From: an uncultured Woeseiaceae bacterium
Lineage (GTDB): Bacteria > Pseudomonadota > Gammaproteobacteria > Steroidobacterales > Woeseiaceae
Assembly: GCA_947259285.1 (NCBI GenBank)
Contig: CAMYMR010000005.1
Coordinates: 1-64,000, forward strand
Length of the DNA stretch: 64,000 bases
Direction: 5' to 3'
Shown here: positions 1 through 64,000 of the stretch, piece after piece
Layout: every line of letters starts with the position of its first letter
How positions within the stretch are numbered: the first letter of the stretch is position 1
Position numbers and translations under genes: made by a program
Notes under the pieces: generated by a model
What the model saw: only the letters and a program-made list of their open reading frames with translations
Databases searched by the model: none
Told to the model about the DNA's origin: nothing

Positions 1-759
1 ATCGATGCGGAGCAGGTAGCCGCGGTCGTCGAAGGTGACGCCGGGATCTGTGCGAAACTGCTCGGCCTTGCCAATTCTGCGTACTTCGGGCTGTCAGAGC
101 CAGTCAATGACCTGGGTGAAGCGATTTCCCGTGTATTGGGCGTGGATACCGTTCGATCGCTCGTCCTGGCCATGGCAATACAGCAGTCTTTCAACAGCAA
201 AAAGTGCCCGACATTTGTTGTCGAGCGATTCTGGCGCGTTTCCCTGATGACGGCGGAGTGTTGCAAGAAGATCGCATCATCGGATGAATCGGCCGACGAC
301 GCAGAGCGCGACCTGGCTTACTCGGCCGGTCTCTGCCATAACCTCGGCCTGATGGCGTTGACGCACATTGAGCCTGAGAGAACCTGCGAGGTGCTGATGC
401 GCAACGACGAGGATAGAGAGGAAGGTGCGCTGACCAAAAGCCTCTACGAGGAGTTCAAGACCGATCACAAGATGATGACGGCAGAACTCGCTCGCATCTG
501 GTCGCTTCCGGCGCCGATGGTTGCAGCATACCGCTATCGTGCGTATCCCGACATCGAATGCGACGATCGTCTCGGCAAAGTTGTCACTGCCGGCGTGATC
601 GCCGTACAGAACGCCAGCGTCCCGGAGGAACTTCGCGTCAGTCTGGCTCCGTGGGCTGCGTTTTTCGGCATGTCGGTCGACGAACTTCAGGCCAAGGCGG
701 TATTCGGCGAAAAGCAGAGAGAGCGGGTGCAGTCGCTCGCCGGCAGGCTGACGCGGTAA
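1..759 (+). CDS. HDOD domain protein, 5'-truncated by the window edge
   Basis: The frame is open from base 1, so the true start lies upstream. The visible ~252 residues match the HDOD domain, a catalytically inactive relative of HD phosphohydrolases used in signalling and stress regulation. The run DAGICAKLLGLANSAYFG near the start, followed by a helix ending in RSLVLAMAIQQ, is the family hallmark. A later DLAYSAGLCHNLGLMAL stretch resembles the HD-like helix region. The next gene, 46 bp downstream on the same strand, is a receiver-GGDEF-EAL protein, so the pair probably works in one cyclic di-GMP or motility circuit; that link is inference from context. The input partner or upstream domain is outside the window. 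Confidence 0.82.
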   Translation: MDAEQVAAVVEGDAGICAKLLGLANSAYFGLSEPVNDLGEAISRVLGVDTVRSLVLAMAIQQSFNSKKCPTFVVERFWRVSLMTAECCKKIASSDESADDAERDLAYSAGLCHNLGLMALTHIEPERTCEVLMRNDEDREEGALTKSLYEEFKTDHKMMTAELARIWSLPAPMVAAYRYRAYPDIECDDRLGKVVTAGVIAVQNASVPEELRVSLAPWAAFFGMSVDELQAKAVFGEKQRERVQSLAGRLTR

Positions 760-805
760 AGGTCATGAAGTCGACCTTTCTTTATAATTCCGGGCACAGG
801 AAAGT

Positions 806-2920
806 ATGAGTAATACATCGAAACGACGACCACTTGCCGTCATAGCCGATCATGATGCAGCGTCGGTTTCGCGGATGCGCCTGGCGATAGAGGACCTGGG
901 TTTTCGGGTCGAAGAGGTTGAGAATGGAGTGATGGCCTGTGCCGCGTTCGTTGAACATGAACCGGACATCATGATTCTAAATGCCCAGCTGCCGATTCAG
1001 GATGGTTTGAAGACCTGCGCGGATATTCGACGCTTACCGGGTGGCGATGCTGCCGCGATCGTCGTGCTATCGGAACGTGACGACGTGGAGATCGTGGACG
1101 CGGCCTACAGTGCGGGCGCGACCGAGTTTGTACCAATGCCTGTCAACTGGCCAGCATTCGGTTACCGCATCCGATCCATGCTTCGTGCCAGCGGCGACTA
1201 TGCCAGCATGCGCAGAACTGAAGCGACAAACAAGGTCCTGCTAAACGCGATGCCGGATACGTTCGTCGTTCTCGATAGCGATGGCGCTGTCTCCGATTTC
1301 ATTCCCGGCAAGCTTGAGCATCCGCTGGCAGGGCCGTCTCAAAGGGTCACCTGTCTGTCGGACATCTTGCCGACGAAGGCGATAAAAGTCTGGCGTGAGG
1401 CACGCCGATTTGTGAACGAGAAAAACCAGGCTACGCGAGTCGAATTCGCTGTCGAGCACCGCGAGGGGGTCCCGAGTTACTACGAAGCCCGATTCGTGCC
1501 TTATGTCGATCGCAAGACGCTAGCTCTCGTTACAGAGATTACCGACCGGAAGCTGGCGGAACAGCGCATCCGCCGTCTCGCCTTTTTCGATACCTTGACG
1601 GGACTGCCGAATCGGCAGTCATTCCGCCTTCAACTCGGTGGGATGATCACCGAGGCGGATGAAGAGGGCGATAAGGTCGCGGTCCTGTATATCGACCTCG
1701 ATAATTTCAAGCGAATCAATGACACGCTCGGACATACGGTCGGTGACGGCGTCATCAACGCGATCGCGGAGCGGCTCTCCGGTTCCATTCGAGGCGGCCA
1801 GGGTTCATCGGATGACGATACGCCTTTCGGTCTTGCTCGGCTCGGCGGCGACGAATTCGCTTGCGCGATTAGTGGCTTCGAGGATGAGGGTGTTCTTTCG
1901 TCGATCGCCGACCGGATGAGTCAGCTCTTAAGACAGCCCGTCCGCTACGAGGGTCACGAGTTCGTCGTTACGCCCAGTATCGGGATCTCTGTTTATCCGG
2001 ACGATGCCGACAACGTCGAAGACCTGCTTAAAAATGCCGATGTCGCTATGTACCAGGCGAAGGACGCAGGTCGGGATAGTGTGCACTTCTATTCAGACAC
2101 ACTGGCAATTCGAAACTTGCACGGACTCGCACTGGAGAACGATCTTCGCAGGGCACTGGACAATGGGGAGCTCGAGCTTCATTACCAGCCAAAATTCCAG
2201 TTGAGCACGTGGGAACTCGTGGGGGTTGAGGCGCTGGTGCGGTGGCGCCAGGGAGACGGCAGCTATATACCGCCATCGACTTTTATTCCGATGGCGGAGA
2301 AATCAGGCCAGATCGTGCCCTTGGGAGATTGGGTCCTTCGGACGGCCTGCAAGCAGGCCCGGGAATGGCAGCTGAAATACGGGCGGTCGACACGAGTCGC
2401 GGTCAATATCTCAAGTCAGCAGTTTTACCAGAGTGATCTGAAAGAGACCGTGATGAAAGCGCTCTTCGAGGCCGGTGCCAAACCGAGTTTGCTGCAACTC
2501 GAACTCACCGAGAGCATTCTTATGCGCGATATCGACAAGACGATCGCGACGCTGGAGTACCTGAAGAATAACGGCATAACGCTGGCCATGGACGACTTTG
2601 GTACCGGATACTCTTCGCTAAGTTATCTGCGCCGCTTCCCTATCGATGCATTGAAGATCGACCGTTCCTTCGTGATGGATCTCGAGGAGAGCGAACACGG
2701 CGCCGCCATTTGTGCCGCTATTATCGCCATGTCGCGCCAGCTCGGTCTGACGGTTATTGCTGAAGGCGTGGAAACCGAGGAGCAGGTTATGTTCCTTCAA
2801 TCTCACGATTGCGACCAGATTCAGGGCTACTTGTTCAGCAAACCCATTCCGGCGGGGGAATTCGCGAAGAGATTCCTGACCACCACGAAGGCCCCGTTGA
2901 AGATTGACAAGTCTCTATAG
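806..2920 (+). CDS. Receiver-like / PAS-like / GGDEF-EAL cyclic di-GMP protein
   Basis: 704 residues, starting at an ATG preceded by AGGAAAG. The order is a receiver-like domain (about 8-128), a PAS-like linker (140-245), GGDEF (255-430) and EAL (440-690). GGDEF is intact at 347-351, but no RxxD inhibitory site precedes it. EAL is intact at 475-477, with DDFGTG at 596-601, KIDRSF at 617-622 and AEGVE at 652-656, so both cyclic di-GMP synthesis and hydrolysis look possible. The receiver is degenerate: the usual phospho-acceptor Asp is Asn59 and the conserved Lys before Pro is Met111, although acidic residues 15 and 17 remain. It therefore probably does not accept phosphate. It follows the HDOD gene and is probably cotranscribed with it. 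Confidence 0.93.
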   Translation: MSNTSKRRPLAVIADHDAASVSRMRLAIEDLGFRVEEVENGVMACAAFVEHEPDIMILNAQLPIQDGLKTCADIRRLPGGDAAAIVVLSERDDVEIVDAAYSAGATEFVPMPVNWPAFGYRIRSMLRASGDYASMRRTEATNKVLLNAMPDTFVVLDSDGAVSDFIPGKLEHPLAGPSQRVTCLSDILPTKAIKVWREARRFVNEKNQATRVEFAVEHREGVPSYYEARFVPYVDRKTLALVTEITDRKLAEQRIRRLAFFDTLTGLPNRQSFRLQLGGMITEADEEGDKVAVLYIDLDNFKRINDTLGHTVGDGVINAIAERLSGSIRGGQGSSDDDTPFGLARLGGDEFACAISGFEDEGVLSSIADRMSQLLRQPVRYEGHEFVVTPSIGISVYPDDADNVEDLLKNADVAMYQAKDAGRDSVHFYSDTLAIRNLHGLALENDLRRALDNGELELHYQPKFQLSTWELVGVEALVRWRQGDGSYIPPSTFIPMAEKSGQIVPLGDWVLRTACKQAREWQLKYGRSTRVAVNISSQQFYQSDLKETVMKALFEAGAKPSLLQLELTESILMRDIDKTIATLEYLKNNGITLAMDDFGTGYSSLSYLRRFPIDALKIDRSFVMDLEESEHGAAICAAIIAMSRQLGLTVIAEGVETEEQVMFLQSHDCDQIQGYLFSKPIPAGEFAKRFLTTTKAPLKIDKSL

Positions 2921-2938
2921 GCGAGCAGGCGGTTGGCG

Positions 2939-4762
2939 CTACTGATAGCCGCGCGCCTGTAGCCGAAAGAGATGGGCATACTGCCCGTCCTCGGCGAGCA
3001 GGCTTTCATGGTCTCCGCGCTCGAGTATCTTTCCGTCGTGAATCACAATGATCTGTGCTGCGGCCCGTACCGTCGAGAATCGGTGCGAGATGAGAATGGT
3101 CATCTTGTCGCCGCTGGCCGTTCGGAAATGCTCGAATACTGCGGCTTCCGACGAGGCATCCATCGCCGCCGTCGGCTCATCAAGCACCAGGATATCGGCG
3201 TCCGAACGCATGAAGGCCCGGGACAACGCTATCTTCTGCCACTGACCGCCGGACAGCTCACGACCATCTTTAAACCAGCGTCCAAGCTGTGTCTGGTAGC
3301 CCTTCGGCATGTCTTCGATAAAGGGAGCCGCCATGCCGGTCTCGGCGGCCTTCTCCCAGCGCTCCGAGTCGGCGATGTGGCGCACGTCTCCGGCACCTAT
3401 GTTTTCGCCGACCGAGAACTGGTAGCGTCCGAAGTCCTGGAAGATAACGCCGATACGTTGACGCAACGCTTCGACATCCCAGTTCTGAAGATCGAGTCCG
3501 TCAAGTAGAATCTGTCCCTCGGTGGGATCGTACAGTCGTGTAAGCAGCTTGATCAGCGTGGTCTTGCCTGAGCCGTTTTCGCCGACGAGCGCCAGGCTTT
3601 CGCCAGGTCGAATCCTCAGGCTGATGTTGTCCAACGCTTTCTTGCTGGCGCCCGGGTAGCTGAACGACACGTTGCGAAATTCCAGTCCCGATGCCGGATC
3701 GGGTCCATACACGGCATCGCCTCGCTTCGCCGGCACTGGCTGTTCGAGGTATTCGTACAGATTGGACAGGTACAGATTATCCTCATACATCCCGCTGATC
3801 GATGTCAGGATCGCGGCGACGGCGGACTGGCCCTGTCGAAATAGCACGAGATACATCGTCATCGCGCCAAGCGTAATGGTCCCGGCAATCGTCGTGATTA
3901 CGATCCAGGCGTATGCGCCGTACAGTGCGGCGGTAGAGATCAAGCCGAGCACGAATCCCCAGCCATCGCGGCGCAAGGTCAGGCGTCGATCTTCGACGAA
4001 GAGTCGCTTGAAGATATCCCTGTAGCGTTGTAACAGGCGCGGACCGAGCTGAAACAGCTTGACCTCTTTGACGCCATCCTCCCGTGCTATCACGGTTTCG
4101 AGATACATCTGCATCCGCGTTTCTGGCGAACGCCAGCGAAACAGGCGAAATGCATCTCCCGAGAATTTCGCTTCTGCGAAGAACGACGGCAAGCCGGCGC
4201 CCACCAGGATGACGACGGCCCATGGAGAAAAGGCAAATAGCAGAACGGCGTAGCTGGTCAGGGATATGGCGTTTTGTACGAGCCCGAACGTCCGCGTGAC
4301 GAGACTGAGTGGCCGGCTCGAGGCCTCCCGCCGTGCCTGCGTGAGCTTGTCGTAGAACTCCGAGTCCTCGAAATGAGTGAGTTCGAGGGTCATCGCCTTT
4401 TCGAGGATCATCACGTTCACTCGCTGGCCGAGCAGGGCACGCAGTAGCGACTGGCTGGCCGAAATACCGCGCTGCGAAGCTGCCATGGCCGTGACAACCA
4501 ACGCTTCGAGCAGCACGAGCTTCAGGACTCCTTGGGTGTCCGGGCTCTTCGCCCTGGTTGCCTCGACCACGCCGTCGACGATCAGCTGGCCAATGTAGGC
4601 GACCGCGGCCGGGAGAATGCCGGCTGCCAGCGTTAGCAGTGCCAATATAATTGTGAGTTGGCGACTCGTGGTCCAGACGAGTTCCAGGGCGCGAGTGCTG
4701 TAGGCAAAGACACCGAGACTGCGCCGAAACAGGCTGACGGCTTTATCGGGCTCTTCAGACAC
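2939..4762 (-). CDS. ABC transporter, fused permease/ATPase half-exporter
   Basis: 607 residues with a type I exporter layout: about six membrane segments in residues 30-335, then a nucleotide-binding domain from about 358. Walker A is GENGSGKT (394-401), the signature is LSGGQ (503-507), Walker B with LVLDEP lies at 525-530 and the switch His is H560, so the ATPase looks functional. One gene codes a half-transporter that would act as a homodimer in the inner membrane. The substrate cannot be read from sequence; lipid, peptide or drug export are all possible. It stands alone, convergent with the preceding EAL gene (18 bp between stops), so context gives no substrate clue. Confidence 0.9.
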   Translation of the reverse strand: MSEEPDKAVSLFRRSLGVFAYSTRALELVWTTSRQLTIILALLTLAAGILPAAVAYIGQLIVDGVVEATRAKSPDTQGVLKLVLLEALVVTAMAASQRGISASQSLLRALLGQRVNVMILEKAMTLELTHFEDSEFYDKLTQARREASSRPLSLVTRTFGLVQNAISLTSYAVLLFAFSPWAVVILVGAGLPSFFAEAKFSGDAFRLFRWRSPETRMQMYLETVIAREDGVKEVKLFQLGPRLLQRYRDIFKRLFVEDRRLTLRRDGWGFVLGLISTAALYGAYAWIVITTIAGTITLGAMTMYLVLFRQGQSAVAAILTSISGMYEDNLYLSNLYEYLEQPVPAKRGDAVYGPDPASGLEFRNVSFSYPGASKKALDNISLRIRPGESLALVGENGSGKTTLIKLLTRLYDPTEGQILLDGLDLQNWDVEALRQRIGVIFQDFGRYQFSVGENIGAGDVRHIADSERWEKAAETGMAAPFIEDMPKGYQTQLGRWFKDGRELSGGQWQKIALSRAFMRSDADILVLDEPTAAMDASSEAAVFEHFRTASGDKMTILISHRFSTVRAAAQIIVIHDGKILERGDHESLLAEDGQYAHLFRLQARGYQ

Positions 4763-4910
4763 GTAACGGCCAGAGGTATGCGCGGCGGCTTATCGGATTG
4801 TCCCGGTTTGCGGAGATCGAAGTAGAATACTTCAAAAGACAGGCTGCGTCTGATGTTGGCGAGGAGTCAATCAGCTGTTCGAGAGCTCCAGAGGACTGCT
4901 GCGACCAGCG

Positions 4911-6281
4911 TCAGACCCACTCGAACCGGGCCGTGAAGTGTCGCAGGAACCGCGGCGCTTTGATGATCCTCATGCCTCGAATATTCTCACGCCTTTCCCA
5001 AACGCGACCAATTGCTTCGAGCACGTAGTCCATGTGACTCTGCGTGTAGACCCGTCTTGGAATTGCCAGGCGCAGTAATTCCAGCCGAGCCGGGTGCTCC
5101 TCGCCCGTGTGCGGATCCGCACCGAACATCACCGTTCCAATCTCTACGGCGCGAATGCCGGCCTCGATGTACAATTCCACGGCCAAAGCCTGACCGGGAT
5201 ACTGCAGCGAATCGATGTGCGGAAGAAAACGGCGCGCGTCGAGGTACACAGCATGGCCGCCAGCCGGCGCCATCACCGGGATGCCCGCCGTACGCAAATG
5301 TTCGACCACGTATCGGGTCGAGAACAGCCGGTAGTCGAGATAGTGCTCGTCCAGTATCTCGCGTAGCCCAACCGCAATGGCTTCGAGATCGCGACCGGCC
5401 AACCCCCCGTAGGTTGGGAACCCTTCCGTGAGAATGAGTATGTTGCGTTCCTGGTGCGCCAGAGCAGCATCGTTTGTGCACAGGAAACCGCCAATGTTGC
5501 CAAAGGCATCTTTCTTGGCGGACATAGTACAACCATCGGCGTAATCGAACATCTCGCGGGCGATGTCGATGACCGGTGTGGTTTTGAATTCGGCCTCGCG
5601 TTGCTTGATGAAGTGTGAATTCTCTGCGAAGCGGCAGGCATCAATATAGAAAGGTATGCCGGCATCCCGCGCGATACGGCTGACCGCTCGAATGTTCGCC
5701 ATCGAGACGGGCTGTCCACCGCCGGAGTTGTTGGTCACAGTCACCATGATGACGGGAATGTTCTCCGGTCCTTCTTCCGCAACCAGGGCTTCGAGCGCAG
5801 CGATGTCCATATTGCCCTTGAACGGATAGTCAGAGTCGAGATCGTCGGCTTCGGCACAGGGCAGGTCCAGCGGCTTGCCGCCGACGAACTCGATGTTCGC
5901 ACGCGTTGTGTCGAAGTGCGTGTTATTCGGAACGATCGAACCCGGTTTGACCGTCACGCTGAACAGGATATGTTCAGCCGCTCGTCCCTGGTGAGTCGGA
6001 ATAACCTGTTCGAATCCGAAGATATCTTTGACAGTGTCGCGGAACCGATACCAGCTGCGCGCTCCGGCATAGGACTCGTCACCGCGCATCATTGCGCCCC
6101 AGCCTTCCGACGACATCGCACTGGTGCCGGAATCGGTCAACAGGTCGATGATGACGTCCTCTGCCCGCAACAGGAAAGGGTTGTGGTGTGCTTTTCTGAT
6201 CAGAGCTTCCCGCTGTTCACGGGTGGTGAGCTTGATTGGCTCAACCATCTTGATGCGGAATGGTTCGATAACGGTCTTCAT
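4911..6281 (-). CDS. tnaA: Tryptophanase (PLP-dependent beta-eliminating lyase)
   Basis: 456 residues of the tryptophanase / tyrosine phenol-lyase family, which splits an aromatic amino acid to indole or phenol plus pyruvate and ammonia. The PLP lysine is Lys257 in SAKKD, and IDLLTDSGT, PTHQGR and the C-terminal RHFTARF block are all present. The length equals tyrosine phenol-lyase, but the two discriminating positions favour tryptophanase. Residue 124 is Asp (HFDTT), where tyrosine phenol-lyase has Thr. Residue 381 is Ile (RAVEIG), where tyrosine phenol-lyase has Arg. No tnaB permease or evident tnaC leader peptide is adjacent. The gene is monocistronic, between the ABC exporter and the cold-shock gene, so indole production independent of the usual catabolite operon is likely but inferred. 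Confidence 0.88.
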   Translation of the reverse strand: MKTVIEPFRIKMVEPIKLTTREQREALIRKAHHNPFLLRAEDVIIDLLTDSGTSAMSSEGWGAMMRGDESYAGARSWYRFRDTVKDIFGFEQVIPTHQGRAAEHILFSVTVKPGSIVPNNTHFDTTRANIEFVGGKPLDLPCAEADDLDSDYPFKGNMDIAALEALVAEEGPENIPVIMVTVTNNSGGGQPVSMANIRAVSRIARDAGIPFYIDACRFAENSHFIKQREAEFKTTPVIDIAREMFDYADGCTMSAKKDAFGNIGGFLCTNDAALAHQERNILILTEGFPTYGGLAGRDLEAIAVGLREILDEHYLDYRLFSTRYVVEHLRTAGIPVMAPAGGHAVYLDARRFLPHIDSLQYPGQALAVELYIEAGIRAVEIGTVMFGADPHTGEEHPARLELLRLAIPRRVYTQSHMDYVLEAIGRVWERRENIRGMRIIKAPRFLRHFTARFEWV

Positions 6282-6443
6282 TGTGAGACTTTAGCCAGCT
6301 CAGCCAGCATCCGCGATACGTAAATCTACCGCGGGGAGGCGGCCGCGACCGATCGGAATCTGGCGATTGACGTTGTCACCCGTCCCGGCACCTATCGAAG
6401 CGGGAACGTGGGCGGTTCGAACACGCAGCGTGAGCAATAAGAT

Positions 6444-6476
6444 AAAAAAAAGGGCGAGACCCAATAGGTCTCGCCC
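6444..6476 (-). terminator. Rho-independent terminator of the cold-shock gene
   Basis: A perfect 10-bp stem, GGGCGAGACC (6452-6461) with GGTCTCGCCC (6467-6476), closes a 5-nt loop. On the minus strand it is followed by eight U (the A-run at 6444-6451). It lies 23 bp past the cold-shock stop codon. Confidence 0.92.
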
Positions 6477-6499
6477 CGTCTTTCTAAACCGTTGTACGC

Positions 6500-6706
6500 T
6501 TAGAGCGGTACGATGTTCTCAGCCTGCGGGCCTTTCTGCCCCTGCGTTACTGTGAACTCGACCTTCTGGCCTTCGGCCAGCGTCTTGAATCCATCGCCCT
6601 GGATGTTGCTGAAATGAGCGAATACATCAGGACCTGATTCCTGCTCGATGAATCCGAAGCCTTTCGCTTCGTTAAACCATTTTACGGTTCCGGTGGTAGT
6701 AGCCAT
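6500..6706 (-). CDS. Cold-shock domain protein, CspA family
   Basis: 68 residues forming a single cold-shock domain. RNP1-like KGFGFIEQ and RNP2-like VFAHFSNIQ motifs follow the [11 protein letters not shown] opening typical of CspA. Family members bind single-stranded nucleic acid and melt RNA structure in the cytoplasm. The ATG is preceded by AGGA on the minus strand. A strong sigma70-type promoter, a leader of about 150 nt and a perfect intrinsic terminator make it a self-contained transcription unit. The long leader suggests post-transcriptional control of the CspA kind. Whether it is cold-induced or constitutive cannot be told from sequence. Confidence 0.96.
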
Positions 6707-6854
6707 GTTTATTTCCTATTTGAACAAAAGTAATGGTGGCTTCAAATTGAAGCCGGGTCGCGAGAAGTGATGTTGGTACTTATGAAAAACAGGACGAGGT
6801 ACTACTAGGGAACTTCGTAATGGAAAACACAAATATCAGCCGATCAATCTAGCT
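6707..6854 (-). promoter_or_regulatory. Long 5' leader of the cold-shock mRNA
   Basis: About 148 nt lie between the predicted transcription start (near 6854) and the ATG. Long structured leaders are usual for CspA-type mRNAs. A stem GGCTTC / GAAGCC (6738-6754, loop about 5 nt) sits some 30 nt upstream of the start codon. I do not find the E. coli cold-box sequence, so a thermosensor role is inference. Confidence 0.55.
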
Positions 6855-6860
6855 CAGCGC

Positions 6861-6888
6861 AGTATAGCCAGCAACGGTGACAAGTCAA
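6861..6888 (-). promoter_or_regulatory. Sigma70-type promoter of the cold-shock gene
   Basis: On the minus strand TTGACT (6888-6883) and TATACT (6866-6861) are separated by 16 bp, close to consensus. It begins just past the stop of the upstream CPBP protease gene, so the cold-shock gene has its own promoter. Confidence 0.72.
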
Positions 6889-6893
6889 TGAAA

Positions 6894-7670
6894 TCAGCCA
6901 CTTTTTTCATGGAATCGTTTCCCGTATCTCAGCCATAATCCGGCTAAAAAGGCCAGATTCAGACCGATACCGAGCAAGCCCACCTCGGGTCCGAAGATAT
7001 GGGTCTGCTTTATCCCAAGCGCACCAACCTTTTCGCCAAATCCAAACAGCGGATAATCGATGCCGTTCCAGACCGCATGGCACACACTCGGCACGACGAC
7101 AGAGCCGGAAATCAGGCGCATTGAGCCGAAGACAGCGCCGATAAGGGTCGCGTTGATGAGGTAGATAGGGATCTCATTCGCAGGAATATCGAAGCCCGTA
7201 TCCAGAGATATCGCCGAGATATGCCACGCGGTGAATGCGATTGTGGACGCAAACAAGACCTGGATATCGCTATGGCCCGCTCGTTCGAGTGCCGCCCAGA
7301 GCCAACCGCGGAAGAAGCCCTCCTCGGTCAATAGCACGATCAGCGGTCCTGTGCTGCTCATCAGCCCAATGCTGAGGAGTACCTTATTCCAGTCGGCACC
7401 GCGTGTCTCGACGGCGTCGAAAACACAGGCGACGGCTGCCGCAGCGCCGAGTACCAGGATCGGGTAAGCAAGCGAAAGGCCATAATGAGCCGTCCGGCCC
7501 CAGGTCAACCCCATCTCGGCGCGGGAGAACCCCTGCAAATACCAGAACATCCCGGTCAGCGGCATCAGCGGCAGGGCGCTGAAGATCGCGTAACCGGTAG
7601 CGTCCATCGTTGTCGTTATCGCGATAGCCGCCGCGAGGCCGCCGATCGCGGGCCATGACGGATGGTTCAT
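6894..7670 (-). CDS. CPBP (CAAX-like) intramembrane metalloprotease
   Basis: 258 residues and strongly hydrophobic, with about seven to eight membrane segments. It carries the three signature motifs of the CPBP/Abi family: EExxxR at 116-121 (EEGFFR), FxxxH at 146-150 (FTAWH) and HxxxN at 198-202 (HAVWN), which place the likely metal ligands in the membrane. Family members include Rce1-like proteases and bacteriocin-immunity proteins; this one's substrate is unknown. It is divergent from the Tat-signal aldo/keto-reductase-like gene and ends just before the cold-shock promoter. Assignment to the family is secure; the physiological role is not. Confidence 0.88.
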   Translation of the reverse strand: MNHPSWPAIGGLAAAIAITTTMDATGYAIFSALPLMPLTGMFWYLQGFSRAEMGLTWGRTAHYGLSLAYPILVLGAAAAVACVFDAVETRGADWNKVLLSIGLMSSTGPLIVLLTEEGFFRGWLWAALERAGHSDIQVLFASTIAFTAWHISAISLDTGFDIPANEIPIYLINATLIGAVFGSMRLISGSVVVPSVCHAVWNGIDYPLFGFGEKVGALGIKQTHIFGPEVGLLGIGLNLAFLAGLWLRYGKRFHEKSG

Positions 7671-7718
7671 GGGGCTCTCCTGTTGGCTTTGTTATGATCA
7701 GATGCTCGGCTTGAACTA

Positions 7719-8645
7719 TTGGATGCAAATTCTCTTGATCAGAGCGGCGTTTTGACAGACCGTAGGCAGTTCTTGCAGGAGTCCGGCGCCGCGGCCTTGA
7801 CGATGCTGCTGCCAGAGTTACTGCTTGCCGGTGATCGACAGCTACCGACGCGGCCGATCCCGGGAACCGATGAGCGCCTGGCAGTAGTTGGACTCGGCAA
7901 TTCGCGCGCATTCAAAGGCGGCGATTCGGAGGTCTCGCAGCGCCTGCTTTCTACATTTCTTGGCCATGGCGGAAGCTACGTCGATTGTGGTGGCCAAGGC
8001 GCCTATCTGGTTGCCAGCATTGCCGGGACGCTGGGACATAAACACTCTGCGTTTCTCGGCAGCTATTTCAGCGGTGAGTTCAGGGCACAATCGGAGGCTG
8101 CCGCAAATCGGCTGCGCGCGATCAAGGGTGGAAGACCGCTCGACCTGATGCACACCTACCCCGAGGATGGCGTCCCGAACTGGGATGTTTTCCGGGAATG
8201 GCAGGAGGCAGGTCTAACCCGTCACATCGGACTGGCGCGTCACAATGTCCGCTATTACGACGCAATGATGAAGGTTATGCAGACCGGCACGATGGACTTC
8301 GTTCAGGTAAACCTCTCGCCATTGGAGAGCGAGGCAGAAGATCGCATTCTGCCTATGGCGATGGACAAAGGGGTAGCGGTCACGATCAATCGACCCTTTA
8401 TCAATGGACGTTATTTTTCGATCGTGAAGGGCCGACCGCTGCCGGCCTGGGCCGTCGAGTTCGATTGCACCAGCTGGGCGCAGTTTTCGATCAAGTATAT
8501 TCTCTCGCACCCGGCGGTTACCTGCGTGTTGACGGAGACGGCTAACCCGAATCACCTGCTTGACAATCTCGGTGGCGGATTCGGACGGCTGCCTGACCAA
8601 AAAACGCGCATCCGGATGCGCGAGCTGGTGCAGAGTTTTACCTGA
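7719..8645 (+). CDS. Tat-signal aldo/keto reductase-like protein
   Basis: 308 residues from a TTG start; a second in-frame TTG at 7752 (giving a product starting just before the Tat motif) is equally plausible, and no in-frame ATG exists upstream. RRQFL at residues 15-19 followed by a hydrophobic stretch is a twin-arginine signal, so the protein is probably exported folded to the periplasm. The rest resembles an aldo/keto reductase barrel (YVDCGG, PLDLMHTYP, ITVNRP-like and QFSIKYILSHPAV segments). The catalytic tetrad is not clear: an Asp is present, but the expected Lys region reads AFLGSYF and the Tyr spacing differs. It may be a non-catalytic or divergent member. It is divergent from the CPBP gene. 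Confidence 0.72.
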   Translation: MDANSLDQSGVLTDRRQFLQESGAAALTMLLPELLLAGDRQLPTRPIPGTDERLAVVGLGNSRAFKGGDSEVSQRLLSTFLGHGGSYVDCGGQGAYLVASIAGTLGHKHSAFLGSYFSGEFRAQSEAAANRLRAIKGGRPLDLMHTYPEDGVPNWDVFREWQEAGLTRHIGLARHNVRYYDAMMKVMQTGTMDFVQVNLSPLESEAEDRILPMAMDKGVAVTINRPFINGRYFSIVKGRPLPAWAVEFDCTSWAQFSIKYILSHPAVTCVLTETANPNHLLDNLGGGFGRLPDQKTRIRMRELVQSFT

Positions 8646-8661
8646 TGTCGCGCGGATCGTC

Positions 8662-9414
8662 CTAGAGAACGTCGGCGATCAGCTTGATCTCCATCAATAC
8701 GAATATTCCGATCAGTAGCTTCTGGAAGAAGGCCTGCGAGATCTTTCCGGCAAATCTAATGCCGATTCGTGTGAAGACCAGAGTTGGAATTAGCGCTATC
8801 AGCCCGAGTATCAGTCGTTCCGGCGTGAACAGCTGCGTGCTTGTCGCGGTGACGAGCTGGGCAAAGGCGAAAATGAGAAACGCGCTTGCAATAAGGAACG
8901 CATACGCTTCCGCCGTCAGATTACGGCCGTGGAGGTACGGCGCGACAATATGCGCGGAGACGCCCGTGGCCCCCTGAATCGCGCCGGCGGTCAAACCGAC
9001 AGCGGCCGACGCCCGTCCCGTCGCCTGGAAGACGGGCCGCAGAAAGTTGCCGAATGCAAATTGCAGCAAATAGATGGTCAGCCATGCCGCCAGCGTCAAC
9101 TTCAGCCAGCGATCGTCAACGGCGGCGAGCGCAAATGTGCCAAATATGCCGCCGACGAAGCCCGCAATAAGAAAGGGCCGGTGTCCGGCGAGAAGTGTTA
9201 CGAAACGCCGATGGTTGCCGACCAGCCACAGGTTGGAGCCGAACGTCGGGATGATCATAAGCACAACGGCTTCTTCCACGGATGTATACGCCGCGATCGC
9301 CGGAACCGCGATGAGTGGTAAGCCCAGCCCGGTCATGCCCTTGATGAGGGCGCCAGTGGAAATCGCCAGGAGTGCGACAACGACGAGGCCCGTGCTCAAG
9401 GCAGTTATTTCCAC
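8662..9414 (-). CDS. TauE/SafE (TSUP) family membrane transporter
   Basis: 250 residues with about eight hydrophobic segments and the two family glycine-rich motifs: GALIKGMTGLGLPLIAVP near the start and GLTAGAIQGATGVSAHIVAP in the middle. TSUP proteins move sulfite, sulfoacetate or other organosulfur anions across the inner membrane. No sulfur-metabolism gene is adjacent, so the substrate stays open. It is convergent with the aldo/keto-reductase-like gene (16 bp between stops) and divergent from the YbjQ operon. Confidence 0.87.
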   Translation of the reverse strand: MEITALSTGLVVVALLAISTGALIKGMTGLGLPLIAVPAIAAYTSVEEAVVLMIIPTFGSNLWLVGNHRRFVTLLAGHRPFLIAGFVGGIFGTFALAAVDDRWLKLTLAAWLTIYLLQFAFGNFLRPVFQATGRASAAVGLTAGAIQGATGVSAHIVAPYLHGRNLTAEAYAFLIASAFLIFAFAQLVTATSTQLFTPERLILGLIALIPTLVFTRIGIRFAGKISQAFFQKLLIGIFVLMEIKLIADVL

Positions 9415-9536
9415 GAGACGAACTTCCTTTGTCGGTAACGAACCTGCGCCTCATCCTGAGACAATCGTTCCAGTAAGTCCGGCGGTGGTAGTATTGCCGT
9501 CAGCCAGACACAGCAAACACATCCCGAGGAGTCTTC

Positions 9537-9875
9537 ATGAATGCCGATAGTCATCACGCTATTGTGATTAGCAATACCGAGAGTATACCCGGCCGCAAGA
9601 TCGTTGAATTCTATGGCGTGGTGACGGGCAACACCGTTCGCGCGAAGCACGTCGGCCGCGACATTATGGCCGGCCTGAAGAATATTGTCGGCGGCGAACT
9701 CCGCGGTTACACAGAGCTGTTGCAGGATTCCCGCAATGAGGCCACCGAACGTATGGTCGAGCAGGCAAAGTCGATGGGCGCCAACGCGGTGGTCAACGTG
9801 CGCTTCGCCACAAGCTCTATTTCCCAGGGCGCTGCCGAACTGTTTGCCTACGGCACCGCAGTCCGCGTCTCGTAA
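9537..9875 (+). CDS. YbjQ/UPF0145 family protein, soluble copy
   Basis: 112 residues. The full length matches the YbjQ (DUF74) fold, a small pentamer-forming protein once proposed to bind heavy metals. Typical segments are GVVTGNTVRA, GLKNIVGGELRGYTELL and GANAVVNVRF. The start follows a GAGGAG ribosome site. It leads a three-gene run with a membrane-anchored second YbjQ (12 bp on) and an M48 protease. The function of the family is not established; the context suggests a role tied to membrane-protein quality control, which is inference. Confidence 0.88.
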   Translation: MNADSHHAIVISNTESIPGRKIVEFYGVVTGNTVRAKHVGRDIMAGLKNIVGGELRGYTELLQDSRNEATERMVEQAKSMGANAVVNVRFATSSISQGAAELFAYGTAVRVS

Positions 9876-9887
9876 CCAGGAAAGCCC

Positions 9888-10370
9888 ATGGAAAATCTTG
9901 GTCTGTTGTTCGACTTCGGGCTGCCGCTGCTCATTCTGATGATTGCCTATTTCATCGGTAGCGCAATCGAGAAGAGACATTTCGCCAATATTCGGAAGCG
10001 TGAGGACGACCTGCACGGATTCCCGGTGGTGTCGTTCGACACGATGCCGGACGACTGGAAGGTGTCGTCCTCGAACCTGGTCACCGGCAGCATCGTCATC
10101 TCCCTGGATTACTTCAAACGCGTGATCGCCGGGCTACGCGGACTGATCGGTGGGCGCATCAAAACGTATGAACCACTGCTGGAGCGGGCACGGCGCGAAG
10201 CGCTGCTTCGCATGACAGAGTCGGCGCGCGAGCAGGGCTACGACGCGATCTTTAACGTTCGCCTCGAGACGTCGCGGCTGGCCAACGCGACTCGGGATGG
10301 TAAAGGGACCGCTGGCGTTGAGATGCTGGCTTTCGGGACGGCCGTGAAATTTGCGAGCCGCTTCGGATAA
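9888..10370 (+). CDS. YbjQ-family protein with N-terminal membrane anchor
   Basis: 160 residues. Residues 6-25 form one transmembrane helix (LLFDFGLPLLILMIAYFIG). A charged linker follows, then a YbjQ-like domain from about residue 45 (NLVTGSIVIS, RVIAGLRGLIGGRIKTYEPLL, GYDAIFNVRLETS). It is a diverged paralogue of the upstream gene, probably membrane-tethered with the domain in the cytoplasm. It ends 7 bp before the M48 protease start, so cotranscription is very likely. Confidence 0.86.
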   Translation: MENLGLLFDFGLPLLILMIAYFIGSAIEKRHFANIRKREDDLHGFPVVSFDTMPDDWKVSSSNLVTGSIVISLDYFKRVIAGLRGLIGGRIKTYEPLLERARREALLRMTESAREQGYDAIFNVRLETSRLANATRDGKGTAGVEMLAFGTAVKFASRFG

Positions 10371-10377
10371 ACGCTCA

Positions 10378-11187
10378 GTGAAGTTCATCCCGAAAAAACC
10401 GCGGGAAGGCATCAATGTCAGCGATGTTCATCCGCTGGTCGAGGCTGGTACGCTCGTCGTCGGCCTCACGGCGATATTCGCCATCATCGCTCTCGCCTTG
10501 ATATTCATCATCGAAATCGCTCTCTATTTCGTGCCGGCGGAGGCCGAGGCGAAGCTTTTTTCAGGCTGGCTGCCCGAGGACCTGGTGACCGTTTCCCCCG
10601 CCGACGAACGCCTGTACCAGACGCAGTTACTCGTTGATCGACTCGCGAGCCACTGGGCCGAGGCACCCTATGAATTTCGTGTAGAGATTGACGACTCGGA
10701 CTTGTCCAACGCCATGGCATTGCCTGGCGGTCTGATCATTGTTACGCAAGGCCTGCTCGATCAGGTTGAGTCCGAAAACGAACTTGCATTTGTACTCGGC
10801 CATGAACTCGGCCACTTCCGCAATCGTGATCACCTGCGGGCACTTGGCCGCGGCATCATGATTTCCCTGTTCTTCGCGGTGCTCACGGGCAATGACGTGG
10901 CTGGCCTGGGCATCAAGACCGCAGACATCACGCTCCGTGGCTTCAGTCGAGAACAGGAATCGAGGGCCGACGAATTTGGCCTGGCCGTCGTGTATGCCGA
11001 ATACGGCCACGTCAACCAGGCGTCCCGGCTGTTCGAACGCTGGCAGGCGACGAACGGGGATGCTTCTCGATTCGTAAGCTACCTGTCGACGCATCCGGAG
11101 GCGGGTGACCGCGTCGCGAACCTGCGTGCCATCGCTTTGCGAGATGGATGGGAAACCGAGGGCGAGATAACCGGCCTCAGCTGGTGA
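10378..11187 (+). CDS. M48 family zinc metalloprotease
   Basis: 269 residues from the GTG at 10378, 7 bp after the preceding stop; a TTG at 10351 inside the previous gene is a less likely start. One membrane helix near residues 22-50 anchors the protein. The zinc site HELGH is at about 142-146 and the third ligand lies in the REQESRADEFG helix, so the protease should be active. LPGGLIIVTQGLLD before the site is the usual M48 strand. Relatives (HtpX, BepA, LoiP) degrade damaged membrane or outer-membrane proteins. The two YbjQ genes directly upstream suggest a joint envelope function. Confidence 0.9.
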   Translation: MKFIPKKPREGINVSDVHPLVEAGTLVVGLTAIFAIIALALIFIIEIALYFVPAEAEAKLFSGWLPEDLVTVSPADERLYQTQLLVDRLASHWAEAPYEFRVEIDDSDLSNAMALPGGLIIVTQGLLDQVESENELAFVLGHELGHFRNRDHLRALGRGIMISLFFAVLTGNDVAGLGIKTADITLRGFSREQESRADEFGLAVVYAEYGHVNQASRLFERWQATNGDASRFVSYLSTHPEAGDRVANLRAIALRDGWETEGEITGLSW

Positions 11188-11219
11188 ACTGCCGGACGGC
11201 ACTCCGCACCACGCCGCAG

Positions 11220-11251
11220 TGAAAAGAACCCGCCACCGAGGGGTGGCGGGT
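11220..11251 (-). terminator. Intergenic terminator hairpin between convergent genes
   Basis: A perfect 10-bp stem, ACCCGCCACC (11228-11237) with GGTGGCGGGT (11242-11251), has a 4-nt loop. On the minus strand it is followed by TTCTTTTC, giving a fair intrinsic terminator for the lipoprotein gene. It lies between convergent stops, so it may also stop the M48 transcript, though the plus side lacks a T-run. Confidence 0.7.
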
Positions 11252-11299
11252 CTGAGCCAATCGATAAGACTTGCGGGGGAATCAGGGCCTTATCGTTTA

Positions 11300-13222
11300 C
11301 TACGGCTCGAGCAGGTGTACGCCCAGCTTGTAAGCTGCGAACTCGTTGGCCCCGGCATCGTATTTGCCGTGAGCGTGCATCGAGCGGGCCGCGTTAGCGG
11401 CGAGGAGGCTCGCGCTGAGGTCGTTAGCAAAGTCTGCGAAGTTTGAATACATTCGCAAACTGTCCGCCGACTTGATGTAGAACGCCAGCCGGTCCGTCTC
11501 ACGTGGCACGATCCTCGTATCGGAATCGAGCATCGTCAGATCGATCAGGACCGGTCCCTGCTTGATGTAGTGCCGGTCACCGATGTCCATATTGTCGTTG
11601 TCGAGAACCAGGTACTCCGAGGTGATCTCGTTGAACGGCACGGCGGTCCCTGTCGCGCCCCAGCCAACGCCGAGCGCGCTGCGAACGTCCGTATAGTCGA
11701 TAACGGTCCGGCCCGTAAAGTCGGGCGGAGCCCATCCAAAGGCAGTCGGGAATCCGCGAGCGACGATCGGCTTGCCGGCCGCAAAGTCCGCGAGCGTCAG
11801 GTTGCCGGTTTCAACTGTGTAATTCTCAGGATCGGCATCCTGATCCGGCGTCTGGCCGGTGCCGCTGAAGTCGAATATTTGAGCACGACGACGGTCAATG
11901 GCGTGCAGCGTAATGTCCGTCTCACCTGGTACCACGGTATTCACCACGCCGGACAGACGCGTAATGTGCATCCGCACAGAGCCCTGTGTCGCATCGAAGA
12001 GGATCTGCGGGGCCAGTGCATCCGCTGTCGGCGTCGGCTGGTTGCCGCGAATGGTGACACGTTGGCCGATCGAGATAGCCTGAATAGTCAGGTCGGACGT
12101 TCGGTCGCCATCTTTGAACACTTTCGTGTCATCGCCCACTTCTACAACCACGTCATCATGGAAGTGCACGCGGCGGTCCGAGGGGACGATTGTTGCGCCA
12201 CGGATGGTAAGGAAATTTCCTTCCCGTTTGATGACGTTTCCGATCACTGCATCCCTGTCGATTCCAGGCACGCTGGTACCGGCGAGTACAATGTTTGCGG
12301 TGAAGGTGCGGTCGTCTACCGTCAATGTGCCTTGCGCTACCGTTGGCGTGCCGGGACCGGCCGCTGCGAGTGCGTCCAGACCCGCGGCGCCGACAAACAT
12401 AGCTTCATCGACCTCGAATTCCGTCTCATCAGTGACGTAGACTTTGACGCGGCCGAATTCGCCGTCGCGGTCATGGAAAGGCCTGATTGCGACGGTGTAC
12501 GCCATCTCGTCCGAGGCGACTGAAACCAGCGGACCGCGAACACGAATATCCTTCTCGTCAACGGGAGCGACCTCGGCAAGGATGAACTGCTCGGATACGG
12601 CTTCCGCCGGCACCGCCGAGATGTCAACGGTGTGCGAGGCGTCCAGGTCGAAATCAAGCTGCAGGAATGCCGGTCGACCCCTGGTAACGATGAGCCGATC
12701 ACGGTTCGATAACTCGATCTTGAGTTCGGTTTGCGTCACCGTCTCGCCGCGCAGATTCTTTACGACAGCGGCAGTCGACTCACCGTTCGCCTCGACGAAG
12801 ACCTCGGCATCGCCGTAGTCGAGGCTGATCGTCCCGGAAACATAGGTAGCCGGCGGAATTGTAGCGACCGTGACGAGCTCCGTCAGATCGACGTAATCAC
12901 TGAAGTTGACGCGCGTACGGCGCGGTAAGGTCTCAACGACGCGACCGTTGGCCGTTTCCAGTCTGAGCGACAAAACGTCGACGGTATAGTTTAGAAAATC
13001 GCCGTCGGCGTCGGTCAATGCAACCATCACCGTGCCGCATTCATCGAATGTGCCTGCGTCGCCCGGATCGCAGACGGCGGTAGCGCTGTTGTCCGGTATT
13101 GCTGCGGTTCCGGCGCCGCCGCCGCACGCGGCCAGGATTACGGCTGAAAGCAGCACGGTTATCCAGCTGCTTACTTTCCTTGTGCCTGCGTTGGTACGCA
13201 GGTCCCAATACAAATTATTCAT
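11300..13222 (-). CDS. Large lipoprotein with DUF4382-like and DUF5666-like regions
   Basis: 640 residues. The N-terminus carries a lipobox (VILAAC, Cys33) followed by a glycine-rich linker, so it should be lipidated in the envelope. Residues about 62-210 (GTVMVALTDADGDFLNY, IPPATYVSGTISLDYGDAEV) resemble DUF4382. The remainder is a string of beta-rich segments with DUF5666-like GTLTVDDRTFTA and GNFLTIRGATI patterns. A strong AAGGAG site precedes the ATG. No catalytic motif is visible; a surface structural or binding protein is the likeliest reading. It is divergent from the GAF-PAS-GGDEF-EAL gene. Confidence 0.75.
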   Translation of the reverse strand: MNNLYWDLRTNAGTRKVSSWITVLLSAVILAACGGGAGTAAIPDNSATAVCDPGDAGTFDECGTVMVALTDADGDFLNYTVDVLSLRLETANGRVVETLPRRTRVNFSDYVDLTELVTVATIPPATYVSGTISLDYGDAEVFVEANGESTAAVVKNLRGETVTQTELKIELSNRDRLIVTRGRPAFLQLDFDLDASHTVDISAVPAEAVSEQFILAEVAPVDEKDIRVRGPLVSVASDEMAYTVAIRPFHDRDGEFGRVKVYVTDETEFEVDEAMFVGAAGLDALAAAGPGTPTVAQGTLTVDDRTFTANIVLAGTSVPGIDRDAVIGNVIKREGNFLTIRGATIVPSDRRVHFHDDVVVEVGDDTKVFKDGDRTSDLTIQAISIGQRVTIRGNQPTPTADALAPQILFDATQGSVRMHITRLSGVVNTVVPGETDITLHAIDRRRAQIFDFSGTGQTPDQDADPENYTVETGNLTLADFAAGKPIVARGFPTAFGWAPPDFTGRTVIDYTDVRSALGVGWGATGTAVPFNEITSEYLVLDNDNMDIGDRHYIKQGPVLIDLTMLDSDTRIVPRETDRLAFYIKSADSLRMYSNFADFANDLSASLLAANAARSMHAHGKYDAGANEFAAYKLGVHLLEP

Positions 13223-13400
13223 GGGGATCTCCTTATTGCCCTTGCTTCAATGTTCAGGGTTCTAACGAGACACGTTCGGTTCGGTTGACGTCGCTACCAC
13301 CGGCCGGCTTATGTAAAACTCGTCTTAAAGCCGATAAAGCGCAAAATTACAGCGACTTAGCTTGTATTCCTTCAGTATCGTGTCAAAATGTTGCCCCGTA

Positions 13401-16058
13401 ATGACGAATCCGCCCGATATCGCGAGAATGCCGGCCGGCCGACACCGCAAACCGCGGGCCGGAGAGCGAACGCGCGGCGCGGTAGACGCCTTGCAGACCA
13501 AAATTGCAGTGGGCGTGCAAATCCTCGATCCGGAGCGCTACCTCGAACGGCTGCAGGCGATGGTCGACGAGCTGCCCGAGGCAACCGGGACCGACGCGGC
13601 GTTCATCGCATTGATAGATGATGACGGATCGACCATCGAGACGGTCCTCGCTTCATGCAATGGCTTTGCGCAATGCAGCCCGCGCGTGCTCGCCGGCGAA
13701 CGGCTTGATGACTGGCCCTGGCTTCGCGGGCGGCTCGGAAACCTGCGCGTCGTCGAGGTTGCCGATACGCTCAGCGGCCCGAGGGTCGCCAGAGATGAAC
13801 TGGAGCGTCTCAACGAGTTGCACATTGGTGCGGCGCTCGTCATCGGCTTTTCGGTACACGAAGAGATCAGCGGGTTTCTTGGCATTGTGAACGAGCGCCC
13901 GGTCGACGGCTGGGATGCGAATCTTCATCTGTTGATGAAACTGTTTGGCTCGTCACTTGCGACAGGCCTCGAACGCGTCCGCGACAAAGAACTCCTGGCC
14001 GAGCTGCAGGAACGCAATACGCTGGTTGCGCTGACGGCGAATGATGGCATATGGGATTTTGACGGTGAATCCAAGCAGATAAACTTGTCGCGGCGCTGGA
14101 GGACGATGCTCGGCTATGACGCGGAAGACGAGGACGTGAAGCTGGACTGGTACCGCCTGGTCCATCCAGACGATATGGCGCGCGTGCAGACCCGGATGCG
14201 CGAGCACCTGGAAGACAAGACGCCGTTTTTCGAATCCGTGCATCGCATGAAGCACCGGAGCGGCGACTGGCGCTGGATGAAGAGTCGTGCCAAGGCCGTG
14301 GTAGACAAGAATGGTCGCCTGCTGCGTTTGCTCGGCGTCGAAGTCGACATCACGGAGCGTAAACTCTACGAGGACGCGTTGTTCCGCGAAAAAGAGAGCG
14401 CGCAAATAACCCTGCAGTCCATTGGCGACGGTGTCATTACGACAGACGCCGACAGTAACGTCGAGTACATCAATCCCGTGGCTGAAGAACTGACCGGGTG
14501 GAAAGTCGATGACGCGAGCGGCCGTCCTGTTGACGAAATCTTTCGCGGCTTTCATGAAGAAACCTGCGAACCGCTCGAGAACCCACTGGCGGTTTCTATT
14601 CGTCGCGACCGGGCGATCAAGTCGGTGCGCCCGACGCTGTTGATCCGCCGTGACGGTAATGAGCTTTACATTGAAAGCACGGCATCGCCCATCCGCGACG
14701 GCAAGGGAAATGTTACCGGTGGTGTCCTGGTATTTCACGATGTCAGCGAGTCGCGCGATCTGAATCGCCGCCTGAGCTACCACGCAAGCCACGATATCCT
14801 GACCGGCCTCGTCAACCGACGGGAGTTCGAGAATCGCGTGGAGCGTGCGCTGAAGAGCGCCAAAGCCCGCGAGACGTCTTATGCACTGCTTTACCTCGAC
14901 CTTGACCAATTCAAGATCGTCAATGACTCCTGTGGACACAGCGCCGGCGATGCGCTTCTTGGACAGCTCGGTGCGTTGCTAAAGTCGAAGATCCGTTGGC
15001 GCGACACATTGGCGCGACTCGGCGGAGATGAGTTCGGTGTGCTGCTCGAGAGTTGCAGCCTCGAGGAAGCCATGAACACGGCCGAAACGCTGCGCATGGC
15101 GATCGCGGAGTACAAGTTCGTTTGGGAAGAGCGCAACTTCCGGCTCGGCGTCAGTATCGGTGTTGTCCCTATTACAGCCGACAACGAGGATGTGGCGGCG
15201 CTGTTGACGGCAGCAGACAGCGCATGTTCGGCCGCAAAGGAAGCCGGCCGAAATCGCATCCACAGCTTCCAGGAAAATGATATCGATTTGATGCGCAGGC
15301 GTCGCGAGATGCAGTGGGCGGCCCGAATCAACAACGCGCTGGAGGATAATCGATTCGAGCTGTTTCGTCAGACTATCCAGCCGCTGCAGGCCGACGAGGA
15401 CGGCGCGCATTATGAAATTCTGCTGCGCATGCGCGACGAGAACGGCGGAATTATATCGCCAGGCCTGTTTATCGAGGCAGCCGAACGCTACGGCATTACG
15501 CCGAGCATCGACCGGTGGGTGATCCGCAGCGCGTTTCGCTGGTTGGTGTCGGAGGCCGACGAGCGTGAGCGTCTTTCGTTGTGCTCGATCAACCTGTCGG
15601 GACAGAGCCTGGGCGATGAGAAATTCTTGCCGTTCGTGGTTGATCAATTCCAGATGAGCGGTATCGACGCCACCAGAATTTGTTTCGAAATCACTGAAAC
15701 CGCCGCAATCGCGAGCTATTCGCAGGCGAATCGCTTCATCAATGCGCTCAAGGAACTCGGCTGCATGTTTGCATTGGATGATTTCGGCACCGGGCTGTCT
15801 TCATTCGGCTACCTCAAGCACTTCCCGGTGGATTTTCTCAAGATCGATGGCAGCTTTGTCAAAGAAATTCTGCATGATCCGATCGACCGTGAAATGGTGC
15901 GTTCGATTAACGAGATTGGTCACCTTACGGGCAAGCGAACCATCGCCGAGTTCGCCGAAAACGAGGAGATCATTACGATGCTTCGCGGGATGGGCGTGGA
16001 TTACGCGCAGGGATACGGAGTCTCTGAGCCCAAGCGCGTTACCCGCGCCGTCGCCTAG
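13401..16058 (+). CDS. GAF-PAS-PAS-GGDEF-EAL cyclic di-GMP protein
   Basis: 885 residues from the ATG at 13401; the frame also holds GTG at 13380 and TTG at 13362, so an earlier start is possible. The order is GAF (about 30-185), PAS/PAC (195-330), a second PAS (335-450), GGDEF (460-615) and EAL (625-880). ARLGGDEF is intact and is preceded at the right distance by the inhibitory-site motif RWRD, so diguanylate cyclase activity with product inhibition is likely. The EAL signature reads EIL (HYEILLRM), with the Glu kept; DDFGTG and KIDGSF are intact but AEGVE is AEFAE. This is the EVL/EIL subclass. No membrane segment is visible, so it is a cytosolic sensor. Confidence 0.92.
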   Translation: MTNPPDIARMPAGRHRKPRAGERTRGAVDALQTKIAVGVQILDPERYLERLQAMVDELPEATGTDAAFIALIDDDGSTIETVLASCNGFAQCSPRVLAGERLDDWPWLRGRLGNLRVVEVADTLSGPRVARDELERLNELHIGAALVIGFSVHEEISGFLGIVNERPVDGWDANLHLLMKLFGSSLATGLERVRDKELLAELQERNTLVALTANDGIWDFDGESKQINLSRRWRTMLGYDAEDEDVKLDWYRLVHPDDMARVQTRMREHLEDKTPFFESVHRMKHRSGDWRWMKSRAKAVVDKNGRLLRLLGVEVDITERKLYEDALFREKESAQITLQSIGDGVITTDADSNVEYINPVAEELTGWKVDDASGRPVDEIFRGFHEETCEPLENPLAVSIRRDRAIKSVRPTLLIRRDGNELYIESTASPIRDGKGNVTGGVLVFHDVSESRDLNRRLSYHASHDILTGLVNRREFENRVERALKSAKARETSYALLYLDLDQFKIVNDSCGHSAGDALLGQLGALLKSKIRWRDTLARLGGDEFGVLLESCSLEEAMNTAETLRMAIAEYKFVWEERNFRLGVSIGVVPITADNEDVAALLTAADSACSAAKEAGRNRIHSFQENDIDLMRRRREMQWAARINNALEDNRFELFRQTIQPLQADEDGAHYEILLRMRDENGGIISPGLFIEAAERYGITPSIDRWVIRSAFRWLVSEADERERLSLCSINLSGQSLGDEKFLPFVVDQFQMSGIDATRICFEITETAAIASYSQANRFINALKELGCMFALDDFGTGLSSFGYLKHFPVDFLKIDGSFVKEILHDPIDREMVRSINEIGHLTGKRTIAEFAENEEIITMLRGMGVDYAQGYGVSEPKRVTRAVA

Positions 16059-16073
16059 CTGATCGGACCTCTG

Positions 16074-16931
16074 CTAATCAATCCTGAATAGCATCGAGAG
16101 GTCAATGGCGCGGACGTTTTTTGTCAACGCCCCGACGGAAATGTAGTCGACACCGGTATCGGCAATCGCCCGCACCGAATCGTCTGTGACGTTTCCGGAT
16201 GCTTCCAGCTCCGCGCCGACATAGCCGTAGCTTCGGTTCGTTTCTACCGCTTGCCTGATTTGATCCAGCGAAAAGTTATCCAGCAGTATGCGCGTCGCGC
16301 CGGCATCGAGGGCTTCCAGCAGTTCATCATGGCTCTCAACCTCAACTTCGATCAGGACATCCGGGTGCTGGTCCTGAGCGCTCTTCAGCGCGGCGGTAAT
16401 GCTACCAGCGCTCTTTATGTGGTTTTCCTTGATGAGAACGGCGTCGAAAAGGCCAACCCGATGGTTGTGCCCGCCGCCACAGGCAACGGCATACTTTTGA
16501 GCCAGGCGAAGACCCGGCAGCGTCTTGCGTGTGTCAAGAATCCGCGTACCGGTCCCTTCGACGGCTGAGACGTAGTTCGAAGTGACCGTTGCCGTTGAAG
16601 ACAGGGTTTGCAGGAAATTGAGTGCGACACGCTCGCCCGTAAGCAACGCGCGTGCCGGGCCAATCAACTTGCAGATAACGTCGTCGGCTTCGGCGCTTTC
16701 GCCATCGCCGATGTACCAGTCGATAATTACCCGTTCGTCGAGTTGAAAGAACACCTCGTCAACCCATGGCTGGCCCGCGAGGGTCAGCGGCTCGCGCGCG
16801 ATAATGGTTGCGCCAACCATAGCGTCGGCATCGACAAGCGATGCCGTCAGGTCGCCGTCGCCGACGTCTTCGAGTAGGGCGCCTGAGACGGTTGGGCCAA
16901 TAGAATGCTTGCAAGCGTCAGACAAAATCAC
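16074..16931 (-). CDS. nadC: Nicotinate-nucleotide pyrophosphorylase (carboxylating)
   Basis: 285 residues from a GTG at 16931. It makes nicotinate mononucleotide from quinolinate and PRPP in de novo NAD synthesis. Typical blocks are ALLTGERVALNFLQTLS, TRILDTRKTLPGLR, GGGHNHRVGL, LIKENHI, EVEVES and LLDNFS near the C-terminus. An ATG at 16961 would extend the frame by ten residues, but those codons lie in the terminator hairpin of the upstream gene, and family homology begins after this point. The gene is convergent with the GGDEF-EAL gene (15 bp between stops). No nadA or nadB is in the window. Confidence 0.93.
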   Translation of the reverse strand: MILSDACKHSIGPTVSGALLEDVGDGDLTASLVDADAMVGATIIAREPLTLAGQPWVDEVFFQLDERVIIDWYIGDGESAEADDVICKLIGPARALLTGERVALNFLQTLSSTATVTSNYVSAVEGTGTRILDTRKTLPGLRLAQKYAVACGGGHNHRVGLFDAVLIKENHIKSAGSITAALKSAQDQHPDVLIEVEVESHDELLEALDAGATRILLDNFSLDQIRQAVETNRSYGYVGAELEASGNVTDDSVRAIADTGVDYISVGALTKNVRAIDLSMLFRID

Positions 16932-16949
16932 GGGATTCTCACAATGAAA

Positions 16950-16975
16950 GAAGCCCGGCATAGGAGCCGGGCTTC
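16950..16975 (-). terminator. Hairpin between the PuuD-like gene and nadC
   Basis: The stem GAAGCCCGGC (16950-16959) pairs with GCCGGGCTTC (16966-16975) around a 6-nt loop. On the minus strand it is followed by TTTCATTG. It lies 22 bp past the stop of the PuuD-like gene and just before nadC, so it may end or attenuate transcription into nadC. Confidence 0.6.
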
Positions 16976-16997
16976 AGGCAATTCGAGGAAGCCGTCT

Positions 16998-17612
16998 TTA
17001 CATGATCCAGCCATGGTGCGAGCCGACCATGCTCATAATCATGGGAATTGACATCAGGGTATTGGATCGAGACGCAAGGAAAGCAACGTTCTTTGCCTTG
17101 GCGACCTGGTCGGCCGTCGCCTCGACCATGCCAAGTACTTTCTTCTGGTTCGGCCAGATGAGAACCCAGACGTTGAACAACATGATAGTGCCGAGCCAGG
17201 CGCCGATCCCGATGGTCGCAGCGTAAGGGTTCGGCGTGTCACTCATCAAGCCGAGCGTAAACGCGTGGTGCAGCATGCCGATCAGGTAGAGATAAACCGC
17301 ACCGGTGAGCCAGGTCACCAGTGCTCCCCAGCGGAACCACCACAGCGCTCGCGGCGCAACGTATTTCGTAATGCCGGCGCCGCCCGGGCCACCGTCGTCG
17401 CCCGCGGCTTCGCCGAGGGCCGGCACCTGCACGAAATTGAAATAGTAGAGCAGGCCGATCCAGGTGATGCCGGCCAATACGTGCAGCCAGATAACCACGG
17501 ACTGTGCCTGTGAGGCACCGACGATGTGTTCGCCGGGCAGGAAAAAGACGATGAGTGCTGCGAGGACGATGCCAGCGATAATCGTGCCGCCAATGCTCTT
17601 CAAAGGGTTCAT
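16998..17612 (-). CDS. PuuD-like (DUF989) integral membrane protein
   Basis: 204 residues with about five membrane helices. WLHVLAGITWIGLLYYFNFVQ near residue 43, ALWWFRWGALVTWLTG and WPNQKKVLG resemble the membrane part of PuuD, described as a membrane urate oxidase. Full PuuD carries a C-terminal cytochrome c domain; here the protein stops after the membrane part and no CxxCH is present. No purine-degradation genes are adjacent. The urate link is therefore weak and a general heme or quinone-linked membrane protein is possible. Confidence 0.6.
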   Translation of the reverse strand: MNPLKSIGGTIIAGIVLAALIVFFLPGEHIVGASQAQSVVIWLHVLAGITWIGLLYYFNFVQVPALGEAAGDDGGPGGAGITKYVAPRALWWFRWGALVTWLTGAVYLYLIGMLHHAFTLGLMSDTPNPYAATIGIGAWLGTIMLFNVWVLIWPNQKKVLGMVEATADQVAKAKNVAFLASRSNTLMSIPMIMSMVGSHHGWIM

Positions 17613-17804
17613 TGTTCGCTACTCCAGGGTTCTTTTCGAATATTGTTTTATTTTAGGTTCTTCTTCGGCGATCATTGCCTTCGGTCGCTGCCGCTATTAT
17701 AGAGACTGCAGTTTTTAAAAGAGAACTAATTACGCGGTTCTGGCGAACTATATTCTTAATTAAGAACATGAAGTAATATTTATATCTAACTGATTTATAA
17801 TGAG

Positions 17805-18008
17805 ATGCAAGGACCAACTTCAGCCGAAAGTCAGGACCGGAGCAACAGGCCTTTATCGCCGTGCATTCTGATCTGTACACTGGATGACGATAAAGTCTGC
17901 CTTGGCTGCGGCCGCAGCCTCGAGCAAATATCGAGTTGGGCACTGATGAGCAAGGACGAGCAATGGGCAGTTGTCGACCAGCTTTCGCGGCGCAAGAACG
18001 ACGATTGA
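17805..18008 (+). CDS. DUF1289 family small cysteine protein
   Basis: 67 residues. SPCILICTLDD, then CLGCGRSLEQISSW and a final RRK tail fit DUF1289, which has four conserved cysteines that could bind metal. The function is unknown. A TATAAT lies at 17796-17801, only 3 nt before the ATG; as a promoter it would imply a leaderless or near-leaderless transcript. It precedes the BON lipoprotein by 34 bp. Confidence 0.83.
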   Translation: MQGPTSAESQDRSNRPLSPCILICTLDDDKVCLGCGRSLEQISSWALMSKDEQWAVVDQLSRRKNDD

Positions 18009-18042
18009 CGTTACAATCGCCGTTTCACGCTGGAGATTAGCA

Positions 18043-18390
18043 ATGCGAACTTTGACGGTCCTGGTCGTTAGCCTGGTAATCTGCGGCTGCACGTCGATGA
18101 TGGTCGGCGGCGGGGCGACCGGCGGCTATCAGGTTGACAGGGAAGAACGGTCGGCCGGCGTGGTCGCCTCTGACTCGGCGATTACGACGAAGATCAAGGG
18201 CAAATACGCCGCGGACTCGGTGGTCAGCGTGTTCAATATTGGGGTCCGCACCTGGGAGGGCACGGTTACGCTTTCGGGAACAGTGGGCAGCTATATTGCC
18301 CGGGATCATGCAGAATCGATCGCAAGATCGACCGGCGGCGTGAAGGCCGTCAATAATCACATTGTGATCGCGGATCGAAGCGCGAGATAA
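18043..18390 (+). CDS. BON-domain lipoprotein
   Basis: 115 residues from the ATG at 18043, preceded by GGAG. A short hydrophobic signal ends in the lipobox VICGC (Cys17-18 region), so the protein is lipid-anchored. One BON domain fills the rest (DSAITTKIKGKYAADSV, then GTVTLSGTVGSYIARDHAE and GGVKAVNNHIVI). Relatives such as OsmY and DolP stabilise the envelope under osmotic stress. It is flanked by DUF1289 and glutaredoxin genes on the same strand. Confidence 0.88.
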   Translation: MRTLTVLVVSLVICGCTSMMVGGGATGGYQVDREERSAGVVASDSAITTKIKGKYAADSVVSVFNIGVRTWEGTVTLSGTVGSYIARDHAESIARSTGGVKAVNNHIVIADRSAR

Positions 18391-18465
18391 TTCGCCAGAG
18401 ACTATTGAAACGGTTGATAGCGGCCAAATGTAAGGTGGCTGTCACGACAGATACAGGTAAAAGAC

Positions 18466-18774
18466 GTGGATGTAAAAAGCAGAATCGAAGCACAGCTTGG
18501 GTCGCACGAAGTGCTTCTCTACATGAAAGGGACACCCGACTTTCCGCAGTGCGGATTTTCCGGGCAGACGGTTGCCGCGCTGAACGCGGTGGGCAAGCCA
18601 TACTCGTACGTCAACATTTTCGAGGACCCCGAAGTCCGCGAAGGCCTGAAGGAGTACTCGAACTGGCCGACCTTCCCACAGCTCTATGTCAAGGGCGAAC
18701 TGATTGGTGGCTGCGATATCGTTATCGAAATGTACCAGTCCGGCGAGTTGCAGAAACTTTTAGAGTCCGTCTGA
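18466..18774 (+). CDS. grxD: Monothiol glutaredoxin, Grx4 family
   Basis: 102 residues from a GTG start. The single-cysteine active site CGFS is at residues 29-32, with LYMKGTPDFPQ before it and the TFPQLYVKGELIGGCDIV glutathione-binding stretch after it. Such proteins carry and deliver iron-sulfur clusters in the cytoplasm. It is convergent with rnt (9 bp between stops); grxD and rnt are also neighbours in E. coli, which supports both calls. Confidence 0.95.
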   Translation: MDVKSRIEAQLGSHEVLLYMKGTPDFPQCGFSGQTVAALNAVGKPYSYVNIFEDPEVREGLKEYSNWPTFPQLYVKGELIGGCDIVIEMYQSGELQKLLESV

Positions 18775-18783
18775 TCCATCGTG

Positions 18784-19425
18784 TTACGGCTGCGGGGGTG
18801 CGTATTTGAGCGCCGCCTCAAAAATATCACGGTAGCGATTGACGGCTTCACAAAACAGGTCTGCCGTCACCTCCGCGTCATAGGATGCCGAATGCGCCTG
18901 GCTCTCGTCCCAATTCATTCCTGCTGCAATGGCAGCCCTGGCGAGCACGGTCTGACCGAACGCGATGCCGCACAGCGTCGCCGTATCGAAGCAGCTGAAA
19001 GGATGAAACGGATTGCGCTTTATCGCCGATCGTTCGACGGCCTGATTTAGAAAGCCAAGATCGAAATGGGCGTTATGGCCCACCAGGATTGCACGACTGC
19101 AACGGTTTTCGCGCACAGCGCGCCGTACCTCCCGAAAAGTTCTATGTAATGCGTCACGCTCGTCGATCGCGGGGCGCAGCGGGTGGTACGGATCGATACC
19201 ATTTACGGCGAGCGATGCGGCCTCGAGATTGGCACCATCGAACGGTTTGATGTGGTAGCGAATCGTCTCGTCGCGTTTGAAGAGCCCTTCGGAATCGAAC
19301 GACAAAAATACCGTGGCGATCTCGAGCAGGGCATCTGTCTTTGCGTTGAATCCCCCGGTCTCCACGTCAACGACCACAGGCAGAAAACCGCGAAAGCGGT
19401 CTGCCAATCGAATGTCGTCAGTCAC
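18784..19425 (-). CDS. rnt: Ribonuclease T
   Basis: 213 residues of the DEDD exonuclease superfamily. Acidic catalytic residues lie in VVDVETGGFNAKTDALLEIA (Asp20, Glu22), in GHNAHFDLGF and in HSASYDAEVTA, the last including the catalytic His. RFRGFLPVV at the start and ERSAIKRNPFHPFSCFDTA are diagnostic of RNase T, which trims tRNA 3' ends and matures 5S and 23S rRNA. The length matches the E. coli enzyme (215). Confidence 0.96.
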   Translation of the reverse strand: MTDDIRLADRFRGFLPVVVDVETGGFNAKTDALLEIATVFLSFDSEGLFKRDETIRYHIKPFDGANLEAASLAVNGIDPYHPLRPAIDERDALHRTFREVRRAVRENRCSRAILVGHNAHFDLGFLNQAVERSAIKRNPFHPFSCFDTATLCGIAFGQTVLARAAIAAGMNWDESQAHSASYDAEVTADLFCEAVNRYRDIFEAALKYAPPQP

Positions 19426-19488
19426 GTGTGTTCTGTCCGGTATGTTCGTGTCGTTTCAGCGCGTCTGTTCAAGTGTGTTGGAAAGACA

Positions 19489-20997
19489 CTAGTCTGCCTT
19501 GAGCAGATTCTCGTCAAGGATGACACTCATCGTGTACCGCACGCCAAAGCCAGTGAACTTCGATCCGACATGCGCAAGGCCTTTCGGCGAATTCTCGGCG
19601 GCGCTCAGATCCATATGAACCCACGGAACGTCGTTTTCGATGAACTCGGCCAGGAAGCTTCCGGCGAGGATATGGTCGCCGAATCCGTTCGGCGAGCACT
19701 GCTTCAGATCTGCCGTGTCGCTCTTCAGGTCTTCCAGAAATTCTTTGCCAATAGGGAACGGCCAGACCCGTTCTCCGGTATTCACGCCGATCCTTTTCAA
19801 CTGAGGGTGGAGTTCCGGTCGGTTGGTGAAAACCCCGGAATAGCGCTTCGTTACTGCGTTGATACACGCACCCGTGAGAGTCGCGTAGTCGAAGATGATG
19901 CCAGGGTGCTCCCGGCTCGCCAGCACCAGCGCATCCGCGAGTGCCATGCGGCCCTCGGCGTCGGTATGAATCGTCTGAATGGTCTTGCCGTTGGCTGCGG
20001 TAACTACGTCCTGGGACTTGTACGCTTTGGGGCCAGTTCTGTTCTCCGTGAGAGCCAACCAGCAGTCGACCGCGATGGGCAGCTTGAGATCCGATATTGC
20101 CAGGAATGTCCCTAGCGCAACTGCGCTGCCCTGCATATCCCCGTGCATGTCCAACATCGACTGGAACGGTTTGAGGTTGGTTCCTCCCGTGTCAAAGATT
20201 ATGCCCTTTCCGACAAGACAAAGATCGGCGTTGCCTTTCTTGTTTTCAGGCCGATAGCGAAGGTGCACGATACACGCGCTGTCATCTTCGTTGCCCCTCG
20301 CCACGGCCAGGAAAGCGCCCGCGCTGAGTAGCTCCAGGTCCTTGATGCCGAGCCGTTTGTACTGCCAGCCATGTTCTTTGGCCAGTTGCTTCACGAGGTT
20401 TGCGTAGCGGGTAGCGTCGAGCAAGTTAGGCGGCAGCGTGGTGAGCCAACGCGCCAGGTTATTGCCTTTTGCCTCGGCCTGCGTTCGATGGGTATCGAGC
20501 GGAGTATCGAGACCCAATAGCCGGATACTTTTGATCTTTCCGGGTGTCGCCTTCTTCTTGAACGCCGGCAGCGTGAAAGCCGCGGCCAGTGCCGCGGCAA
20601 TAACATTGTTGACTAGTGTTGCCTGATCATCGGACTTGAATCCGACCGCGCAAATGCCAAGGCTGCCTGCTTTCTGGTTGGTTGCGGCAGCAACCAGTTT
20701 GCGGCCGAGCGTCAACTGCTCAAATGTGCTGCTGGTCGCCGCGATGGATCCCGCGACAACCAGGGTCTGCTTCTTGTTATTGAGGCGCGTCGAAAATGCG
20801 GGCGTCGAGCCGGCCTTGTGTTTGCGAAGCACGGCCTGCAATTTCTTACCTTCCGGAAGGCGTTTAAAATGAGCGGCAGTCGGGCGGGCCGGTAGTATCA
20901 ACAGTAACTGATCGACCGAGTCCAGCGTCTTTGCGGTGACACGACCGGTGGTCTGGAAGATACGGATATCATGTATTCGAGGAGCAACAGTAGTCAT
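19489..20997 (-). CDS. M17 family leucyl aminopeptidase
   Basis: 502 residues from the ATG at 20997, which is preferred over an upstream in-frame start at 21039. The C-terminal half holds the two-metal catalytic site: VGKGIIFDTGGTNLKP (both Lys and the first Asp), the DMHGDMQGSA helix, and TDAEGRMALADAL with the Asp-Glu-Arg set. The signature normally begins NTDAEGR; here it begins HTDAEGR. The N-terminal region is divergent from E. coli PepA, so this belongs to a separate M17 branch. It should release N-terminal residues from peptides in the cytoplasm. It is divergent from aceE. Confidence 0.9.
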   Translation of the reverse strand: MTTVAPRIHDIRIFQTTGRVTAKTLDSVDQLLLILPARPTAAHFKRLPEGKKLQAVLRKHKAGSTPAFSTRLNNKKQTLVVAGSIAATSSTFEQLTLGRKLVAAATNQKAGSLGICAVGFKSDDQATLVNNVIAAALAAAFTLPAFKKKATPGKIKSIRLLGLDTPLDTHRTQAEAKGNNLARWLTTLPPNLLDATRYANLVKQLAKEHGWQYKRLGIKDLELLSAGAFLAVARGNEDDSACIVHLRYRPENKKGNADLCLVGKGIIFDTGGTNLKPFQSMLDMHGDMQGSAVALGTFLAISDLKLPIAVDCWLALTENRTGPKAYKSQDVVTAANGKTIQTIHTDAEGRMALADALVLASREHPGIIFDYATLTGACINAVTKRYSGVFTNRPELHPQLKRIGVNTGERVWPFPIGKEFLEDLKSDTADLKQCSPNGFGDHILAGSFLAEFIENDVPWVHMDLSAAENSPKGLAHVGSKFTGFGVRYTMSVILDENLLKAD

Positions 20998-21171
20998 ACG
21001 ATTCAAATCTCCGCCGTGAACTTGACGCTCAGGGCACAAACCCCGAAGATGTCGGCCGCAATAATAATTCGCACGGTCCGGTGCAATGAAGCGATGATCC
21101 TAGCAGGACGCTTCACGTAATTCACGCGACAGGTCGGGCAGTGTCCCCGGTAATCGCGTGGTGGACGATAT

Positions 21172-23835
<2,664 letters not shown>

Positions 23836-23852
23836 GCCACTCGGGAGCGCTG

Positions 23853-25487
23853 ATGGCGAATACGATCGACATAGTGGTTCCGGATCTCGGTGATTTCGAA
23901 AATGTCGAAATTATCGAGGTTCTGGTATCGCCCGGTGACTCCGTCGAACGTGAAGATGGGCTCATTACACTCGAGACCGACAAAGCGTCTTTTGACGTAC
24001 CGGCGCCCGACAGCGGGGTAATCGAGTCGTTGACGGTTGCCGTTGGCGACGCCGTCTCTACGGGCGACGTCATCGGCAAGCTCGGTGTGCAGGCGAGCGA
24101 CACCGACGTCGACACGCCGGCGACGACGCCTCCCGCGACCGACGATACAACGGCAACGGCCGCGTCGGCGGGTGAGAAGACGACGTCAGGCGGCAGGCAG
24201 ACCCTGGTCGTGCCCGACCTGGGTGACTTTGAGGATGTCGAGGTCATCGAAGTCCTTATCTCGGAAGGCGATGTCGTCGAGGTTGAGGATCCGTTGGTCA
24301 CGCTTGAGACGGACAAAGCCAGCATGGATGTTCCGGCGGTAGTCGCGGGCACCATCGAGTCGGTCCTGGTCGAGGTTGGTGACAAGATCTCTGCCGGCGC
24401 GTCGCTGGCAATCGTCGATGTAATTGTCGATGCCGTCGGCGAGGAGCAGCCGGCTGCCATGCCGCAAGCGACGGAGACCAAAGCGCCGCCGGCGGCGGAA
24501 TCAGCGAGCCAGGCTCCTGCGCGGCCCCAACCGGCGGCGCCACCGAACGATCTGCCAGCTATCCAGGAATCCGGCTTCGCCAAAGCACACGCGAGCCCGT
24601 CGGTTCGAAAACTGGCTCGCGAGCTCGGTGTCAACCTCGTTCAGGTCAAGGGGAGCGGCGCGAAGAGTCGCATTCTGCACGACGACGTTAAAGCCTTTGT
24701 GAAGTCGATCCTTACGGGGCAGTCGCCTTCGCCCGCGGGTGGTGGACTGCCGAAAACCCCGACGGTCGACTTTGCCAAGTACGGCGAGGTCGATGTTCAG
24801 CCGCTAACGCGTATTCAGAAGATTTCGGGACCAAGGCTACAGGCCAGCTGGATTAACCTGCCACACGTCACGCAGCATGACCTGGCCGACATCACGGAAA
24901 TGGAGAACAGACGGCAGGTACTGAAGGGACCTGCGAAAGAACGTGGTATCGGCTTAACGCCGCTGGCGTTCGTCATGAAGGCCTGTGTTGCGGCGCTCGA
25001 AGAATTTCCACGAGTGAACTCATCGTTGTCCGAGGACGGCAGCAGCCTGGTATTCAAGAAATATTGTCATCTCGGTTTCGCCGCGGATACCGATCAGGGT
25101 CTGATGGTTCCGGTTATTCGCGACGCTGACAAGAAAGATATCTACGAAATTGCAAAGGAGCTCGGCGAGCTGTCGGCGCTGGCTCGTGAAGGCAAGTTGA
25201 AAGCCGTTAATTTGCAGGGTGCAACATTTACAATTTCGAGTTTGGGCGGCATCGGAGGAACCGCGTTTACGCCCATCGTTAACGCGCCAGAGGTCGCTAT
25301 TCTGGGCGTTTCGCGTTCGTCGATGCAGCCGGTATGGACTGGCTCGAAGTTTGAGCCTCGATTGATGTTGCCCTTGTCTTTCTCTTACGACCATCGTGTC
25401 ATAGATGGCGCGCAGGCGGTTCGCTTCACGACCTTCCTTGGCCAACAGCTCGCTGACGTTGATTCCCTGTTGCAGGCGATACCCTAA
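23853..25487 (+). CDS. aceF: Pyruvate dehydrogenase E2, dihydrolipoyl acetyltransferase
   Basis: 544 residues, preceded by a GGGAG ribosome site. Two lipoyl domains come first, with swinging-arm lysines Lys44 (ETDKASFDVP) and Lys155 (ETDKASMDVP), joined by Ala/Pro/Thr-rich linkers. A peripheral subunit-binding domain (about 240-280: SPSVRKLARELGVNL) follows, then the acyltransferase core ending in SYDHRVIDG with catalytic His514 and Asp518. E. coli has three lipoyl domains; here E2 has two and a third sits on Lpd. It is immediately followed by lpdA. Confidence 0.98.
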   Translation: MANTIDIVVPDLGDFENVEIIEVLVSPGDSVEREDGLITLETDKASFDVPAPDSGVIESLTVAVGDAVSTGDVIGKLGVQASDTDVDTPATTPPATDDTTATAASAGEKTTSGGRQTLVVPDLGDFEDVEVIEVLISEGDVVEVEDPLVTLETDKASMDVPAVVAGTIESVLVEVGDKISAGASLAIVDVIVDAVGEEQPAAMPQATETKAPPAAESASQAPARPQPAAPPNDLPAIQESGFAKAHASPSVRKLARELGVNLVQVKGSGAKSRILHDDVKAFVKSILTGQSPSPAGGGLPKTPTVDFAKYGEVDVQPLTRIQKISGPRLQASWINLPHVTQHDLADITEMENRRQVLKGPAKERGIGLTPLAFVMKACVAALEEFPRVNSSLSEDGSSLVFKKYCHLGFAADTDQGLMVPVIRDADKKDIYEIAKELGELSALAREGKLKAVNLQGATFTISSLGGIGGTAFTPIVNAPEVAILGVSRSSMQPVWTGSKFEPRLMLPLSFSYDHRVIDGAQAVRFTTFLGQQLADVDSLLQAIP

Positions 25488-27215
25488 GTGGCTAAACAGC
25501 TGACGGTTCCGGACCTGGGAGACTTCGCCGACGTCGAGGTCATCGAGATCCTGGTTACGCCCGGGGACACGGTTGCAATCGAAGATCCGCTGGTCACGCT
25601 GGAGACTGATAAAGCGTCGATGGACATTCCATCGAGCCAGGCGGGCACAATCGTATCCGTCGATGTCAGCGTCGGCGACCGGGTATCGACGGGCACGCCG
25701 GTCGTAACGATCGAGGCCACATCGTCTGAGTCGGAAGTGCCGGAGGTGAGCACCCAGGAGACGCGAATCCTGGCGGCGTCTGACGATGCCGAAACCCGGA
25801 CGCACGCCGGTGATGCAACGCACGCGGCGCAGCTGGTCGTCATTGGTGCCGGTCCCGGCGGTTATACCGCGGCATTTCGTGCCGCGGACCTGGGTCTCGA
25901 CGTTATCCTGATTGAACGCTCGCCGACCCTGGGTGGCGTTTGCCTCAACGTTGGCTGTATTCCCTCGAAAGCGCTGCTGCATGCCGCGAAGGTCATTGAT
26001 GATGCCGAAGCCATGGCGGAGCACGGCGTTACGTTCGGCAAGCCGGAGATCGATGCCGAGAAACTCCGCGACTGGAAGAATCAGGTTGTCGGCAAGCTGA
26101 CCGGTGGCCTCTCGTCAATGGCGAAACAGCGCAAGGTCCGGGTCATTGAGGCAACAGCGACATTTGTCTCGGCAAACCGGCTTGCACTTGATAATGGCGA
26201 AACGGTCGACTTCGAGAAGTGCATCATTGCCGCCGGTTCGGAGCCTGCGATGTTACCGGGCCTGCCCGATGATCCGCGGATCGTGGATTCGACGGGCGCG
26301 CTGGAACTCGCGCCGCTGCCGCAGCGTCTGCTGGTCGTCGGCGGCGGTATTATCGGACTCGAGATGGCGTGTGTGTATAGCGCACTCGGAGTCGATGTCA
26401 GCGTAGTGGAGTTAACCGACTCACTGATGCCGGGCACCGATCCGGACCTGCTGCGCCCGTTCCTGAAGATTATCAAGCAGCGCTATGAAGCCATACTGGT
26501 CTCAACCAAGGTGACGAGCATGCGTGCCACGGTTCCGGGCATCGAAGTCAGCTTCGAAGGTGACAAAGCGCCTTCCGTCGGTGTTTACGACCGGGTGCTG
26601 GTCGCAATCGGGCGCAAGTCCAATGGCGGTCGGCTGGGCGCCGACAAGGCGGGTGTCGAAGTCGATCAGCGCGGAATCATCGCCGTCGACAAGCAAATGC
26701 GCACGAACGTGCCGCATATCTTTGCGATAGGCGATCTTGCGGGCGAACCGATGTTGGCGCACAAGGCCACGCATGAAGCCAAGGTTGCCGCGGAAGTGGC
26801 TGCGGGCGAGAAGAGTTACTTTGACGCAAGGACCATTCCATCCGTTGCTTATACGGACCCCGAAATTGCCTGGGTCGGACTGACCGAACTGCAGGCGAAA
26901 GCAGATGGCATCGAGTACGAGAAGGGACAGTTTCCATGGGCGGCCAGTGGCCGAGCGCTTGCACTCGGGCGCTCGGAGGGATTCACCAAGCTACTATTCG
27001 ATAAGAAGACGAAACGCGTGCTGGGTGGCGCCGTCGTCGGCCCCAATGCAGGCGACCTGATCGCGGAAATCGGACTCGCGGTTGAAATGGGCGCTGACGC
27101 CGCCGATGTCAGTCTGACCATCCATCCACATCCAACGCTGTCCGAGACCGTCGCACTCGCGGCCGAGGCGGTCGAGGGGACGCTGACAGACCTCTATATT
27201 CCGAAGAAGCGCTAG
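25488..27215 (+). CDS. lpdA: Dihydrolipoyl dehydrogenase with N-terminal lipoyl domain
   Basis: 575 residues, starting with GTG on the base after the aceF stop. Residues 1-80 are a lipoyl domain with lysine 42 (ETDKASMDIP), followed by a linker and then the flavoprotein: VVIGAGPGGYTAAFRAADLG binds FAD, Cys152 and Cys157 (GGVCLNVGCIPSK) form the redox disulfide, VVGGGIIGLEMA binds NAD, and HPHPTLSE near the C-terminus supplies the His-Glu pair. It reoxidises the lipoyl arms in the complex. The fused lipoyl domain is known from Neisseria and Alcaligenes-type Lpd. Confidence 0.97.
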   Translation: MAKQLTVPDLGDFADVEVIEILVTPGDTVAIEDPLVTLETDKASMDIPSSQAGTIVSVDVSVGDRVSTGTPVVTIEATSSESEVPEVSTQETRILAASDDAETRTHAGDATHAAQLVVIGAGPGGYTAAFRAADLGLDVILIERSPTLGGVCLNVGCIPSKALLHAAKVIDDAEAMAEHGVTFGKPEIDAEKLRDWKNQVVGKLTGGLSSMAKQRKVRVIEATATFVSANRLALDNGETVDFEKCIIAAGSEPAMLPGLPDDPRIVDSTGALELAPLPQRLLVVGGGIIGLEMACVYSALGVDVSVVELTDSLMPGTDPDLLRPFLKIIKQRYEAILVSTKVTSMRATVPGIEVSFEGDKAPSVGVYDRVLVAIGRKSNGGRLGADKAGVEVDQRGIIAVDKQMRTNVPHIFAIGDLAGEPMLAHKATHEAKVAAEVAAGEKSYFDARTIPSVAYTDPEIAWVGLTELQAKADGIEYEKGQFPWAASGRALALGRSEGFTKLLFDKKTKRVLGGAVVGPNAGDLIAEIGLAVEMGADAADVSLTIHPHPTLSETVALAAEAVEGTLTDLYIPKKR

Positions 27216-27220
27216 CCTGG

Positions 27221-28519
27221 CTATTGCATCAGGTTCGTGCGTTTCTCAATCCAATAGAAGAACATTCCGATGGCGATCAGGATCGACACGGCGATCCACG
27301 AATCAGCCTTCGATTGCATGAGCAGCCAGATACAGACTGCCAGGCCGACCACTGGGATCGAATAGCCGCCCTTCAGGCGATAGGCATTCTTCCGGACCTC
27401 GGGGCTCGCCTTTCGCCTTATTGCGGGCAGTGAAGCAATGCATATGAGATAGCCGAGCAGTCGTGCGACCGAACTTGCAACGGCCAGCTTCACGAAAGAG
27501 CCGGTAAGCGCGAGTACGAGCGCCATCCCACCCATGATCAAGATGCAGCGGTCGGGTGTGGCATAGCTGACGTGAATGTGACCGAACCACCGGGGCAAGA
27601 GTCGGTGCTCGGCCAACGAGAAGATAAGTCGCGGCGCCGCGATCATCGAGCTTGCGAGATTGCCGCCTATCGAAAAGACGGCGGCGAGCGTGATCGCGAA
27701 GGCGCCGAAAGAACCGGCAAGTACTCGGCCAACGTCGACCAACGTAGCACTTGCGTACTGATCCGGCGCAATGATCGAGACGAATACCAATACGATAAGG
27801 AAGTACAGGAGTCCTGTGGCGACAACTGTGCCCACGAGCGCCTTCGGTAACATGCTTCGCGGATTCGAGGTTTCTCCGGCCGTGACAGCGAGCGTCTCGA
27901 ATCCGACATACGCGTATATGAGCAACAGCGTGGTGCCTCCTAATTCATCAGCAATGAATGGGGCGCCTGGAAACAGTGAGCCGCCTGTAACATGCTGCAT
28001 TCCTATCAATACCAGCAGCAATAAAGGCGTGACTTTAAGTATCGTGAACACGCCCATGGTGCGTACGCCGTCCTTTACGCCGAGCACATTGGCCCATGTC
28101 AGGCCGACAGTAAGCACGCTAATGATGACGGCACGTGCGATGTCGCCGGCGAAAAAATCATTCAGCGATGCCAGGTAGGTCGCCATGACCGTGGCATTGG
28201 CGGCAAACGCCGTCATGCGAGCCAGATATATGACCCAACCAGTACTAAAGCCGGCCAGCGGTCCAAAAGCCTCTGTCGCATAAATTACGGGGCCGCCTGT
28301 CTTCTCGTAGTAGCTCGCGAGTTCCGCGAAGGTCAACACGACGGAGAGAAACAATACGCCGACCACGAGGAACAACCAGGGGCTCAGCAGTCCGGCGTTT
28401 ACGGCCACTTTTCCCGGCAGAGCAAAGATGCCGGCGCCGATCATTGAGTTGAGGACCAGGAACGAAGCGCCGAAGAAACCGATGTCCCGGCGAAGATGAC
28501 TTGCTTGGCTGGCTGGCAT
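27221..28519 (-). CDS. APC superfamily amino acid permease
   Basis: 432 residues with twelve predicted membrane helices. The first helix carries the family motif NSMIGAGIFALPG, where the GAG-type unwound segment binds the substrate carboxyl or amino group; helix 6 has YAYVGFETLAVTAGE. It should be an inner-membrane symporter or exchanger for an amino acid of unknown identity. It is convergent with lpdA (5 bp between stops) and stands downstream of the glutamate-synthase-like operon on the same strand, 97 bp away. Confidence 0.88.
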   Translation of the reverse strand: MPASQASHLRRDIGFFGASFLVLNSMIGAGIFALPGKVAVNAGLLSPWLFLVVGVLFLSVVLTFAELASYYEKTGGPVIYATEAFGPLAGFSTGWVIYLARMTAFAANATVMATYLASLNDFFAGDIARAVIISVLTVGLTWANVLGVKDGVRTMGVFTILKVTPLLLLVLIGMQHVTGGSLFPGAPFIADELGGTTLLLIYAYVGFETLAVTAGETSNPRSMLPKALVGTVVATGLLYFLIVLVFVSIIAPDQYASATLVDVGRVLAGSFGAFAITLAAVFSIGGNLASSMIAAPRLIFSLAEHRLLPRWFGHIHVSYATPDRCILIMGGMALVLALTGSFVKLAVASSVARLLGYLICIASLPAIRRKASPEVRKNAYRLKGGYSIPVVGLAVCIWLLMQSKADSWIAVSILIAIGMFFYWIEKRTNLMQ

Positions 28520-28616
28520 CGACCGATACTATCAGATGATCGCTCAGATCAGTTTCCCGCAACGGCCAGTAAAACGCGTTCTTCAGATATCGCTTCGGCT
28601 TGTTGGGGGGAACTGT

Positions 28617-30101
28617 CTATGCCACTTCCGGGTAAAGCTCGTTCAACGGAATAGAGCGGCCGTCATCCTGTACGATGCGGCAGTGATAACGCCGAAGCTG
28701 CCGGGGTTCGGCGACACCACAGGAATGCGCAATAGTTCCGATCTCCTTGCGCATCGTCTCCGAGTACTGCTTTACGCGGAGCGCCTTGTCTTCGGGTACA
28801 AGGCCTCGCTGCAGTCGCTTGTTGTGGGTCGTGACGCCCGTGGGGCAGGTATTCTTGTTGCACTGCAGCGCCTGGATACAGCCCAGCGCGAGCATGAATC
28901 CGCGAGCCGAGTTTACGAAATCGGCACCAACGCAGAGGGCCCAGGCCGCATCCGAGGGGTTGATCAGTTTTCCGCTGGCGATGACCCGGATGCGTTCACG
29001 AAGGCCGTGGCGCTTCAGCATGTCGACCACAAGGGGCAGGCTTTCCTTCACCGGGAGACCGACATTGTCGATAAGACTCATCGGTGCTGCGCCGGTGCCA
29101 CCGTCGCCACTATCGACCGTAATGAAGTCCGGCGCGGTTTCGAGCCCACGCTGCGTGACTTCTTCAAACAGCTCGTCAAGCCATCCGTAGGCGCCAACGA
29201 CAGACTTGAATCCCACCGGTTTGCCAGACAAGTCACGAACATGACTGATCATGTCGAGCAGGTCCGATGCCGAGTTGATCTCCGGGTGACGATTCGGACT
29301 GATTGACGCTTCGCCCTCCGGGATACCACGTATTGCCGCGATCTCGGGGGTCACCTTTTCCGCGGGAAGGATGCCACCTTTGCCCGGTTTTGCACCCTGG
29401 CTAAGCTTCAGCTCGATCATCTTCACTTGCTCGATCTCGCCGATTTCACGCAGCCGATTGTCATCGAAGCCCCCGTCCGGGTTGCGCACGCCGTACTTTG
29501 CTGTTCCCACCTGGAACACGATGTCGGCGCCGCCTTCGAGGTGCCAGGGAGAAAGTCCTCCTTCTCCGGTGTTGAGCCAGTTGCCGGCCATTCTCGAGCC
29601 ATGCGAGAGGGCGAGCACGGCGGGCTTGGACAGCGCGCCGTAACTCATCGCGGAGACGTTGAAGATTGAATTTGCCTCGTAGGGCTTGCGCGAGTACGGC
29701 CCGATCACCAGAGGTGCCGTCGGCACCGCGTCTTCGTCCAGCGTCGGATAGGGACAGTTGACGAATATCGGCGTGCCCGCCGGCGTAAGGTTCAGCGTGG
29801 AACCGAATGCTACAGTGTTATCAACGCCTTTCGCGGCCCGGTAGACCCACGAGCGCTGTGCGCGGTTGAACGGCATCTCCTCGCGATCCAGCGCGAAAAA
29901 ATACTGGCGAAAAAACTCGCCCATGTGCTCGAACAGGTTCCGGAATCTGCCGATGACGGGAAAGTTCCGACGCACGGAGTGTTTGGTCTGCGTAACGTCG
30001 ACAACGAACATGAAGGCGATCGTGAGCAAGAACAGCCCTATGACGAATACCAGTATCGACGAAAGCGTCTGTACCCATGCGAATGTCGCATCCATCGTCA
30101 T
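28617..30101 (-). CDS. Membrane-anchored FMN-binding glutamate synthase-like protein
   Basis: 494 residues. An N-terminal helix (about 8-33, TLSSILVFVIGLFLLTIAFM) anchors the protein. The rest is the FMN barrel of the glutamate synthase large subunit: GGLSPWHLEGGADIVFQVGT, then KPGKGGILPAEKV and FITVDSGDGGTGAAP. A cysteine motif for a 3Fe-4S cluster follows (CIQALQCNKNTCPTG). The glutaminase and FAD/NAD parts of true GltBD are absent, so it is a stand-alone oxidoreductase with unknown acceptor. The start overlaps the DoxX stop by 4 bp (ATGA), showing translational coupling, and it ends the HvfB-HvfC-DoxX operon. Confidence 0.85.
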   Translation of the reverse strand: MTMDATFAWVQTLSSILVFVIGLFLLTIAFMFVVDVTQTKHSVRRNFPVIGRFRNLFEHMGEFFRQYFFALDREEMPFNRAQRSWVYRAAKGVDNTVAFGSTLNLTPAGTPIFVNCPYPTLDEDAVPTAPLVIGPYSRKPYEANSIFNVSAMSYGALSKPAVLALSHGSRMAGNWLNTGEGGLSPWHLEGGADIVFQVGTAKYGVRNPDGGFDDNRLREIGEIEQVKMIELKLSQGAKPGKGGILPAEKVTPEIAAIRGIPEGEASISPNRHPEINSASDLLDMISHVRDLSGKPVGFKSVVGAYGWLDELFEEVTQRGLETAPDFITVDSGDGGTGAAPMSLIDNVGLPVKESLPLVVDMLKRHGLRERIRVIASGKLINPSDAAWALCVGADFVNSARGFMLALGCIQALQCNKNTCPTGVTTHNKRLQRGLVPEDKALRVKQYSETMRKEIGTIAHSCGVAEPRQLRRYHCRIVQDDGRSIPLNELYPEVA

Positions 30102-30595
30102 GAAAAACGCCTGGCCAGGATGTGGTCGAGGCTGAGTTTACCGGCGCCCTTGAAGACCAGTGGCAGCAGCATGGCGATGAAGAGCAACGGGATGCGGAAA
30201 TTACCGAATCCTTTATTCGTTACGGCATAGCCTTTCCAGAGCTCCGCGAGGCTGTTCCACTCATCCGGCCAATGCACGCCGGCGATCGCTACAATCGACA
30301 GGATGATCAGGCTGAATGCCCAGAAGCGCGTGAACAGTCCGAAGACCAGGCAGGCAGCGCCCAGTATTTCTGCCCAGGTCGCCATGAACCAGCTGATTTC
30401 GACCGGAATAACGTTGAACGGAAACGGGAAGTTGTCCTGAATGTTCGCGAACCAGTTGTTGCCATTGAGCTTCATCGAACCTGCTCGTCCAAACTCGTAG
30501 GCCATTAGCAGCCGGATGGGCAATAAAGCGAGCCAGTCTCCTACCGGGTCCAGTACATCGACTACCTGGTCTTTCAGTCTGATAATTGCGTTCAT
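30098..30595 (-). CDS. DoxX family membrane protein, HvfD-like
   Basis: 165 residues from the ATG at 30595, with GAGG upstream; a TTG 15 bp earlier is less likely. Four membrane helices with WLALLPIRLLMAYEFGRAGSMKL, then WAEILGAACLVFGLFTRFWAF identify DoxX. In HvfABCD-type operons a DoxX protein accompanies the DUF692 and DUF2063 proteins and may serve as a quinone-linked redox partner. It lies 16 bp after the hvfC frame and overlaps the next gene by 4 bp. Confidence 0.88.
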   Translation of the reverse strand: MNAIIRLKDQVVDVLDPVGDWLALLPIRLLMAYEFGRAGSMKLNGNNWFANIQDNFPFPFNVIPVEISWFMATWAEILGAACLVFGLFTRFWAFSLIILSIVAIAGVHWPDEWNSLAELWKGYAVTNKGFGNFRIPLLFIAMLLPLVFKGAGKLSLDHILARRFS

Positions 30596-30611
30596 CAAAA
30601 TATTCCTCAAG

Positions 30612-31354
30612 TTAGCGTCGCGTGCCGATCAAGATCTGCAGCTGACGCATTTCATTGAGTGCGTCAGCGCCGTGCCTGATCAGGGCATCGACATCGTGGT
30701 AGCGGATCGATTCGGCGAGGTTGCGCAACAGCGCCTCGCCCGTCTTGTGACTTTCGTTATTTTCAACCGCGTCGAGCAGGCTGGCGGTAATTGCGTTGAG
30801 CTCGAGGAAGCGAACTTTGTCGCTGCTGTCCCTGTATAACGCCAGGTATACAGGCTGGGAGGCTGGCTCCGATGGCAAGAAGTCCGGCGAAATCCGGTGC
30901 ACCGGATAGTGATACGCGAACGCCCAGGCAAGCGCCGATTTGACGGGTGTTTCGGCTAGCAGATCCCCGTCAGGATAGTCGAGACGGATAAAGCCAGCTC
31001 CGCGTACTCGTAATGCGCAAGCTCGACCAGGAACGGCTCGTCATTCGAGGCAGCTTCATACTTTGTTTGCAGAAAGCTCAGGAATTCCTCAGGCAGCCGA
31101 AGAAAGTAGGGCGTCTCTGCCTGGTAGTCGCGCATGAATTGCCGGATCATGCCGTGCCATTGTTGGTCCGTCTTGATCTTCCGAATCACCGGAAACATTG
31201 TGGCGAGCAGGTTTGCGAGATTGTTGAAGAACAGCTTGCGATAGATCGCCATGCGCCGGTTCTCGATACCCTCGGGTGCCGGAACGTTGTCAGGATCCCT
31301 GATGTGCGCGGCAAACGCGTACTGCTTCTCCTGAAAGTCGGGGCGCTCAGGCAT
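30612..31354 (-). pseudogene. HvfC/BufC (DUF2063) protein, frame broken by one base
   Basis: The start is the ATG at 31354, overlapping the HvfB stop. The first frame reads MPERPDFQEKQYAFAAHI through LAHYEYAELALS and then runs out of homology, ending at a TAG at 30956-30958. The expected continuation is in another frame: RLDYPDGDLLAETPVKSAL, AFAYHYPVHRISPDF and on to the TAA at 30612-30614. The switch falls within 30983-30991, where a run of two C on the minus strand would be three in an unbroken gene. Restoring one base gives 247 residues, normal for this family, which partners the MNIO enzyme by recruiting precursor peptides. It could be a true mutation, a sequencing error or slippage. Confidence 0.85.
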
Positions 31355-32201
31355 TGGCGACATTCCGATTGACGGCGTCGGACTGCAGCTGCTTGATGCG
31401 TCGAACCTCGTCCAGCAATTCATGCATTGGCGGAAAATTGAAGTCGCGCTCAAGCAGCGTCGGCACCGGCCCGAATCGTTCGTAGGCCTCCTTGAGGAGC
31501 TCCCACGCCTGGTCGTCGACAGCAGTACCGTGCGTGTCGATCCGCAGATCCGGCGCCTCAACATAGTGCCCGGCGAGGTGAAAATAGCGAATCCGCTCAG
31601 CAGGCATGTCTTTGAGAAAATCACGCGGGTCATAGCGGTGATTGATGCTATTGACGACAATGTTATTGATGTCGAGCATCAGGTCGCAGTCGGATTCTTC
31701 GAGCACGGCGAGAAGAAACTCCTTTTCGCTCATTGACGTGTCGATCGCCGCGTAGAACGAGACATTTTCCAACGCGATACGTTGCTCCAGGATGTCCTGT
31801 ACGCGACGTACCCGCTCCGCGACATACCTGACGGCGTCGTCGGTGAACGGCAGCGGCATGAGGTCGTAGAGCTGGCCATCATCGCCACAGTAGCTCAGGT
31901 GCTCGGAGTACATACGGATGTTGTGCTCCGACATGAACGCTTTTATGTCCCGAACGAGCTGCTCGTTGAGGGGCGACGGCGCGCCTATCGATAATGACAA
32001 GCCGTGAATGAGGAAGGGGTAGCGCTCGGTGAAAAAGCGCAGCTTCTTGGCCAGCGCCCCACCCACGTGGATCCAGTTTTCCGGCGCCACCTCCATGAAA
32101 TCCACATCACTTGGTGGATTCGCCATCAGTTGATCGGCAATAGGCCGGCGCAGGCCGAGGCCTGCGCCGTGAACAGGGTATTGAGACTGTTGTTCGCTCA
32201 T
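31347..32201 (-). CDS. MNIO family (DUF692) oxidase, HvfB/BufB-like
   Basis: 284 residues of the multinuclear non-heme iron oxidase family, which modifies cysteine residues of ribosomal peptides (methanobactin MbnB, bufferin BufB, HvfB). Likely metal-binding residues are in LIHGLSLSIG (His66), SEHLSYC (Glu100, His101), ALENVSFY (Glu145), MLDINNIVVNS with His188, HLAGH (His208, His212), IDTHG (Asp222, His224) and LLERDFN (Glu251). The partner hvfC follows with an 8-bp overlap and DoxX after that. No gene for a DUF2282 precursor peptide lies upstream or anywhere in the operon. A sigma70-type promoter sits 49 bp before the ATG. Confidence 0.9.
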   Translation of the reverse strand: MSEQQSQYPVHGAGLGLRRPIADQLMANPPSDVDFMEVAPENWIHVGGALAKKLRFFTERYPFLIHGLSLSIGAPSPLNEQLVRDIKAFMSEHNIRMYSEHLSYCGDDGQLYDLMPLPFTDDAVRYVAERVRRVQDILEQRIALENVSFYAAIDTSMSEKEFLLAVLEESDCDLMLDINNIVVNSINHRYDPRDFLKDMPAERIRYFHLAGHYVEAPDLRIDTHGTAVDDQAWELLKEAYERFGPVPTLLERDFNFPPMHELLDEVRRIKQLQSDAVNRNVANA

Positions 32202-32249
32202 GGAGTCACCGTTTTGACGTTATCTGATCAGACCTCGCGGGCCCTCTAT

Positions 32250-32277
32250 TTATTACACCTGATATTTGCCTCAGCAA
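32250..32277 (-). promoter_or_regulatory. Promoter of the hvfB-hvfC-doxX-glutamate synthase operon
   Basis: On the minus strand TTGCTG (32277-32272) and TAATAA (32255-32250) are 16 bp apart, with TG directly before the -10 box. The -35 box abuts the DUF1841 stop codon, so the operon separates cleanly from the upstream genes. Confidence 0.5.
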
Positions 32278-32703
32278 TCAGGCCGTGAGGCGACGGAGGC
32301 GCTCCAGGTATTTCCGTTCATCCGGCGCCACGCCCTGGCTTTGGGAATCCCAGAGCGTTTCCGCGAGGCACTCGATCATCTGATGCTCGGCTAAATGCGC
32401 GTCGCCTGTTGCAGACGTCAGGGTCTCGTGGATCCTGGCGATGCCGGCGGGCCGGTCCGTGGCAACCTGCTCACGAATACCAAGGTGCAGGCCCATATGC
32501 AGGAATGGATTGGAGCGTCCGCCATCGGGTGTGTAATCGCGATCAAGGCCATCGCCTGTAACTTCTCCGTGGTATTCCGGGTGCCATTCAACGACGGCGG
32601 CTATCTGCGCTTCCAGCGGCGACATCGGCAGTCTTTCGCGTCGCTTTCGCCAGGCTTCCACGTACATCTTGCGAAGCTCGGTTCTGTCCTGACCAAAAAT
32701 CAC
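32278..32703 (-). CDS. DUF1841 family protein
   Basis: 141 residues. The opening MIFGQDRTELRKMYVEAWRK and HPEYHGEV, NPFLHMGLHLGIREQ and HQMIECLAE blocks fit DUF1841, a cytosolic family of unknown function common in proteobacteria. The start overlaps the nth stop by 4 bp (ATGA), so it is coupled to endonuclease III at the end of the rsx-nth operon. The conserved His residues could bind metal, but nothing shows a reaction. Confidence 0.88.
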   Translation of the reverse strand: MIFGQDRTELRKMYVEAWRKRRERLPMSPLEAQIAAVVEWHPEYHGEVTGDGLDRDYTPDGGRSNPFLHMGLHLGIREQVATDRPAGIARIHETLTSATGDAHLAEHQMIECLAETLWDSQSQGVAPDERKYLERLRRLTA

Positions 32704-33335
32704 GACAGCTCCTTCCTGGTGTATTCACACCACTCGACAATCGGGCAATCATCGCAGGCGGGCTTCCTCGCCTTGCACACGTAACGGCCATGCAGAATGA
32801 GCCAGTGGTGTGCGTCCTTCTTGAATTCGTCAGGCACCAGTCTCAGCAATCGCTTTTCAACGTCGAGCGGCGTTTTGCCCTTCGCGATACCGGTGCGGTT
32901 CGAGACCCGGAAGATATGGGTGTCGACGGCAATGGTGGGCTCACCAAAAGCCGTATTGAGGACAACGTTCGCCGTCTTCCTGCCGACGCCAGGGAGCGCT
33001 TCCAGCGCCGTTCGGGAGCGCGGCACCTGACTTCCATGCTGCTCGACAAGGATCCGGCAGGTCTTGATGATGTTCTCGGCTTTGCTGTTATAGAGGCCAA
33101 TGGTACGAATGTAAGGCTTGAGGCCTTCGACCCCGAGGGCCAGGATCGCTTCCGGCGTGCGCGCCGCCGGGAATAGCCTGGCGGTCGCTTTGTTGACGCT
33201 GACATCCGTCGCCTGTGCCGAGAGGATCACCGCGATCAGCAATTCGAATGGACTCTCGTAGATGAGCTCGGTTTCCGGAGCAGGCATACGCTCGCGCAGT
33301 GTGCTGAATATGGCCGTTCGTTTCGCCCTGTTCAC
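32700..33335 (-). CDS. nth: Endonuclease III
   Basis: 211 residues from a GTG at 33335, matching E. coli Nth in length and first residues (NRAKR). It excises oxidised pyrimidines and cuts the abasic site. The helix-hairpin-helix LPGVGRKTANVVL carries the catalytic Lys, VDTHIFRVSNRTG carries the catalytic Asp, and CKARKPACDDCPIVEWC binds the 4Fe-4S cluster. An upstream in-frame start at 33359 would overlap rsxE and is disfavoured. The rsxE-nth order is the same as in E. coli. Confidence 0.96.
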   Translation of the reverse strand: MNRAKRTAIFSTLRERMPAPETELIYESPFELLIAVILSAQATDVSVNKATARLFPAARTPEAILALGVEGLKPYIRTIGLYNSKAENIIKTCRILVEQHGSQVPRSRTALEALPGVGRKTANVVLNTAFGEPTIAVDTHIFRVSNRTGIAKGKTPLDVEKRLLRLVPDEFKKDAHHWLILHGRYVCKARKPACDDCPIVEWCEYTRKELS

Positions 33336-33345
33336 GACCGTGGCT

Positions 33346-34026
33346 CTATTTCCGAGCACGCCTGGCTTGCCCCAGCATCGCGTTCTTCAACTTTTCCCGT
33401 TGCCGGCGATCAATGACATTTTTTGCCGCTATGGCGAGCGCGAGACTGAAGAATGCGCCGGGCGGCAGTATGGCGAGCAGCCAGCCTCCGTCAAGCAGGA
33501 CCAGGCCGCGGATGGGCTCACCCCCGATCAGCATATCCATTCCCGCAAACAGCGATCCCTGCCCGAGCAGTTCACGAAATCCGCCGATCGCCATTAACAA
33601 GAGTGCGAATCCCAGGCCCATGACAAAGCCGTCGGCAAGGCTCGCCCCGACGGTGTTTCGGGATGCGAAGACCTCCGCACGAGCGACGATGGCGCAGTTC
33701 GTTACGATCAGCGGGATGAAGATTCCGAGCGACCGATCCAGGTAAGGGAACCAGGCTTTGAAAACAAGCTCGATGCAGGTCACCAGGCTTGCAATGATCA
33801 AAACGTAAATCGGGATCCGAATCTCGGTCAGTATCCATCGCCGTGTCGCCGATACCAGGCCATTCGATGCAACCAGCACGGCGATGGTGGCGATGCCCAA
33901 TCCCAGGCCGTTGACGAATGTCGAGGTGACGGCGAGAACCGGGCACAATCCGAGCAGCTGCACCAGCCCGGGATTCTCGTCCCAGAGGCCGGTCTTCAGA
34001 CGGTCAATAAATCTCGGCGACGTCAC
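33346..34026 (-). CDS. rsxE: Rsx/Rnf electron transport complex subunit E
   Basis: 226 residues with six membrane helices. NPGLVQLLGLCPVLAVTSTF, then LIVTNCAIVARAEVFASRN and the final membrane helix over GGWLLAILPPGAFF are typical of RsxE/RnfE. It forms the inner-membrane core of the ion-translocating ferredoxin:NAD oxidoreductase; in enterics the complex also keeps SoxR reduced. Its start overlaps the rsxG stop by 4 bp. Confidence 0.95.
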   Translation of the reverse strand: MTSPRFIDRLKTGLWDENPGLVQLLGLCPVLAVTSTFVNGLGLGIATIAVLVASNGLVSATRRWILTEIRIPIYVLIIASLVTCIELVFKAWFPYLDRSLGIFIPLIVTNCAIVARAEVFASRNTVGASLADGFVMGLGFALLLMAIGGFRELLGQGSLFAGMDMLIGGEPIRGLVLLDGGWLLAILPPGAFFSLALAIAAKNVIDRRQREKLKNAMLGQARRARK

Positions 34027-34673
34027 GGGACTTCCTTTTGTTGGTCGCTCTCCGCCGGCGCGTCAGCGAAGAGCTCATCACGATGCGCGTCGTAGTATAC
34101 CAATGTGTTCTTTACAGCCTTGACGATGGCTCTCGGCGTCACCGACGCGCCTGTAAGCTGATCGAACTGCCCGCCATCGCCCTTTATCGCCCATTCGCTT
34201 GGCGTCGGGTCGAGAAGTGAGCGGCCCTCGAATTGCTTCACCCAGTCGGACTTCGTAGATTCAACACGATCGCCGAGCCCCGGTGTCTCACGATGCTCCA
34301 GCACGTGCACGCCGGTCACCAGACCCTCCGTATCGGCACCGACAAGGATCCGAATCGGTCCTGCGTATCCGTCGCGCGCGCTGACGACGAACAGGGCTGC
34401 AACCGGTTCTTGCTGGGCGTAGACGCGATAGATTATCGCCGCCTCGGACCCCGGTAAATCGTGCGGCGGGGGCACGATGATCTTCGATTCGGTCACGCCG
34501 CTGTCGTAGAAGAGTCCCGATAACGCGGGTTGCAGGCTGCGTTCAAGCAACGCCTGTTCGTTGGCGTCGATGCGTTCTTCAGTCAGTCGGTAGGTGAACG
34601 CGACCAAGGTCGTGCAAATTGCCGCGATCACGGCCAGCGTTACGCCACCTTTGATTACCGTCGAAGCGCTCAT
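34023..34673 (-). CDS. rsxG: Rsx/Rnf complex subunit G, covalent FMN protein
   Basis: 216 residues from the ATG at 34673; the frame runs further upstream but overlaps rsxD there. One N-terminal membrane helix (about 8-28) precedes a periplasmic FMN-binding domain. LTGASVTPRAI contains the conserved Thr to which FMN is attached through phosphate. EHRETPGLGDRVE is the second family block. It overlaps rsxD by 4 bp and rsxE by 4 bp. Confidence 0.95.
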   Translation of the reverse strand: MSASTVIKGGVTLAVIAAICTTLVAFTYRLTEERIDANEQALLERSLQPALSGLFYDSGVTESKIIVPPPHDLPGSEAAIIYRVYAQQEPVAALFVVSARDGYAGPIRILVGADTEGLVTGVHVLEHRETPGLGDRVESTKSDWVKQFEGRSLLDPTPSEWAIKGDGGQFDQLTGASVTPRAIVKAVKNTLVYYDAHRDELFADAPAESDQQKEVP

Positions 34674-35722
34674 GGCGAGTCGCCCTTTTCGCTGTGGCCG
34701 ACAATGTGCGGTCGGGTTACGAGGTCGATGGCCGGTACCGCCATGTTCATAATGAGAACGGCAAAGGCGACACCATCCGCATAGCTGCCCCAGGTACGAA
34801 TACAGTAGATAAGGAAGCCAATTCCCAATCCGAACAGCAGTCGGCCACGTGGACTCGTCGCGCCGGAGACGGGGTCTGTCGCAATAAAGAAAGCGCAAAG
34901 AATCGTGGCGCCGCTAAAAAGATGGAACCCGGGGCTCGGGTTAGAACCGGGATCGACGAGGTACATTATAGTCGCCGGGACCAGCAGTCCTGCGCCGACA
35001 GCGACGGGGATATGCCAGCGGATGACCTTCTTGATCAGCAGCCAGAATCCGCCGATCGCAAGAAAGTTTCCAATCCACTCCCAGCCGCGGCCACCGAAGT
35101 CTCCCATAATTGGATTGGCGCGAATCTCAGCGACGGTCCGCATCCCCGTGAGACCGGACTTCATGACGTCGAGCGGCGTGGCGCGGCTTACAGCGTCAAA
35201 TCCCAATGCATCGGGTAGCGAGCCGGTCAGAGTGAATACCAGCGTCTGCAGCACCGTCAGGTACTCGTAGTCGATATCGCCGATGCGCGGTGCCGTCCAA
35301 AGATTCAGGTGCATCGGAAAAGCGACCAGGATCACGACGTAGCCCGCCATGGCAGGGTTGAAGACATTGAAGCCCAGGCCGCCGTACAGGTGTTTGGCGA
35401 CGACAACGGCGAACAGCGCCCCGGTGGCGGTGACCCACCACGGCGTCAATGAGGGCAGGGCGAATGTCAGCAACGCAGCCGCTACGAGCGCGCTGTAGTC
35501 GGTGAGGGCCACTTCGGGTGGTCGCTTGCGCAAGTGCATGACCAGATACTCGCCGCCTAGCGCAAACAGCGACGCGACCAGCAGATTAAAGATGAACCCG
35601 GGCCCGAAGAACCAGACGTGAGCGATAGCCGCGGGAATCAGCGCCATTAATACCTGCAACATCAGTCCGGGAACCGCGACCCGTGCCGACCAGTAGGGTG
35701 ATTCGCGCCGTGCAAACTCCAC
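34670..35722 (-). CDS. rsxD: Rsx/Rnf complex subunit D
   Basis: 350 residues with about nine to ten membrane helices, RsxD-type. The covalent FMN threonine lies in SRATPLDVMKS (around residue 187-191). FNPAMAGYVVILVAFP and HLFSGATILCAFFIATDPVS are family blocks. It is the main membrane subunit through which ions are thought to pass. It follows rsxC with 2 bp between and overlaps rsxG by 4 bp. Confidence 0.95.
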   Translation of the reverse strand: MEFARRESPYWSARVAVPGLMLQVLMALIPAAIAHVWFFGPGFIFNLLVASLFALGGEYLVMHLRKRPPEVALTDYSALVAAALLTFALPSLTPWWVTATGALFAVVVAKHLYGGLGFNVFNPAMAGYVVILVAFPMHLNLWTAPRIGDIDYEYLTVLQTLVFTLTGSLPDALGFDAVSRATPLDVMKSGLTGMRTVAEIRANPIMGDFGGRGWEWIGNFLAIGGFWLLIKKVIRWHIPVAVGAGLLVPATIMYLVDPGSNPSPGFHLFSGATILCAFFIATDPVSGATSPRGRLLFGLGIGFLIYCIRTWGSYADGVAFAVLIMNMAVPAIDLVTRPHIVGHSEKGDSP

Positions 35723-35724
35723 GC

Positions 35725-37239
35725 CTACTCGCCCTCGCTCTCTTTCTTTCGTTTCAGGATTTCAGCAATAGCAGCAGGGCCCGCCCGCCTGGCGGATTCT
35801 TTTTGCCGTGCAAGCTCGGACTCGCGGTCGGCTTTTTCCTGCTCGAGTCGCGCGTTTCTGGCCTCGAATCGCGCCCGCGCCCGCGCCGCACGGGCCTTTT
35901 CATCGGCGAGCTCCTGGATTCGACCCTTTGCGATTCGAAAATTTGCCGTCAGCGGTATATGGCTCGGACACACCAGGTCACAGCAGCCGCACTCAATGCA
36001 GTCGGTCAACCCGAAGTCTCGCAGCTTGGCCTCATTATCGGCGCAGGCGTGCCAGTACAGCTGTTGTGGCAGGAGCTGCACCGGGCAGACAGACGCACAG
36101 TCGCCGCAGCGTATGCAGGGGAGCTGGTGGCCTTCGAAGGAGGTCTTCAATACCACGAGAACCGAGTTCGTGGCTTTGACCAGCGGTACGCGATCGGTAC
36201 TGATCGACTTGCCCGTTAACGGGCCGCCGATAAACAGGTGATCGGCCTGCTCGGCATAGCCTCCCGTGAACTCAACGATATCGGCAATAGTCGTGCCAAT
36301 GCGCGCACGCACATTCATTGGATTGGCGATCCCGTCGCCCGCCACGGTCGTCACGCGCGAGATCAAAGGCTCATGGTTTTCGATCCAGTCATGAACGGCT
36401 GCCGCGGTACCGACGTTTTGTACGAGACAGCCAACATCAGAGGGCAATCCGCCGCTCGGCACTTCACGATTCGTCACCAACTGCACCAGCTGATCCTCGC
36501 CCCCCGAGGGATAGATCGTCGGCACCTGCTTGAGGATGATGCGCTCGTCGTCAAGTTCTCCCAGCGCTTCGCCAAGACTTTGCAACGCATCGGGCTTGTC
36601 GCTTTCCACCGCGAGATAGCAGGATTCGATCTGCAAGGCATGCAACAGCACCTTGGCGCCACTCAGGATTGACAGCGCTCGCTCGCGCATCAGCATGTCG
36701 TCACAGCTAATATACGGCTCGCATTCGACGCCATTGAGAATCAGGTAGTCGATATCGCCGGTTCGTGCCTGCATGAGCTTCTGCGCGGTAGGAAAAACCG
36801 CCCCGCCGAGCCCAACAATGCCTCCGTCCAGTATTTTCTTGAGCAGTGCTTCGGGCGCGAGATCCAGGTAGTGCTGGTCCTCTTTAGCCGGATCAATCGC
36901 GCGGTCCTCGCCATCACATTCGATGATGATGCAAGGTGCCTTGTCGCCGTAGCGTCCTGATACGGGCCAGGGTTCGATCGCGACCACCTTTCCGGACGAG
37001 GGCGCGTGAACGGGCGCGCCCAGTGATCCTTCCGGTTTCGCGAGCAGCTGTCCCTTGAGGACCACGTCGCCCATCGCGACAATCGGCTGCGCCGGATCAC
37101 CGACATGCTGCGTGATCGGGAGGGCCAGCTGCGCGGGTAGCGGCACATCGCGAATAGGGTGGGCCGTCGAAGCCGTCTTGTGCCCCGGTAGTCGTAAGCC
37201 ACCGTGCAGCTTGCCCAGATCATAGGTCGGTGCTGTCAC
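35725..37239 (-). CDS. rsxC: Rsx/Rnf complex subunit C
   Basis: 504 residues from the GTG at 37239, which overlaps the rsxB stop (GTGA). The N-terminal and central parts bind FMN and NADH ([27 protein letters not shown]). Two 4Fe-4S sites follow: [12 protein letters not shown] and [12 protein letters not shown]. The C-terminus is a short charged Ala/Arg/Glu-rich coil, much shorter than the long repeats of E. coli RsxC (about 740 residues). This subunit is the soluble NADH-side module. Confidence 0.94.
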
Positions 37240-37718
37240 GCGATCGGTCTCATGCTGATGCAATCCACGGGGCAGGGCGCGACGCACAGCTCGCAGCCCG
37301 TGCATTCGCTTTCGATAATCGTGTGCATGAAGTGCGCTGCGCCGACGATTGCATCGACAGGGCAGGCGTTGCGGCAGTGCACGCAACCGATGCATAAGGA
37401 TTCGTCGATAACGGCAACCGCGGGATGTGGTCGCTGCACCAGTGGCAATGGTTCGCGACCCAACAGACTGGCGAGCCGCTTAACGGTGACTTCGCCGCCG
37501 GGTGGGCAAAGGTTGATCGAAGCAGCGCCGTCGACGATCGCCGCCGCGTAGGGCCGACAACCTGGGTAGCCGCATTGCGCGCATTGGGTCTGCGGCAGCA
37601 GCTCATTGACCTTTTCGACAAGATCGTCGGACCTGGACGGCAGATGTCTCGACGCAAAGCTCAAAGCGAGGCCCGCGGCGAGGGCGATCAGTGCAATTGT
37701 CGCGATAGCTTCCCACAT
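37236..37718 (-). CDS. rsxB: Rsx/Rnf complex subunit B, ferredoxin-like
   Basis: 160 residues. A short membrane anchor (about 3-21) is followed by a 4Fe-4S cysteine motif (CAQCGYPGC) and two ferredoxin-type clusters ([24 protein letters not shown]). It relays electrons between the ferredoxin side and the membrane. It lies 9 bp after rsxA. Confidence 0.95.
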
Positions 37719-37727
37719 AGGCGGCCA

Positions 37728-38309
37728 TCAGGGACGAGCCATGCCCGAAAAACCCATGAAAGCCAACGACATCATTCCAGCGGTCATCAGCGCAATGGCG
37801 GTGCCGCGAAATGGCACCGGTATGTCGGCAACTTCGAGGCGTTCTCGAATAGCCGCAAACATCACGAGTACCAGCGCGAATCCCAGCGACGCCCCGAAAC
37901 CATAAAACACCGACTGCACGAAGCCTTTCGACTGCTGGACGTTGAGCAAAGCAACGCCAAGCACAGCGCAGTTGGTCGCAATCAGCGGGATATAGATACC
38001 CAGGACTTGTTCAAGAAGCGGGCTCATCCGACGTACCATGATTTCCGTAAACTGCACGCTTGCCGCAATGACCAGTATGAAACTGATCGTGCGCAAGTAC
38101 TCCAGTCCAAGCGGCACCAGCACATATTGGTGAAGGAGATACGCCGTTGCCGACGATAGCGTCAAAACGAAAGCGGTCGCGAGCGACATACCCGTGGCGG
38201 CTTCGAGGTTTCTCGATACACCGAGAAACGGGCACAGCCCAAGGAACCTGACAAGTACGAAGTTATTGACCAGCACAGTGCTGATTAGGATGACGATCAG
38301 TTCTGTCAT
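37728..38309 (-). CDS. rsxA: Rsx/Rnf complex subunit A
   Basis: 193 residues, the same length as E. coli RsxA, from the ATG at 38309; the open frame continues upstream into metG but homology starts here. Six membrane helices, with [20 protein letters not shown] and [15 protein letters not shown], are diagnostic. It heads the six-gene operon A-B-C-D-G-E-nth and follows metG by 16 bp, so it may be read from the metG promoter. Confidence 0.96.
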
Positions 38310-38325
38310 TTGGCTATTGTAAGGG

Positions 38326-40329
38326 CTACTTGACCCGCATGCCCGCTCTTGCACCGTCATCGGGCGACAGCAGAAAGATATCCTCGCCGCCAGGACCGGC
38401 TGCCAGAACCATGCCCTCGGATACGCCGAATCGCATTTTCCTCGGGGCGAGGTTAGCGACGACGACGACGTGCCGACCAGGCAGGCTCTCCGGATCATAA
38501 GCGGCTTTGATACCTGCAAAGACCTGGCGTGTCGAACCACCGACATCCAGAGTAAGCGCCAGCAGCTTGTCGGCACCCTCGACCGATTCGGCCTTCTCGA
38601 TACGCGCGATCCGCAAGTCGACATTCATAAAATCATCGATACTGATCGTGTCATCGTCTGCAGTCGTATCAGGCACAGGTTGACTCTCCTGGGATTGCTC
38701 AATCATGCGTGTGACCTGGTCGGGTTCCACGCGAGTAAGGAGTGGTTCGAATCTGGGCAGCGTTGCGGCGAGCAACGGAGACGTTGCGTCCTGCCACTGC
38801 CACCGCTCTTCATTCAAGAATCGGCGCGCACTCGCCGCGACCGCCGGAATAACGGGCGAAAGGTAGATAATCAGGCTGCGAAACATGTTCAGGCCCTGTG
38901 TGCAGACCAGCTGGACGTCAGCGATGCGGTCCGCATCCTTGATCATTACCCAGGGCTTGTGTTCGTCAATATAGCGGTTCGCTTTATCGGCCAGGGCCAT
39001 TATCGAGCGCATCGCTTTCGAGTACTCACGACGCTCATAGAGTAATGCAATCGAATCGGCAGCCCCTTGAAAGTCTGCGAAAAGGTTTTCGTCCGGCAGT
39101 CTGTCGGCCAGTCTTCCATCAAATCGCTTGTTGATAAAGCCGGCGCAGCGGCTCGCAATATTGATCAGCTTGCCAACCAGGTCGGAGTTGACGCGGGCGA
39201 TAAAGTCCTCGAGGTTCAGGTCGATGTCCTCGATCGTCGGACCGAGCTTTGCGGCATAGTAGTAGCGCAGGAAACTCGGATCCAGGTTGTCAAGATAGGT
39301 CCTCGCCTTGATGAACGTGCCGCGAGACTTTGACATCTTCTGGCCATTGACTGTCAGGAAGCCGTGCGCGAAAACGCTGGTGGGCGTGCGAAAGCCAGCC
39401 CCGCCGAGCACCGCCGGCCAGAACAACGTGTGGAAATACATGATGTCCTTGCCAATAAAATGGTAGACCTCGACATCGCTACCGGGCCTCCAGTAGGCAT
39501 CAAAATCCAGGTCCTTGCGGCGGCCGCAGAGATTCATGAAGCTCGCCATGTAACCGACAGGCGCGTCGAGCCAGACGTAAAAATACTTGTCATCGGTGCC
39601 GGGTATACGAAATCCGAAATACGGCGCATCCCGGGAGATGTCCCAGTCCTGAAGACCCGCATCGAACCACTCGTTCAGCTTCGCGACCACGTTCTTGTCC
39701 AACGTCGCATCCGTCATCCAGGCGCGAAGGCGATCGCCATACTCGCTGAGTTTGAAAAAGTAATGCTCAGACTCGCGCATTACCGGGGCCGTCCCCGAGA
39801 TAACCGATACAGGATCGATCAGATCGGCCGGCGTATAGGTCTTGCTGCAATTCTCACAGGCATCGCCATACTGATCTTCTGTCTTGCAGAACGGGCATGT
39901 GCCGCGCACAAATCGATCCGGCAGGAACATGCGTTCCTTCTCATCGTACGCCTGCTCAATCGTACGTGTGTAGATATCCCCTTTCTTACGGAGCGCCTCA
40001 AAGATCTCGGTAACAAGAGCCTCATTCTCCGGGGAATGCGTCGTGTGATAGTTGTCGAACTCGATGCCGAAGTCGCGAAAATCATTCGCAAACTCGGCGG
40101 AGTATCCTTCCGTCAATGCTTCAGGGGTAATGCCCATCTCGCGTGCCTTGAGCATGATCGGGGTGCCGTGCGCGTCGGAGGCGCAAACGTAAATGCAGTC
40201 GTGGCCGCGCAGTTTCTGGAAGCGCACCCAGATATCGGTCTGCAGGTACTCGACAAGGTGACCCATATGGGGCGACCCGTTTACATACGGCAGGGCGCTC
40301 GTGACGAGGATCTTTCGCTGCTGGGACAT
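38326..40329 (-). CDS. metG: Methionyl-tRNA synthetase
   Basis: 667 residues of the long, dimeric bacterial type. The HIGH-type motif reads HMGH (in [16 protein letters not shown]), KMSKS is at [11 protein letters not shown], and the zinc knuckle is CPFCKT with a second pair CENC. The C-terminal ~100 residues ([20 protein letters not shown] onward) form the EMAP-II-like tRNA-binding domain. It leads on to the rsx genes on the same strand. Confidence 0.97.
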
Positions 40330-40414
40330 CTTGAGACGAGTTCGGCTTGACAGTGGCCGCGATTATGCCACGTGTCGGCGGCTGCTGTAGTGACAATAGC
40401 GGTGCCGGCTGGCC

Positions 40415-41476
40415 TTACTGAACGTCTTTGAGACTCTCGAACTTGGCTTTGTTATTGGCCTGCTGGTAGGCCTCGAGGCCCGTAACCCAACCTTTGTTGA
40501 CGAGATCCATGAGCGCCCCGTCCATGGATTTCATGCCGATGTTGCCGCCGCTCTGTATCGCGGTCTCCAGCTGGTCGAGCTTACCCTGACGGATCAGGTT
40601 CGCGACGGCTGGCGTGTTAATCATGATTTCCAGCGCCGCCGCGCGGCCCGGTTCGTGACAAGTAGGCAGCAGCTGCTGGGATACGACACCCCGCAACGAC
40701 GTAGAGATCATCGTGCGAATATGACTCTGCTTGTCGGCGGGAAAAGAATTAATGATTCGGTCTACCGTCTGCGCGGCGCCGTTGGTGTGCAGCGTACCCA
40801 TTACCAGGATGCCCATTTCTGCAGCAGTTACGGCTATGCTGATCGTTTCGAGATCACGCATTTCGCCGACCAGGATAACGTCGGGGTCCTCGCGCATCGC
40901 GGAGTGCAGTGCTTCGGCGAAGCTCGGACTGTGCACACCTACCTCGCGCTGGCTGATCAGGCAGCCCTGGGCTTTGTGCACAAACTCGATCGGATCCTCG
41001 ATTGTCAGGATATGTCCTTTGAGGCGCCTGTTCATTGCGTCGATCATTGCCGCAAGCGTGGTCGACTTGCCGGAGCCGGTTTTGCCGGTAACCAGGATCA
41101 TGCCCGATGTGTACTTGCAGAGATCATGAATGGCGCGCGGCATGTTCAGATCGACAAGCGTCAGCGCGGTCGAGGGTATAGCGCGGAAGATCGCGCCGAT
41201 ACCGTTCAGATGGCGAAAAGCATTGACACGAAATCGCGACACTTCCGGTATTTCGTAGGCAAAGTCGGCCGCGTCCTCGCGATCGAATGTCCGCTTGGTC
41301 ACGCCGTCCATGACCTCGAAAATGGCCTGCTCGGCCGTATCGGTTTTTAGCGTTTCATCGACCAGGACCGTCAGATTGCCGTGTATGCGGGCCCGTACCG
41401 GGTCACCGGACACGAAATGGAGATCCGAGGCGTTTTGCTTTAATGCCTGTTCAAGATACGAGTCGATTTGCGCCAT
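40415..41476 (-). CDS. PilT/PilU-type retraction ATPase
   Basis: 353 residues from the ATG at 41476. It is a secretion-superfamily hexameric ATPase: Walker A is TGKTGSGKSTT, the Asp box lies in LTIEDPIEFVH, Walker B in DPDVILVGEMRD and the His box in GTLHTNGAA. The C-terminal AVANLIRQGK resembles the AIRNLIRE retraction motif of PilT. It would power pilus retraction at the inner membrane. It is the last of three co-directional genes behind a HEAT-repeat kinase and another PilT-like ATPase, 22 bp from the latter. The usual chromosomal pilT/pilU neighbours yggS and proC are absent, so it may be an accessory copy. Confidence 0.92.
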   Translation of the reverse strand: MAQIDSYLEQALKQNASDLHFVSGDPVRARIHGNLTVLVDETLKTDTAEQAIFEVMDGVTKRTFDREDAADFAYEIPEVSRFRVNAFRHLNGIGAIFRAIPSTALTLVDLNMPRAIHDLCKYTSGMILVTGKTGSGKSTTLAAMIDAMNRRLKGHILTIEDPIEFVHKAQGCLISQREVGVHSPSFAEALHSAMREDPDVILVGEMRDLETISIAVTAAEMGILVMGTLHTNGAAQTVDRIINSFPADKQSHIRTMISTSLRGVVSQQLLPTCHEPGRAAALEIMINTPAVANLIRQGKLDQLETAIQSGGNIGMKSMDGALMDLVNKGWVTGLEAYQQANNKAKFESLKDVQ

Positions 41477-41498
41477 AATCTTCGGTCCGTCCCCGCAT

Positions 41499-42593
41499 TC
41501 AGCCGCCGCCGGCGTCCAGCACGCGAACAATTTCAGTGTCCGTTACGAAACGCTGGAACTTCTTCTTGTCGGTCGCGAAGCGAATTGCGTCATCGGGATC
41601 TATCGCTTTGGACTGAATCGCATCAAGCAATGCCTGGTCAAGGATCTGCATACCGGCACTTTTGCCGGTCTGCAGCTGCGAGGGTATTTGATGCGTCTGA
41701 TCCGTTGTGATCAGCTTCGAAATCGCCCGGTTGTTGATCAGGATTTCGAGAACGGCACGTCGTCCACGGCCGTCCGGGGTCTTGACCAGTACCTGTGTCA
41801 CAACTGCCTTCAAACTCATCGACAGGAACCCCTTGGTCTGCTCGCGCAGCTCACCGGGAAGTGCATCGATGATTCGGTCGATCGTCTTGACGGCGCCCGT
41901 CGTGTGCAGCGTTCCGAGGACAAGATGGCCGGTTTCTGCGGCCGTCATCGCCATGGAGATAGTCTCGGCATCACGTAACTCGCCGACCAGGATCACGTCC
42001 GGATCCTCACGCATTGCAGAGCGCACGCCGTCCGCAAAGCTCCTGACATGCGTGCCAACTTCCCTTTGAATAACCTGGCAGTTCTTGCTCACGTGCACAA
42101 ACTCGATGGGATCCTCGAGACTGATAATGTTCAATTTGCGCGTTTCATTCAGGTAATCGATCATCGCCGCGAGGGTCGTCGACTTGCCGGTGCCCGTCGA
42201 TCCGGTCACCAGCACCATGCCCTGATGGTAGTCACAGAATTTCTTCAGAATCTGGGGCACGTTGAGCTCGTCGAGAGTCGGAACTGTGCCCGGGATATGA
42301 CGGAAGACGGCGCCGATGCCGGTTTCCTTACGGAAGACATTGACGCGAAAGCGGCCGCTTTCCTCGCCGACGTAAGAGAAATCGAGATCGTGTCCTTCTT
42401 CGAGGCGCTCCCTCTGCTTCGCCGTCAGAATTTCGATGATGTAAGTCTCGAGCTCCGTATCGGAGAGCTGTCGAAACTTGATCGGCATCAGGTCGCCATT
42501 CATCCGCAGCATCGGCGGCACGCCCACGGCGAGGTGCACATCCGAGCAGCCCTGGGCAAGTCCGAGCTTCAGGAATGCATCGATACGCGCCAT
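41499..42593 (-). CDS. PilT-like twitching motility ATPase, second copy
   Basis: 364 residues with intact Walker A (TGSTGTGKSTT), an Asp box (ISLEDPIEFVH), Walker B (PDVILVGELRD) and a His box (GTLHTTGA). The C-terminal retraction motif is degenerate: AISKLITT instead of AIRNLIRE, while TPDGRGRRAVLEIL is PilU-like. It therefore mixes PilT and PilU features. The start lies 8 bp after the kinase stop, so the two are cotranscribed. A heterohexamer or paired action with the downstream ATPase is possible but unproven. Confidence 0.9.
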   Translation of the reverse strand: MARIDAFLKLGLAQGCSDVHLAVGVPPMLRMNGDLMPIKFRQLSDTELETYIIEILTAKQRERLEEGHDLDFSYVGEESGRFRVNVFRKETGIGAVFRHIPGTVPTLDELNVPQILKKFCDYHQGMVLVTGSTGTGKSTTLAAMIDYLNETRKLNIISLEDPIEFVHVSKNCQVIQREVGTHVRSFADGVRSAMREDPDVILVGELRDAETISMAMTAAETGHLVLGTLHTTGAVKTIDRIIDALPGELREQTKGFLSMSLKAVVTQVLVKTPDGRGRRAVLEILINNRAISKLITTDQTHQIPSQLQTGKSAGMQILDQALLDAIQSKAIDPDDAIRFATDKKKFQRFVTDTEIVRVLDAGGG

Positions 42594-42601
42594 AGTTGAC
42601 C

Positions 42602-45043
42602 TCAGTCCGTAATCGCGTCGAGCGCTTCGGTGAGCTCTTCCATGGACTGGAAGCGCTTCGTCTTGTCGACCGCCATTGCTCTTTCAATCAGCGCCGCGAA
42701 CTCGTCGCTAATGTCGGGGTTTATTTCCTGGCAGGGTTTCGCTTTGCCCTGCACGTGCTGGTACATCACCGACATATGGTCGCCGCGGCTATAGGGTGGC
42801 ACACCGGTAGCCATCTCGTAAATGATAACGCCAACGCTGTAAATGTCAGCCGTGACATCCACCTTCTTGCCGAGAATCTGCTCAGGGGCCATATATTTCG
42901 GTGATCCGATTACGTAGCCGGTCTTGGTGAGCTGAGTGTCGCCGCTGCTGGCCGCGGCCGCAACGCCGAAATCCACGATCTTGAGCAGCCCTTCATCATT
43001 GACCAGTATGTTCGCCGGCTTGAGGTCGCGATGAATGACGCCGGCCAGGTGCGCCACCGCCATGCCGGCCGCGATGTCCCGCGAGTAGCGCAGGACCTTC
43101 TTCACATCCATCGGCTTGTTGTCGGGAATCTCGCCGGACAACGTGTGCGACGGGAAATACTCCATCGATATCGCGTAGCATCCCTGCAATTTCAGGAAGT
43201 CGTAGATGCGGATGATGTTGCGATGCGTGATCTTGCGTGAATAACGCAGCTCGTGCACGAAGCGTTTCATCATCTCTTCGTCCGAAGACACATTCGGATT
43301 CAAAAATTTCAGAATGAGCTGCTCATCGACGACTTCGTCTTCCATCAGAAGCACGGTACCGAACGCGCCTTTACCAATCTTTTCGATGTACTTGTAGCGG
43401 CCATCGATCACGTCGCCCGGATCGAGCTTGGAGATGTCAAGCACTGGCTCCCCGGTGGGCGCAGCCTCGTCGGGCGTCTCGGCCGGTTTCGCCGCCTCCG
43501 CGATCTGCGCCGCCTGGGCGCTAAGCATCTTATCGAGCTCGTCATCTTCCAGCAGCAGGGTCTTGGTATGCGCCGCGATTTTCTCGGCACGGACGTTTTC
43601 CTCGAGCACCGTTTCTGAATAGCGTGCATCCAGGTCCTTTAGTGCCTTGGTCGCAACATTGATGATGGTCGCATCGGGCGACTGCTGAATCTTCTTCAGC
43701 AGGCCGCGAATGGACTCCGCGTGCGCATCGTCCGTAAGATGAGACAATGCTTTGATCGCTTCGACCTGAATCTCGCGTTCCGGTCGTTGCAGCAGCGGCA
43801 TGATCTGGTTGATGTGTTTGGGACCTCCCAGCTTGCCCAGCGCACGGATGACGACCGTATCGGTCTTGCTGTCCTTGCCGAGCATGGTTTCAAGCTTCGG
43901 CACTGCCTTGGTATCTCCGATTTTTGACAGCGCGTCGACGGCGCGCTCGCGCACCCACCAATCCGAGTCGTCCGTCGCCTTGATCAGATGGTCGACCGCG
44001 CGCGAATCTTTCGTGGCATTCAGGATTTCGATGGCTGTCCGGCGGATGTCTTCATCTTCATCGTTGATCAACGTGACGACAGAATCCACAACCTTGGGAC
44101 CACCAATCTCGGCCAGCGCGTCGCCGGCCCGTGATCGAACCCACCAATCGTCGTCTTTAATGGCCGCAAGCAGATCCTTCACCGAATTGACGTCACCGAT
44201 CTCATTCAGCACTTCGACGGCGGCGCGTCTTGAATACTCCGATTCATCTTTCAGGGCGTCGACGAGGTAGCGAACCGTATCGGGGTGATTGGCCTTGACC
44301 AGTACGTCGACCGCTTTGTTCTGCACGTCGAGATCCGGATCGGTCAGGGCCGCGGCAACTTTGTCGACATTAATATTTCCGCCGCGCATCGCCAGCGCTG
44401 AAAGCGCCGCGCTGCGCACCATCTTGTTTGGATCTTTGAGCTGAGTTTCGAGGGCATTACTGATTTCGGGCTTGTCGAATTTGGCCAGCAGGTTCATCAG
44501 GTGCATCTTGATGACCGGGTCCTTGCCGCCCATGCGAGCAATCAGATCGGGCACCATATCCGGTTTGATGATCTCATCGATGATTTTGAAAATTGCGGCC
44601 TTTTCTTTGGTCTCGCATTCGTAGGCCCGGCGCAGCAGTTCGTGAACGCTCAGGTCCTGCTTGTGTACACGCAGCACGTCGATGAGCGCCGCTTTCGAGA
44701 CCTCGTCGTCATCGAAGAAATCGAGCAGGCTGTTCGGGTTATAAACGGTACTGCTCGACAGTGCCCAGGCGGTGCCAGAAACCACGCGTTCGTTGCCATC
44801 CGCGAGGCCTTCGCGATACATATCCAGGTTCTTGTCGTTAACCAGGTCGCCGAGGATATCGACAAGAACCATCGTGTGCGTCTTGTCGCTCATAGCCAGT
44901 GCGTCGATGATTTTCGGAACCGCGCGATTGCCGGCTTTCTTCAGCTTGGCGATGATCTTCTTTGCCGCCGGTGACGCGGTATCTTCCTGCGAAACAAGAT
45001 CAGTGAGCAGCTGATCTGAACGAAATGAGGCGAGGAAACTCAT
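42602..45043 (-). CDS. HEAT-repeat protein fused to a Ser/Thr protein kinase
   Basis: 813 residues. Residues about 60-480 are HEAT repeats, many with the D-x-x-V-R-x-x-A-x-x-A-L pattern (DDDWWVRSRAGDAL, DSDWWVRERAVDAL). A linker rich in Ala/Glu/Pro (480-545) leads to a Hanks-type kinase: glycine loop GKGAFG (557-562), Lys579, Glu598, HRDLKPAN (671-678), DFG (691-693) and APE (719-721). All catalytic residues are present, so it should be active. No membrane segment is visible, so it is cytosolic. It precedes two PilT-type ATPases on the same strand with gaps of 8 and 22 bp, so pilus retraction or its regulators are candidate substrates. Confidence 0.94.
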   Translation of the reverse strand: MSFLASFRSDQLLTDLVSQEDTASPAAKKIIAKLKKAGNRAVPKIIDALAMSDKTHTMVLVDILGDLVNDKNLDMYREGLADGNERVVSGTAWALSSSTVYNPNSLLDFFDDDEVSKAALIDVLRVHKQDLSVHELLRRAYECETKEKAAIFKIIDEIIKPDMVPDLIARMGGKDPVIKMHLMNLLAKFDKPEISNALETQLKDPNKMVRSAALSALAMRGGNINVDKVAAALTDPDLDVQNKAVDVLVKANHPDTVRYLVDALKDESEYSRRAAVEVLNEIGDVNSVKDLLAAIKDDDWWVRSRAGDALAEIGGPKVVDSVVTLINDEDEDIRRTAIEILNATKDSRAVDHLIKATDDSDWWVRERAVDALSKIGDTKAVPKLETMLGKDSKTDTVVIRALGKLGGPKHINQIMPLLQRPEREIQVEAIKALSHLTDDAHAESIRGLLKKIQQSPDATIINVATKALKDLDARYSETVLEENVRAEKIAAHTKTLLLEDDELDKMLSAQAAQIAEAAKPAETPDEAAPTGEPVLDISKLDPGDVIDGRYKYIEKIGKGAFGTVLLMEDEVVDEQLILKFLNPNVSSDEEMMKRFVHELRYSRKITHRNIIRIYDFLKLQGCYAISMEYFPSHTLSGEIPDNKPMDVKKVLRYSRDIAAGMAVAHLAGVIHRDLKPANILVNDEGLLKIVDFGVAAAASSGDTQLTKTGYVIGSPKYMAPEQILGKKVDVTADIYSVGVIIYEMATGVPPYSRGDHMSVMYQHVQGKAKPCQEINPDISDEFAALIERAMAVDKTKRFQSMEELTEALDAITD

Positions 45044-45417
45044 CGGCCGATCGCGCTCTGGCTATCAAGGAAAGACAGCAGCGCGCCTGACGGTCTCGCG
45101 TGTGCCATCCCTGCGATCGAATCAATTTGCACTGATCTGTTATGTAACGCCAATTCGTTTGTCGCTCTTGCCCAAGCAGTCCCGGGCGACCGTGGCCCTG
45201 AAAATCCTGTATCCGTAAACAGTCGCCAACTGGCCGACGCGGCATTATGCCACATCGAATGCAGCACATTCCGCGCCCTTGCTGGCTTTCAGCAAAATGT
45301 GACGATAACCGGGCTGTGGCAAAAACACGCTTGGTTCCTGGCCAACCTCCGTTACAATGTGCCACCGAAATTCAGCTCCTGGCCGAATTTCCATCCTAAA
45401 TTTTACCTAATGCAGGC
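45044..45417. other. 374-bp intergenic region between divergent kinase and mrp genes
   Basis: This is the only gap above 300 bp. I find no open frame, tRNA-like fold or strong repeat in it. A sigma70-type promoter for mrp is at the right end; the kinase promoter must lie on the minus strand but no box pair stands out. The left half is GC-rich and contains no clear operator. Confidence 0.6.
45331..45358 (+). promoter_or_regulatory. Predicted promoter of mrp-dcd
   Basis: TTGGTT (45331-45336) and TACAAT (45353-45358) are 16 bp apart, about 60 bp before the GTG start of mrp. Confidence 0.45.
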
Positions 45418-46524
45418 GTGCGAAGTGTGACGGTGTCAACAGAATCAGATCTGAGCAAGTACCTAAATTCCATCGAATTATTGGTGATTGGCCGGCCATT
45501 GAGCGAGGTTGGACGCGTTCGGGCCGTCTCTCTCGCTGGTGGCGTGGCCAAAGCGAGCATCGACCTCGGATTCCCGTGCGAAAGCGCGCATGCCTCGATT
45601 CGGGAGCAGCTGGTCGAAGCGGTTTCAGGGGAAACCGCTGCGGCCCGCGTCGAGATCGACCTGCAAACGAAGATCATTCGTCATGCGGTACAGGGGACCG
45701 TGAAACCGATCAAGGCCGTTAAGAACATTATCGCGGTCGCGTCGGGGAAGGGCGGCGTTGGCAAGTCGACCGTTTCGGCGAATATTGCGCTTGCGCTGTC
45801 TCGGGAAGGTGCGCAGGTTGGCATACTCGACGCCGACATCTATGGACCCAGCCAGCCACACATGATGGGTATTGTCGGTGAACAGCCCGTCAGCGAGGAT
45901 GGCAAGACCCTGCTGCCGCTTCGCGCACACGGCCTGCAGCTTATGTCGATTGGCGCATTGGTGGACCCGGATCAACCGATGGTGTGGCGCGGGCCAATGG
46001 TGACGTCGGCCTTAAGTCAGCTGACGCATCAGACTCAGTGGGAAGGCCTCGACTACCTGGTGGTAGACATGCCACCGGGGACCGGTGATATTCAGCTGAC
46101 GCTGGCGCAGCAAGTCCCGGTTTCAGGGGCCGTCATCGTCACGACGCCGCAGGACATTGCGACAATCGATGCGCGCAAAGGCCTTGCCATGTTTCGCAAG
46201 GTCTCGATTGCGGTCCTGGGCGTGGTTGAGAACATGAGTACCCATGTCTGCTCGAATTGCGGGCACGAGGAGGCGATTTTTGGCGAGGGTGGCGCGAAAA
46301 GGATGAGCCGTGATTTTGACGTTCGCATTCTCGGACAGCTACCGCTTAGCGCGCAGGTGAGGGAGCAGACCGATTCCGGTTTGCCCACGCTGATCGCCGA
46401 ACCCGATTCGGCCGAGGCGCGGGCCTTCCGCGAGGCGGCCTGGAAGATCGGCGCTGCCCAGGCCGCCGAGCGTCCCGACCATACTTCGAAATTCGGGACC
46501 ATTGTCGTCGAAGGCAACGCGTGA
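45418..46524 (+). CDS. Iron-sulfur cluster carrier ATPase Mrp/ApbC
   Basis: 368 residues from a GTG; other GTG codons shortly downstream are possible starts. An N-terminal DUF59-like domain (about 10-90) precedes a ParA-type NTPase. The deviant Walker A is [19 protein letters not shown], Walker B is in [18 protein letters not shown], and CSNC near residue 280 binds the bridging cluster. It assembles and hands on Fe-S clusters in the cytoplasm. Its stop overlaps the dcd start by 4 bp. The mrp-dcd pair near metG matches Pseudomonas. Confidence 0.95.
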
Positions 46525-47087
46525 GCATCAAAGCCGATCACTGGATACGTCGCATGGCCCTGGAACACGGCATGATCGAGCCGTTCGAGCCGGGACAGAT
46601 CCGAGAAAGTGGCGACGGCAGCATCGTGAGCTACGGAACCTCGAGTTACGGTTACGATGTTCGTTGTTCCGACGAGTTCAAGATTTTTACGAACATCAAT
46701 TCAGCCATCGTCGATCCGAAGGCCTTCGATGCGACCAGCTTCGTCGATCTCAAGAGTGACGTCTGCGTCATTCCGCCGAATTCCTTCGCATTGGCCCGCA
46801 CCGTTGAGTTCTTTCGAATTCCGCGAACGGTGCTGACAATCTGTCTCGGCAAGTCCACCTACGCGCGCTGCGGAATCATCGTTAACGTGACGCCGCTCGA
46901 GCCGGAATGGGAAGGGCACGTGACGCTCGAATTTTCGAATACGACGCCGTTGCCCGCCAAGATCTATGCCAACGAGGGTGTGGCCCAGATGCTCTTCCTG
47001 GAGTCTGATCAGGCCTGCGAAACGTCGTATAAAGACCGCGGCGGAAAATACCAGGGCCAGACAGGCGTGACGCTTCCTAAAACGTAG
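46521..47087 (+). CDS. dcd: dCTP deaminase
   Basis: 188 residues from a GTG overlapping the mrp stop (GTGA). It converts dCTP to dUTP, the route to dTMP. Conserved blocks are [39 protein letters not shown] and [20 protein letters not shown] with the catalytic Glu, then EGVAQMLF. The length equals the trimeric E. coli enzyme (193). It is convergent with purN, 7 bp between stops. Confidence 0.97.
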
Positions 47088-47094
47088 TCCGCTG

Positions 47095-47763
47095 CTACAT
47101 TCTTTTCCCGGATAGATCGAACGTTTGCACGATCGGATCGTCGGCGGCTACGCCGTCGATCCAGGCACGGCCATCTCGATATTCGACGCGACCTTCGCCA
47201 ACCCAGCCTGCCGCTTCAGGATAGATCTGATGTTCAAGGGCCTGCACGCGCGCTTGCAGTTGCGATGCCGATTCGCCGGCGACGACCGGCAGGCGCCCCT
47301 GCAAAATGCGCGGTCCGCCGTCGAGTTCCTCAGTGACGAAGTGCACGGTGCTGCCATGCCACTTTTCGCCCGCGTCCAACACACGCTGGTGCGTGTTGAG
47401 CCCTGGATACGCCGGCAACAGCGCCGGATGTATGTTGAGTACCCGGCCGCGGTAGCGTTCCACAAAACCGGCGCTCAGGATGCGCATGAAGCCGGCAAGG
47501 ATCAGCAGGTCGGGGCGCCATTCATCGAGTTTATTGGCGACCGCGCAATCAAAACTATCGCGACTGGAAAAATGACCGTGTTCGATACAGGCCGTCGGTA
47601 TGCCCGCATTTCGCGCACGAACGAGGCCGAACGCATCGGGATTGTTAGACACGACGACGGCTAGTTCGAGACTGAGTCTACCCTCGGCAACCGCATCGAT
47701 GAACGCCTGGAGATTGGTGCCCGACCCTGAAATCAAGATCGCGGTTTTGCAGCGCGTCGACAT
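47095..47763 (-). CDS. purN: Phosphoribosylglycinamide formyltransferase
   Basis: 222 residues. It adds the formyl group from 10-formyl-tetrahydrofolate to GAR in purine synthesis. The catalytic Asn-His-Asp set is carried by VLNIHPALLPAYPGLNTH and the later HFVTEELDGGP region. ISGSGTNLQAFIDA opens the phosphate-binding loop. The ATG overlaps the purM stop by one base (TGATG), so the two are translationally coupled. Confidence 0.96.
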   Translation of the reverse strand: MSTRCKTAILISGSGTNLQAFIDAVAEGRLSLELAVVVSNNPDAFGLVRARNAGIPTACIEHGHFSSRDSFDCAVANKLDEWRPDLLILAGFMRILSAGFVERYRGRVLNIHPALLPAYPGLNTHQRVLDAGEKWHGSTVHFVTEELDGGPRILQGRLPVVAGESASQLQARVQALEHQIYPEAAGWVGEGRVEYRDGRAWIDGVAADDPIVQTFDLSGKRM

Positions 47764-48782
47764 CAGACGTATCGAGTTTCCCGACGGCCCGGCACGATGC
47801 GGCCGATCTGCCAGGCGTGTTCGCCCTGGTCAATCAGTACGCGCAGCGCCTCATCGACGTTCTCTTCGCGGACCACCGCAACCATGCCAACGCCACAGTT
47901 GAAGGTACGGCGCATTTCGGCAGTTTCGATGTTGCCGTGCTCTGCCAGCCAGTCAAATACCGGACCGCGTCGCCAGGTCGAGGTGTCAATTTCCGCGCCC
48001 AGGTCACCCTGCAGAATGCGCGGTACGTTTTCCGTGATGCCCCCGCCGGTAATGTGTGCGAGTCCTTTTACGGGCACGGCTTCGATCAATGCGAGAACCG
48101 CCTTGACGTATATACGGGTCGGTGCAAGCAGTCTGGCGTGGGCCGGATCGTCTTCTATCGTGGCCTCGCCGGAACGCTCCAGCACTTTTCGAATCAACGA
48201 GTATCCGTTCGAGTGCGGGCCGTTGGACGCGATACCGATCAACGCGTCGCCGGCATCGATACCGCTGCCATCGATCAGTGCCGAGCGCTCGACGGCGCCA
48301 ACGGTGAAACCCGCCAGGTCGTACTCGCCGTCTGAATACATATCCGGCATTTCCGCGGTTTCGCCGCCGATCAACGCCGCGCCGGCCTGCATGCAGCCTT
48401 CCGCGATCCCGGCGATCACCTGGGCTGCGACCGCTGTATCCAGTTTTCCGCAGGCGAAATAGTCCAGAAAGAACAGCGGCTCGGCGCCCTGGACCAGGAC
48501 ATCGTTTACGCACATGGCAACGAGATCGATACCGATCGTGTCGTGGATATCGTGTTGCTGTGCCAGCATCAGTTTGGTACCGACACCGTCGGTTCCCGAG
48601 ACCAGAACCGGCTCACGATAGCGGTCAGACGCCAGCGCGAACAGCCCACCGAATCCGCCTATTCCCGACATAACCTCGGTTCGGTGGGTCCTTTTTACGA
48701 GCGGCTTGATGCGTTCGATCAGTTCGTTTCCCGCGTCGATGTCAACGCCGGCGTCTTTATACGTTAAAGGTTTATTCGTCAT
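47763..48782 (-). CDS. purM: Phosphoribosylformylglycinamidine cyclo-ligase (AIR synthetase)
   Basis: 339 residues from the ATG at 48782 (the frame extends upstream but homology begins here). SYKDAGVDI-like [20 protein letters not shown] opens the protein; [33 protein letters not shown] and [14 protein letters not shown] complete the ATP-grasp-like PurM fold. It makes AIR from FGAM. It leads purN and is divergent from the DUF2066 gene, as in Pseudomonas. Confidence 0.97.
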
Positions 48783-48810
48783 TTCTGAGTGGCATACTCT
48801 GCGAGGGCGA

Positions 48811-48817
48811 TATAATA
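48811..48817. promoter_or_regulatory. Shared -10 region between purM and the DUF2066 gene
   Basis: TATAAT on the plus strand (48811-48816) overlaps TATTAT on the minus strand (48817-48812). It sits between the divergent starts, only 64 bp apart, so the two promoters would compete. Neither has a convincing -35 box. Confidence 0.4.
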
Positions 48818-48846
48818 GTGCTTGGTTCCGAACGGGGATACCACCC

Positions 48847-49944
48847 TTGCTGAAAACTCGAACATTCCGACCGGTCGGCCGACGCCGGCCTGCGGTCGGC
48901 ACCGTACTGCTGGCCTTATTGCTCGCGCTCGGCGTTACGTCCGCGGCGCGGGCGGTCGAAGTACCGACCCTGTTTACCGCCGAGGTCCCGTTCGATCGCG
49001 AGGCCGATAATCCGCGCGAAGACGCCTACGAACGGGCGTTGTCCGAAGTGTTGTTGCGCGTGTCCGGATCCGAACTCGGAAATAATCCCGCGGCGATCGC
49101 CGAGCTGTTTCCGAATCCGTCGTCTTTCGTTATTCAGTTTCGACCTGGCGCCAATGACACGCTCTGGGTGTCATTCGACGGAGAGGCGATTGAGCAGATC
49201 TTGCGCAATTCCGGGCAGCTCGTCTGGGGTGCGGATCGTCCGCTGACGCTGGTCTGGCTGGCCGTGGACTGGGGACAGGGTAGCCGCGAGATTATCGCGG
49301 CCGACGATCCGGATCGCAGCGAAAGCGAGGGCCGCTCAATCGACCGCAACAGGCGATTGAGAGAGCGCATGCTGCAAATCGCGGAGCAGCGTGGGCTGCC
49401 GATCGTTTTCCCGCTGCTCGATACGACCGATCTGCAAAGCGTTACATTCAGCGATATCTGGGGAGGTTTCGATGAAGGGATCATCGACGCGTCAAAGCGA
49501 TACGACGCGAATTCGATCCTGATCGGCCGCATTCGTCCGTCCGCGAGTCGTCGCGAGAACTGGACCTACTATTTCAGCGGTACGCAGCGTAGTTGGAACG
49601 GTCCTCCCGAAAGAGTCGTGGCAGAGGTCGCTAATCTGTTGGCGGCAGAGTTCGCTGTGGGCGGCAACGCGCCGGTCGAGACGGTCACCTTGAGCGTGTC
49701 TGGAATCGACTCGGTCCAGGCCTACGGATCCGTGCAAAGCCTGCTGGCTGACGTCAGTCTGATCGAGAGCTTTGTCATCATGGAGGTCGCCGGCGACCGG
49801 GTCATTTATCGAATAGACGTTCGTGGCGGCGCCGGGCGATTGAGCCGTGCCCTCCGGTTCAACGGGCTTGTCGAGCAGGACGATATGAACCGAATCGGTG
49901 GTGATCGCACCGCCGCGACACTCGAGTTTTTCTACACTCCCTGA
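48847..49944 (+). CDS. DUF2066 family secreted protein
   Basis: 365 residues from a TTG at 48847; no ATG is in frame near here and a later GTG is possible. The N-terminus is a signal peptide (RRRP then [16 protein letters not shown]), with cleavage likely before [34 protein letters not shown] and [17 protein letters not shown] are typical of DUF2066, a periplasmic family of unknown function. It lies between purM and a CDP-alcohol transferase, the same place as in Pseudomonas. Confidence 0.86.
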
Positions 49945-49955
49945 GATTCCTGCGA

Positions 49956-50501
49956 ATGTCTCTGAGCTGGTTACCCAACGCTATCTCGTTGCTGCGCATT
50001 GCGCTCGTCGTACCGATACTCTCGTTAATCCTGGACGAACGCTTTGCCTGGGCACTGGCTCTCTTTTTCGTGGCCGGGTTTTCGGACGGTATCGATGGGT
50101 ACCTTGCCAAACGATTCGGCTGGTATACCCGCCTCGGGGGCTTGCTGGATCCGGTTGCCGACAAGCTGCTGGTGGCCGGCACCTTTATCACCCTGGCTTA
50201 TACTCAACATATCCCTGTCTGGCTCGCGGCTGCGGTAATCCTCAGAGACGTGATCATTGTTGGGGGTGCCACGGCCTACAATTTCATCGTCAGGCCGGTA
50301 CAGGGCGAACCCACGAAGATCAGCAAACTGAATACGGCGCTGCAGCTATTGTTCCTGCTCTTCGTGATGAGTCGCGCGGGATTCGGCTGGCCCGACGAGA
50401 TCTCGATCACCGTGTTGGGTGCCTCCGTCCTGATCACGGTCGTGATCAGTGGCGTAGACTATGTCTTGTCCTGGTCCGAAAGAGCCCGCTCGGGTGCCTA
50501 G
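49956..50501 (+). CDS. CDP-alcohol phosphatidyltransferase family protein
   Basis: 181 residues with five to six membrane helices. The CDP-alcohol motif is DGYLAKRFGWYTRLGG then LLDPVADK: Asp47, Gly48, Ala51, Gly61, Asp65 and Asp69 are in place, but the Arg of D-G-x2-A-R is Lys52. It resembles phosphatidylglycerophosphate synthase, but the true substrate could be another CDP-diacylglycerol acceptor. It is 11 bp after the DUF2066 gene and 64 bp before the AI-2E gene. Confidence 0.86.
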   Translation: MSLSWLPNAISLLRIALVVPILSLILDERFAWALALFFVAGFSDGIDGYLAKRFGWYTRLGGLLDPVADKLLVAGTFITLAYTQHIPVWLAAAVILRDVIIVGGATAYNFIVRPVQGEPTKISKLNTALQLLFLLFVMSRAGFGWPDEISITVLGASVLITVVISGVDYVLSWSERARSGA

Positions 50502-50565
50502 GATATGGCCCTTCGGGCCGTCGATTGGGACATGGCGGCTACATTGAATTTCAACAGGCTCTGAC

Positions 50566-51630
50566 ATGCAAACTGATCTTCGTCTGAACTGGATAATCGC
50601 GATCGCGCTGACGGGCTGGCTGTTCTATCTGTTGGCCCCGGTCCTGACGCCGTTCGTCGCTGCGGCGCTTTTGGCCTATCTTGGCGACCCGCTGGCGGAC
50701 CGGCTGCAGCGACTCAAGTTGCCGCGCACTGTCGCGGTAATCGCCGTGTTCCTGATCACGTTTCTTGTGCTCGCTCTGTTGATACTGCTCGTCGGTCCAT
50801 TGATCAAGACCCAGGTCGGGGCGTTTTTTCAGGCCTTGCCCGATATTGCGCGCAAGGCCGAGCAGGTATGGTTGCCCAATGTGACTGGCTGGCTGGATCT
50901 CGAGCCGGGCGAAGACGTCGGAATCGGTGCGTTTCTGGCGCGATACACCGATATGGTCGGCACCTGGAGCGGCAAGATCCTTCTGTCGGTCGGCAAGTCG
51001 GGCGGCGCGCTCGCCGCTGCAGTTCTCAGCCTGTTCTTGATTCCGATCCTCACGTTCTACCTGCTGCGAGATTGGGATACGATTCTCGTGCACATCGGCG
51101 CGTTGGTGCCGGAAAGCCAGCGCGGCACGGCGTTTCGTCTCGCGCGGGAAACCGACGAAGTGCTTGGCGCGTTCTTACGCGGACAAATACTCGTTATGGC
51201 CGCGCTGGCGGTCATCTATTCGGCCGGGCTTGCCCTGGTGGGCCTCAAATTTGCCGTGGCTATCGGCGTTGTCGCCGGTCTGGTCAGTTTCGTCCCATAC
51301 CTGGGCTTCGTCTTTGGCATCGCGCTCGCCGGACTGACGGTGGCGCTCGAGCCCAATCCCCTGTGGCAGCTGGTCGGCGTGGTAGCCACGTTTGCGATCG
51401 CGCAGTTTATCGAAGGCTCCGTGCTGACACCAAAGCTGGTGGGCGACCGCATTGGCTTGCACCCGGTGATCATCATATTCGCAGTTGCCGCCGGAGGTCA
51501 GCTGTTCGGGTTCTTCGGCATCCTGCTGGCCTTGCCGGCCGCCGCGGTGCTTTCCGTTCTGGTACGTTTTGCCTTCGACCGATACCTTAAGGAACATCCC
51601 GACGCTCTCGTGGTGCTTGACGAGGAATGA
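50566..51630 (+). CDS. AI-2E family transporter (PerM-like)
   Basis: 354 residues with about eight membrane helices and the family's long central hydrophilic region. AALLAYLGDPLADRLQRL, then LLRDWDTILVHI, the ILVMAALAVIYSAGLALVGL helix, FVPYLGFVFG and LTPKLVGDRIGLHPVIIIFA are characteristic. Family members include the AI-2 exporter TqsA and Na/H antiporters, so the substrate is uncertain. Its stop overlaps the hda start by 4 bp. Confidence 0.9.
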   Translation: MQTDLRLNWIIAIALTGWLFYLLAPVLTPFVAAALLAYLGDPLADRLQRLKLPRTVAVIAVFLITFLVLALLILLVGPLIKTQVGAFFQALPDIARKAEQVWLPNVTGWLDLEPGEDVGIGAFLARYTDMVGTWSGKILLSVGKSGGALAAAVLSLFLIPILTFYLLRDWDTILVHIGALVPESQRGTAFRLARETDEVLGAFLRGQILVMAALAVIYSAGLALVGLKFAVAIGVVAGLVSFVPYLGFVFGIALAGLTVALEPNPLWQLVGVVATFAIAQFIEGSVLTPKLVGDRIGLHPVIIIFAVAAGGQLFGFFGILLALPAAAVLSVLVRFAFDRYLKEHPDALVVLDEE

Positions 51631-52334
51631 ACCAGCTTGTACTGCCATTACGCCTCGCTGACCACGCCGTGTTTGCAAGTTTCTTCGAGCGCGGCAACGA
51701 GCCGCTGGTCGCGACGCTGAATGCACTCGCGAGTGAGTCGGGCGACACTCACGGCTGCTGGATCTGGGGCTCGAAATCGACGGGCAAGACGCACCTGTTG
51801 CAGGCGGTTTGTGATCGGGCGGGCGACCGATCCGTTTATCTGCCGTTGTCGATGTTGGCCACGGCGGGGCCGGTGATCCTGGACGGCCTTGCCAGCCGCG
51901 AACTCATTTGCATCGACGATATACATAGCGTCGCCGGCGACGCCGATTGGGAGATAGCGCTGTTCGAGCTGTGTAATCAGGTGTTCGACACCGGAGGTCA
52001 GATTGTCGTGGCGGCACGCACGGCGCCCCGCGAATGTCCGATTGGCCTTCAGGACCTTGCCAGCCGTCTTTCACGACTGCCGGTGTTTCGTATTCATGAT
52101 CTCGATGACTCAGAGCGCATGCTGGCGCTGCAGCTCAGGGCCAGGCATCGCGGGCTCGATCTTCCGGATGAGACGGCCGGCTACCTCATGAAACGCAGCC
52201 GGCGCGACATGGCGAGCTTGTACGCGTTGCTGGACGAACTGGATCTTGAAGCGCTCCGCGCGCAGCGCCGCCTTACCGTGCCGTTCGTTCGGGACGTGCT
52301 GGAACATCGCAAAAACGGTATCGACCCAGCCTAA
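51627..52334 (+). CDS. hda: DnaA regulatory inactivator Hda
   Basis: 235 residues. A short N-terminal clamp-binding segment (NQLVLPLRLADHAVFASFF, with QLVLPL as the clamp motif) precedes an AAA+ domain like that of DnaA: GSKSTGKTHLLQA is Walker A and ELICIDDIHSVAGD is Walker B. Hda with the DNA-loaded clamp stimulates DnaA-ATP hydrolysis after initiation. It overlaps the AI-2E stop by 4 bp, and its own 3' end overlaps wrbA, convergent, by 4 bp. Confidence 0.95.
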   Translation: MNQLVLPLRLADHAVFASFFERGNEPLVATLNALASESGDTHGCWIWGSKSTGKTHLLQAVCDRAGDRSVYLPLSMLATAGPVILDGLASRELICIDDIHSVAGDADWEIALFELCNQVFDTGGQIVVAARTAPRECPIGLQDLASRLSRLPVFRIHDLDDSERMLALQLRARHRGLDLPDETAGYLMKRSRRDMASLYALLDELDLEALRAQRRLTVPFVRDVLEHRKNGIDPA

Positions 52335-52924
52335 TCCGCGAGTCGGCGCGCAACCTCGGCAACCCGCCGGCCGAGCGCCCGCGCGAGTTTCTTTTCGTCG
52401 TCAGAAAGCGAGTCGGGGTCTCGATTCCAACTCACATGCGTGGCGCCGTACGGCGTTCCGCCGGTCGTGGTGGTCGTCAGTTCCGGTTCCGTGTAGGGCA
52501 GGCCGACGAGTAGCATGCCATGGTGCAGTAGCGGCAGCGCCATCGTAATCAGCGTGGTTTCCTGGCCGCCATGCAGAGACGACGTCGACGCAAATACGCC
52601 GGCTGGCTTGCCGACTGCGGAGCCTTTGAACCACTCGCTAACGGTGCCGTCAAGAAAGTGCTTTAGCGACGCGGACATATTGCCAAAGTTTGTGGGGCTG
52701 CCCATGATGAGGCCTGCGCATTCGACGAGGTCGGACGGAGTCGCGTAGGGCGGGCCGGACTCGGGAACGCTGTCCTCGGCGGCTGCGGTAACGGCCGAAA
52801 TGCGAGGCACCGTTCGAAGTCGCGATGACATGCCGGGGACAGCGTCGACACCGTTGCAGACCTCGCGTGCCAGCGCTTCTGTCGCGCCCTTGCGCGAATA
52901 ATACAGCACCAGGATATCGGCCAT
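52331..52924 (-). CDS. wrbA: NAD(P)H:quinone oxidoreductase WrbA
   Basis: 197 residues, flavodoxin-like. ILVLYYSRKGATEALAREV binds the FMN phosphate, GSPTNFGNMSASLKHFLDG is the WrbA-specific FMN loop, and STSSLHGGQETTL precedes YGATHVSW near the end. It reduces quinones by two electrons. The ATG overlaps the arsC stop by one base (TAATG). Confidence 0.95.
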   Translation of the reverse strand: MADILVLYYSRKGATEALAREVCNGVDAVPGMSSRLRTVPRISAVTAAAEDSVPESGPPYATPSDLVECAGLIMGSPTNFGNMSASLKHFLDGTVSEWFKGSAVGKPAGVFASTSSLHGGQETTLITMALPLLHHGMLLVGLPYTEPELTTTTTGGTPYGATHVSWNRDPDSLSDDEKKLARALGRRVAEVARRLAD

Positions 52925-53280
52925 TAGCTGAGCAGGTCGTGTACGTTTTCGGGCGGTCTTCCAATAACGGCCCTGCCACGTTCATTGTCGACGACGATCG
53001 GTCGCTGCAAGACACGAGGGTGGCGAGCGAGCCACTCCGCAAGGGCCGTATCATTGTCAAGATCGGGGAGGTCCTTTGCCTCCTTGAAGTCAGGCTCTGC
53101 GCGGCGTAGAAGCGCGGATACAGGCATCTCCAGCTTGTCTGCGAAGTCGAGAATCTCGGACGGCAAGGGTGGGTCCTCCAGGTAAGGAACGATGCTGGGA
53201 TCGATGCCGGCGTCCTCGATGATTTGCAGTGTTTTTCGCGACTTCGAGCAGCGTGGGTTGTGATAAATCGTTAGTGCCAT
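52924..53280 (-). CDS. arsC: Arsenate reductase, glutaredoxin type
   Basis: 118 residues. The catalytic Cys is in YHNPRCSKSRKTL, with three later Arg that bind arsenate (ALLRRAEPDFKE, LQRPIVV, VIGRPPENV). It reduces arsenate with glutathione and glutaredoxin. No arsB or arsR is adjacent. It is coupled to wrbA rather than sited in an ars operon, so a Spx/ArsC-family stress role is an alternative. Confidence 0.9.
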   Translation of the reverse strand: MALTIYHNPRCSKSRKTLQIIEDAGIDPSIVPYLEDPPLPSEILDFADKLEMPVSALLRRAEPDFKEAKDLPDLDNDTALAEWLARHPRVLQRPIVVDNERGRAVIGRPPENVHDLLS

Positions 53281-53418
53281 AGAACCTCCGGATCCCTGTA
53301 ATTGCGCCGAGAATGAACTCTAGCAGGCCGCCGCCGGCGCGTCAGCGACGGCCTCTAGCTTGACGGCGTGTATCACGTGTTGATAGCGTTGGAGGGTTTC
53401 CGATAAATAGAACAAGAC

Positions 53419-53745
53419 GTGAAATCAACCGGACTGAAATCGCTGGTTCACTCTCTCCTGATCGCGATCATCGCCCTGACTTATGGCTGTGAGACCGCGC
53501 CCCCGGTGCAGGAAATGAGCGATGCCCGCCAGGCGATTGCCGTGGCGAAGGAGGCTGGCGCCGCGGAGAAGGCCGCCATCCACCTCAAAGCGGCGGAAGT
53601 CTATCTGCAAAGCGCCCAGCAAAAACTCAACGAGCGCAAGTATTCTCAGGCACGGTACGACGCGAAGCAGGCGAAAATGAAAGCACTCGACGCCCTGAAA
53701 GCCAGCGAGTCCGGCCAAGAAGCCATCGAGGATGACGCCCCATAA
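53419..53745 (+). CDS. DUF4398-like small lipoprotein
   Basis: 108 residues from a GTG. The signal [10 protein letters not shown] carries a lipobox (YGC, Cys24), so it is probably lipidated. The mature part is one helical hairpin ([35 protein letters not shown]) typical of DUF4398, often found beside OmpA-like or peptidoglycan-associated proteins. Function unknown. The next gene is the acylphosphatase. Confidence 0.8.
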
Positions 53746-53801
53746 AAGAGGGTAACCGTAGTCGCCCAGTAGAGGCTCGACGGATCACGGTCCGCGGCCG
53801 C

Positions 53802-54035
53802 GTGCAGGGTGTCTGGTTTCGCGACAGCACCCGTCGCGAGGCCGAACGTCTGGGCGTGACGGGTTACGCGATCAACCGGGACAATGGCGATGTTGAGGTG
53901 CTGGCCTGTGGCGCGCCCGATTCACTCGATGCACTGTGTGAGTGGCTGCGACAGGGGCCACCGCTGGCAAAGGTCACGGACCTCGAGCAGACAGCGGCGG
54001 ACTACCAGGAACTGGACGGGTTCACGACCGGGTAG
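53802..54035 (+). CDS. Acylphosphatase, start unclear (possible missing base)
   Basis: 77 residues as given, from the first canonical start (GTG). The active-site Arg is in [11 protein letters not shown] and the Asn in [13 protein letters not shown], so the fold is an acylphosphatase, which hydrolyses acyl phosphates. Homology clearly begins earlier: the frame upstream reads RRITVRGR, the first beta strand, from about 53778, and is open back to 53736 without an ATG, GTG or TTG. An ATG at 53732 in another frame (MTPHKRG then stop) would join this frame if the GGG at 53750-53752 had one more G. The start is therefore either non-canonical or hidden by a lost base. Confidence 0.78.
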
Positions 54036-54047
54036 CGTGTTATCGAA

Positions 54048-54647
54048 TCAGGCTTTAAACCACTTCTTGCTGAGCTTATCGATGACCTTGTTGGGATATT
54101 TGCGCTTGCCGAGGCTGCCGTTGTAGCGACCCAGGGCCCGCCGAAGATCGCCGTTTTCCTTATCGAGATAGAAGCGCAGGATCGTACAGCCGTAACGCAG
54201 GTTGGTGTCTGTGTGCAACAGGTTGTCATTTGGCCGACCGATTTCGTCGAGCCAGAAGGGCATTATCTGCATTAGTCCGAGTGCCCCGGCGACGGAGACA
54301 GCATAGCGGTCGAAATTACTCTCGACTTCGATCACGGCGAGGATGAGTTCCGGCGGCAGCTCCACCCGGGCGGCCTCCATGTGAACCAGCGTCAGGAGCT
54401 CGATGCGCTCTTCGGGATCTTCGACCTGCCGAGCCAGGCGCCTCGACATATCCGTCAGCCAAACCTCGGCATGGAACCGATCTGCGAAACTCGCCGCCTC
54501 ACTCGCCGCCGCCCGAAGCACCTCGCGAAGTTCCGGATCGGGCAATTGCTCGCCCATCGCCGCCGGTCCGCTCAACAATACGGCCAGTAACGCGACAGGT
54601 CTAATGCGACGAATGAGGATCATGTTTGCTGGATTGCTTACAGACAT
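54048..54647 (-). CDS. Lytic transglycosylase domain protein
   Basis: 199 residues, with an alternative ATG at 54623. A signal peptide (RPVALLAVLLSGPAAMG) sends it to the periplasm. The C-terminal half is the SLT domain: catalytic Glu in IEVESNFDRYAVS, then GALGLMQIMP, and the NLRYGCTILRFYL and ALGRYNGS helices. It cleaves peptidoglycan to anhydro-muropeptides. It is convergent with the acylphosphatase (12 bp between stops). Confidence 0.92.
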   Translation of the reverse strand: MSVSNPANMILIRRIRPVALLAVLLSGPAAMGEQLPDPELREVLRAAASEAASFADRFHAEVWLTDMSRRLARQVEDPEERIELLTLVHMEAARVELPPELILAVIEVESNFDRYAVSVAGALGLMQIMPFWLDEIGRPNDNLLHTDTNLRYGCTILRFYLDKENGDLRRALGRYNGSLGKRKYPNKVIDKLSKKWFKA

Positions 54648-54674
54648 AGTGTATTAAAATTAACAGCTTACAAT

Positions 54675-56369
54675 CTATTCTTCTAGCAGATTGAGAGCCT
54701 CTTCACGTTTCAGATTACGCGATTCGGCGTCTCGTCGATGCCGGTACTCGATCTCGCCTGCCGCCAGATTGCGCTCGCTGATGACCAGCCGATGCGGCAC
54801 GCCGATTAACTCGGCATCGGCGAACTTGACGCCGGGCCTCGCATCGCGGTCGTCGAACAATACGTCGAAGCCCCTTTGGGTAAGCTCGGCGTAAAGCGCT
54901 TCGGCGGCGTCGCGCACGATCTCGGACCGCTGCAAGTTGATGGGGACCAGCACGACGTCAAAAGGTGCCAGCGGGCCGGGCCAGATAATGCCGTTTTCGT
55001 CATGATTCTGCTCGATAGCGGCGCCGACGATGCGTGTAATGCCGATTCCATAACAGCCCATTTGCATGGTCTGGTTCTTGCCGTCCGGATTCTGGACGGT
55101 CGCCCCCAGCGCCTGGCTGTATTTGTCGCCCAGTTGGAAGATGTGTCCGACTTCGATGCCGCGGGCAATGCTGAGCGTGCCAGTCCCCCCCGGTGTTGGA
55201 TCTCCGGCAACGACGTTGCGGATGTCCACCGTCTCGGCCACGTCGATGTCACGCCCGAAATTAGCCCCATGGAAATGCTGGTCGATCTCGTTGGCGCCGC
55301 AGACGAAATCGCTCATCGTGGCCGTTGCGTGATCGTAATACACCGGTATGTCCAGCCCGATTGGGCCTGCGAAGCCGGGCGGGCTTCCGGTGACCTCCCG
55401 GACAAGCTCCGGCGTGGCCATAATCAGCGGCGAGGCGACGCCAGGAATCCTCTGCGCCTTGACGGCATTGAGCTCATGATCGCCGCGTAACACCAGCGCG
55501 ACCGGGCCGTCGGTGCCTTCGACGATCAGCGTTTTCAGCGTCTGCTGCGGCGTAGTCCCCAAAAAGTCGCAAAGGGCTTCGATTGTCTTTATGCCGGGCG
55601 TCGCGACGCGCCTGAGCGTTTCGGCGGCGGCTGGCCGTTCCCCAGGCGGCCTGGTCGTTTGGGCGGTTTCGATATTCGACGCGTAGTTATCCGCATCGCA
55701 ATAGGCGATCGCGTCTTCGCCGGATTCGGCCAGTACGTGGAACTCCTGCGACCGGCTCCCGCCAATCTCGCCGCTGTCGGCGTCGACCACCCGGAATTCC
55801 AGGCCGAGGCGCTCAAAGATCGCGGTGTAGGCCGCATGCATCTTTTGGTACGAGGCCTCCATTCCAGCCTGGTCGAGATCGAATGAATAAGCATCCTTCA
55901 TAATGAACTCGCGCGACCGCATTACGCCAAAACGGGGACGTATTTCGTCGCGGAACTTGGTCTGTATCTGGTAGAAGTTGACGGGTAGCTGTTTGTAGCT
56001 GCGAAGTTCGCGGCGCGCGATATCCGTGATCACTTCCTCGTGCGTCGGGCCGAAACAGAAGTCCCGCTCGCCGCGATCCTGCATCCGCAGCAACAGCGGG
56101 CCGTACTCGTCCCATCGTCCCGATTCCTGCCAAAGCTCGGCCGGCTGCACCGCGGGCATCAGTAATTCCAGGGCCCCGGCGCGGTCCATTTCCTCGCGAA
56201 CCACGTCTTCGACTTTCCGCAGGACCCGCAGGCCGATCGGCATCCAGGTAAAGAGGCCCGACGCAAGTCGTCGTATAAGTCCGGCACGCAGCATGAGCTG
56301 GTGGCTGACGATCTCCGCCTCGGCAGGCACTTCTTTGAGCGTGGTCAGCCCAAATTGAGAAAAACGCAT
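54675..56369 (-). CDS. proS: Prolyl-tRNA synthetase, bacterial type
   Basis: 564 residues, the length of the bacterial form with the inserted editing domain (about 225-395, starting near [10 protein letters not shown]). Class II motifs: [33 protein letters not shown] with motif 2 [21 protein letters not shown] and the C-terminal [13 protein letters not shown] of motif 3. The C-terminal anticodon-binding domain ends with LLEE. Upstream of it, divergent, is the decarboxylase-like gene (113 bp). Confidence 0.96.
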
Positions 56370-56482
56370 TCGATATAACCTTGTGTTTGTTAGCGGCGCA
56401 TTCTAACCGTTTATGCCCAGCGGTGTGATGGCCGCGATAAACCCATATTGACACCACTGCGAAAGCAGGTGATCGTCCATGA

Positions 56483-57133
56483 TTGCATTTCTGGACATCT
56501 CCGGCCGTGTATGTAAGACGAAATCCACTGATCGCCCATGAGGGGATCATCCCGATGCTGCTGGTCCTGGCGGCAGGCGCTTTGTTGCTTCGCTACGTAG
56601 ACCCATGGTTTGCCCTGGCGCCGGGAGCCCTGTTTGTATTCATGTTCTTTTTGTTCCGCGATCCCGATCGGGAGGTGCCATCCGTGGCACTGGGTGTAGT
56701 CAGCCCGGTCGATGGTGAGGTGGAAATCGTCGATACAACCGACAGGTGCGTGGTGCAGGGCGAGGCGCACCGGATTCGAATCCGCATCGACCCTTTCGGG
56801 ACGTACACAGCGCGGAGTCCGATGGAAGGCCAGGTTATGGATCTGCACTCCCGTGAAGAAGGCGTGGGGCCCGAATGCCCCGCCAATGCGCTCTGGATTC
56901 GAAACGACGAAGGCGATAGCGTCGTATTGCAGTTCCACGGTTACCGACTTGGCCTCGCGCCTCGATCATTTGATCGGTTCGGCGAGCGCGTCGGGCAGGG
57001 GCATCGCTGCGCATATCTGCGACTTGCCAGGTTTGCGGATATCTACATGCCGATAAACGGCAACGTCATGGTCAAGCCGGGGCAAAAGATCATGGCTGGC
57101 AGCGACCTGATCGGTACGGTTCCGCACCCGTAA
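56483..57133 (+). CDS. Phosphatidylserine decarboxylase-like protein without the pyruvoyl site
   Basis: 216 residues from a TTG at 56483; a GTG at 56507 would give a shorter protein beginning near VRRNPLIAHEG, the usual family opening. Two membrane helices (about 23-57) precede the decarboxylase-like domain (GVVSPVDGEVEIV, RIRIRIDPFGTYTARSPMEGQV, YMPINGNVMVKPGQKI). In the active family the chain self-cleaves at Gly-Ser inside RFGSRVD. Aligned here, the segment reads R180 L A R F A D186, so Gly-Ser is Ala182-Arg183. The catalytic His of the VHVNR block is also Thr (TYTAR). It therefore cannot form pyruvoyl and is probably not a decarboxylase. Confidence 0.72.
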   Translation: MHFWTSPAVYVRRNPLIAHEGIIPMLLVLAAGALLLRYVDPWFALAPGALFVFMFFLFRDPDREVPSVALGVVSPVDGEVEIVDTTDRCVVQGEAHRIRIRIDPFGTYTARSPMEGQVMDLHSREEGVGPECPANALWIRNDEGDSVVLQFHGYRLGLAPRSFDRFGERVGQGHRCAYLRLARFADIYMPINGNVMVKPGQKIMAGSDLIGTVPHP

Positions 57134-57218
57134 ACCGGACCTGTGTCGTGTAATGCACGATTCGCCATGGCAAACTACTGATTGAAAGTTGTCAGTGGCC
57201 TGAGAACCGGTTTACTCC

Positions 57219-57890
57219 ATGATGCATGCAGATTATCAACGGCGCGCGTATTTGCAGGCGATGGGAATCGACGTCTGGCTGCCGCGGGAGTCAGTCGACC
57301 CGGAACCAGCGGCAGACGTCCAATCCGCCGACGCTATGGGCTGGGGCGAGCTGCGTGACTGTGTCGCCGCCTGTACTCGCTGCGACCTGTCGCAGACTCG
57401 AACGAACACGGTATTTGGCGTCGGCAATCCTAATGCGGACTGGCTCATCGTCGGGGAGGCGCCCGGCGCGGAAGAGGACAGGCGGGGTGAACCGTTTGTC
57501 GGCCGGGCCGGAAAGCTGCTCGACGAAATGCTGCGTGCAATCGGGCAGAGTCGCGACAGCGTGTTCATCGCTAACATCTTGAAGTGTCGGCCACCCAATA
57601 ACCGTGACCCCAAGCCATCGGAATCCGCCGAATGCAGGCCATATCTGGAGCGCCAGATTGCGCTGGTGCAGCCCAAAATCATACTGGCGGTCGGAAGGAT
57701 CGCGGCGCAGAGCCTGCTCGGGAGCGACGAGCCGGTCGGCCGCATGCGTGGCCGGCAACATGATTTGCACGGCATACCGCTGGTGGTTACCTATCACCCG
57801 GCGTATCTGCTGCGCAGCCCCTCGCAGAAGAGCAAATCGTGGAGCGACCTGTGTCTCGCTACGCGGCTCGCCGCGGAGTCCGCTGCGTGA
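57219..57890 (+). CDS. Uracil-DNA glycosylase, family 4 (4Fe-4S type)
   Basis: 223 residues from ATG 57219 (another ATG is one codon later). [20 protein letters not shown] supplies the first two cluster cysteines; [21 protein letters not shown] supplies the last two. [20 protein letters not shown] is the uracil-binding pocket and [10 protein letters not shown] the catalytic His segment. It removes uracil from DNA. The rimI start overlaps its stop by 4 bp. Confidence 0.94.
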
Positions 57891-58363
57891 TCAGAGCAAT
57901 GAAAGAACCGCCCGTCGCGATTCGGGATATGGCGCACGACGATCTGGCCATGGTGTCGGATATCGAGCGCAGGAGTTACGAATTCCCTTGGAGCCATGGA
58001 GTTTTCAGGGACTGTTTGCTCGCCGGCTACCGCAGCAGCGTGCTGATTCGTGACGAGCGGGTTGCGGGATACGGAATTCTGTCGATTGCCGCTGGCGAAG
58101 CGCATATTCTGAATCTTTGCGTGGATCCGGAGTTTCGTTCGCTCGGCTACGGCGAGCGCCTGCTTGACGCCATGCTCGGGCAGGCGAGGGCCGCGTCCGT
58201 GGGCGAAGTGCTGCTCGAAGTGCGTCCGTCCAACAAGACGGCGTTGGCCTTGTACCGAAAACGGGGATTCTTCCAGGTTGCAAAACGCCCCGCTTATTAC
58301 CAGTCGCATCAGGGCCGCGAGGACGCAGCCGTTCTGGCCAAGAAACTCGTCTCAGGCGCCTGA
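57887..58363 (+). CDS. rimI: Ribosomal-protein S18 alanine N-acetyltransferase
   Basis: 158 residues from a GTG at 57887, with GGAG 8 nt upstream and a 4-bp overlap with the glycosylase stop; an ATG at 57899 is the alternative. GNAT fold: IERRSYEFPWSHGVFRDCL, HILNLCVDPEFRSLGYGERL with the acetyl-CoA loop, VLLEVRPSNKTALALYRKRG and GFFQVAKRPAYY. It acetylates the N-terminal Ala of S18. Confidence 0.9.
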   Translation: MIRAMKEPPVAIRDMAHDDLAMVSDIERRSYEFPWSHGVFRDCLLAGYRSSVLIRDERVAGYGILSIAAGEAHILNLCVDPEFRSLGYGERLLDAMLGQARAASVGEVLLEVRPSNKTALALYRKRGFFQVAKRPAYYQSHQGREDAAVLAKKLVSGA

Positions 58364-58442
58364 CGGCGCTGTTTCGCGCGGGCGCCGATTGGGCTAGACT
58401 CCGCGGCCTCCTGATATCGACCAACGTTACTCTCCGACTTAT

Positions 58443-60023
58443 ATGTCCACCATCGAACAACAGGTCAGCAAACGGCGCACGTTCGCGATTATTTCGCATC
58501 CGGACGCGGGCAAGACGACGCTGACAGAAAAGCTGCTGCTCTACGGCGGCGCTATTCAGCTTGCCGGAACCGTTAAGGGACGCAAGGCAAGCCGCCATGC
58601 GACCTCGGACTGGATGGCACTCGAGCAGCAGCGCGGGATTTCCGTGACCTCATCGGTGATGCAATTTCCCTACCGCGACTGCATCGTCAACCTGCTGGAC
58701 ACGCCGGGCCATGAAGACTTCTCGGAAGATACTTACCGCACGCTGACCGCCGTGGATTCTGCGCTTATGGTTATTGACTGCGCCAAAGGGGTGGAGCAGC
58801 GCACGATCAAACTCATGGAGGTTTGTCGGCTTCGCGACACGCCGATCATGACATTCATTAACAAGCTGGACCGTGATGGTCGGGAGCCGATCGAGCTTCT
58901 CGATGAAATCGAATCGGTACTCAAGATTCAGTGCGCGCCCATTACCTGGCCCATCGGTATGGGCCGCTCCTTGAAGGGCGTCTATCATCTTCTGCAGGAC
59001 AGGATTTATCTGTACGAGCGGGCCGGCCGCGAAAAGGCGGCAGAGATTCGAATGATCGAGGGCCTGCAGTCTGAGGAGGCCGCGTCGGTATTGGGGCACC
59101 TGGTCGAGGAGTTCCGCGAGGAAATCGAACTCGTGAAAGGCGCCTGTCCGGCCTTGTCATTGGACGACTACCTTGCGGCCAGGCAAACGCCGGTCTTCTT
59201 CGGTTCAGCGATCGCCAACTTCGGGGTCAAAGAACTTCTGGACGAATTCGTCGCGCATGCTCCTGCACCGCTGATTCGAGAAAGCGAGCAGCGTAACGTA
59301 AGGCCTACAGAGGATCCCCTGACCGGCTTCGTGTTCAAGATCCAGGCGAATATGGATCCGGGGCACCGGGATCGTATCGCGTTCATGCGAATTTGCTCCG
59401 GTGAATATCGCAAGGGCATACGCGCGCTGCACATTCGCTCCGGAAAGGAAGTGAAGATACCGGATGCCATCACGTTCATGGCAGCCGACCGTCAGCATGC
59501 GGAAACCGCCTATGCCGGCGACATTATCGGTATTCACAATCACGGCACCATCAATATCGGCGATAGTTTCTCGGAGGGAGAGAACATACGCTTCACGGGA
59601 ATACCCAATTTCGCCCCCGAAATCTTCCGGCGTGCGGTTCTTAAAGACCCGCTGCGCCTCAAGGCGCTGCAAAAAGGTCTGGCGCAACTCTGCGAAGAGG
59701 GCGCAACGCAGCTCTTCAAGCCGCTGCGGAATAATGACCTGATCCTCGGCGCCGTTGGCCCGCTGCAATTCGACGTCGTTGCACACCGCCTCAGGGACGA
59801 ATACAACGTCGAATGTGAGTTTGAAGCGATTAACGTGGCGACGGCGCGCTGGGTCGAATGTGGCGACGAAAAAATGCTCGCTGACTTCGAGCGGAAGGCG
59901 CATGACAATCTCGCGCTGGATCATGGCGGAAGTCTGGTCTACATTGCTCCAACACGGGTCAACCTGAACCTGACCGAGGAGCGCTGGCCTGAGATCGCAT
60001 TTCGCAAGACTCGCGAACACTAG
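58443..60023 (+). CDS. prfC: Peptide chain release factor 3
   Basis: 526 residues. GTPase motifs: [15 protein letters not shown] (G1), [17 protein letters not shown] (switch), [17 protein letters not shown] (G3) and [13 protein letters not shown] (G4). The C-terminal domains III-like follow with [15 protein letters not shown]. The GTPase removes RF1/RF2 from the ribosome after termination. The length equals E. coli PrfC (529). It is followed by a strong hairpin. Confidence 0.97.
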
Positions 60024-60061
60024 CCCGGACATTGCGCCAGTTGGCGCAATATCGGGGCTAG
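60020..60061 (+). terminator. Hairpin after prfC
   Basis: An imperfect long stem: CTAGCCC (60020-60026) with GGGCTAG (60055-60061), and inner ATTGCGCCA (60031-60039) with TGGCGCAAT (60042-60050). No T-run follows, so it may be a pause or processing structure rather than a full intrinsic terminator. Confidence 0.5.
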
Positions 60062-60092
60062 TCACCCGAGGCCTCGGAGGTAAGGCAAACCG

Positions 60093-61358
60093 TTGTCGAT
60101 ACCGTCAATTCTGAATCGAAGAGTAATCGCCTGGGCGCTTTACGACTGGGCGAACTCGGCGTTTGCGCTGAGCGTGCTGGCCGTTCTGTTTCCACTGGTC
60201 CTCGGTAACTTCTGGAGCATCGGCGATGACGGCGCGGCCGTTACGGCCCGGCTTGGATGGATTACTTTCGCTGCCAGTGTGATTGTCTGCATAACGGCGC
60301 CTCTGTTCGGCACTATCGCCGATGCCGGTGGATATCGAAAACGCTTCCTGTTCGTTCTGGCAGCGATTGGCGCCAGCATGACGGCCGCGCTCGGGCTGAT
60401 TGGCGAGGGCGAGTGGCCGCTCGCCCTGGGCATCTACATGTTCGCGTCATTCGGCTACTACAGCTCGACGGTCTTTTACGATTCTCTGTTGATCGATGTC
60501 TGTGAGCCGCGTTATTTCAGTTTCGTGTCGTCGCTGGGTTTTTCCCTGGGTTACCTGGGCGGCGCGGTGTTGCTGGCGCTGCACCTGTGGATGCTGTCCA
60601 GTCCTGCCACTTTTGGCTTCGAAAATACGACTGAGGTGTTCAGCTTTGCGTTTGTATCGGTGGGCGCCTGGTGGATTATCTTTCTTGTCCCCTTGTTGTA
60701 CTTTGTCTCTGAACGTCATAGCCCGTTTGAGGTCAGTAGCGGCGCAATTCACGCGGCGTATGCAGAACTCAGGGCGACAATGCGAAAGGTCGGTCAATAT
60801 CGCAATGTCGTCGTCTTCCTGACCGGATATTGGTTATATATCGGCGGCGTGTTTACCGTGATATTCATGGCCGTAAATTATGGCCAGCGACTCGGTTTCG
60901 AGGACAGGGATCTCGTAATGGCGTTGCTGATTACCAATTTCATCGGTTTTCCCGCGACCCTTCTATACGGTCTTGTCGCACATCGTTTCGGGCCGAAATC
61001 AGGAATCTATTTCGCGCTGCTTGTCTACATCGGCATGTCGGTGTGGGCGATTTTCATGAAAGATATCGAGCAGTTTTTCGTGATGGCGATCATTATCGGT
61101 ACGGTGCAGGGTGGCGTGCAGGGGCTGAGCCGGTCGCTGTACGCGTCACTCATACCACCGGAGCAGCCCGGTGAATTCTTCGGTTTCTACAATATGGTAA
61201 CGAAGTTTGCACACGTGCTGGGCCCGGCAATGGTCGCGATTGCAGCAATGCTGTCCGATGATCCGAAATGGGTGTTGCTCACGCTTATGCCGCTGTTCCT
61301 CGCCGGCGGTTTCCTGCTCACCATTGTCCGGACAAAATCCACGCCCGACGTTAACTGA
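60093..61358 (+). CDS. MFS transporter, UMF1/Atg22-like
   Basis: 421 residues from a TTG with twelve membrane helices. The start region VIAWALYDWANSAFALSVLA and the GTIADAGGYRKRFL loop, then FVSSLGFSLGYLGGAVLLALH, are typical of the UMF1 branch, whose eukaryotic member Atg22 exports amino acids from vacuoles. The bacterial substrate is unknown. Its 3' end overlaps the opposite TgpA-like gene by 8 bp. Confidence 0.86.
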   Translation: MSIPSILNRRVIAWALYDWANSAFALSVLAVLFPLVLGNFWSIGDDGAAVTARLGWITFAASVIVCITAPLFGTIADAGGYRKRFLFVLAAIGASMTAALGLIGEGEWPLALGIYMFASFGYYSSTVFYDSLLIDVCEPRYFSFVSSLGFSLGYLGGAVLLALHLWMLSSPATFGFENTTEVFSFAFVSVGAWWIIFLVPLLYFVSERHSPFEVSSGAIHAAYAELRATMRKVGQYRNVVVFLTGYWLYIGGVFTVIFMAVNYGQRLGFEDRDLVMALLITNFIGFPATLLYGLVAHRFGPKSGIYFALLVYIGMSVWAIFMKDIEQFFVMAIIIGTVQGGVQGLSRSLYASLIPPEQPGEFFGFYNMVTKFAHVLGPAMVAIAAMLSDDPKWVLLTLMPLFLAGGFLLTIVRTKSTPDVN

Positions 61359-63309
61359 TAGCGTTGACTGTGTTCTTGAGTCGCACGAATGCCGCCGGCC
61401 CGGCTGGCCCGTACCGGGCCTCGTGATACGCCTCCGTGACCGAATCGATGACCGGTGCCGGAAGCGAGTTGGCAAGTCTCGCACGATCCGCGAAGCGCGC
61501 CGGCGTTTCGCCGACTTCTTGCTCGAGTCCTGTTTTCTTCGCAAAACGCTGGAACAGAATTGCCGCAGGGTCTTTGGCCGGGGCACGATAACGTAGCGCC
61601 AGAAGGATGCTGATGACTGCGATCAACGAGAATACGATCGCAATCATCGTTAGTATCATCTTTCGCCAGCTCGGGTCGCGCATGCCGAGCCATTGCATAA
61701 ATTTGTTCTGATTTTCAGGGCCGTAGCCCAGCACCCATTCATTCCATTTTGCATTCAGGGCGTCGACCGCAAGCGTCATGTTATGAACGAGCTTTGATGG
61801 TGCTGACAAGCCCCAGGCAGCACCAAGTCCTTCAAAAGCCGCTTCGCTGACGCCATAGTCAATACGGTCGGGGGCTACGGCGGCCGTAGGGTCGATGCGA
61901 AACCATCCGTGTCCGTCGAGCCAGACCTCGTTCCAGGCATGGGCATCCGATTGGCGAACCGTCATATGGCCGGCCATCGGATTCATCTCGCCACCGTGAT
62001 AGCCGAGAACGATCCGAGCGGGTATTTCCGCGGCGCGCATCAGCACGGCAAAGGCCGAGGCGTAGTGCTCGCAGAAACCTTGCCGGGTATCAAAAAGGAA
62101 ACGATCGACAGAGTTGCTTCCCAATGGTGGCGGCTGCAGGGTGTAGAAATATTCCTCTTCGTGGAATTTCTGCAGAATCGCCTCGATATACGCCCTGTCC
62201 GAGCCAGCGGCAGCACGCATTTCCCGGGCAAATGCGCGTGTCTCCGGGTTGCTTGCGTCTGGAATCCGCTGATACCAGTCACGCGCCGACTCGGTCAGTT
62301 CGACATTCGTCTCGAACTGCGGGTAGGAAACCGCCTGGTAGGCCACACGCTGATCGACCGGTAACGCGCGAACCAGCTGATGCTGGGGGCCCATGAATGT
62401 TCTTTCCAGCGTCCAGGACCAGGGCATGTCGAGCGCAAAAATCCACGGCTGCCGGGTCGGTTCGAGCGTGATCTCGTAGCTGATGGGTTCTGCCTGGACG
62501 CTCACCTTTTCGTGAACGCGTGGGCCTTTGTATGGGTCGTTCAACGACCACGAGCGGCCGTTGAACACGGTAAGAACCAGTCCCCGCCAGTAGAGTTCTC
62601 GCGGCTCCGGAATCGCGCCGTCGAATGTCACTCGAAAGGCAACCGCATTGGACATCGACAAAGAACTGACGTCCCCGGGGCTCATCGAATCGCTTATGCC
62701 CGACGTTGCGGTGCCCGTATCCATCGGCACGGCCCAGAACGGTATCGCGATGCGCGGAAAGAAAATCCACATCGCTACGGCGACCGGCGCGGCATAGAGC
62801 AGCAGGCGCCCGCCGGTGGAGAAGCTTTGCTTCGCGGTTTCGCCCGGAGTCGCCGACATGCGAAGCCACGCAGTCATAATGACGAAAACGGCGACCAGGA
62901 GGTACGGTAACGACCAGACGTATTGTTCACGGAGCAGCGCCGACATCACCAGAAAAATAGAAATGAACAGCAGCACGAACTGGTCGCGTCGTTTGCGCGT
63001 TTCCACGAGCTTTAGCGAAGCCATTACCGCGAGCAGCGCTGAGCCCGGGCCCACTCCGCTGATCGTCGCATAGGTCGCCAGCACGCCGAGGAAGCAGGCG
63101 AGCGCAAGGCCTGCACGCAACCAGACGGACGGCAGCGCTCGACGGCGCTTTTCGATCACATATCGCCATGCCGAGCAGCCAATAAAAGCGGCCGTTACCC
63201 AGACAGGCAAGTACGGCAAATGCGGGGCAACCGACAAGGCCAGCGCGCCGATCGTCCAGGGCAGGCTGGTCAGCAGAGAGCCGTCTGTCCCGCGCGGCCG
63301 CGCGTTCAT
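61351..63309 (-). CDS. TgpA-like membrane transglutaminase (DUF3488)
   Basis: 652 residues. Five to six N-terminal membrane helices (about 15-185, DUF3488) precede a periplasmic region and a transglutaminase-like domain with catalytic Cys in RQGFCEHYASAF, His in DAHAWNEVW and Asp in RIDPTAAV. One more helix (about 560-585) and a cytosolic DUF4129-like tail close the protein. Related P. aeruginosa TgpA is essential, with a role in the cell envelope. The ATG overlaps the DUF58 stop by 4 bp, the usual moxR-DUF58-tgpA arrangement. Confidence 0.92.
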   Translation of the reverse strand: MNARPRGTDGSLLTSLPWTIGALALSVAPHLPYLPVWVTAAFIGCSAWRYVIEKRRRALPSVWLRAGLALACFLGVLATYATISGVGPGSALLAVMASLKLVETRKRRDQFVLLFISIFLVMSALLREQYVWSLPYLLVAVFVIMTAWLRMSATPGETAKQSFSTGGRLLLYAAPVAVAMWIFFPRIAIPFWAVPMDTGTATSGISDSMSPGDVSSLSMSNAVAFRVTFDGAIPEPRELYWRGLVLTVFNGRSWSLNDPYKGPRVHEKVSVQAEPISYEITLEPTRQPWIFALDMPWSWTLERTFMGPQHQLVRALPVDQRVAYQAVSYPQFETNVELTESARDWYQRIPDASNPETRAFAREMRAAAGSDRAYIEAILQKFHEEEYFYTLQPPPLGSNSVDRFLFDTRQGFCEHYASAFAVLMRAAEIPARIVLGYHGGEMNPMAGHMTVRQSDAHAWNEVWLDGHGWFRIDPTAAVAPDRIDYGVSEAAFEGLGAAWGLSAPSKLVHNMTLAVDALNAKWNEWVLGYGPENQNKFMQWLGMRDPSWRKMILTMIAIVFSLIAVISILLALRYRAPAKDPAAILFQRFAKKTGLEQEVGETPARFADRARLANSLPAPVIDSVTEAYHEARYGPAGPAAFVRLKNTVNAIS

Positions 63310-64000
63310 GTCACGCCGTCCTCAAACAGCGCTAACGCCTCGAGGCAGGCACGGCGATGCGCCTCGCCGTGCGTCGGCGGGAACTCCTCGCCCGGCATAC
63401 GCAGGCCATAGTCCTCGAGAGAGCGGTCCGCATCGATGATCCATCGCGTGAGTACTGAAAGGCGACGCTCGGCATCGCCAATGTGAAGGTCGTTGAAATC
63501 GAACCACTGACTGCTCGTGTCTGCGCCCGCAAACTGTTTTGACAGTAGTTGCCCGCTGCGAGCGAATGCCTTCCAGGCGACGTGTCGGGGAGAATCACCG
63601 GTCTGGTATTTTCGCAAGCCTGCGAAGTCCTCTTCGCCGCGCGCATCATGTTGTCGATGACCATGCGCAACCATGGTGGGCGGCGGCTCCGGGGGGTCGG
63701 TCGCCGGGCGAGGGAAGACAAGCCCGCGAATATCCATGTGCAGCCAGGCCCAGGATCGAAACAGCTCGAATGGGAATAGCGTACGTACGCCGAAGCGATC
63801 CAGCGTGATCCAGCCGCGCTGTTCGGTAGGCACGGGAATTATGAAAACCTTGCTTTCTCCTGGCTGAAGATCCTGTGGCTCCGTCTGCAGGCCCTCGCGG
63901 TAAAGCCGGATGCCGTAGCGAGGGCTCTTGGAGTGATTCGTGACCGCCACGCCGAAGCGCATCGTCTGACCGGCGAAGACCGGCTCGGTACCGGCGAAAC
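63306..64000 (-). CDS. DUF58 protein, truncated by the window edge
   Basis: The frame continues past base 64000 without a start, so the N-terminus is missing. The visible 231 residues include the DUF58 core YQTGDSPRHVAWKAFARSG and a preceding HDARGEEDFAGLRKY stretch; the region upstream (FRSWAWLHMDIRGLVFPRPA) is typical of the linker. Its partner TgpA-like gene starts 4 bp before this stop. An AAA+ MoxR ATPase gene is expected just beyond the window. Confidence 0.88.
   Translation of the reverse strand, partial: FAGTEPVFAGQTMRFGVAVTNHSKSPRYGIRLYREGLQTEPQDLQPGESKVFIIPVPTEQRGWITLDRFGVRTLFPFELFRSWAWLHMDIRGLVFPRPATDPPEPPPTMVAHGHRQHDARGEEDFAGLRKYQTGDSPRHVAWKAFARSGQLLSKQFAGADTSSQWFDFNDLHIGDAERRLSVLTRWIIDADRSLEDYGLRMPGEEFPPTHGEAHRRACLEALALFEDGVT

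Follow-up and report, generated by a model that had tools for sequence, protein, structure and literature searches.

The operon at positions 28,617 to 32,201 of the window (the whole 64,000-nucleotide stretch of DNA analysed, from an uncultured Woeseiaceae bacterium) is in all likelihood, at a probability of roughly 0.8, the enzyme half of a split RiPP system of the captophorin/oxazolin type, in which the precursor would be encoded in trans and coregulated through an ECF sigma factor, and the enzymes would be joined by a membrane redox module. Most likely, the genes of this operon finish a small cysteine-repeat peptide that is encoded far off under a matching switch.

The hvf operon and its empty precursor slot

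The features of the locus are as follows. For the rnf genes upstream (33346..38624, minus strand), which are Pfam matches, the coordinates are those of the longest ORFs and the true starts may differ.

28617..30101, minus strand: gltS-like gene, Glu_synthase domain, 494 aa (PF01645, 286 bits)
30098..30595, minus strand: hvfX, DoxX-family membrane protein, 165 aa (NF050144, 143.1 bits; PF07681)
about 30612..30983, minus strand: C-terminal part of hvfC, NGO1945_C, in another frame (PF22106, 89.7 bits; NF050145, 111 bits)
30956..31354, minus strand: N-terminal part of hvfC, DUF2063 partner (PF09836, 90.5 bits; NF050145, 165.7 bits)
31347..32201, minus strand: hvfB, MNIO enzyme, 284 aa (PF05114, 340 bits; NF003818 HvfB, 420 bits)
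32202..32277: empty precursor slot, 76 bp, between DUF1841 and hvfB
32230..32256, minus strand: promoter-like motif GTAATAA-N15-GGTCT, upstream of hvfB (motif search)
32278..32703, minus strand: DUF1841 gene, syntenic anchor (PF08897, 169 bits)
32700..33359, minus strand: nth, endonuclease III, syntenic anchor (PF00730, PF10576)
33346..34026, minus strand: Rnf-Nqr
34023..34898, minus strand: FMN_bind
34670..35722, minus strand: RnfD-type
35725..37395, minus strand: RnfC
37236..37718, minus strand: RnfB-type
37728..38624, minus strand: second Rnf-Nqr

Pfam and NCBIfam matches placed the MNIO, DoxX and glutamate-synthase-domain genes on the minus strand where the sequence-only reading had located them; the ATGA overlap joining the DoxX gene to the fourth gene and the 76-bp gap between hvfB and DUF1841 are also as it described, and no precursor lies in that gap. 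The hvfB product scored above the NCBIfam cut-off for HvfB-type enzymes (NF003818, 420.2 bits against 360) and below that for BufB-type enzymes (NF050167, 266.4 bits against 310), and the HvfX/DoxX product exceeded its own cut-off of 80 bits. When aligned to 3BWW, the window enzyme conserves the NN and DTHG stretches of that protein, and it is predicted to oxidise the cysteine of EG[S/K]CG repeats. The DUF2063 partner gene had been taken as intact: both halves of hvfC are indeed present and match the PME1/HvfC partner (DUF2063 plus RRE), but they lie in different frames, a break that had been overlooked. Among the 83 Woeseiaceae loci with matches to both halves, the best matches fell in one frame at 82, the window being the sole exception; hvfC is thus broken once by a frameshift in the window's assembly. 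If this break is real and no assembly error, the system is disabled in the window's genome.

Across the family, 95 MNIO loci were fetched, 86 of them orthologous and 9 paralogous (five partial MNIO places were omitted: one in G045, two in G007, and one each in G082 and G054). As judged from these sequences, Woeseiaceae have hvfB, hvfC and hvfX, joined at half of the decidable loci by the gltS-like gene, all on one strand behind rnf-nth-DUF1841, and the slot is precursor-free (the DUF1841-hvfB gap was measured at 79 of the 86 loci). In the fetched flanks of the 86 loci, no hvfB-linked ORF with at least three E-G-x-C-G motifs was found, and a hidden precursor in these flanks was rejected on this count, by a pattern that is blind to other precursor kinds.

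A cysteine-repeat precursor encoded in trans

A DUF2282 precursor had been expected upstream of hvfB. This was the wrong class to expect, since the enzyme passes the HvfB cut-off and falls short of the BufB one, and an EGKCG precursor of the HvfA/oxazolin type stands directly upstream of hvfB in 10 of 18 relatives outside the family (62-66% identity). In related Gammaproteobacteria, the precursor occupies the slot that is empty in the window, and at L338 and L340, also outside the family, the gene order is rnf-nth-DUF1841-precursor-hvfB-hvfC-gltS. DUF2282 had no matches in the window's own genome (84.8% complete) and occurred in 4 of 107 Woeseiaceae genomes, each time adjoining a paralogous MNIO, and was rejected as the missing precursor on these grounds.

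The sequence-only reading had left two options, a precursor elsewhere or an MNIO acting on another protein. The former is strongly supported by an EG[S/K]CG precursor on another contig, by its co-occurrence with the MNIO and by a common promoter-like motif, and the latter is no longer needed. The own-genome precursor (G000:C81) has seven EGSCG repeats and an N-terminus that looks signal-like by eye; it scored above the NF050137 cut-off (46.1 bits against 19.5) and under that of the narrower equivalog NF050188 (38.9 against 95). Precursors were found in 86 and MNIOs in 87 of the 107 Woeseiaceae genomes, with both present in 83, the MNIO only in 4, the precursor only in 3 and neither in 17 (Fisher p 2.6e-13, and 4.6e-7 once the reduced-genome genus is set aside, both uncorrected for kinship). 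More than 1 Mb separates the two loci in G105, which is a single contig, and on a 3.6-Mb contig of G011; the contiguous precursor-MNIO-partner (ABC) order of captophorins is absent at the 86 fetched family loci, the precursor being on a different contig or a long way off.

Precursor neighbourhoods were compared at 40 loci from 38 genomes, chosen mainly from the best matches (65 of the 107 genomes matched there). Genes for an ECF sigma factor and a DUF3379 protein stand ahead of the precursor at 36 of these loci; of the other four, two encode a second type of precursor and two run into a contig end. The sigma gene encodes regions 2 and 4 (PF04542, PF08281). The DUF3379 protein, with a membrane-like segment in 36 of 38 cases and HxxxCxxC in 28 (two of the other ten are cut by contig ends), is presumed to be an anti-sigma factor; our literature search found no paper linking DUF3379 with an ECF sigma factor. 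A conserved hairpin between DUF3379 and the precursor was considered as an attenuator and rejected, its folds being not clearly better than those of shuffles (z from -1.61 to 0.67, five sequences).

A promoter-like motif common to both units

The motif GTAATAA-N15-GGTC[A/T] was found upstream of hvfB with an exact match at 74 of 82 loci and with at most one mismatch at 81 (4 of the 86 loci were dropped for short upstream sequence). Upstream of the sigma gene it was exact at 33 of 36 loci and within one mismatch at all 36, and the spacer was 15 in every match although 14-16 was allowed. There were no exact matches elsewhere on either strand in 1.63 Mb of the same hvfB loci, and none upstream of eight other genes. 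The motif was derived from the same alignments as this first count, and the whole-genome scans alone are partly independent of it. In the window's own genome, the scan returned exactly two exact sites, one at hvfB and one at the sigma/DUF3379/precursor operon, against none for a reversed-pattern control; Woeseiaceae-wide, there were 266 sites against 52 in the control. Per genome (n=107), three to seven exact sites were counted in 47, exactly two in 41, and none or one in 19. Among 32 site loci that were read, one listed locus per genome and hence not a fair sample, 16 led to hvfB or sigma, one each to a paralogous MNIO and a DoxX-gltS pair, and the remaining 14 to different or unassigned sequence.

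Taken together, the sequences place the precursor elsewhere, after ECF sigma and DUF3379 genes, with the same motif before both units; the coregulated precursor that the sequence-only reading had envisaged is, as far as sequence can show, there. In a class sample of 274 genomes, 87 had an exact match, and among the sites listed outside the family none was within 1 kb upstream of a listed hvfB place (compared by eye). The motif is therefore a local feature, and an ancestral gammaproteobacterial regulon is not supported, since linkage to hvfB is missing outside the family in this sample.

We weighed three other readings of these data. It is very improbable that the MNIO is an orphan maturase for a non-HvfA protein, the distant peptide being unrelated or unmodified: the fetched flanks of the 86 family loci do lack a linked precursor, four of the 87 MNIO-bearing genomes (all four 62-82% complete) have no precursor and three have a precursor with no MNIO match, yet co-occurrence is tight, the two units share a motif that the own genome has at exactly two sites, and the same enzyme and precursor types stand in cis in related Gammaproteobacteria. 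We give equally little credence to the motif marking a wider stress regulon in which enzyme and peptide are both merely stress genes and no dedicated pair. The 47 genomes with three to seven sites point that way, as do a few extra sites preceding envelope- or redox-looking genes such as a thioredoxin-like ORF at L285 (by eye), whereas the own genome and 41 of the 107 genomes have exactly two. That the window carries a decaying system, with hvfC a pseudogene and the operon being lost, is somewhat less improbable but still improbable; the frame break suggests it, but both hvfC halves retain normal similarity (71-79% to L072, L086-L088 and L124), frames are open in the remaining operon genes as well as in the precursor and sigma genes, and a lone break in a MAG could have arisen during assembly.

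The gltS-like gene is an accessory member of the operon

The gltS-like product has a hydrophobic segment at residues 16-34, followed by the Glu_synthase domain. It aligns with glutamate synthase large chains, but at 494 aa it is not a full-length large subunit (NF008730, 126.8 bits against a cut-off of 1047). The window protein carries C-x5-C-x4-C, as do 35 of the 37 linked copies, and the domain would, following its family, bind FMN and 3Fe-4S. The earlier proposal that the FMN protein is the redox partner of the MNIO had been set against relatives in which the fourth gene is unlinked, and such relatives exist: the gene lies beside the operon at 37 of 74 decidable Woeseiaceae loci and is absent there at the other 37, and in 35 of the 37 genomes without a linked gene no copy of at least 60% identity was found (mostly incomplete assemblies, cross-matched by hand). 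It therefore cannot be an obligatory partner; it is an accessory operon member and may be a redox partner of the MNIO. Its linkage is genuine and recurs among Gammaproteobacteria.

In the class sample, the gltS-like gene was within 10 kb of hvfB in 23 of the 46 genomes having both, where about 0.3 would be expected for a 3-Mb genome and random placement. Twenty of these 23 genomes were fetched (G172 and G303 were left out, and the last is the window's own), and the linked loci show at least six gene orders, mostly adjoining DoxX. DoxX was beside the gene at 15 of 22 hvfB-linked loci and at 2 of 18 without nearby hvfB, in a comparison whose DoxX model derives in part from these loci and whose 18 unlinked loci were viewed with 1.5-kb flanks only. 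On a tree of 46 rows, in which 17 of the 43 inner branches are starred, the linkage label changed 14 times, at least five of these changes being forced by well-supported branches. The gene could be a passenger, kept at the locus through inherited synteny only, as suggested by its absence from half of the decidable loci, by G001, in which it lies near nth and DUF1841 with no MNIO match, by 50 class genomes having it without an HvfB of at least 45% identity and 50 with the reverse, and by its occurrence with ThDP-enzyme and ALDH genes. We regard this as unlikely, if the least unlikely of the alternatives, given the excess of close pairs, the several gene orders that put it within the run, separating hvfB from hvfC or the precursor from hvfB, the DoxX adjacency and the repeated changes in linkage.

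Proposed model

In the split system that we favour, the DUF3379 protein, as a putative anti-sigma factor, would release sigma on envelope stress (oxidant, thiol or metal), and the freed sigma would transcribe its own operon, including the precursor, plus the distant hvf operon. HvfC would bind the precursor and HvfB would convert the repeat cysteines to 5-thiooxazoles, after which the modified peptide would be exported to the periplasm and bind Cu(I) or another soft metal there. HvfX and the gltS-like protein may form a membrane redox module that aids maturation without being essential, perhaps as a source of electrons for HvfB or as a means of keeping substrate thiols reduced.

HvfBC activity correlates with a mixed-valent diiron state, and ferredoxin-dependent glutamate synthase takes reduced ferredoxin. 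More tentatively, and with the odds clearly against it, the gltS-like protein, paired with DoxX/HvfX at the membrane, could be the physiological electron donor of HvfB and might in turn draw on reduced ferredoxin, given how often such operons follow rnf. Woeseiaceae would then have a dedicated ECF regulon of two promoters that ties together precursor, maturase and, in genomes that have it, reductase. HvfB-type enzymes (HvfBC) are reported to depend on added reductant in vitro (PMC13419390), and the recurrent FMN/Fe-S gene, which goes unmentioned in the main texts of two surveys, offers a concrete candidate for the reductant that they use in the cell. Surveys search enzyme-adjacent precursors first, so that a whole family could be misread as orphan maturases; a shared motif offers a simple means of pairing enzyme and precursor in trans, and the ECF sigma factor and Cys-containing presumed anti-sigma factor by the precursor point to a testable stress.

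Comparison with known systems

Like the large subunit of glutamate synthase, the gltS-like protein has PF01645 and C-x5-C-x4-C, and its conserved stretches align with 7MFM; it differs in carrying PF01645 alone in 494 aa and in its hydrophobic N-terminal segment. In prochlorosins, one ProcM enzyme serves many precursors that are unlinked to it. The separation of precursor gene and modifying enzyme is similar here, whereas the chemistry is different, prochlorosins have many precursors and we know of no two-site ECF regulon for them.

The closest counterparts are the EGKCG (Lys-Cys) captophorins, described as oxazolin HvfABC of Haemophilus, fontiphorin FonABC and bulbicupramide MmrABC (PMC13097082, PMC13419390, PMC12538549), whose peptides are reported to become Cu-binding 5-thiooxazole peptides via MNIO-PME1 pairs (PMC13097082). 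Common to both are the HvfB-type MNIO, the DUF2063/RRE partner, although it is frame-broken in the window, and an EG-x-CG repeat precursor, as well as DoxX, which is described as common in the class though not universal and is present here as hvfX. In contrast to the captophorins as described, the Woeseiaceae precursor is far away and adjoins its own ECF sigma/DUF3379 pair, its repeat is mostly EGSCG (FonBC is reported to accept A, R or T as the third residue of the repeat; PMC13097082), and a gltS-like FMN gene is found at half of the decidable loci. The bufferins Buf1 and Buf2, as reported (PMC12452194), likewise combine MNIO, DUF2063 and DoxX, and Buf1 clusters also have sigma and anti-sigma genes, with NrsF in the place of the presumed anti-sigma DUF3379; they differ in that here the BufB model is under its cut-off and DUF2282 is absent. 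In H. influenzae, a doxX-MNIO-DUF2063 operon is described under ECF sigma control (PMC7907618), and the regulation predicted here resembles that of this RpoE2 and the N. meningitidis SigE regulon. There, according to that account, a periplasmic small-protein gene lies in the operon in cis and the sigma gene accompanies msrAB, whereas in Woeseiaceae the sigma gene has the precursor as its neighbour and the enzymes are encoded at a distance.

The hvf operon of the window and its empty precursor slot

On the minus strand of the window, rnf-type genes, nth and DUF1841 are followed, after a 76 bp gap, by hvfB (the MNIO enzyme), hvfC (its DUF2063 partner), hvfX (a DoxX-family membrane protein) and a Glu_synthase-domain gene, hereafter the gltS-like gene; the genome comprises 3.2 Mb on 166 contigs and is 84.8% complete. 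Window ORFs and profile matches confirmed the gene coordinates of the sequence-only reading, as well as the ATGA overlap that it had reported between the DoxX gene and the fourth gene. However, hvfC, which had been taken as intact, is split between frames at about 30956-30983 of the window, the DUF2063 N-terminal half and the NGO1945_C half lying in different frames with both halves still conserved. Of the 83 family (Woeseiaceae) loci where both halves were matched, only the window has them in different frames (82 have a common frame), and the break there is either a genuine mutation or an assembly error. A further single frame break in the family was seen at L123 (G102:C10), a locus where hvfB was matched in two frames.

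The DUF2282 precursor expected upstream of hvfB in that reading belongs to the wrong class, because the window enzyme scores above the HvfB cut-off and below the BufB cut-off. PF05114 matches were present in 87 of 107 family genomes, and 95 MNIO loci were read, 86 with an orthologous hvfB (at least 70% identity) and nine with paralogous MNIOs. Contigs permitting, gene order at the orthologous loci is rnf-nth-DUF1841-hvfB-hvfC-hvfX; DUF1841 was not detected next to nth at three of them (L100, L109 and L111), and hvfX was not found by BLAST at 13, several being truncated by contig ends. The lack of a precursor between DUF1841 and hvfB, first noticed in the window, holds family-wide: within the flanks retrieved for the 86 loci, no ORF contained three or more E-G-x-C-G motifs, and DUF1841 and hvfB are 31-266 bp apart (median 66, n=79; gene starts as estimated by BLAST). 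The paralogous loci provide a positive control for precursor detection, since a Cys-rich bufferin-like or MerC-bufferin ORF was seen no more than about 1.5 kb upstream of the MNIO at 9/9 (four of the nine ORFs were checked against NCBIfam; DUF2282 in four). At L032, L033 and L084 (genomes G051 and G033), a MerC-like membrane domain is fused to a bufferin-like domain near the paralogous MNIO; the match to BufA2 was tested for the L033 copy. MerC/Buf2 fusions have been described previously (PMC12452194).

The precursor is encoded in trans

Of the options left by the sequence-only reading, a precursor located elsewhere is strongly supported, and an EGSCG-repeat precursor was found in the window's own genome:

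C81:10007-10351 (5008-5352 of locus L216), precursor of 114 aa: signal-like N-terminus by eye, leader SPFEMSALSSGYML, 7 EGSCG repeats

Every cysteine of this peptide lies within its repeats. The HvfA-family repeat model NF050137 matched in 65 of the 107 family genomes, including this one (contig C81), and profile A2, built from 15 precursors of which two are extra-family, matched in 86. Precursor and MNIO occurred together in 83 genomes, the MNIO alone in four (62-82% complete), the precursor alone in three and neither in 17, many of which are small genomes; with kinship ignored, this co-occurrence gives a Fisher p of 2.6e-13, and of 4.6e-7 when the reduced genus is left out. Over a megabase separates the two loci in G105, whose genome is a single contig, and on the 3.6 Mb contig of G011. 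The repeats at 40 fetched precursor loci are mostly EGSCG, with EGKCG in some. Since FonBC is reported to accept Ala, Arg and Thr, and not Phe or Glu, at repeat position 3 in vitro (PMC13097082), Ser at this position is plausibly acceptable to HvfBC.

Comparing the neighbourhoods of the nearest HvfB homologues, as the sequence-only reading had proposed, showed an EGKCG precursor directly upstream of hvfB in 10 of 18 extra-family relatives of 62-66% identity (L189, L191, L193, L194, L199-L203 and L205), with DUF1841 upstream in six of these ten. The other eight had no EGKCG precursor directly upstream of hvfB. The order rnf-nth-DUF1841-precursor-hvfB-hvfC-gltS was found at the class-wide loci L338 and L340.

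A shared motif precedes hvfB and the sigma gene

An ECF sigma gene and a DUF3379 gene precede the precursor at 36 of the 40 loci read, with tagA after the precursor in 35 and hemB preceding in 36. The four loci lacking the sigma-DUF3379-precursor order carry a second precursor type (L218, L226) or are truncated by contig ends (L222, L241). A membrane-like segment is present in 36/38 DUF3379 proteins and HxxxCxxC in 28/38, two of the ten that lack the latter being truncated. The stretch separating the DUF3379 gene from the precursor (e.g., L216:4943-5007) carries a recurrent short inverted repeat, GCCC...GGGC, whose folding energy was not clearly better than that of shuffled sequence.

Alignments of the upstream regions revealed one element common to the hvfB and sigma loci, GTAATAA-N15-GGTC[A/T]. 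An exact copy stands 5' of hvfB at 74 of 82 loci (81 if one mismatch is allowed) and 5' of the sigma gene at 33 of 36 (all 36 if one mismatch is allowed); the spacer was 15 in all matches, with 14-16 permitted. In 1.63 Mb of hvfB loci, both strands included, the 74 exact matches all fell in these 74 hvfB promoters, one in each, and allowing one mismatch raised the total to 90. The 200-bp regions preceding nth, rnfE, DUF1841, hvfC, hvfX, gltS, APC and lpdA contained no match. As the motif was derived from the same loci as the first count, scans of whole genomes test it better. The whole of the window's own genome contains only two exact sites, upstream of hvfB and of the sigma gene, and none of the reversed pattern. 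Family-wide, there were 266 exact sites compared to 52 in the control, with exactly two sites in 41 genomes, three to seven in 47, and none or one in 19. Among 32 motif-site loci (L267-L298; one listed locus per genome), seven sites lead to hvfB, nine to sigma, one to a paralogous MNIO, one to a DoxX-gltS pair, and 14 to other or unassigned sequence. In the class sample of gammaproteobacterial genomes, the motif had no tie to hvfB outside the family.

At L277 (G011:C1:213440-213466), the motif stands 5' of the paralogous MNIO, which has a BufA2-type precursor before it (L031), so the regulon in G011 may include this second cluster. At L282 (G023:C17:11400-11426), the motif directly precedes the DoxX-gltS pair, which suggests that the pair is able to be a regulon member by itself.

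The gltS-like fourth gene

The gltS-like protein has a single hydrophobic segment (residues 16-34) and a C-x5-C-x4-C motif, which is also present in 35/37 linked copies. It aligns to part of glutamate synthase large chains, but the remainder of that enzyme is missing. Across the 86 family loci, the gene is present downstream of hvfC/hvfX in 37, absent in 37 and undecided in 12. When the 44 family genomes with a copy of at least 60% identity were matched by hand to operon loci, 36 had it at the operon, five were undecided at contig ends, and three had it elsewhere. Genome G001, which has no MNIO match at all, carries a gltS-like gene in the vicinity of nth, DUF1841 and lpdA (L260, contig C57), as if the hvf genes had been lost and gltS retained.

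In the class sample (274 genomes, own genome included; hvfB at 45% identity or more), the gltS-like gene was present in 96 genomes, hvfB in 96 and both in 46, a modest genome-level co-occurrence (Fisher p = 0.0014). The two genes lie at most 10 kb apart in 23 of these 46 and at most 3 kb apart in 18, against a chance expectation of about 0.3; near MNIOs below 45% identity, no pairs were seen. Linked orders comprise precursor-hvfB-hvfC-gltS, hvfB-gltS-DoxX-hvfC, precursor-gltS-DoxX-hvfB-hvfC, ThDP enzyme-ALDH-gltS-hvfB-hvfC, precursor-hvfB-hvfC-ThDP enzyme-ALDH-gltS and hvfB-hvfC-hvfX-gltS. DoxX adjoins gltS (within 212 bp, same strand) at 15/22 hvfB-linked loci compared to 2/18 gltS loci without nearby hvfB, with the DoxX model partly built from loci on which it was counted and the 18 unlinked loci viewed with 1.5 kb flanks only. 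A tree of 46 gltS-like copies requires 14 changes of the linked state (shuffled mean 15.5), at least five of them forced by well-supported branches, which indicates repeated gain or loss of linkage. As 50 of the 96 gltS-bearing genomes lack an hvfB of at least 45% identity (40 lack any MNIO match at E 1e-60), gene content indicates that the gltS-like gene has an existence of its own apart from hvfB.

Two family genomes have an additional cluster, ThDP enzyme-ALDH-gltS-HvfX, with no hvfB match nearby. At L226/L256 (G094:C2) and at L218 and L257 (G006, where the cluster was seen across two contigs), the second EGxCG precursor type heads this run. At L205 and L346-L348, a ThDP-dependent enzyme and an aldehyde dehydrogenase lie between hvfC and the gltS-like gene on the same strand.

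Comparison with known systems

By analogy with characterised relatives, HvfC would bind the precursor, 5-thiooxazole would be formed, and the peptide would be exported (PMC13097082, PMC13419390, PMC12538549, PMC12452194). HvfBC is reported to require a reductant in vitro (PMC13419390), and the mixed-valent diiron state to be reached only with HvfC. This leaves room for a cellular reductase of HvfB, for which the gltS-like/DoxX pair would be a natural candidate. "Glutamate synthase" and "FMN" do not occur in the main texts of PMC12452194 and PMC13097082. In titles and abstract beginnings of open-licence papers, we found no report of the gltS-like gene in these operons, nor of a family-wide split of precursor and enzyme with a shared ECF motif. 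A parallel for ECF control of an hvf-type operon is provided by RpoE2 of H. influenzae, an ECF sigma factor on which expression of a doxX-MNIO-DUF2063 operon is reported to depend (PMC7907618).
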